Notes under the pieces: model-generated | The model's input: the letters and a program-made list of their open reading frames with translations, nothing else | Database searches by the model: none | What the model was told of the DNA's origin: nothing | Shown here: piece after piece, positions 1 to 34,641 of the stretch | Numbering within the stretch: position 1 is the first letter of the stretch | Layout of the letters: the number at the start of each line of letters is the position of its first letter | Position numbers and translations under genes: made by a program | Assembly: GCA_025351745.1 (NCBI GenBank) | Contig: JANXVI010000070.1 | Location: 1 to 34,641 of the forward strand | Direction of reading: 5' to 3' | Length of the DNA stretch: 34,641 nucleotides | Origin: Rhodoferax sp. | GTDB lineage: Bacteria; Pseudomonadota; Gammaproteobacteria; Burkholderiales; Burkholderiaceae_C

Positions 1-429
1 TTGCAGGATCGCTTCCCCAACGCCTTCTACGTGCGCCCGGCGCTGGTGCAAATGCCCGCACAAACCGAGGTGGTGCGGCACGAGACATTCGTACCCATCC
101 TCTACGTGATGCAGTACAGCGAACTGGTTGAAGCGATTGCATTGAACAACGATGTGCCCCAAGGTCTGTCGTCGTCCATCTTCACCACCGACGTGCGTGA
201 GGCCGAGCAGTTCATGTCGGCGGCCGGCTCGGACTGCGGCATTGCGAATGTCAACATCGGCACCTCGGGCGCAGAGATTGGCGGTGCATTTGGCGGCGAG
301 AAGCAGACCGGTGGTGGCCGCGAGTCAGGCTCGGACGCGTGGAAGGCTTATATGCGCCGGGCGACGAACACGGTCAACTACTCGCGAGACCTGCCACTGG
401 CCCAGGGCGTACGTTTTGATTTGGAATAG
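1..429 (+). CDS. Aldehyde dehydrogenase, ALDH7/AmaB-like (C-terminal part, truncated by window edge)
   Basis: Open frame from base 1 to TAG at 427-429; protein contains [38 protein letters not shown], typical of the C-terminus of aminoadipate-semialdehyde dehydrogenase-type ALDHs. Confidence 0.88.
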
Positions 430-637
430 GGTGAATTGAAAGACCAGGGGTTTCGCTTGACCCCTGCGTTGGAGAGAGAATCTGCCCGTGCCGGCGACCC
501 GGCGCAACAGCGGGCCTTGGACTACCAAACGCCACTCATTCCCAGAAAGTGGCATTCCAGCCCACCCCTTCCCCCTTTGGCCGCCCAGCGCGACAAGCCG
601 CGTTATGCTCGCAGGCTTGCCAACACCAAAGGTGACC

Positions 638-2830
638 ATGAACTGTTTGTTATCCCAAACCATCTTGAAACCGGCACTGGGCACGCTGCTGATCGCAGTT
701 GTATCCGTGTGCGGCGCTCTGGAAATTCCGCCTGCACCGGTTGCCCCGGTCAAGGAAGTGAGTGAAACGCTACACGGCGTCACACTGAAAGACCCCTATC
801 GCTATTTAGAAAATACCAAGGCTCCCGAGGTGCAAAACTGGTACAAGGGCCAAGGCGAACACGCCCGCGCTACGCTGGACAACATTGCCGGTCGCGATGC
901 GCTGGAGAAACGCATCACCGAGCTGACCTCAGCCAGCGGGGACGCCATCAACAGAATCACCCGAATGCCGGGCGACAAGATTTTTTACATGAAGCGCCCC
1001 AAGGGTGAGCGCCAATTCAAGCTGGCCATGCGGGTGGGCCTGCAGGGTGCCGAACGTATTTTGGTGGACCCCGAGGTCGACGCCAAGCGCACCGGCGTGC
1101 CGCACGCCATCAACTACTTCCAACCCTCGTGGGACGGAAAATACGTGGCCTATGGTATGTCAGCCGGTGGCTCCGAAGACGCGTCGCTCTACGTGGTTGA
1201 CGTTGCCAGCGGTAAAACCGTGGGCGATGCAACTCCCCGAGTGCACGAGGGCATGGTGGGCTGGTTACCTGACAGCCGCTCATTAACATATAACCAGCTC
1301 AAGTTGCCGACCAAGGGCGAATCCGATACCGAAGTCTTTCTTGACACTTCTGTCATGTGGCTCAAGGTGGGGGCGCCCACAAGCCAGGCCAAGGCTGTGT
1401 TTGGCCCAACAGTGACCAAAAATCTGGGCCTGGCGCGACTAGACGTAGCTTCGATCCAATTTGCGCCGGAGAGCCCCTGGATGATCGCCCGCACGACCGA
1501 TACCACCTTGCCGGAAGGACTTTTGTTTGTCGCCCGCACCGCCGATCTGGGCAAGCCAAATATCGTATGGACCAAAATTTCGGGCTATGACGACAAAATC
1601 ACTGAAGTGGAATTGCGTGGCAATGATTTGTACCTCATGACCCACAACCATGCGCCGCGCAAGCATGTCATGAAGCTCGACCTGCGCAAGCCGCAGTTGC
1701 AAAATGCAATAGAAGTGGTGGCGTCGCCCACCGATGGCGTTTTGGAAGAGTTCTCTCTCACGCGCGATGCATTGATTGCGTCCATACGCCAGGGCACCGA
1801 CATCGTCCTGCGCCGCTATGTGGATGACAAACCGCAGGGCGAGCCCATCCCCATGCCCTTCAAGGGTGCGGCCAGTGTGAGCCATGACACCGCGCACGCC
1901 TATACAGATGTGCTGTACACGCTCAGTGGCTGGACGCAAATGCCTTTGACCTTTGTACTCAAGGGCAATACTTCTGTCGACTCCGGTTTGCGCGTTAATC
2001 CGGCGCTCCCGCACCCGCCTGAAGTAGAAGTTCTGAACGTAGAAGTACCTAGCCATGACGGTGCCTTGGTACCTATGACTTTGCTCTTCAAGAAAGGGCT
2101 AAAGCGCGACGGCAGCAACCCCACTTTGCTCAACGCCTATGGTGCCTACGGTTTTTCAATGACTGCAGGTTTTACGGCTCCACGTCTGGCTTGGATTGAA
2201 CAAGGCGGCGTGCTGGCGCTGGCCAACGTACGGGGCAGCGGTGTAAATGGCGACGACTGGTACCGTGCAGGCCAAAAGGCCATGAAGTCCAACACCTGGA
2301 AAGACGGAGTGGCTTGCGCACAGTACCTGATCGCCCAAGGCTTTGCGACACCGAAGACGCTAGCAGTCATGGGCACTAGCGCCGGCGGCATCTTTGTAGG
2401 CCGCACTGTGACCGCAGCACCCGAACTGTTCGCCGCAGCGATTTTCGATGTAGGCGTTATAGACGCAGTGCGTGCAGAAGACAGTGCCAATGGCATCACC
2501 AACACTTCCGAGTTCGGCAGTGCTGCGAACCCAAAGGAGTTTCCCGCTCTTCTGGAGATGAGCACCTACCACCACATCGTGGAAGGCACGTCCTATCCCG
2601 CTGTTTTGCTGGTGCATGGCATGAATGACCCGCGTGTGGATGTTTGGCACAGCGGAAAAGCGGCCGCGCGCCTGCAGGCAGCCACTGCCAGCAAAAAACC
2701 CATCCTGTTACGGCTGGACATGCAGGCGGGCCACGGCATGGGTAGCACGGCAACCCAACGCAACGCCATGTCGGCAGACATCTACGCCTTCTTGCTATGG
2801 CAAATGGGCAAAACCTCATTGAAGGAATAG
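638..2830 (+). CDS. Prolyl oligopeptidase family serine peptidase (S9A), exported
   Basis: ORF 488..2830; preferred ATG at 638 follows AAGGTG and gives a signal-like N-terminus; KDPYRYLEN, NVRGSG..DDWYRAG, GTSAGG nucleophile motif, C-terminal HGMND..V and AGHG. Confidence 0.88.
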   Translation: MNCLLSQTILKPALGTLLIAVVSVCGALEIPPAPVAPVKEVSETLHGVTLKDPYRYLENTKAPEVQNWYKGQGEHARATLDNIAGRDALEKRITELTSASGDAINRITRMPGDKIFYMKRPKGERQFKLAMRVGLQGAERILVDPEVDAKRTGVPHAINYFQPSWDGKYVAYGMSAGGSEDASLYVVDVASGKTVGDATPRVHEGMVGWLPDSRSLTYNQLKLPTKGESDTEVFLDTSVMWLKVGAPTSQAKAVFGPTVTKNLGLARLDVASIQFAPESPWMIARTTDTTLPEGLLFVARTADLGKPNIVWTKISGYDDKITEVELRGNDLYLMTHNHAPRKHVMKLDLRKPQLQNAIEVVASPTDGVLEEFSLTRDALIASIRQGTDIVLRRYVDDKPQGEPIPMPFKGAASVSHDTAHAYTDVLYTLSGWTQMPLTFVLKGNTSVDSGLRVNPALPHPPEVEVLNVEVPSHDGALVPMTLLFKKGLKRDGSNPTLLNAYGAYGFSMTAGFTAPRLAWIEQGGVLALANVRGSGVNGDDWYRAGQKAMKSNTWKDGVACAQYLIAQGFATPKTLAVMGTSAGGIFVGRTVTAAPELFAAAIFDVGVIDAVRAEDSANGITNTSEFGSAANPKEFPALLEMSTYHHIVEGTSYPAVLLVHGMNDPRVDVWHSGKAAARLQAATASKKPILLRLDMQAGHGMGSTATQRNAMSADIYAFLLWQMGKTSLKE

Positions 2831-2834
2831 GCCC

Positions 2835-3755
2835 GTGAGAACCAAACTACATGCGCCCACTGCAGTGGCCTGGATGGTGATGGCCTTCTGCCCAATGGTA
2901 TGGGCCAAACCGGTACCGCAAATCAGCCAGGCCGACATCATCAAAAATTCGGCACCTGGCGACTGGCGCAGGCTAGACCCCGAGAATACGGTGGTCATGG
3001 AGATCAACGGCCAGGCTGTCATCATGGAACTGGCGCCGCGTTTTGCACCCAAGCACGCAGCCAACATCCGTACGCTGACCCGCGAAGGCTACTACACCGG
3101 CTCTGCCGTGGTGCGCGTGCAAGACAACTACGTCACGCAGTGGGCCGACCCGGCGGATGATGAAAAGGAGAAAGAAAAGCTCAAGCCCTTGGGCACGGCG
3201 CTGGCCGAATTGCCGGCCGAGTTTTCCATTCCGTTCAAAGGCTTGCCGATCACCAAGTTCACCGACCCCGATGGCTGGGCGCCGGTCAGCGGCTTTGTCG
3301 ATGGCATGCCGGTGGCGGCAGACCCTGGCAAGAACAAGGCCTGGCTCGCACACTGCTACGGCGTGGTCGGCGCGGCACGCGGCACTAAGCCCGACAGCAG
3401 CAATGGAACCAGCCTCTACGCCATCAATGGCCAGGCACCACGGGCGCTGGACCTGAACATCACCGTGGTGGGTCGCATCGTCAAGGGCATGGAAGTTCTG
3501 TCATCCATGCCCCGCGGCCCCGGGCCTATGGGTTTTTATGACAAGCCCGATGCCTATATCCCCATCACCCGCGCACGCATGCTGGCCGACATCCCCGCTA
3601 CCGAGCAGCCCAACATCGAGATCATGCGCACCGACACCGTAACCTGGCGCAATCTCGTAGAAACCAGCCGCCACGCGATTGGTGGCTGGGCGGTGCGCAG
3701 CGCGCTGCACAGCAATATTTGCAATCGCAGCGTGCCGACACGCCCCATTCCCTAG
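2835..3755 (+). CDS. Peptidylprolyl isomerase, cyclophilin type, predicted exported
   Basis: GTG start 4 bp after the previous stop; signal-like N-terminus; cyclophilin-like elements [29 protein letters not shown] and [21 protein letters not shown]. Confidence 0.82.
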
Positions 3756-3767
3756 GACACACCCTCG

Positions 3768-5261
3768 ATGACCGCATCCTCCGCACTGGCGCCATTGAAC
3801 GCCACCTTCAAACGCCTGCACCACTTCAACCACCTAGCCAGCATCGCCAGCTGGGACCAGGCCGCCATGATGCCGACCAAGGGCAACGAGGCACGCGCAG
3901 AGGCCATGGCCGAGCTGCAGGTGCTGATGCACCAGACCTTGACTGATCCCGCACTCAAGGCGCAGTTCGACGCTGCACAGCAATCGAATCTGGCCGAAGC
4001 CGACCAGGCCAGCCTGACCGAAATGCGCCGCGAATGGGCAACGGTCAACCGCCTGCCACAGGATTTGGTAGAAGCGCAAAGCCTGGCCGGTGCGCGTTGC
4101 GAACACGCGTGGCGCACCCAGCGCAAGGCCAACGACTGGCAAGGCTTTTTGGAAAACTTTCGCGAGGTCGTCAAACTGGCGCGGCAGGAGGCTGAGTTTT
4201 TGGCCGATGCCACCGGCAGCACGCCCTACGAAGCGCTGATGGACAAGTTCGAGCCGGGCATGTCTGGAAAAGCTATCACTGCATTGTTTGGAGATGTTAA
4301 AACTTGGTTGCCCGACCTGATCAGCAAGGTGATTGCCAAGCAAGCGTCCGAAGTCGTGGTGCAGGCCACTGGGCCTTTCCCCATCGACAAGCAACGCGCC
4401 TTGGGTGTCGAAGTCATGGGGCTGCTGGGCTTTGACTTTGAAGCGGGTCGGCTGGACATTTCCACCCATCCGTTCTGCGGTGGTGTGCCACAAGATGTGC
4501 GCATCACCACACGCTACAACCCGGACACATTCGCGCCCAGCCTGATGGGCATCATCCACGAGACCGGCCACGCCCGCTACGAGCAACGCCTGCCGCGTGA
4601 CACGCTGTACCTGCCCGTAGGCCGTGCGCGGTCCATGGGCATACACGAGAGTCAAAGCCTGTCGTTCGAGATGCAGTTGGCCCGCAACCCGGCTTTCCTG
4701 CAACTGATTGCGCCGCTGGTGAAAAAGCACCTGGGCGACCAGACCGCTTTTGATGCGGAAGACCTGGCACGCATGATGACCCGTGTGAAGCGCGGCTTTA
4801 TCCGCGTCGATGCGGATGAGCTCACCTACCCGGCCCATGTGATCTTGCGTTTCGAGATCGAACGTGCGCTGATTTCCGGTGATATAGATGCCGACGACAT
4901 CCCCGCACTGTGGACCGCCAAGATGCAGGAGTACCTAGGTGTGGATGTGGCGGGCAATTTCGACCACGGGTGCCTGCAGGACATCCACTGGCCGATGGGC
5001 ATGTTCGGGTATTTCCCCAGCTACACGCTGGGTGCCATGTACGCCGCGCAATATTTCGCGACCATTCGCAAGCTGCACCCGGACATGGACACCCGCATTG
5101 CCAGTGGCGACCTGTCACCGGTGATGGACTGGCTGGATACCAACATCTGGAGCCAGGCCAGCCGCTGGTCCACCGATGCACTGGTGACGCGCGCTACCGG
5201 CGAGCCGCTCAATGCCAAGCACTTTCGAAAACACCTGGAAGCTCGGTACTTGGCAGCATGA
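3768..5261 (+). CDS. Carboxypeptidase M32 (carboxypeptidase Taq family metallopeptidase)
   Basis: 497 aa; IIHETGHARYEQ zinc motif (HExxH), GIHESQSL, HPFCGG and typical M32 length. Confidence 0.93.
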   Translation: MTASSALAPLNATFKRLHHFNHLASIASWDQAAMMPTKGNEARAEAMAELQVLMHQTLTDPALKAQFDAAQQSNLAEADQASLTEMRREWATVNRLPQDLVEAQSLAGARCEHAWRTQRKANDWQGFLENFREVVKLARQEAEFLADATGSTPYEALMDKFEPGMSGKAITALFGDVKTWLPDLISKVIAKQASEVVVQATGPFPIDKQRALGVEVMGLLGFDFEAGRLDISTHPFCGGVPQDVRITTRYNPDTFAPSLMGIIHETGHARYEQRLPRDTLYLPVGRARSMGIHESQSLSFEMQLARNPAFLQLIAPLVKKHLGDQTAFDAEDLARMMTRVKRGFIRVDADELTYPAHVILRFEIERALISGDIDADDIPALWTAKMQEYLGVDVAGNFDHGCLQDIHWPMGMFGYFPSYTLGAMYAAQYFATIRKLHPDMDTRIASGDLSPVMDWLDTNIWSQASRWSTDALVTRATGEPLNAKHFRKHLEARYLAA

Positions 5262-5306
5262 GAAACGCCTACCCACCATGCCCATCAGGTGCTAGCCATG
5301 GTGCCC

Positions 5307-5332
5307 AAAAAAACCCCGCTGATGCGGGGCTT
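5307..5332 (-). terminator. Rho-independent terminator of the PEP-CTERM gene
   Basis: CCCCGC-tgat-GCGGGG hairpin with an A-run on the + strand left side (U-run on the minus transcript), just downstream of the minus-strand gene. Confidence 0.75.
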
Positions 5333-5355
5333 GGTCAGTCAATTCGTCGCAATAC

Positions 5356-5958
5356 TTAGGCGGCGAGCGACGACTTGCGGTTCTTACGGCGGGTCACAGC
5401 ACCCAGAATACCCAGACCAGCCAACATCATGGCGTAGGTTTCGGGTTCAGGAACCGCGTTGACAGCCGAGCTCACACCGGACAGGTGCACGCTATATGCG
5501 GAGCCCATATCGCCGTGATTGGCTGGTTGCGTCCACTGCGCCAGTGGAATTGCTGTCTGGCTATCGAAGTTGAAGCCTTGGGCCAAAGTCGTGCCGTTGG
5601 CAAAATTGTTGTACGTTGCAATCGTGAACTTGTAGCTACCGGCAACCAGGTTGGCAAATGTCAATCCGGAGTCAAAACGCGTTTGTCCGGGGGCGATGCT
5701 GGCATTGTCATCGTTTTGGCCGAGCAGCGACCAACCGGTGTTGGTCTGAGACCAGACGGCGGTAATGGGGTCGAAATTGATCCCGTCCAGGAATGAGTCG
5801 GTCCAGACCTTGACATTGGTGGCGTCCGACGCCAATTCAAAATTGATTTGAATAACGTCTTTGTGGGTGGCAATGTTTCCATTGAAGTCAAACTGTGCAG
5901 CGTGCGCGCTGGCAACTGCGGTCAAGGCCAAAACCAATGCGAGTGGTTTAAAGTTCAT
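5356..5958 (-). CDS. PEP-CTERM sorting domain protein (DVUA0089-like)
   Basis: Signal peptide MNFKPLALVLALTAVASAHA; C-terminal VPEPETYAMMLAGLGILGAVTRRKNRK is a classical PEP-CTERM sorting signal. Confidence 0.92.
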   Translation of the reverse strand: MNFKPLALVLALTAVASAHAAQFDFNGNIATHKDVIQINFELASDATNVKVWTDSFLDGINFDPITAVWSQTNTGWSLLGQNDDNASIAPGQTRFDSGLTFANLVAGSYKFTIATYNNFANGTTLAQGFNFDSQTAIPLAQWTQPANHGDMGSAYSVHLSGVSSAVNAVPEPETYAMMLAGLGILGAVTRRKNRKSSLAA

Positions 5959-6089
5959 AAATGATTGTTTTCTCTAAGATTGGATAAAACCCCGCTCTCC
6001 CGAGCAAGGTTTGGTTTTGAACACCGGTCTTGCGTAGGGCAAGTCTCAGCGACGCGCCGCAGTGTAGGTGGGGACGCACGAACTGCCTA

Positions 6090-6105
6090 TAGTCCGAACG
6101 GACTA
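6090..6105. promoter_or_regulatory. Perfect 16-bp palindrome (candidate operator)
   Basis: TAGTCCG-AA-CGGACTA in the intergenic region between the PEP-CTERM gene and the CsgG-like gene. Confidence 0.45.
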
Positions 6106-6144
6106 ATGCCCCATCGATGGCCGCTCAACGCCCATTTGAAGGCC

Positions 6145-7005
6145 TCACAAGGCTTTGGTGGATGTCTTCCTGGACGCCACTGGCGGCGGCAAATCTTTTG
6201 CCATTAATTCACGCGCCTGCACCACCAGTTTGTTGTGCGCATCCAAAAACGCAGCGGCAATAACCTTGCCCTCGTTGGTATTGCTCCAGCCCATGCCGCC
6301 CGCGCCACCCATACCGCCGAAGGCCAAGCCCCCCAGGCCCAAGTCTGTGGTGCGTGCAGCACCGGTAGCGGCAGCAACCTGCTCCGTGGTTTCGTTGTCG
6401 GTCAGTAGTAGCGCCACCTGCGCTTCCTTGAACTTGATCTGCTCGACGATGCCAATCAACGCGCCGAGGTCGCGCACGACAGGGATATGGGCCAGCACGC
6501 CGCCCAGGCTGCGCCCGGCGTCCTGCTCGCTAAAAGTCAGGTTGGGAATCAGCGTGTACTGTGCCTCGTAACCCTTGCCTTTCTCCACCGTATTACCGTG
6601 CTTGCGCAGGATTCCGCTGTCTTTCAACTGCTGCTCCTGGATCGTTCCGTGCAATCCGGCTGAGCGGTCCACCACCCGAAAGCACCCGCTTTGCTGTGCC
6701 AGCAAACGCACCAGTGGCACGGGCGAACTGGGCAGGTTGTAACTGCTGCTCATCACATAGCCATTGGGGTTTTCGGCCAGAGCCAGCGTGGCTACCGGTG
6801 CATCGCATTTGACCAGCGACTGGTTCGCACCTTTGGCACCTGCCGGGCCAGCGGAGCCGGTGACCTCGGAGCTGCCGCCACCCAACTCGGTTCCTTTCTT
6901 GCCGCATCCGGGCAAAACCGCAAGTGAGCACAACATGACCGCAAGCACCAAGGGAGCGCGGGCAAAAGAAGGTGGGTGAAAACGAATCAGAACGGATGAA
7001 GGCAT
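6145..7005 (-). CDS. CsgG/HfaB-like lipoprotein
   Basis: ORF 6145..7050; ATG at 7005 preceded by AAGGA; lipobox LAVLPGCGKKG; FRVVDRSAG...QYTLIPNLTF and glycine-rich segment resemble CsgG-family proteins. Confidence 0.7.
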   Translation of the reverse strand: MPSSVLIRFHPPSFARAPLVLAVMLCSLAVLPGCGKKGTELGGGSSEVTGSAGPAGAKGANQSLVKCDAPVATLALAENPNGYVMSSSYNLPSSPVPLVRLLAQQSGCFRVVDRSAGLHGTIQEQQLKDSGILRKHGNTVEKGKGYEAQYTLIPNLTFSEQDAGRSLGGVLAHIPVVRDLGALIGIVEQIKFKEAQVALLLTDNETTEQVAAATGAARTTDLGLGGLAFGGMGGAGGMGWSNTNEGKVIAAAFLDAHNKLVVQARELMAKDLPPPVASRKTSTKAL

Positions 7006-7068
7006 GGATGGGTTCCTTGAAAAGGCGGGCGAATGGTAACCGAGTGCCAAGCCAGCAGCAGGCAGAGG

Positions 7069-7300
7069 GCTTCACCCGCAAATTGGGCATGATGCCCCTG
7101 GACTGGTCTAATTCCGTTTCCAAATCATTTCTGTCTAGGCGTGAAGCCGCAGACAGTGCTACGGCACGGCAAGCCGAAGCAACACCGACAGGGATGATCT
7201 AGAAATGGAATAGCCCCGTGTGGGTGAAGGGCCAGGACATAGGCCTGGGTCATCACATACGCCATGTCACGCTGCTCAACGTTGCGCGCCCTGATTGGCT
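7069..7300 (+). pseudogene. Remnant of a WS/DGAT acyltransferase gene, interrupted by a ~100 bp insertion
   Basis: 7070-7112 (cttcacccgcaaattgggcatgatgcccctggactggtct) and 7206-7285 (gtgtgggtgaagggccaggacata...catcacatacgccatgtcacgctgc) align to 9060-9173 of the intact WS/DGAT gene; the interval between them has no counterpart. Confidence 0.82.
7111..7211. mobile_element. Candidate small non-autonomous element (MITE-like, 101 bp)
   Basis: Begins ATTCCGTTTC and ends GAAATGGAAT (9/10 inverted match); internal hairpin CTGTCT...AGACAG; interrupts WS/DGAT-homologous sequence. Confidence 0.4.
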
Positions 7301-7805
7301 GTCCAGGCACGCCCTAGTTATCAACTTGGACTGAAATCAACTTGCCGATGGCCGTAGTCGTCTTCCATCTGCCTGAGCCCATCGGGTACGCATGCGCACC
7401 ACCAATGGACTGTATCGAGTGAACAGGGGCCGAAGCGCCGAACACGTGTCGCGCCTTTGTGTCCCAACCCTGAAAGTTGCCTGCATCACATCAGTGCATT
7501 GCTGGCCGAACAAGGCGAGGAGCGGATGACTGCAAAAATCACGCTCTGACCATGAAACCTTGACCGCTGTATATCAACAACACCCAAAATCAAAATTTTG
7601 AAATTTACAAAAAATAGGTTGCTTTATCGCAAAACCTGCGCATTCAGTGTAGGATTTTTGTACGTAAACAGTAGCTGTACTCCATAGTGCCTCCAAACAG
7701 AAATAATGTGCAAAAACGTAGAATTGGGAAAGCAACTGTATTGTGCTATTGAAAAGAGAGCGACAGTCATGCACAATCTATGAGTCAATATATGGGACGT
7801 TCAAA

Positions 7806-8687
7806 ATGAAATTACTAGTCTGCTTGGGATTGAGTGCCGCTTTACTAGCTGGATGCGGGGGCAACGGAGACAGTAGGGGAAACGACTGCACATTAGGCGT
7901 CAATTCGTGCAACGTTCCACCCGTTGCGCGCATAGCAGCAACACAAGCCGTCCTGGTGGGATCAAACGTCGCACTGGATGGCAGCAGCAGTTCCGACGCT
8001 AACAATGACGCTATCAGTTATTTTTGGTCCATTCTGCAAACTCCGAGCGGCAGCACGGCCACCCTGACGACTACAACTTCGGTCAAAACAACATTTGTTC
8101 CTGACCGGGTGGGGACGTATGTGATAACCCTCGTCGCCAGTGACGGTAAGAGCACCGGTGCGTTGGCGACAACCACTGTGACTGCAAGCAATACCAATTT
8201 GACTATCAGTTCGACCTCATTTTCAGAGGGGGGCATTATCCCCATGAGAATAGCAGGGCGGATTGTGGGTGGTAACAACATCTCTCCACAATTGAACATT
8301 TCCGATGTCCCAGTCGGCACCAAACGCTTCGCGATCATCATGGACGATGAGACCGCACCTTGCCAGACCGGTCTGAGCGCCTGTCGTCATTGGAGCGTAT
8401 TGAATCTTCCACTGGCAAAGACAGCTATCGCTGAAGGCGAAGACCTGTTGCTACAGAGTGGTGTTGTCTATGGCACCAACTACATGGTTGGCCCCGGCGG
8501 TGTTGCTGGGGTCGGCTACGCCGGTCCAGTTGCGACATCGCAACACACCTACAAATTAACCGTTTATGCGCTTACGGACAACGTAACTTGGGTTACAGCC
8601 ATACCGGAATACAACAGAGCCAAGTTTGAGCTGGATTTCAAGGCTTTCATTATCGGCAAGGCCACGTTGACAGGCTTCTACCCGTAA
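7806..8687 (+). CDS. Lipoprotein with PKD/Ig-like domain fused to a YbhB/YbcL-type PEBP domain
   Basis: ATG 7806 gives MKLLVCLGLSAALLAGCGG lipobox; PPVARIAATQAVLVGSNVALDGSSSSDANNDAISYFWS is PKD-like; SPQLNISDVPVGTKRFAIIMDDETAP..HWSVLNLP is PEBP-like. Confidence 0.8.
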   Translation: MKLLVCLGLSAALLAGCGGNGDSRGNDCTLGVNSCNVPPVARIAATQAVLVGSNVALDGSSSSDANNDAISYFWSILQTPSGSTATLTTTTSVKTTFVPDRVGTYVITLVASDGKSTGALATTTVTASNTNLTISSTSFSEGGIIPMRIAGRIVGGNNISPQLNISDVPVGTKRFAIIMDDETAPCQTGLSACRHWSVLNLPLAKTAIAEGEDLLLQSGVVYGTNYMVGPGGVAGVGYAGPVATSQHTYKLTVYALTDNVTWVTAIPEYNRAKFELDFKAFIIGKATLTGFYP

Positions 8688-8697
8688 CGACGATTGA

Positions 8698-8728
8698 ATC
8701 CAACCCGTACTATCTTTATGGGTTGGAT
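8698..8728 (+). terminator. Hairpin downstream of the PKD-PEBP gene (possible terminator)
   Basis: ATCCAACCC...GGGTTGGAT, 9-bp perfect stem 11 bp after the stop codon; no clear T-run. Confidence 0.4.
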
Positions 8729-8752
8729 GGCTTGTTGTAAGCCACGGGCATA

Positions 8753-8885
8753 GGCAATGGCCTTACTTTTGTTGGTATTGCGCCAGCCCATGCCTTCGGC
8801 GCCCCCATACTGCCGAAGGCCAAGCGACCCCGACCTAAGACTGGGGTACGTGCAATCCTACTGAGCGGTCCACCACTAGCGAAAG
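8753..8885 (-). pseudogene. Remnant of a CsgG-like lipoprotein gene (second copy of the 6145..7005 gene)
   Basis: 8753-8854 aligns to 6256-6358 (shared gttggtattg.(c/t)ccagcccatgcc and ccgaaggccaagc), then jumps to sequence matching 6648-6680 (cgtgcaatcc..ctgagcggtccaccac). Confidence 0.8.
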
Positions 8886-8894
8886 GCTGTAGCC

Positions 8895-10448
8895 ATGAAA
8901 CATCTCAGCGGCGTGGATTCCGCGTTTTTGCACCTGGAATCGCCGGAAATGCCCATGCACATCGGGTCGCTCAATGTGCTGGATCTGCCTGAGGGCTACA
9001 GCGGTGACTTCTTTGAAGACACCAAGACCTACATTGAACAGCGCCTGCACCTGGCCGAGGTCTTCACCCGCAAATTGGCCTTGATGCCCTTGGATCTGTC
9101 CAACCCGGTGTGGGTGGAGGACGAAGACATAGATCTGGACTACCACATACGCCACGTCACGCTGCCCAAGCCCGGCAGCAACCGCCAGCTTCAACAATAC
9201 GTAGCGCGCCTGCATTCCAGCCTGCTGGACCGCAGTCGGCCTTTGTGGGAGTTCTTTGTGATCGATGGTCTCAAGAGCGGGCAGGTGGCGCTCTATAGCA
9301 AGCTGCACCATGCCGGCATCGATGGCCAGGCGGGGGTGGCGGTGGCCCAGGCCATCTTTGATCTGACCGCTACCGGGCGGGTCATCAAGGCGCCTCGCCC
9401 CCGCGCACGGCGCAATCAGTACCAGTTGGGCGTTGCCGAGTTGCTGGGTGCCGCCGTACGCAACACCTTAAACCAGTCGGTGGGACTGGTCAAATCGCTA
9501 CCCCTGATCGTCAAGTCGGCCAAGTCGGCACTGATTCCAGCCAAGGGCGAGAACGGCAAGCGCGACTGGTCACTGCCCAAGGACTTCCGGTTGTTTGCGC
9601 CCCGCACCTCGCTGAACGTGGCCATTACCAACCAACGCACGTTCGCGGGCCGTACGGTCCCGCTGGCTGAAGTCAAGTTCATCGCCAAGGCGTTGCAGGT
9701 GTCTTTGAACGACGTGGTCATGGCCACGGCGGCCGGGGCGCTGCGCAGCTACCTCAAGGAAAACAACGAACTGCCAACCCAATCCCTGTCTGCGGCCGTG
9801 CCAGTAAGTCTGCGTGCCGAGGGCGACACCACGTCAAACAACCAGGTCAGCATGGTCACCATGAGCTTGGCCACTGACATCAAAGACCCGTTGCAGCGTA
9901 TCCGCAAAATCAACGAGCTGTCGGCGGGCACCAAAGCCAAGATGAGCCGCTTCAAGGCTGCCATTCCAACGGACTTTCCGCTGCCTGCGGCGCCTTGGCT
10001 GATGTCGGCCGTCGCCTCTTTGTTCAGCCGATCCCGTTTGGCCAACGTAATGCCGCCGCTGGCCAATCTGGTCATCTCCAACGTGGCAGGTATTCCGGTG
10101 CAGCTGTACTTTGCCGGTGCCAGGGTCGTCAGCTACTACCCGGTCTCCATCCCCGCGCACAGCATGGCCTTGAATGTGACCGTGCAAAGCTACAACGGGC
10201 GGCTTGACTACGGCCTGATTGCCTGCCGCCGCGCACTGCCGGATATCAACGACCTTGCCGACGGATTTCTGGCCGAGCACCGCACGCTGCTGGATTTGGC
10301 CCAAGCGCAAACACCGGCGTTAGCGCCCGCCGCAGTCGAAGTCTTGGCGGCACCTGCAAAGCCCAAGGCCGTGCCTGCAAAACCAGCACCGACAGCGACC
10401 AAACGGCCCACAGCCAAGCGAGCCAAACGCCTGACAGCAGTTGCCTGA
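8895..10448 (+). CDS. WS/DGAT family O-acyltransferase (wax ester synthase/diacylglycerol acyltransferase)
   Basis: MKHLSGVDSAFLHLESPEMPMHIGSL N-terminus, catalytic LHHAGIDGQAG (HHxxxDG), NVMPPLANLVISNVAG; 517 aa with a Lys/Ala/Pro-rich tail. Confidence 0.94.
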   Translation: MKHLSGVDSAFLHLESPEMPMHIGSLNVLDLPEGYSGDFFEDTKTYIEQRLHLAEVFTRKLALMPLDLSNPVWVEDEDIDLDYHIRHVTLPKPGSNRQLQQYVARLHSSLLDRSRPLWEFFVIDGLKSGQVALYSKLHHAGIDGQAGVAVAQAIFDLTATGRVIKAPRPRARRNQYQLGVAELLGAAVRNTLNQSVGLVKSLPLIVKSAKSALIPAKGENGKRDWSLPKDFRLFAPRTSLNVAITNQRTFAGRTVPLAEVKFIAKALQVSLNDVVMATAAGALRSYLKENNELPTQSLSAAVPVSLRAEGDTTSNNQVSMVTMSLATDIKDPLQRIRKINELSAGTKAKMSRFKAAIPTDFPLPAAPWLMSAVASLFSRSRLANVMPPLANLVISNVAGIPVQLYFAGARVVSYYPVSIPAHSMALNVTVQSYNGRLDYGLIACRRALPDINDLADGFLAEHRTLLDLAQAQTPALAPAAVEVLAAPAKPKAVPAKPAPTATKRPTAKRAKRLTAVA

Positions 10449-10492
10449 TCCGCTGCGACACACCCCAAGGCGGCTCTCGGGCCCCCGTTTTT

Positions 10493-13477
10493 TTATGCGC
10501 CTAGCAGCTGACGCAGCACGAAAGGCAGGATGCCACCGGCCTGGTAGTAATCCACCTCAATCGGCGTGTCGATGCGCAATAACAGCGCGTGCCGGGTTTG
10601 TGATCCATCGGCACGGGTGATGACCAGTTGGGCCTCGCTTTGCGGGGTGAGCTTGGCATCGGGGACGATGTCCACCGTCTCCGCGCCAGTCAGTCCCAGG
10701 CCGGCCCAGGTGTCACCCGCCTTGAACTGCAGCGGCAACACCCCCATGCCCACCAGGTTGCTGCGGTGGATGCGCTCAAAGCTCTGCGCCACCACCGCCT
10801 TGATGCCCAGCAGGGCCGTACCCTTCGCCGCCCAGTCGCGGCTGGAACCCGTGCCATATTCCTCGCCCGCAAAAACCACGGTGGGTGTACCCGCTGCCTG
10901 GTAGCGCGTGGCAGCTTCAAAAATGGACACGTGTTCTGCGGCACCTGCCCCATCGGCTGCGCCCTGGTAAAGGGTAAAGCCGCCCTCCTCCCGCGAGCCA
11001 TCGGCCGCAGCCGGCAACATCAGGTTCTTGATACGGACATTGGCAAAGGTGCCGCGCACCATGACTTCGTGGTTGCCCCGGCGCGCGCCGTAGGAGTTGA
11101 AATCGGCCTTCAGCACGCCGTGCGCCAACAACCACTGCCCGGCCGGTGAACTGGCCTTGATCGAACCGGCGGGCGAAATATGGTCGGTGGTGATGGAGTC
11201 GCCAAACAGCGCCATGATGCGGGCGCCTGACACGCGTGGTCCAGCAGCAACTCCACCCGAAGCGTCTATACCATTTAGGCCGCTAGCCCTCGTGGAATCT
11301 ACGTGAGAAGCTACTGGTTTGATAGCAAATCCATCAAAGAAGGGCGGCTCGGCGATGTAAGTGCTGGTGGGCCAGGTATAGGCTTGGCCCGACACGCCTT
11401 TGATCTTGTCCCACAACTTTCCAGGCTCGGTGGTGACCTTGGCGTAGTTTTTACGGAAGGCCTTGCCGTTCATGGCAAACTTCAGCAGCGCATGGATCTC
11501 TTCGCTGCTGGGCCAGATATCGCCCAGGTAAACGTCCTTGCCACCTGTGCCCTTACCCACCGGCTGCGTCATCAGGTCGCAGTTGACCGTGCCCGCAATG
11601 GCATAGGCCACTACGAGCGGAGGGCTGGCCAGGAAGTTGGCCTTGATATTTGGGTGAATGCGCGCCTCGAAGTTGCGGTTGCCCGACAGCACAGCGGCGC
11701 AAACCAGATCGTTCTTGCTGATGATCTCGTTCAGTTCAGGCGTCAGGTCGCCAGAGTTGCCGATGCAAGTGGTACAGCCATAACCGGCCAGCGCAAAACC
11801 CAGTTTTTCCAGATATGGCAGCAGGCCGGTTTGGGTCAGGTACTCGGTGACGATGCGCGAGCCAGGCGCCAGTGAAGTCTTGATGTGCGGTTTGACCTTC
11901 AGCCCGGCCTCCACCGCTTTCTTGGCCAGCAAACCAGCCGCCAGCAACACACTAGGGTTGGAGGTGTTGGTACAACTGGTGATGGCGGCAATCAGCACGT
12001 CGCCGTGGCCCACGGTAATGTCCGTTCGGCCACCGCCCGCTGCGGTAGCCGAGACCGAAGCCGATGCCGCCCCAGGGGCGTCGTGGTGGGCCGCCAGCGT
12101 GGGTTTGTTGGCCACCATCTCCACCACCTCACGTGCAGCACCCAGTGCGGTTGGCGGCGCCTGCGGCACACGTGCCGCCTCAGCTCCACCAAACGCCCGC
12201 ACATGGTGGCGGGTATGGAACACAGCAGCGTGCTGGTTGAAGCCGTTTTCCGCGTTGGACTTTGAAAAAAGCGATTCAAACTGGGCGGCCACCTTGCCCA
12301 ATTCGATACGGTCCTGCGGGCGCTTGGGGCCGGCCAGGCTCGGCGTCACCGTGCCAAGGTCCAGTGTCACGACCTGCGAGTAGTCAATCTCCCCTGCCAC
12401 GGGGACACCGAACAAGCCCTGCTCCTTGAAGTAGGCTTCAAACGCTTGCATCTCGGCCTGCGTGCGCCCGGTGCCTTCAAAGTATTCCATGGTCTTTTGA
12501 TCGACCGGGAAGAAGCCCATGGTGGCGCCATATTCAGGCGCCATATTCGCAACCGTCGCGCGGTCTGGCAGGCTCAGCGTGCGCGTGCCTTCGCCAAAGA
12601 ACTCGACAAACTTTCCCACCACCTTGTGCCGGCGCAATATCTCGGTGACGGTTAGCACCAGGTCGGTGGCGGTGACGCCTTCGCGCAATCGGCCACGCAT
12701 CTCAACGCCCACTACGTCAGGTGTCAGCAAGTAGACCGGCTGGCCCAGCATGGCGGCCTCGGCCTCGATGCCGCCCACGCCCCAACCCACCACGCCGATG
12801 CCGTTGATCATGGTTGTATGGCTGTCAGTGCCCACCAGCGTGTCGGGGTAGTACATCGGGTCCAGCTTCTTGCCCTTGACCATGGGCTGCTTGGCCTTGT
12901 GCACTCCGCGCGCCAGGTATTCCAGATTGACCTGGTGGACGATGCCAAAGCCCGGCGGCACCAGGCCAAAAGTGTCAAAGGCCTGCATGCCCCATTTCAT
13001 GAATTCGTAGCGCTCGCGGTTGCGGTGGAACTCCAGCTTCATGTTCAGGTCCAGCGAGTTCTTTTTGCCATAGTGGTCCACCATCACAGAATGGTCTACC
13101 ACCAGGTCCACGGGTACCAGCGGCTCAATACGGGCCGGGTCTTGACCCAGTCGCTTGGCGGCGCTGCGCATGGCTGCAAGGTCGGCCAAGAGCGGCACGC
13201 CGGTAAAATCTTGCAGCACCACGCGCGACACCACAAAGGGGATTTCGGCGGTGCGCTCTGCGTTGGGTTGCCAGTTGGCCAATTGGGCTACGTGCTCTGG
13301 GGTTACCTTTTTGCCATCGCAATGGCGTACCACGCTTTCCAGTACGATCCGCAGCGACATCGGCAGGCGGTTGACATTGGGAAAGCGCTTGGCCAACGCG
13401 GGCAGCGAATAGAACGCCCCGGTCTTGCCAGCGGCAGTTGTGAAAGACTTCACGGTATGAGAAAAGCTGTGGGGCAT
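10493..13477 (-). CDS. acnA: Aconitate hydratase AcnA
   Basis: [87 protein letters not shown]. Confidence 0.97.
11262..11332. repeat. Comamonadaceae-type short interspersed repeat inside acnA (in frame)
   Basis: Minus-strand sequence tttgctatcaaaccagtagcttctcacgtagattccacgagggctagcggcc has the 'gctatcaaa...agtagct...gagggctag.ggcc' layout remembered from Comamonadaceae repeats; encodes an atypical segment [25 protein letters not shown]. Confidence 0.6.
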
Positions 13478-13590
13478 CGACTACTCCTGGTCCATTGGCA
13501 ATGCCGCCTATTCTGGCAGCATGCTGTTGATCTGTCCTTGCGCCATGCGATGTCCGCAGTTTTTAGCCATTTCCAACCCAGAGGATTGCA

Positions 13591-14955
13591 ATGCCCCAGT
13601 TTGATTTGATTGTGGTGGGCGGCGGCTCAGGCGGCGTGCGTGCCGCGCGCATCGCGGCCAGCCATGGTGCCCGTGTGGCCTTGGTCGAAGAGTACCGACT
13701 AGGGGGCACCTGCGTAATCCGCGGTTGCGTGCCCAAGAAGCTCATGGTCTATGCGTCGCGTTTTGCACAGGAGTTTGAAGAGGCCGCCGGTTACGGCTGG
13801 ACCGTGGGCCAAACCCACTTTGACTGGGCCACGCTCAAGGTACGGCGCGATGCTGAGGTGGCGCGGCTGGAAAGCATTTACCGCAGCAACCTGGTGGCAT
13901 CGGGCGTGCAACTGTTCGACGGCCGTGCAAGCCTTGTAGACCGCAATACGGTGGCACTGACTGATGGTCGTACATTACAATCTACTCACATTTTGATAGC
14001 TACTGGAGCAACACCGACGAGGGCTACATCCATTAAAGGCCATGAACTATCCATAGATTCCAATGGTTTCTTTGATCTGCAGGCGCTGCCCAAACGGGTA
14101 GTGGTGCAAGGCGCGGGCTACATCGCGCTCGAGCTGGCCTGTGTGTTGCAACGTCTGGGCGCCAGCGTGCGCGTGGTGGTGCGGGGCGAACAGATTTTGC
14201 GGGGTTTCGACTACGACGTGCGCGTCCACCTGACCCATGAACTGAAGGAAAGCGGCTTACTGTTTGAATTTGGCCGCAATGTCACCGGCATAGTCCAAAC
14301 CGCTGACGGTCTGCAGGTAGACCTGGACAACGGCGAAACAGTGGCCGCTGACTGCGTGCTGCGCGCGCTGGGCCGTGTGCCCAACACCCAGGGTCTGGGG
14401 CTTGAAGCCCTTGGCATTGCGCTCGACGGCCAGGGTGCCATTCCCGTGGACGATTTCAGCCAGACCGCGATCCACAACATCCATGCGGTGGGCGATGTCA
14501 CCAACCGCGTCAACCTGACCCCCATGGCCATCCGCGAAGGCCACGCCTTTGCGGACACCCTCTTTGGTGGCACGCCCCGCCGTGTGGACCACACGCTGGT
14601 GCCGACCGCTGTGTTTACGACGCCCGAACTGGGCGTGGTGGGCTTGACCGAAGAAGCAGCCCTGCAGCAACACCCGCGCCTGGACGTCTACCGCACCAGC
14701 TTTCGCCCGATGAAGGCCACGCTGTCGGGCCATACCGGCCGCATGCTGTTGAAGCTACTGGTAGACCGTGACACCGACCGCGTGTTGGGTTTTCATGGCG
14801 TAGGGCCAGACACCGGCGAGATGGCGCAACTGATCGGCGTAGCCCTGCAACTCAAAGCCACCAAAAGTGCGCTGGATGCGACTCTGGCCGTACACCCGAC
14901 TGCCGCCGAAGAACTGGTTACCATGCGCAGTCCAACCGTGCGCCACGCGCTGTAA
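13591..14955 (+). CDS. gor: Glutathione-disulfide reductase
   Basis: FAD motif VVGGGSGGVRAARIAA, redox CVIRGCVPKKL, HILIATGATP, C-terminal VHPTAAEELVTMR. Confidence 0.95.
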   Translation: MPQFDLIVVGGGSGGVRAARIAASHGARVALVEEYRLGGTCVIRGCVPKKLMVYASRFAQEFEEAAGYGWTVGQTHFDWATLKVRRDAEVARLESIYRSNLVASGVQLFDGRASLVDRNTVALTDGRTLQSTHILIATGATPTRATSIKGHELSIDSNGFFDLQALPKRVVVQGAGYIALELACVLQRLGASVRVVVRGEQILRGFDYDVRVHLTHELKESGLLFEFGRNVTGIVQTADGLQVDLDNGETVAADCVLRALGRVPNTQGLGLEALGIALDGQGAIPVDDFSQTAIHNIHAVGDVTNRVNLTPMAIREGHAFADTLFGGTPRRVDHTLVPTAVFTTPELGVVGLTEEAALQQHPRLDVYRTSFRPMKATLSGHTGRMLLKLLVDRDTDRVLGFHGVGPDTGEMAQLIGVALQLKATKSALDATLAVHPTAAEELVTMRSPTVRHAL

Positions 14956-14977
14956 AACTTGGTCTTGCCTCACCCAC

Positions 14978-16231
14978 ATGCCATCCACGTCCCTTTCGTA
15001 CGCTCTGCCCGTCCTGACAGGAAACCGCGCTGAGCTGGCCCAGCGCTTCGAGGCTGTCAGGGCGCGCACGCTGGCACTAGCGGCGCCACTGTCGGCCGAA
15101 GACCAATGCGTACAGTCCATGCCCGATGCCAGCCCGACCAAGTGGCACTTGGCCCATACGAGCTGGTTTTTTGAAACTCTCGTTTTACAGGCATTTCAAA
15201 CCGGGTACCGCTTCTTTGACGCCCAATACTCGTACCTGTTCAACTCGTATTACGAAGCGCTCGGACCGCGTCACCCGCGACCACAGCGCGGCCTGTTGAC
15301 ACGGCCCGGCCTATCAGACGTCCACACATATCGCGGCCATGTTGATTCCGCCATGTTGCGATACATGGCGGTGGTTGATCCGACCGATTGGTTAGCCGCA
15401 GAAAGTGTGATTACGCTGGGCCTACACCATGAAGAACAGCACCAAGAGTTGATTCAGACAGACATCTTGCATTTGCTGTCGTGCAATCCTTTGCTACCTC
15501 CATACCGCCACAAACCCCAACCGTGGTCTGTCCCCAGCGCCTGTGCGTTGCAATTTTTGGCCGTGGACGCAGGGGTGCATGCAGTGGGCCATGGTGAGAC
15601 TGAAGGATTCTCGTTTGACAACGAAACCCCGAGACACCAGGCGCTATTGCATCCCTTTCAAATCGCAAACCGAATGGTGACTTGTGGCGAATACCTGGGC
15701 TTCATTGCTGCTGGTGGTTACCGCCAGCCGCAGTGGTGGTTATCCGATGGCTGGTCTGCAGTGCAAAGCCAGGGGCTTGGTGCACCGGCCTACTGGCTGG
15801 CCCCTGGAGACCCTCGGGCGCCCTCTGACCAATGGCAAGTCTATGGTCTCAACGGCGTGCAGCCGTTGGATCGGCAAGCCCCCGTAAACCATGTCAGCTT
15901 TTTCGAAGCATCAGCGTTTGCGGAGTGGTCCGGGGCGCGGCTACCCACAGAATTTGAGTGGGAAGTGGCATATGACCTGCCGGATATTCAGCAAATGCTG
16001 GGCCATGGATGGCAATGGACACGATCGTCCTACGACCCCTACCCCGGTTTTCGGCCACGGCCAGGAGCAGTGCGCGAGTACAACGGCAAGTTCATGGTGA
16101 GCCAGCAGGTGCTGCGAGGCGCAAGCACTGCCACGCCCCCCGGACATAGCCGCAAAACGTACCGTAATTTCTTCCCGCCAACCGCGCGCTGGCAGTTTTC
16201 AGGCATTCGTCTGGCAAAGGACCCTACATGA
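14978..16231 (+). CDS. egtB: Ergothioneine biosynthesis protein EgtB (sulfoxide synthase)
   Basis: DinB-like KWHLAHTSWFFET and HHEEQHQELIQTDI metal motif; FGE-like C-terminus RLPTEFEWEVAYD, TYRNFFPPTARWQFSGIRLA; ATG 14978. Confidence 0.94.
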   Translation: MPSTSLSYALPVLTGNRAELAQRFEAVRARTLALAAPLSAEDQCVQSMPDASPTKWHLAHTSWFFETLVLQAFQTGYRFFDAQYSYLFNSYYEALGPRHPRPQRGLLTRPGLSDVHTYRGHVDSAMLRYMAVVDPTDWLAAESVITLGLHHEEQHQELIQTDILHLLSCNPLLPPYRHKPQPWSVPSACALQFLAVDAGVHAVGHGETEGFSFDNETPRHQALLHPFQIANRMVTCGEYLGFIAAGGYRQPQWWLSDGWSAVQSQGLGAPAYWLAPGDPRAPSDQWQVYGLNGVQPLDRQAPVNHVSFFEASAFAEWSGARLPTEFEWEVAYDLPDIQQMLGHGWQWTRSSYDPYPGFRPRPGAVREYNGKFMVSQQVLRGASTATPPGHSRKTYRNFFPPTARWQFSGIRLAKDPT

Positions 16232-17247
16232 TGAAAGCCAACTTGGCGTACGCAGGCACCCAAGAGGCGCTGGATGCGGTGAATGCAGACGATGCCAGCG
16301 TATCGCACCATTCAGAATTTTTCTTCGACCTCCAACAGGGCTTGGCGCGACAACACAAGAGCATTTCACCCAAGTATTTCTATGACGCGCCGGGCTCTGC
16401 GCTGTTCGACCAGATTTGCACGTTGCCCGAGTACTACCCCACGCGCACCGAACTATCGATCTTGCAAAGGCATGCGCTGGAGATTGCCCACCAGCTAGGG
16501 CCTCACGCCGAGATACTGGAGTTTGGCGCCGGCTCGATGCAAAAAGTGCGTGTGCTGCTGGACGTGATGGACCGACCCGCACGCTACGTACCCATTGATA
16601 TTTCCGGGGAGCATACGCAGGAGGCTGCCTTGACGATGGCCAACGCATACCCCCATCTACAGGTAGAACCATTAATTGCCGACTACACGCAAGATCTGGT
16701 CTTGCCACCCGACATGCCACCGGATGGGCGCCGTGTCGGATTTTTCCCAGGGTCTACCCTGGGTAACTTCGAACCGCTGGATGCGCTGCGTTTCATGCGC
16801 ATGTGCGCCAGGACGCTGCAAGGCGGCGCCTTGATTTTGGGCGCAGACCTGGTCAAGAACCCAGACCTGCTGCATGCGGCATACAACGACGCCCAAGGCG
16901 TCACGGCTGATTTCAACCGCAATGTCCTGGTGCGCGCCAACCGCGAACTGGGCGCGGACTTTCAACTGGCCCAGTTTGCCCACAGTGCGTTTTACAACGC
17001 GCCCTTACAGCGCATTGAAATGCACCTGATGAGCACTTGCCAACAAGTCGTGCACATCGGCGGCAAACCGTTTGCATTTGCACAAGGCGAGACCTTGCAC
17101 ACCGAAAACTCTTACAAGTTCACCCCAGATGGCTTGCACCAATTGGCCCAGCGGGCCGGATTTACGCCAGGGCAAGTCTGGACCGATCCCGAAAACAAGT
17201 TCTGCCTATTGTGGCTGAACGCACCCACATACAGGAGCCATACATGA
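16228..17247 (+). CDS. egtD: L-histidine N(alpha)-methyltransferase EgtD
   Basis: SPKYFYDAPGSALFDQICTLPEYYPTRTE, EFGAGSMQKVRVLLD, FFPGSTLGNFEP; start overlaps the egtB stop (ATGATGA). Confidence 0.95.
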   Translation: MMKANLAYAGTQEALDAVNADDASVSHHSEFFFDLQQGLARQHKSISPKYFYDAPGSALFDQICTLPEYYPTRTELSILQRHALEIAHQLGPHAEILEFGAGSMQKVRVLLDVMDRPARYVPIDISGEHTQEAALTMANAYPHLQVEPLIADYTQDLVLPPDMPPDGRRVGFFPGSTLGNFEPLDALRFMRMCARTLQGGALILGADLVKNPDLLHAAYNDAQGVTADFNRNVLVRANRELGADFQLAQFAHSAFYNAPLQRIEMHLMSTCQQVVHIGGKPFAFAQGETLHTENSYKFTPDGLHQLAQRAGFTPGQVWTDPENKFCLLWLNAPTYRSHT

Positions 17248-17522
17248 AAGCCGTTTGGAAAGATACCGTCATCGCTGAATGCAACGACACCGTCATGGTG
17301 GAGGGCAACCACTATTTCCCTGAAACCTCGTTGAACCGCGCGTATGTGACCTTTAGCAACCACAAGACCATGTGCGCGTGGAAAGGCCAGGCCAGCTACT
17401 ACTCGCTGATAGTTGAGGGCGAGCTCAATACCGATGCCGTGTGGTACTACCCCGACCCTAAGCCCGAGGCGGCCAATATCAAGGGCCACGTGGCCTTTTG
17501 GAAAGGCGTCATCGTCAGTTAG
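17244..17522 (+). CDS. DUF427 domain protein
   Basis: MKAVWKDTVIAECNDTVMVEGNHYFPETSL..TMCAWKGQASYYSL..WYYPDPKPEAANIKGHVAFWKGV; ATGA overlap with egtD. Confidence 0.9.
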   Translation: MKAVWKDTVIAECNDTVMVEGNHYFPETSLNRAYVTFSNHKTMCAWKGQASYYSLIVEGELNTDAVWYYPDPKPEAANIKGHVAFWKGVIVS

Positions 17523-17641
17523 AGATCGCGTGCAGTCCCTGTGAAAGAGGCAACCGCGCCCAGCCGATTTCAGTAACATCCGCAAGCGCACATAAAACCC
17601 ATTTGCGCGCAGCACGGCTTTGACATCTTTTGGGAGGAACT

Positions 17642-19339
17642 ATGCCAACAGTGATCGTAATCGGAGGGGGCGTGGCCGGCATGAGCGCGGCACACGAACT
17701 GGTGGAACGCGGTTTTCAGGTGGATATATACGAGCGCAACCCCAAGTATGTGGGTGGCAAGGCCCGCAGTGTTGACGCGCCCGGTACGAACAAGATTGAC
17801 CCGCAACTGTTTCTACCAGGCGAGCATGGGTTCCGGTTCTTTCCCGGTTTCTACAAGCATGTGACTGACACGATGAAACGCATACCGGTGGGTGATGACC
17901 AAACGGCCTTAGACAACCTGGTCGTGACAGACACGATGATGATGGCGCAGAGCGATGCCAAGCCCATCATTTTGCCGGTGGACTTTCCAACGTCACTGAA
18001 GGAAATCGAAGAGTTCTTCAAAGGGTTCCAGGCTTTCAGCTCCGAGCTGACCACAGAAGAGATTGAGTTCTTCTCTGGCAAGATCTGGCAGCTCATGACC
18101 AGTTGCAGCAAGCGCTTCGAAGACGAGTACGACAGCATCAGTTGGTGGGACTACACCGAGTCTGCCACCAAGAGCGCCGCCTACCAAAGGCTGTTGTCAG
18201 GGGGTCTTACGCGCAGCCTGGTGGCCTGCCAGGCCCAATTGGCCAGTACGCGCACCTGCGGCTCCATCTTGCTGCAAATGTTTTACATGATGATGGATCC
18301 ATTTACCCGTGACACTGACCGCGTGTTTAACGCCCCGACTAATCTGGCCTGGCTGAACCCCTGGCATGACTATCTTGTCAGCAAGGGTGTGAACTACCAC
18401 CGCGGTGCCAGTGTCACCGCTTTGCACACTGTAAATGGCCGGATATCGGGTATCCGTCTTGAGAAGGATGGCGTGCCCGGCAGTGCGGATGTCTGCGCAG
18501 ACTACTACCTCATGGCGGTGCCGGTAGAGCGGGCGGCCAACCTGATCAGCGAGGACATGCTCAAGGTCGATCCATCGTTGAAGAACATCATCAAGCTGTC
18601 ACCCAATGTGGAGTGGATGAACGGCATCCAGTTCTACCTCAACCAAGAAGTTAACCTCAACCGCGGTCATACGATGTACACCGGTAGCAACTGGGCTTTG
18701 ACCAGCGTTTCTCAAATCCAGTTCTGGCCCAAATACGACTTGAAGCGGCGCGGCAACGGCAAGGTGGTATCCATCCTATCGGTTGATATTTCGAACTGGT
18801 CGGCGCTGGGCAACTTCAACAATAGAGCGGCACGCGATTGCACCAAGGATGAGATCCGAAAAGAAGTTTGGGAGCAACTCAAACAAGAACTCAACTTTGG
18901 TGGAGAAAATGTGTTGTGCGACGAGATGGTGGTGGACTACTACTTGGACGAAGACATCGTTCCTATGGTCGCGCCCATGAGCGATGTGATGACGGCACGG
19001 CTTAGCACCGTCAAGCAGGAATCCTTGAACAAAGTCTTCAACCTGGAGCCGTTACTGGTCAACCAATGCAATACCTGGGCGATCCGCCCCAACGCCCACA
19101 CCGGAATCAAAAACCTGTTCCTCGCCAGCGACTACGTAAAAACGAACACCGACCTGGCTACGATGGAAGGTGCGAATGAAGCCGCGCGCAGAGCCGTGAA
19201 CAGCATCCTTCTGGCCAGTGCATCGGACGAGGACTATTGCGAAATCTGGGAGATGCACACGCCCTTCCTGTTGAAGCCTTTGCAGATGATTGACCATCTG
19301 AATTATGAAAAAGGCTTGCCCTGGGCGAAGGTTCTATAA
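17642..19339 (+). CDS. FAD-dependent oxidoreductase, phytoene/carotenoid desaturase-like
   Basis: [40 protein letters not shown] dinucleotide-binding N-terminus; [15 protein letters not shown]-terminal [45 protein letters not shown] before ATG 17642. Confidence 0.87.
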
Positions 19340-20515
19340 CGCCGCTATCGGAATGGTGACGGTAAAGCAAGTCCCGTCGCCCGGTTGGCTGGTGACCGCA
19401 ATGGCTCCGCCATGGCTCTCCACCGCGCGTTTGACGATGGCCAGCCCCAAGCCCGTGCCGGGTATATTGCCCACGTTACTGGCGCGGTAAAAGTCGCCAA
19501 ACAAGCGTGGCAGGTCTTCAACTGGAATGCCGATGCCCTGGTCGCGCACTTCAAAGCACACACCGGGTCCATTGCGGCGCACCTTGAACTGCGCCTCTGA
19601 AGCGCCACATGAATATTTGAGGGCATTGGACAATAGGTTGCCCAGAATGTGGCGTAGCAACTTTTCATCCGCCAAAACATCTTTGTCGTCCAGTTCCGCA
19701 TGCAGGGCCACGTGGGCTGCCTCAGTCTCTCCATCGATTTGGCCGTGGCTAGCCACAGCTTCGTCCCGCAGTTGGTGGCACAGGGTCAACAGGTTCACCG
19801 GTTTCGGGTTAAAGGACAGCAATTGGGCGTCCGAACGGCCAATGGTCAGCACCTGGTCCAACATCAACACCATGCGTCTGACGGCGGACTCAATGCTGTC
19901 AAGCAGGCCATTGCGCTCGCCAACCGGCAGCCGATCGCAGTAGTTGCGCAGCAAGCTTTGGGACACCAGTATCGAAGTAAGCGGTGTACGGAATTCATGC
20001 GAGGTCATGGCCACAAAGGTTGACTTCAACTGGTTTAACTCGACCTGCTGGGCCAGCGCTGCATCAAAGCGCAGCTTGTCCTCGCGATTGCGCCGCTCCA
20101 ATGCATCGCGCGCTTGCTTGAACAGCAAATGCGCCTTGACCCGCGCCAGCACGATGGGCGGGCTGATAGGTTTGGTAATGTAATCGGCCGCTCCCAGCGA
20201 AAAACCCATCTGCTCGTCCTGCGTCTGCGTCTTGGCTGTGAAAAAGATTACAGGGACGTCAGCCGTCAATGCCGAGGCCTTCAGCCGACGGCACACCTCG
20301 TAGCCATCAATGTCCGGCATCATGATGTCGAGCAGGATTAGATCCAAGGGCTGACTTTGGGCGATTTTGAGCGCGCGTTCACCGCTAGGTGCCAATTTGA
20401 CCGTGTAGTCCCCGTCCAGCAGATCCCGCATCAAGGCAAGGTTTTGCGGGGTGTCATCAACCACCAAGATGACAGGCCGCAAGGGTATGACTGGTGTGGC
20501 GTGCATGGCATCCAC
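19334..20515 (-). CDS. Response regulator receiver-histidine kinase hybrid (REC-HisKA-HATPase)
   Basis: [68 protein letters not shown]; start abuts the stop of the upstream kinase. Confidence 0.93.
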
Positions 20516-23395
20516 TCAGCTCGCCCCGTCGGCAAGGGCTTGCTGCAGTATGGCCAAAGCGCGCTCACTGTCGAAGGCTTGGACAGCAGCTTGCAGTGCG
20601 GAGAAATGCTTGGGATAGGCCATGTTGAACATAATCGCATATTCTGCGAGCAAACGCTCTGCATTTCCGTCGTCGTTGTTTAACAAGATCTGGAGTTGCT
20701 GGCATACGGTCGCCAGTTGCTGTTCGTCTGGCGCATGATGGGTCGTCACTGGCAACGCAACAGGGTCCCCACTGGTCAAAGCCGCTTGAATTGACACTAC
20801 CTGTGCTCTCAAGTTGCCTTCCAACCGCGCAAGCAGCGGTGTCAGCTCACCATGCTCTGGCAACATGCGCAAAGCTTGCTCCACAGCTATCGCGTCTTGC
20901 ACAAGCTGGGGCGCTGCAATATTGCCCGCTAAGCCTTTGAGAGTGTGCGCCAGACGAACAGCGGTTTGACCGTCTCCACTCCCCACGGCCTCGCGGATGA
21001 GTTCAATACAGTGAGCCTGTGCATCGACGAAACCGCGGAGCATCGCAATGTAGCGCTGCGGTTTTCCGGATACCCTGCGCATGCCCGCTTCTTGGTCCAG
21101 TCCGGCAATGCTTTTGAACAAACCCTCAACCGACCCGACAGCATCCGGAATACCAAGCACCGCGGTGGTCGCTGTTGAATGCGCTGAACCAGAGTCTTTG
21201 GGCGCAATCCAGCGCAACAAGGCGCGAAAAAGCTCATGGGGATCTATGGGCTTAGCAACGAAATCTACCATGCCAGCCGCCAGACATTGCTCCCGATGGG
21301 ATGCCATCGCGTTCGCTGTCATGGCAACGATGGGTGGGGCGACCCCCGACTGGTTGGCAATAATTTGCTTCGTGGCTTCCAAGCCATCCATTTGGGGCAT
21401 TTGCAAGTCCATCAGAATTAGGGCATACGGCTGACCCGCGGCCAGTGCGTTGGCAACCATGTTGCAGGCTATGCGACCATCATCCGCGATATCAACCCTC
21501 AACCCGACATCGCGCAGCAGTTCGCTGGCAACCTGCTGGTTTAGCGCATTGTCTTCTGCAAGCAAGATGCGTGCGCCCAGGAGACCCCGCAAAGCCTGGG
21601 GTATGGCATCTGACGCCACCGAGCGGTGGGCGCGCGCACCGATCGAGACCCCAACCAGCAAATCGACCATTGTGTCGAATAAGTACGAAGGCATTACCGG
21701 CTTGCCCAGCACCGCGGCAATGCCACACCCCGGTGCACTCGCCAAGGTGGCAGCGTTAGCATCGCGGCCAGGGGCCGACAGTATGGCAAGCTTGGGCTGC
21801 TGTTGCAAGGCAAGGTTGCGCAGGCATTGCGCGGTCTCGACGCCATTCATGCCCGGCATTTGCCAATCGAGCAACACAATGTCGTAGGGCAGGCCCGCAG
21901 CATCGGCTCGTTGTACCGCCATCACAGCCAGTTCACCGCTGTGAACGGCATCCACCTTGAAGCACATTCCAGCCAGCAGATCCCCCAGGACCCGGCGCGC
22001 GCTGTCCACATCGTCCACGACGAGCACGCGTTTGCCATTGAGTTCAGTCGGCAAAAGGAGCTTTCGCGGTACTGCACTGCCCAGCCCCAGCCTGACGGTG
22101 AACCAAAAGGTCGACCCCACACCCGGAGTACTGTCAACACCAACCTCGCCGCCCATCTGCTGGGCCAGGATTCTGGTGATGGAAAGCCCAAGGCCCGTAC
22201 CCCCATACTTGCGGGTCGTCGAAGTGTCGGCCTGCTGAAAGTTCTGGAACAAGTTGGCCGCCTGCTCAGCGGACAGACCGATGCCGCTATCACGAACGGA
22301 AAACCGCAACAGAACAGCATCGTCAGAGCGATCCAGCACCCGCACGATGATGTCGATCTCGCCCCGGTCCGCGAACTTGATCGCATTGTTGGCGTAGTTG
22401 ATAATCATCTGGCTCAGCCGCAAAGCGTCGCCTTTGAGAACGTCTGGAACATCCCGCGCAATATCGACCAGCAGCTCCAGTCCTTTTCCTGTGGCTTTGT
22501 CTTCAATCAGATTGGCGACCTTTTCCAACACCTGTTCAAGGCTGAACTCGCTGATTTCCAGATCCAGTTTGCCAGCTTCGACCTTTGAGAGGTCAAGAAT
22601 GTCATTGATGATGCCCAGAAGGTGCTGCCCGGACTGCTGCACCTTTTGCATGTAGTCGCGCTGTTGCGGATCGAGCCTGGTTTTCAATGCCAAGTGACTC
22701 ATACCAATGATGGCGTTCATGGGCGTGCGGATTTCATGGCTCATATTGGCCAGAAAGGCCGACTTGGACGCAGTCGCTTCTTCAGCCTTTTGGCGCGCTT
22801 GTGCTGTCGCATGCAAGGCGGCCTTCAACTCCGTGTTTCTGGCTTCCGACTGGGTGAGGGCTCTGTTTTTTGCGGCGTCAAAAATCTTCGTGTGCACCAG
22901 CAACGTCAGTACTAATCCAATTTGACTGGTGCCGAAAAAGAAACCCGCGTGTTTCCTGTCGTACAAAAATGGCAAATCAATCCCCAACCAACCGACAACC
23001 CCAAAGGTCAACACCAGCGCGAAGTTGATGCCCAGCCAGATGACGGCATTGCGGTTGAACCCCAACAACAAAGTAGCCGTTACAGGACCCGTGGCGAACC
23101 AGGAGATCACTGGAGAATAGATCCCACCTGAAAAATATGTGCAACCCAATATGGCAATAAAACAATTGCAAAAGAGGTATATGTTTGCCGCTACAGCGTA
23201 GCTTCCTCCTTGGTGGATAAACAGCAGATTTGCAAGCAGCATCAATGCCAGAGTCAACATGACGAAGACTCCCGGGTGAAAGCCGATGGCGAGACTCACG
23301 CCCACATAGCACACCGCAAACGCCACCACGGCCCAATTGAAGCGGACGAGCAATACGAACTTCTCATCGGCAGGCACAGCGTTTGCGTCTTCCAT
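20516..23395 (-). CDS. Hybrid sensor histidine kinase (multi-TM N-terminus, HisKA, HATPase, REC, REC, Hpt)
   Basis: Preferred ATG 23395; hydrophobic N-terminus, [38 protein letters not shown], two REC domains ([24 protein letters not shown]), Hpt-like [12 protein letters not shown]. Confidence 0.95.
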
Positions 23396-23507
23396 GGCTT
23401 TTCTGGATTGGAGCCTCAAGGTGGGCCACTGCCAGTCTACTGCACGCAGTGAACACACGAAGTCCGCAGTATGCTGTGCAACAGCGCGCGGGTCTTACAA
23501 CATGGCC

Positions 23508-24734
23508 TTACGGACCCGCAAGCTCCTCAACCTTGCGCCGAGCCGTATCCGCGTCCTTGCCGTATTCGGTCAAGTAGCGCTGGCGTTCTTCACTGCTCCA
23601 CTCAGCTGGGGAAAACCGACTCTTGGGATAGATCGCACTCACGTGCACCAGGCCCGGCTGGCGGGCCATCGTGGCACGGTCGGGAAACTGGTCCGGTACC
23701 AGCAAAAATCCATCCACATCACGTAGCCGCAGCGGGAAGGCAGGACTCTTGTCCAGGACCAAAGCGCCAAACACGTGCAGCTTGAACTCGCGGCTGCCGG
23801 TTCCCACTTCGTCGTTGAACTGCAACAACGCAAACGGCACGCCGTTTGCATCGTCCACCCGTGCGCTCACGACGTAACGCCCGGCCAAGCGGACGTTGGC
23901 TTTTAGGTAAAAGCTCAGAGATCCAGCCTCTAATGCCTCACGCACGCCCGCCCAGGTAGCCGGCACATCTGGCGCATAGACCACATCAAAGTGGGCCACT
24001 CCCTGTTGACCGTCTGCCGCTATTTCAACCAGCAAGCGAATCGTGCCACTATGGCTTTTGAAGCCCTGGGTCGCGGGCGTCAGGCGTCCGGAATAGATGC
24101 CGTCGCCGGGAATCGCGTCCGCACCCGTGCCATCGTCTGAAAAGACCACGCTGGTTTGCACCAGTTTGATCGGTGTCCGAGAGTCGGGGACAGACTGCGC
24201 CTGCGCGCTACGTATGACCAAGGGCAGCGGGCGGTCGCTATCATCAACGGCCGCAATCGAAAACTTGACACTTTCAGTCCCGCTCAGGAATACCCGCTCC
24301 TGATTGGTACGCAGGCGAATGCCTTTGACCACATCGCCGTTGGCGTCTCGCATCTTCAGCTCTTCCGCAATGGGGGCAAAAGGACGCACCTGGTCAGGAT
24401 GCTCCGCCATGGGGCGGGAGTCATAGGGATAGCGCGTGGCGTCGCGGTAGCTTGCATACGTTTGCTCTGCCCGCTCATAGCGACCACGCCAGACCGCCAA
24501 TTGCTCTTGGCGTGTCTGCAAGCCGGCAGCACTGTAGGGGCCGCCATTGCCACCGGAGCCCGACGGTCCTGCTGCGGCGTCGGCTGCACGGGGGGATTGA
24601 GCCCTTGGGCCTGCACCGCCCGCAGCGCTGCCATACGCTGAAGATGCAGTGCCGTCTGTGCCAAATACGTACCATCCGACCAGTACCAGCGCGATAAGCG
24701 CTACGCCCAGCCATACCGCCTTAGCGCGGGTCAA
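23508..24734 (-). CDS. Membrane-anchored protein resembling choice-of-anchor X domain proteins
   Basis: N-terminal TM MTRAKAVWLGVALIALVLVGWYVFG; Gly/Ala-rich linker; VFSDDGTGADAIPGDGIYSGRLTP and PPFALLQFNDEVGTGSREFKLHVFGALVLDKSPAFPLRLRDVDGFLL-type segment. Confidence 0.65.
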   Translation of the reverse strand: MTRAKAVWLGVALIALVLVGWYVFGTDGTASSAYGSAAGGAGPRAQSPRAADAAAGPSGSGGNGGPYSAAGLQTRQEQLAVWRGRYERAEQTYASYRDATRYPYDSRPMAEHPDQVRPFAPIAEELKMRDANGDVVKGIRLRTNQERVFLSGTESVKFSIAAVDDSDRPLPLVIRSAQAQSVPDSRTPIKLVQTSVVFSDDGTGADAIPGDGIYSGRLTPATQGFKSHSGTIRLLVEIAADGQQGVAHFDVVYAPDVPATWAGVREALEAGSLSFYLKANVRLAGRYVVSARVDDANGVPFALLQFNDEVGTGSREFKLHVFGALVLDKSPAFPLRLRDVDGFLLVPDQFPDRATMARQPGLVHVSAIYPKSRFSPAEWSSEERQRYLTEYGKDADTARRKVEELAGP

Positions 24735-24771
24735 AGTTCATACCCGTTTTGACAAGCGGGATAGGCAGTGA

Positions 24772-25644
24772 TTAATTGGCGTTGGCCGCCATGTCGGCAC
24801 GCACCTTGGACACAACACCACCCCATGCTCCATTGGTATAGTGGTTGTACGCCTCGGCATCGTCTCGAAACGCGACAGTGTGGTAACTCCATTTAGCCGC
24901 ACCACCTTCATTCGCCGCAGTCCCTAAAGTCAGGTCATTACAGAACCAGTCGGATGGATTGCAAAATCCGGCACCTCCGCTGCCCGACACACCACCCGAC
25001 GAGTGGTAGGCCACGGCTTCATCGTCTTGCCCCGGCAGTGCGCCCGAGTACAGGGTGCCCTTAGCTCCGGCGTACATATAGAACCACTTGGCCCGGGTTT
25101 GGTTGTGGTCGTACATAGCACGTGCCGTAGCCGTCTTTAAATCAGCGGTCAGCGGGTCCGACACAGCCCAACTACCCAAGTTCGCCAATTCGCTACCACC
25201 GCCAGCGCCAGCCGCAACATCCACCCATTTGATATTCCAACCCGTCTGAGTTGTACCGTCGGAGTTGCCGCATACCCCTGATCCATTCGGCGAAGCGTTC
25301 TTCTTGCTGCGTGTGGTGCCACCATAGAGTGACAAGGCGTAGCCGATCTGTAAGTTGCCCGCACTGTGGGCGGCGATGTAGCACCAGTTGCTGCCCGTGC
25401 AGTAGCAATCCAGGGCATCGCGCACGCGATAGTTCTGGTCGGACACGTGGCTGAAGCCATCCCAATTGACCGATTTTTTGTTGACCCCGGCAGCCGTGCT
25501 GGCAGGCCCCCAGTACGTGAAGTCCGCGTGGTTACCCGCCTGTGCTGAATTATTGCGACCGTTAATCCAAAGAGAGTAGTTGGAGGCACAAACCCCACCC
25601 GTAAAAAAAACGAGAAATACCAGCAACGATTTAGCAAAACGCAC
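24772..25644 (-). CDS. Secreted Ser-hydrolase-like protein of unknown function
   Basis: GTG at 25644 preceded by AAGGAG (rc of 25651-25656); signal peptide VRFAKSLLVFLVFFTGGVCA; WCYIAAHSAGNLQIGYALSLYGG resembles an alpha/beta-hydrolase nucleophile elbow. Confidence 0.62.
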   Translation of the reverse strand: MRFAKSLLVFLVFFTGGVCASNYSLWINGRNNSAQAGNHADFTYWGPASTAAGVNKKSVNWDGFSHVSDQNYRVRDALDCYCTGSNWCYIAAHSAGNLQIGYALSLYGGTTRSKKNASPNGSGVCGNSDGTTQTGWNIKWVDVAAGAGGGSELANLGSWAVSDPLTADLKTATARAMYDHNQTRAKWFYMYAGAKGTLYSGALPGQDDEAVAYHSSGGVSGSGGAGFCNPSDWFCNDLTLGTAANEGGAAKWSYHTVAFRDDAEAYNHYTNGAWGGVVSKVRADMAANAN

Positions 25645-26278
25645 GGACTGCTCCTTGAATCTGGATTCAACCCATTCTGGGTGCGTAAGTGTCTCCAAAG
25701 CATCTACGTCCAACAACTGGTGAATACCCGCGCCTCTGATTTTCCGACTTCACACCGTCTTCACCGTTGGCACGCCCCGGTTTGCGTCTATATCTCACAG
25801 GGTTGCAAAGACTGGCCTTCGTTCCGTACGGCAAAGTAAACCCATGAATACCCCAAATTCTCTTGCAGTTGGCGCTGCTGACACGGGTATGGGCAACCCA
25901 GTTGCACTACCGTTTGAGCGGCAAAAATATATTAGGGGGAGGTTTGCGACCCCCAAGCAAAAAGTCTCTGCCTGCACTGGGCATCAACGCCCGTATGACT
26001 TGGGGTACGTCCTCGCTGACCGGTGGCATAGCAGATGCCGAAGGGTTGAGAGCCCGCCCCAAGATGGAACTCGACGAAGTGATCAAGGATTACGGATGGA
26101 CTTTGACGCCAGGGACCAGAAAGATGACCGCTTTCATTCAGTGAGTATGTGCGCTGGCGCACTCTCCCTGCAATGACAAAGACTTACATTCGCAACCGTA
26201 TCTGCAGTCTCCTCGTGCAGCCAGTCACGCGTTGTAATTCTATACGTTGTAAACATATAAATCGTTTGGAGAAAAGTA

Positions 26279-26689
26279 ATGAAAAAAATCTGGCTTCTTG
26301 CACTCACCCTGTGCGCCGTTGGGCCTACGATTGCACAAACCAACGTCGGTGTGTTTGTTGGAATCAACCAGCCCGGAGTTTACGGACGCATCGACATTGG
26401 CAACTTTCCACAGCCGCGCCTTATCTACCCACAGCCCATTGTGATCGTGCAGCAACCTGTTGCGGTACAACGAGAACCGATTTACCTGTATGTGCCGCCG
26501 GGCCACCAAAAGAACTGGAGCAAGCATTGTGGTCGCTACAACGCCTGTGGACAGCCCGTTTATTTTGTTCAAGAGGACTGGGTGCGGGAGCGTTATGAAG
26601 AACGCCATGACCACGACGATCATGACAATGGACACGGGCGAGGCCATGGCAAGGACAAGAAGGACAAGAAACACAAGGACAAGGACTGA
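26279..26689 (+). CDS. Small secreted protein with His/Asp/Lys-rich tail
   Basis: Signal peptide MKKIWLLALTLCAVGPTIAQ; GAGAAAAG upstream; C-terminus RHDHDDHDNGHGRGHGKDKKDKKHKDKD. Confidence 0.75.
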   Translation: MKKIWLLALTLCAVGPTIAQTNVGVFVGINQPGVYGRIDIGNFPQPRLIYPQPIVIVQQPVAVQREPIYLYVPPGHQKNWSKHCGRYNACGQPVYFVQEDWVRERYEERHDHDDHDNGHGRGHGKDKKDKKHKDKD

Positions 26690-26696
26690 CACAGCG

Positions 26697-27122
26697 TCAG
26701 GACAACCGAAACGTCTCCAGATGGATGCTGGTTTCGGTGTTGCTGATGCCCTTGAGCAAACGGATGCGCTCCAGTACCTTGGCCAGCTCTTGCAGGGTCT
26801 CGGCGCGTAACTCCGCCAACAAATCCCAACGCCCGTTGGTGTCGTGCAAGGTCGCCACTCCCGGCTCACCGAGCAAGCTGGCAATCACCGCACGTGTCTG
26901 GTTACCGTCGACGGCAATACTCATCCAAGCTTTGATGGCATTGTGTTGTACATCGGGGCGCAAACGCACGGTGTAACCAACAATGACTCCATCGTCTTCT
27001 AGGCGGCGGATTCGGTTGGTGACCGTACCCCGCGAGACCTTGAGTTTTGCCGACAGAGCCGCCACCGTCAGGCGCGCATCCTGGCGTAAGAGCGACATCA
27101 GTTTGTAATCAATTTCGTCCAT
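26697..27122 (-). CDS. Lrp/AsnC family transcriptional regulator
   Basis: MDEIDYKLMSLLRQDARLTVAALSAKLKVSRGTVTNRIRRLEDDGVIVGYTVRL, typical Lrp winged HTH plus RAM domain. Confidence 0.95.
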   Translation of the reverse strand: MDEIDYKLMSLLRQDARLTVAALSAKLKVSRGTVTNRIRRLEDDGVIVGYTVRLRPDVQHNAIKAWMSIAVDGNQTRAVIASLLGEPGVATLHDTNGRWDLLAELRAETLQELAKVLERIRLLKGISNTETSIHLETFRLS

Positions 27123-27145
27123 TATGGCAATTTACCATGCCATAA
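27122..27145. promoter_or_regulatory. Candidate Lrp-family operator
   Basis: TTATGGCA-atttacca-TGCCATAA perfect 8-bp inverted repeat abutting the lrp start in the divergent lrp/ocd intergenic region. Confidence 0.55.
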
Positions 27146-27256
27146 AGTTAATTATTTAGCTATTTCTAGGCATTTTTGACGATTGTTATTGTTCGGTCGC
27201 AAAACCATACTCCTACTTATCGATTGCAACCTATGCGATTCACGAGGAGAACGACC

Positions 27257-28390
27257 ATGACAACACCCCATCTACCCCGCCAGAACACCTTGTTTTTGAG
27301 TCCGCAAGACGTCGCCAACATCGTTGGTCGAGTCGGCTTGGCAGCCACACTGCATGGCATGGCCACCTACATACGCCAAGACTTTTTGCGTTGGCAAGAC
27401 TTCGACAAGTCAGCCCGCCTGGCAGCGCACTCACCAGACGGCGTGATTGAACTGATGCCCATCGCTGACGCCAACACCTACACCTTCAAATACGTTAACG
27501 GCCATCCCAAGAATACCGCCCTGGGACTACCCACAGTGATGGCCTTTGGCGTGCTGGCCGATGTGGCCAGTGGCTTCCCCCTTCTAATCAGCGAACTGAC
27601 CTTGACCACCGCCTTGCGCACCGCAGTCACTTCGGCCGTGGCAGCACTTGAGCTTGCACGTCCCGGCAGCCGCGTGATGGCCCTGATCGGAAATGGAGCA
27701 CAGAGCGAATTCCAGGCACTGGCGTTTCACCACCTGGTCGGCATCAAAGAGATTCGCCTGTTTGACGTGGACGCAGGCGCCTCGGCCAAGCTGCTGCGCA
27801 ACCTGCAGAACAACCCCGATGCTGCGAGTATGCGCGTGGTGCTTTGCAATAGCACCGCAGAAGCCGTGCGCGGCTCCGACATCGTGACGACAGTCACGGC
27901 AGACAAGACCAACGCAACCATCATCACGCCCGACATGCTGACCGCTGGCTTGCACATCAACGGCGTCGGTGGCGACTGCCCAGGGAAGACCGAGATTCAT
28001 GCCGACGTGTTGCGCGCCGCAAAGGTGTTTGTCGAATATGAGCCGCAAACCCGCGTGGAGGGCGACCTGCAGCAGATGGGTGCGGACTTCGGTGTCACAG
28101 AGCTATGGCAAGTTTTGGCTGGCAACAAGACTGGCCGCGACAACGACACGCAAATCACATTCTTCGACTCCGTGGGCTTTGCAATGGAAGACTTTTCAGC
28201 ACTGCGTTATGTGCACGACCTGGCGCAGTCGCTGCAGATCGGTGCGGCGATTCCATTGATCCCCACTTTGGCCGATCCGAAAGACCTGTACCAATTGATC
28301 AAACCCGCCACACCCATCAAAGTCGCTTCTAGCGCTGGCGCGACAGGGCGCGCACCGACTGCGCGAGACGCTCTAGAAACCACTGCGTAA
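27257..28390 (+). CDS. Ornithine cyclodeaminase family protein
   Basis: ATG 27257 with GAGGAGA upstream; YTFKYVNGHPKN, MALIGNGAQSEFQALAFHHLVGIKEIRLFDVD, INGVGGDCPGKTEIHADVL. Confidence 0.94.
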   Translation: MTTPHLPRQNTLFLSPQDVANIVGRVGLAATLHGMATYIRQDFLRWQDFDKSARLAAHSPDGVIELMPIADANTYTFKYVNGHPKNTALGLPTVMAFGVLADVASGFPLLISELTLTTALRTAVTSAVAALELARPGSRVMALIGNGAQSEFQALAFHHLVGIKEIRLFDVDAGASAKLLRNLQNNPDAASMRVVLCNSTAEAVRGSDIVTTVTADKTNATIITPDMLTAGLHINGVGGDCPGKTEIHADVLRAAKVFVEYEPQTRVEGDLQQMGADFGVTELWQVLAGNKTGRDNDTQITFFDSVGFAMEDFSALRYVHDLAQSLQIGAAIPLIPTLADPKDLYQLIKPATPIKVASSAGATGRAPTARDALETTA

Positions 28391-28451
28391 GCCATCGCCT
28401 TTGGAGTCAACAGCTTGAAGCCAGTCCGCACCCGGACCGAAGTCGGTCAAT

Positions 28452-29312
28452 CTACTTGTACTTTGAGTCAATATCCCAAACGGCTGTCTGAACCAGGCGT
28501 TGCACCATCGTATCCAGACCGACCCCACCTTTGGCGCTTTCGGAAATACCCATCACACTGGTGCGCGTTGCGCCAACTTCCATCTTCAACTCTTTGTAGC
28601 CTTGTGCCACTTGCTCCGTGGTGTTGGCGTTCATAATTTTGTACCGCATGCCAATGAGCCATACGCCACTGGAGTCGGCAGTCTTCACCGAGCCGACCAC
28701 ATGGCCTGTCGCAGCGCCGGCACGGGTGCCGGACAACGAGCCGATCAAGCCACCGATCGCCTGGCCGTCGAAACCCTTGGAGTTCTCTGCAATTTGTTCG
28801 GCCTTCAGGATGTCGAACTTGACGATCCATTTGGTTGTCTTGAGCTTGCCCACTTGCATGGTCTTGCGGGCCTGTGCGACGTTACCCAAATTGTAGGCAA
28901 GCGTGATTTCATTCAACAAATTTCCAAGATTGGCCCGCTCAAGCACAGTGAAGTTAGCCTGTGACAACTCGAGTTCACCAAAGTCGGCAATGTTGTTTGG
29001 CAAGAATCGCTGAGTAAAGCTTGCATTGTTGCTCTTGATGTCACCCGGGATGACGATCAACGCTGGCCCTTTTTTGCCTTTGTTCTTGTATTCAATTTCC
29101 TTGTACGCTGCGGCATCAGCGGCGGCATTCGCTTTGTTCGAAGTGGAGGTCCCGGCAGTTGGCGAAGCGTTTCCAAAACTTGGGCCACTGGTGGCGGCAG
29201 CGGGGGCCGATTGCGCTGTATCTGCAGCCCTTGGCGCCGTTTCCATGCAGCCAGCAGCTGTAAAGGACAATAAGGCAATGAGAAATGAACCCGTCAGCAA
29301 TCGTGTACGCAT
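28452..29312 (-). CDS. CsgG/HfaB family lipoprotein
   Basis: MRTRLLTGSFLIALLSFTAAGCMETA lipobox; ANFTVLERANLGNLLNEITLAYN and TKWIVKFDILKAEQIAENSKGF; GVWLIGMRYKIMNANTTEQVAQGY. Confidence 0.8.
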   Translation of the reverse strand: MRTRLLTGSFLIALLSFTAAGCMETAPRAADTAQSAPAAATSGPSFGNASPTAGTSTSNKANAAADAAAYKEIEYKNKGKKGPALIVIPGDIKSNNASFTQRFLPNNIADFGELELSQANFTVLERANLGNLLNEITLAYNLGNVAQARKTMQVGKLKTTKWIVKFDILKAEQIAENSKGFDGQAIGGLIGSLSGTRAGAATGHVVGSVKTADSSGVWLIGMRYKIMNANTTEQVAQGYKELKMEVGATRTSVMGISESAKGGVGLDTMVQRLVQTAVWDIDSKYK

Positions 29313-29467
29313 TTTGTCTACATCCTGTTTCAAAAAAGTTGCCGTCTGGCAAACGGGAAGAGTCTACGACTTTTTTGACGGGATCCAAATGCGGGTACGG
29401 ATTGATCAGGGAGCCTTCACCCAGCTAACGAACCCGAGTCTCTTCGCGATCCATCGGTACATTTCAA

Positions 29468-29488
29468 ATGCTATGTTTTACATAGCAT
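29468..29488. promoter_or_regulatory. Inverted repeat in intergenic region (candidate operator)
   Basis: ATGCTATG-tttta-CATAGCAT, perfect 8-bp arms, upstream of the minus-strand CsgG-like gene. Confidence 0.4.
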
Positions 29489-29546
29489 CATCGTCATATA
29501 AAACGTGGGCTCAATGTCGATTCGCCCAAAGCCCTTTTTTACGCAT

Positions 29547-29945
29547 TCATTTACCCGGCACCACGACTGTGCTTTCAAGCAACTGTCCCCCGCCACCTAC
29601 ACTGCCGTCCACGCGCGATGGGTTCAAAGTGCGTACTTCACACGCTGTGCGATCATCTCCTTGGAACGCTGTACAGCGCTTGACCGCATTGCGGGTGTAC
29701 TGGTCCTGCACAGCACCCGTTAGGCCTCTGCGGTTGGCTTCTGCCAGGGCACTACGGGCCTCCGTGCGGCACACGTTCAATGGCTGATTGGACTGACCAC
29801 TATTGCAAACCGCCATATCTTGTCGATAGCGGGCTTGCGCATCAGCCGTAGCGCTAGATGTAGCCGCCAGCGCGGAACCGCTGATGAGCACGGACCCAAG
29901 CAGCGTCGACGCGAACCTGGAGTACGTGGTGTTTGATGTGATCAT
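29547..29945 (-). CDS. Small exported hypothetical protein
   Basis: ATG 29945 preceded by AAGGA; signal peptide MITSNTTYSRFASTLLGSVLISGSALAA; conserved-looking Cys pattern. Confidence 0.75.
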   Translation of the reverse strand: MITSNTTYSRFASTLLGSVLISGSALAATSSATADAQARYRQDMAVCNSGQSNQPLNVCRTEARSALAEANRRGLTGAVQDQYTRNAVKRCTAFQGDDRTACEVRTLNPSRVDGSVGGGGQLLESTVVVPGK

Positions 29946-30036
29946 GATTTTTCCTTGAGGCACTTGAAATAGGCAGTGAGAGTACGTTCAATGGACACAC
30001 TATTCTGTACGTCGGCGTACATAGCGCAGGTGAGAT

Positions 30037-32028
30037 ATGCAGGACAATCAACTTATGAAATGGTCCCGATTTTTCGCGTGGTTCACCGCAGCACTGGCGG
30101 CATCTGTGGTGCTAATTATTCTGTTTATTGCAATTTTTGGATGGAACTGGCTCCGCAGCCCCATCGAACGGCTCGCTCAAGAAAAGACAGGACGCGAATT
30201 GCGCATCCAAGGTGATCTGTCCCTACATCTTGGTTGGCCATGGCCGCGGCTTCGCGCAGGCGCAGTAAACTTTGCAAACCCGTCGTGGGCCCATGAACCC
30301 TATATGGTCTCAGCTGAGGCGGTTGAAATCAGCGTGGATTTGCCCCAGTTGCTGACAGGAGTTGTCGCGTTTCCCCTGGTACGTCTCGTGGCGCCCAAGG
30401 TGTTTTTGGAACAAGGCAGCCAAGGCAAAAAAAATTGGCTACTAGACTACCAACAGCAGGACGAAAAGGCACGCATACGCATAGGCCAGTTAACACTCGA
30501 CAAAGGCACGTTGGGATTTGACGACAGTGGGGCCAAGACCCATATTCGTTCAGAAATTACATCGTTTGACCTGCCACCGACCGCTCCCGATACGCTCGGG
30601 TCGTCGGGTGTCGCCTTCAACGCTACAGGGCAATACCGCGGTCTAGCACTTAGTGCGAAAGGGACTGGAGGCCCCGTCTTGGCCTTGCGAGACGAAACGA
30701 CACCCTACGCACTTCAAGTGGACCTCACCGCAGGACGCACCCATATCAAGGCGAACGGAACGGTCACCGGCTTGGTTGCAAAGTCTGCCGTAGACATGCG
30801 TCTGGCCGTAAGCGGAGACAGCCTCGAACAACTGTATCCGCTGCTCGGTATCCCAGCGCCAGCGACACATGCGTATGCGGCTCAGGGACATCTGGTTCAC
30901 AGCGGCAACACATGGCGTATCGAAGCACTCACAGGGCGTATAGGCGACAGCGACATTGCTGGTATGGCCCAAGTTGCAACGGGGGATACGCGCCCCGCAT
31001 TGACAGCCGATTTAACGTCCAGCTTACTGGATCTCGAAGACTTATCGCCGGTCATCGGTATGCGACCAACGCCCGAAAAACAATCAACCGTCAAAGTTGC
31101 AAAACCCCTGCAAGCAACACCCGCCGCACCTCCGGCTTCTCCTACTGGCGTGTTACCAGATCTCCCCTTCAAGACCGACCGCTGGAGCAGCATGGACGCC
31201 GACATGCACCTGCGCGCCAAGCAAATCCGCAGGGCAAAAGAACTACCGCTAGACAAGCTGGACGTACATTTGATACTCCGCGACGCCGTATTGACACTAA
31301 CTCCGCTGGACTTTGGCGTGGCCGGAGGGCACCTGCGCGCCGAGTTGACTTTGGATGGGCGTAGCGAACCGATACGCGCTAAAGCCCAATTGAAAGTGAA
31401 CAAGCTATTACTGTCCAGGCTCCTGCCAAAAGCGGCCGTCAACCAGCAGGCCAGCATTGGCGAAATCAACGGGATGTTGACACTATCGGGCACTGGAAAC
31501 TCCGTGAAGCAAATGCTGGCCACTGCAAACGGCAAGGTCGGGCTCTTGGTAAACCATGGAGAAGTCAGCCAGCTGTTGATGGAAAAGGCTGGTCTGCACT
31601 TGTGGGAAATCTTGGAACTCAAACTGACGGGCGACAGACGCATTGCGCTGCGTTGTGCGGTTGCCGACTTTGATGTGAAGCAAGGCATGATGACGACCAA
31701 TGCATTGGCTTTTGATACGGCGGTCACAACGCTACTGGGAAGTGGCAACATCGACCTGGTGCATGAAACGCTGAACATCACGCTCAACCAAAAAACCAAG
31801 AACACCAGTTTGCTGGCCTTGACCACACCTATATATGTCCGTGGCAGCTTTGCGCACCCCAATGTGGGTATTGACAAAGGCCGGGCTGCCGCGCGTGCCG
31901 CCGGTTCTTTGGCTTTGGGGCTGCTCAGCCCGCTGCTGGCACTACTACCACTCATTGATCCCGGCCCCGGCGAAGACAGCGACTGCGCGCAATTGCTGCG
32001 CGACGCCAAAGTCCATTCGCACCCATAA
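30037..32028 (+). CDS. AsmA family protein
   Basis: N-terminal TM; RLAQEKTGRELRIQGDLSLHLGWPWPRLRAGAVNFANPSWA; C-terminal AsmA-like NITLNQKTKNTSLLALTTPIYVRGSFAHPNVGID. Confidence 0.92.
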   Translation: MQDNQLMKWSRFFAWFTAALAASVVLIILFIAIFGWNWLRSPIERLAQEKTGRELRIQGDLSLHLGWPWPRLRAGAVNFANPSWAHEPYMVSAEAVEISVDLPQLLTGVVAFPLVRLVAPKVFLEQGSQGKKNWLLDYQQQDEKARIRIGQLTLDKGTLGFDDSGAKTHIRSEITSFDLPPTAPDTLGSSGVAFNATGQYRGLALSAKGTGGPVLALRDETTPYALQVDLTAGRTHIKANGTVTGLVAKSAVDMRLAVSGDSLEQLYPLLGIPAPATHAYAAQGHLVHSGNTWRIEALTGRIGDSDIAGMAQVATGDTRPALTADLTSSLLDLEDLSPVIGMRPTPEKQSTVKVAKPLQATPAAPPASPTGVLPDLPFKTDRWSSMDADMHLRAKQIRRAKELPLDKLDVHLILRDAVLTLTPLDFGVAGGHLRAELTLDGRSEPIRAKAQLKVNKLLLSRLLPKAAVNQQASIGEINGMLTLSGTGNSVKQMLATANGKVGLLVNHGEVSQLLMEKAGLHLWEILELKLTGDRRIALRCAVADFDVKQGMMTTNALAFDTAVTTLLGSGNIDLVHETLNITLNQKTKNTSLLALTTPIYVRGSFAHPNVGIDKGRAAARAAGSLALGLLSPLLALLPLIDPGPGEDSDCAQLLRDAKVHSHP

Positions 32029-32138
32029 GGTGCTGTCGGTTGTTGTCTGGGCACCACTGCGGCCGCTCAAGCTGACCCGTCACTTGCGCATGGCATGCGA
32101 CAATTTCTTGACCCGTTATTCAAGAAAAGAGCAATTCC

Positions 32139-34409
32139 ATGCAAAAACACGCAACTTCAGATGTTTCCCGATTTTCGCCCACGCCGCTAATAGTCGGCAT
32201 GGCCCTACTTTGGCCCATGGCGTTTGCGTCGGCCCAGACTATGTCCCCGGCTGAAACTGCCACTGCACCCCAAGCTGGCACCTTGCAGGCCGTTACGGTA
32301 ACAGCTGAACGCCGGGCTGAAAATGTCAAAGACGTACCCAGCTCCATCTCCACCATCTCGGGCGAAAAGTTCGACGTCCTCAATACAGGCGGCATGGATA
32401 TCCGCATGCTGTCGGGCCGAGTGCCCAGCTTGAACATCGAATCCTCATTCGGCCGGGCTTTTCCGCGCTTCTATATTCGAGGCTATGGCAATACCGATTT
32501 CCGCTCGAATGCATCCCAGCCCGTGTCGTTGATTTATGACGATATCGTCCAAGAAAACCCTATCCTCAAGGGTTTCCCCGTTTTTGACGTAGACCGCATC
32601 GAGGTCTTGGCCGGCCCGCAAGGCACCTTGTTTGGTCGCAATACGCCTGCTGGCGTAGTCAAAATCGATTCCGTCAAGCCCTCTAAAGCTACCGACGGTT
32701 ACTTCAACACGTCTTATGGAACCTATGCCACTGCCGCCCTGGAAACGGCCTTCAACTTGCCGCTGTCTGGCGAATGGAACGCCCGTGTTTCTGCGCAAGT
32801 GCAGCACCGCGACAATTGGGTCAAAAACGACAAGAGTCCAACCAAAGACCTCGAAGGTTATGACGACCGTGCAGTCCGACTGCAGGCAGCGTATGACGGC
32901 GGTGGTATGTTCAGTGGCCTGTTCAATGTGCATGGCCGTGATTTGAATGGCAGCGCCCGTCTATTCCGAGCCAACATCATCAAAAAGGGCGGCAATGACC
33001 TGGTCGATGACTTTGACCCCACGCGCATCCAAACCGACGGTATCAATAAGCAGAATTTGACCAACAGCGGCGCCAACGCGAAGTTGAAGTGGTCGCTGTC
33101 CGATTTCAACATCTACTCCATCACAGGCTACGAGACCGTCCGCGCGTACAGCCGTGGCGACATCGATGGTGGCTACGGTGCTGCGTTCCTGCCCACCGGC
33201 GGTGGCCCTGGCCTCCTCCCCTTCCCGTCGGAGAGCGCTGCCGGTGTGCGTGACCATGAGCAGGTTACCCAGGAAATTCGCCTGGAATCCAAGGGTAAAG
33301 GCCCACTGACTTGGCAAGGCGGTGTTTACCTGTTCAAGGAAAAGCTGGGCTTTGACAGCTACACCTACAACACGCTGGGCAATAACGCGCAGTCCGGTGC
33401 GGTGCTCAAGTCGGACCAAACCAACGACACCTATGCGGTGTTTGGTGGCCTTAACTATGCCGTCAGCGACACGCTAAAGCTACGCGGCGGTGTGCGTTAT
33501 ACCCAGGACAAAAAGACTTTGGCGACTCAGCCCTTGCCTGCAGGTGACCCTAACCCCACTAATACTACTAAAGGACTGGGTGCCAGCAGTGACAACAGCC
33601 AAGTCAGCTGGGACATGGGTGCCACCTACAAATTGGACAAGGACAGCAACCTGTTTGCCCGCATAGCCACTGGTTTCCGGGGCGCAAGTATCCAGCCTGC
33701 CGGTCCTTTTGGACCGTTGAACCAGGCTGATCCCGAGACCACGATCTCGTACGAAGTCGGTTACAAGGCAGACCTGCTGGACAAGCGCGCGCGCACGTCG
33801 ATCAGCGTGTTCCATTACGACGTCAAAGACCAGCAACTGACCGCCGTTGGGGGTTCCAGCAATGCTGTGCGTTTGGTCAACGCCAAAAACGTTTCCGGTG
33901 ATGGCGTCGAGTTCAACCTCGATGCTTATGTGACACCGAACTTCTTGATGTCTGTTGGTGGCAGCTACAACAACACTTCCATCAATGATTCCACTTTGGC
34001 GGTTGGCGTTTGCGCGCAGTGCACTGTGCTGAATGCCAAGAACGCAGCAGGACAGGCTCTGATCAATGGCAATGCCCTGCCCAACGCGCCCAAATGGATT
34101 GCCAACGTGACGGCACGCTATGGCATTCCAACAGCCAACGGTGGCGAGTACTTCATCTACACCGATTGGGCTTACCGTAGCGAAACCAACCTTTTCTTGT
34201 ACGAGTCCAAAGAATTCACGGCGCCACCTCTGTTGGAAGGCGGTCTGCGATTAGGCTACAACTGGAGCAACGGCAAGTACGAAGCCGCCATCTTTGGTCG
34301 TAACATCACCAATCAAGTGCGTGTGACCGGTGCTATTGACTTCAACAATCTGACAGGTTTCATCAACGACCCGCGCACATTCGGTGTGCAGTTCAAGATG
34401 ATGCTGTAA
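32139..34409 (+). CDS. TonB-dependent receptor
   Basis: Signal peptide; LQAVTVTAERRAENVKDVPSSISTISGEKF plug motif; DVDRIEVLAGPQGTLFGRNTPAGVVKI; beta-barrel C-terminal half. Confidence 0.95.
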   Translation: MQKHATSDVSRFSPTPLIVGMALLWPMAFASAQTMSPAETATAPQAGTLQAVTVTAERRAENVKDVPSSISTISGEKFDVLNTGGMDIRMLSGRVPSLNIESSFGRAFPRFYIRGYGNTDFRSNASQPVSLIYDDIVQENPILKGFPVFDVDRIEVLAGPQGTLFGRNTPAGVVKIDSVKPSKATDGYFNTSYGTYATAALETAFNLPLSGEWNARVSAQVQHRDNWVKNDKSPTKDLEGYDDRAVRLQAAYDGGGMFSGLFNVHGRDLNGSARLFRANIIKKGGNDLVDDFDPTRIQTDGINKQNLTNSGANAKLKWSLSDFNIYSITGYETVRAYSRGDIDGGYGAAFLPTGGGPGLLPFPSESAAGVRDHEQVTQEIRLESKGKGPLTWQGGVYLFKEKLGFDSYTYNTLGNNAQSGAVLKSDQTNDTYAVFGGLNYAVSDTLKLRGGVRYTQDKKTLATQPLPAGDPNPTNTTKGLGASSDNSQVSWDMGATYKLDKDSNLFARIATGFRGASIQPAGPFGPLNQADPETTISYEVGYKADLLDKRARTSISVFHYDVKDQQLTAVGGSSNAVRLVNAKNVSGDGVEFNLDAYVTPNFLMSVGGSYNNTSINDSTLAVGVCAQCTVLNAKNAAGQALINGNALPNAPKWIANVTARYGIPTANGGEYFIYTDWAYRSETNLFLYESKEFTAPPLLEGGLRLGYNWSNGKYEAAIFGRNITNQVRVTGAIDFNNLTGFINDPRTFGVQFKMML

Positions 34410-34420
34410 AGCGCACGGGT

Positions 34421-34641
34421 TTAGCGACTAACACTGGGCCGGGCGTTACCGTCCCGGCCCAGTACGTTAGCCAGCGCGCGGGCATCGCCTTCGCTAGATA
34501 AATTGGCAAGTTGCACCAGATAGACGCGCTTGCCAGCTCTCATTTCGGGGCGAAACTGCGCCGCATAGCCTTGATTGCGCAGATGTTCGTACAGTGACAT
34601 GGCATCGACAAAAGTGGTTTGTTCATCAAAGCTGACCTTCC
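34421..34641 (-). CDS. C-terminal part of an ORF truncated by the window end (weakly SPOR-like)
   Basis: Minus frame from the edge to TAA (rc of 34421-34423): KVSFDEQTTFVDAMSLYEHLRNQGYAAQFRPEMRAGKRVYLVQLANLSSEGDARALANVLGRDGNARPSVSR*. Confidence 0.6.
   Translation of the reverse strand, partial: KVSFDEQTTFVDAMSLYEHLRNQGYAAQFRPEMRAGKRVYLVQLANLSSEGDARALANVLGRDGNARPSVSR
34433..34463. terminator. Strong GC-rich hairpin after the TonB receptor gene
   Basis: ACTGGGCCGGG-cgttaccgt-CCCGGCCCAGT, 11-bp perfect stem; no T-run; lies in the 3' codons of the minus ORF. Confidence 0.45.

Follow-up and report, generated by a model that had tools for sequence, protein, structure and literature searches.

The window analysed here is a stretch of 34,641 nucleotides from a Rhodoferax genome (GCA_025351745.1, contig JANXVI010000070.1, positions 1 to 34,641), a draft of 498 contigs that is 92% complete with 6.85% contamination. 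Part of it carries three intact genes, for a CsgG-like lipoprotein, a PEBP (YbhB/YbcL-like) lipoprotein and a WS/DGAT (wax ester synthase/diacylglycerol acyltransferase), interspersed with decayed gene fragments, a dispersed repeat and a transposase relic. The features are as follows, copies being numbered according to the probable duplication discussed below:

6067..6108, no strand: putative ancestral intergenic marker with palindrome ATAGTCCGAACGGACTA; 42-bp local alignment to the M32 peptidase-PEBP intergenic region of relative G079
6109..6140, no strand: probable scar of a deleted first PEBP copy, the CsgG-like 3' end following directly after the marker; a whole PEBP gene lies here in relatives
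6145..7005, minus strand: intact CsgG-like lipoprotein gene, putative copy 1, retained; Pfam CsgG, 90% identical to relative G003
7051..7102, plus strand: WS/DGAT copy-1 remnant, piece 1, whose start corresponds to about codon 50 in the intact gene; 84.6% identical to 9043-9094
7103..7213 (core 7108-7211), no strand: dispersed MITE-like repeat of about 104 bp inserted in the remnant; copies elsewhere in the genome and genus
7214..7279, plus strand: WS/DGAT copy-1 remnant, piece 2; 80.3% identical to 9104-9169
7280..7628, plus strand: remains of the 3' part of a transposase gene of the IS256 family (Mutator type), with a frameshift and stops; tblastn match to L065, a record from a related genome
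7743..8687, plus strand: intact PKD-PEBP (YbhB/YbcL-like) lipoprotein gene, putative copy 2, retained, relocated compared with relatives; Pfam PBP
8753..8876, minus strand: remnant of the second CsgG-like copy, shortened internally by a deletion of about 290 bp; 80.6% and 92.9% identical to 6256-6358 and 6648-6675
8877..8894, plus strand: retained WS/DGAT ribosome-binding region, where the putative copy-2 deletion stops; common to G003 and G079
8895..10448, plus strand: intact gene for a predicted WS/DGAT acyltransferase, putative copy 2, retained, with the HHAGIDG active-site motif; TIGR02946 and Pfam

The product of 8895-10448 is, from its sequence, a clear member of the WS/DGAT family and a predicted acyltransferase: it matches TIGR02946 over its full length (446 bits against a cut-off of 310), contains both Pfam domains (WS_DGAT_cat, E 5.6e-69) and has the HHxxxDG active-site motif, located in the translation as HHAGIDG. 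Compared with other WS/DGAT proteins nothing about it is unusual; what differs is the upstream intergenic region, most of which is deleted in the window. The product of 7743-8687 shares the C-terminal domain of the PEBP / YbhB-YbcL family (Pfam PBP, E 1.3e-19) but has a PKD domain and a lipoprotein-type N-terminus ahead of it. The product of 6145-7005 is weakly assigned to the CsgG family by a PF03783 match above the cut-off (E 8.7e-6, 25.6 bits against 20.8), accompanied by a lipoprotein-like N-terminus (LPGC); it had no PDB match to any solved CsgG structure at E 0.01 and no curli genes were seen near its gene, and we make no claim that it forms a curli secretion pore. A second lipoprotein, encoded at 28452-29333, has a CsgG match below the cut-off (19.8 bits against 20.8).

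The similarity between intact genes and fragments was tested by self-blastn of positions 5500-11000. On the CsgG-like side, 8753-8854 matches 6256-6358 (80.6% identity, E 2.5e-21) and 8849-8876 matches 6648-6675 (92.9%, E 4e-6), so that the remnant consists of two separate stretches of the gene brought together by the deletion of about 290 bp; on the WS/DGAT side, 9043-9094 matches 7051-7102 (84.6%, E 5e-11) and 9104-9169 matches 7214-7279 (80.3%, E 1.5e-11), the two pieces being separated by an insertion of about 110 bp at 7103-7213 and both being covered by an alignment at the protein level. All four matches are direct, with identical order and orientation in both places. Both decayed fragments are therefore real and 80-93% identical to the intact genes; the fragments of the two genes in conserved order and orientation that had been proposed from the sequence by eye are borne out, with the correction that the WS/DGAT fragment, placed there at 7069-7300, starts at 7051 and ends near 7279.

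Orthologues were sought in 103 genomes of the genus. The CsgG-like gene has orthologues of 85-92% identity in G003, G079, G087 and G022, the only genomes among the 103 that also contain close PEBP orthologues. Each of the four has one set, arranged as M32 peptidase, PEBP, CsgG-like, WS/DGAT, aconitase and glutathione-reductase-like gene (in G087 the position of the peptidase was read from record L081), and both flanks of the rearranged part, with the M32 peptidase on one side and the aconitase and glutathione-reductase-like genes on the other, are collinear with them. G003 and G079 provide the control that had been sought, namely a relative with one intact divergent CsgG-like/WS/DGAT pair, adjacent in both genomes. 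The two lie about 4 kb apart in G022 and G087 (L046 5885-9819 and L048 5398-9274), with other genes in between whose translations read as a secreted protein, a periplasmic binding protein-like product and a two-component system. A relative with two full sets, which would represent the intermediate state, was not found among the 103 genomes. The DVUA0089-family PEP-CTERM gene at 5356-5958, intact in the window, is represented in G003 by a remnant only and in G079 by a short 3' piece, as judged by eye.

The gene that has changed place is that for the PEBP, which lies directly upstream of the CsgG-like gene in all four relatives; in the window it is absent between the PEP-CTERM gene and the CsgG-like gene and sits instead between the two remnants. 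The 42 bp at 6067-6108 match the region in front of the PEBP gene in G079, with none of 500 shuffles giving as good a local alignment, and the homologous 3' end of the CsgG-like gene starts only 32 bp further on, so the ancestral place of the PEBP gene is recognisable and empty. Within this marker, the palindrome at 6089-6105 occurs once in the whole genome and is conserved, with one base different, between the peptidase and PEBP genes of G079; it is a possible candidate for an operator. Remnants of PEBP coding sequence, or of the peptidase, PEP-CTERM or aconitase genes, were found neither at the junction 7280-7743 nor at 5955-6150. Since a first PEBP copy has thus left no coding remnant, we infer its former existence and its loss from the position of the surviving gene and from the retained intergenic marker.

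With regard to age, on the alignment columns that the remnants cover both resemble the window's own genes more closely than those of any relative sampled. In trees the CsgG-like and WS/DGAT remnants join the window's copies with UFBoot values of 92 and 85, respectively, this support being moderate because the remnants are short (about 120-130 bp), and the WS/DGAT remnant shares five window-specific bases as against two ancestral bases kept. As the remnants are nearest to the window's own copies by both distances and trees, the duplication is most likely lineage-specific and later than the split from G003/G079.

Taken with the gene order of the relatives, these observations make it probable that PEBP-CsgG-WS/DGAT was duplicated in tandem at this locus and that complementary copies were then lost. 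The ancestor would have had, as in G003/G079, PEBP (plus), CsgG-like (minus) and WS/DGAT (plus) between the genes for the M32 peptidase and aconitase, and head-to-tail copying of the whole block after the G003/G079 split would have given P1 C1 W1 P2 C2 W2. P1 would then have been deleted outright; W1 would have lost its 5' part and received the repeat of about 104 bp and the IS256-family element; and C2 would have been truncated by deletions in which most of the intergenic sequence ahead of WS/DGAT disappeared as well. Survival of C1, P2 and W2 would produce the new order CsgG, PEBP, WS/DGAT, or C, w', P, c', W when the remnants are included. That a single event was responsible, and that the losses came in this order, are likewise suppositions of the scheme. 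The outer end points of the duplication have been erased.

The original prediction, which described a duplicated two-gene unit with reciprocal loss, agrees with this in the duplication and the losses, supported by the remnants, the relatives' gene order and the trees, and in the copying of the CsgG-like and WS/DGAT genes, and departs from it in extent: the PEBP gene between the fragments had been omitted, and the duplicated unit most likely comprised three genes. In favour of a two-gene duplication, with the PEBP gene moved separately between the copies, it can be said that visible coding remnants come from the CsgG-like and WS/DGAT genes only and that the transposase relic adjoins the PEBP gene; nevertheless, we consider it unlikely, as it needs an additional independent move of this gene from its ancestral place into the exact duplication junction. 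The three-gene block, for its part, requires the PEBP gene to lie exactly between the two remnants, where it is found, and the adjacency of the PEBP and CsgG-like genes in all four relatives also speaks against a two-gene unit. The second set might instead have been transferred horizontally from a close relative and recombined beside the resident set, with the same losses following. Horizontal transfer is a known route to extra gene copies in bacteria, and the divergence of about 20% between remnants and intact copies also speaks for it, but because no sampled relative comes as near to either remnant as the window's own genes do, a donor would have to be closer than all of these, and we regard such an origin as very improbable. 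A misjoined metagenome contig, which the fragmentation of the draft and its contamination could bring to mind, is scarcely credible: the deletions, stops, repeat, IS relic and divergence of about 20% are not products of read misjoining, and the collinear flanks also disfavour an artefact.

The probable tandem duplication of the three-gene block belongs to a known kind of event, tandem duplication-random loss (TDRL), with which it shares the copying of an adjacent block in tandem, remnants lying between the retained copies and an altered gene order that involved no inversion; complementary loss, visible as remnants for the CsgG-like and WS/DGAT genes and read from position and marker for the PEBP gene, is a probable further likeness. 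The cases found in a partial literature search are mainly from animal mitochondrial genomes (for example PMC3283314, PMC5745709), whereas here a bacterial chromosome and protein-coding genes are concerned, a difference that is no proof of rarity. Small non-inverting rearrangements in bacteria rarely leave a readable record, although gene order changes readily; with the remnants, the intergenic marker and the relatives that kept the old order, one such rearrangement can be followed through most of its steps. As the fossil of an ordinary process the locus is instructive; the new biology in it is modest.

In copy 1, the deletion begins about 46 bp before the CsgG-like gene and reaches to about codon 50 of WS/DGAT. 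The repeat inserted in the remnant is present many times over, both in this genome and elsewhere in the genus; identity is about 90% for the copies at C148, C132 and C89 in this genome and 75-90% across this genome and other genus members. Two copies match the end of the window's repeat in reverse complement over 28-30 bp; the inverted-repeat tool, at its default length limit, gave none. Most copies end in ATTCCGTTTCCAAATCA ... TGATTTAGAAATGGAAT, imperfectly inverted by eye and MITE-like. The transposase relic directly follows the WS/DGAT remnant, at the duplication junction, and matches by tblastn (E 2e-14) the intact transposase in L065 (Pfam Transposase_mut, E 3e-103), one of the intact copies in related genomes. 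No relic matching that at the junction was seen at the outer duplication ends, and insertion of the element after the duplication accounts for the relic equally well as an IS-mediated duplication.

The deletion in copy 2 stops about 18 bp short of the WS/DGAT start: of the divergent intergenic region, only the ribosome-binding part survives; TAG(C/T)GAAAGGCTGT(A/G)GCCATG is common to the window and G003 and, from 8879, to G079. The PEBP and WS/DGAT genes now share a strand, WS/DGAT lying 207 bp downstream, and the space between the two contains one terminator-like hairpin. By consensus, no Sigma-70-like promoter was found before WS/DGAT in the window or in G003, and 5000-10600 gave no Rfam match to a structured RNA. 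The expression of WS/DGAT might have been rewired so that storage-lipid synthesis depends on read-through from the PEBP gene, an idea that we hold to be rather doubtful; if true, it would represent the birth of an operon by tandem duplication and loss.

Retention of the pair had also been taken to suggest a functional link between the CsgG-like lipoprotein and WS/DGAT. We examined flanks of up to 10 kb on each side, shorter at contig ends, of the 80 loci with the closest CsgG-like homologues in sequenced genomes, two of which are records of this Rhodoferax group. Neither WS/DGAT nor PEBP occurred in the examined flanks of any of the 78 loci outside the group, so the two genes appear to be neighbours only in a few Rhodoferax genomes. 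On this synteny, with the interruption of about 4 kb in G022 and G087, the link is not supported and we rejected it; retention in the window is no argument for joint function, and a retained gene pair is poor ground for such a link when wider sampling shows the neighbourship to be limited to a small group of one genus. The flanks of 68 of the 80 loci contain aspS and/or nudB, and its place beside aspS and nudB in most relatives is a point in which the CsgG-like gene differs from the CsgG family. The conserved aspS/NUDIX surroundings may be a better lead to the function of the CsgG-like protein; in Acidovorax (L074 7325-11227), as in many relatives, its gene lies between aspS and a nudB-like NUDIX gene.
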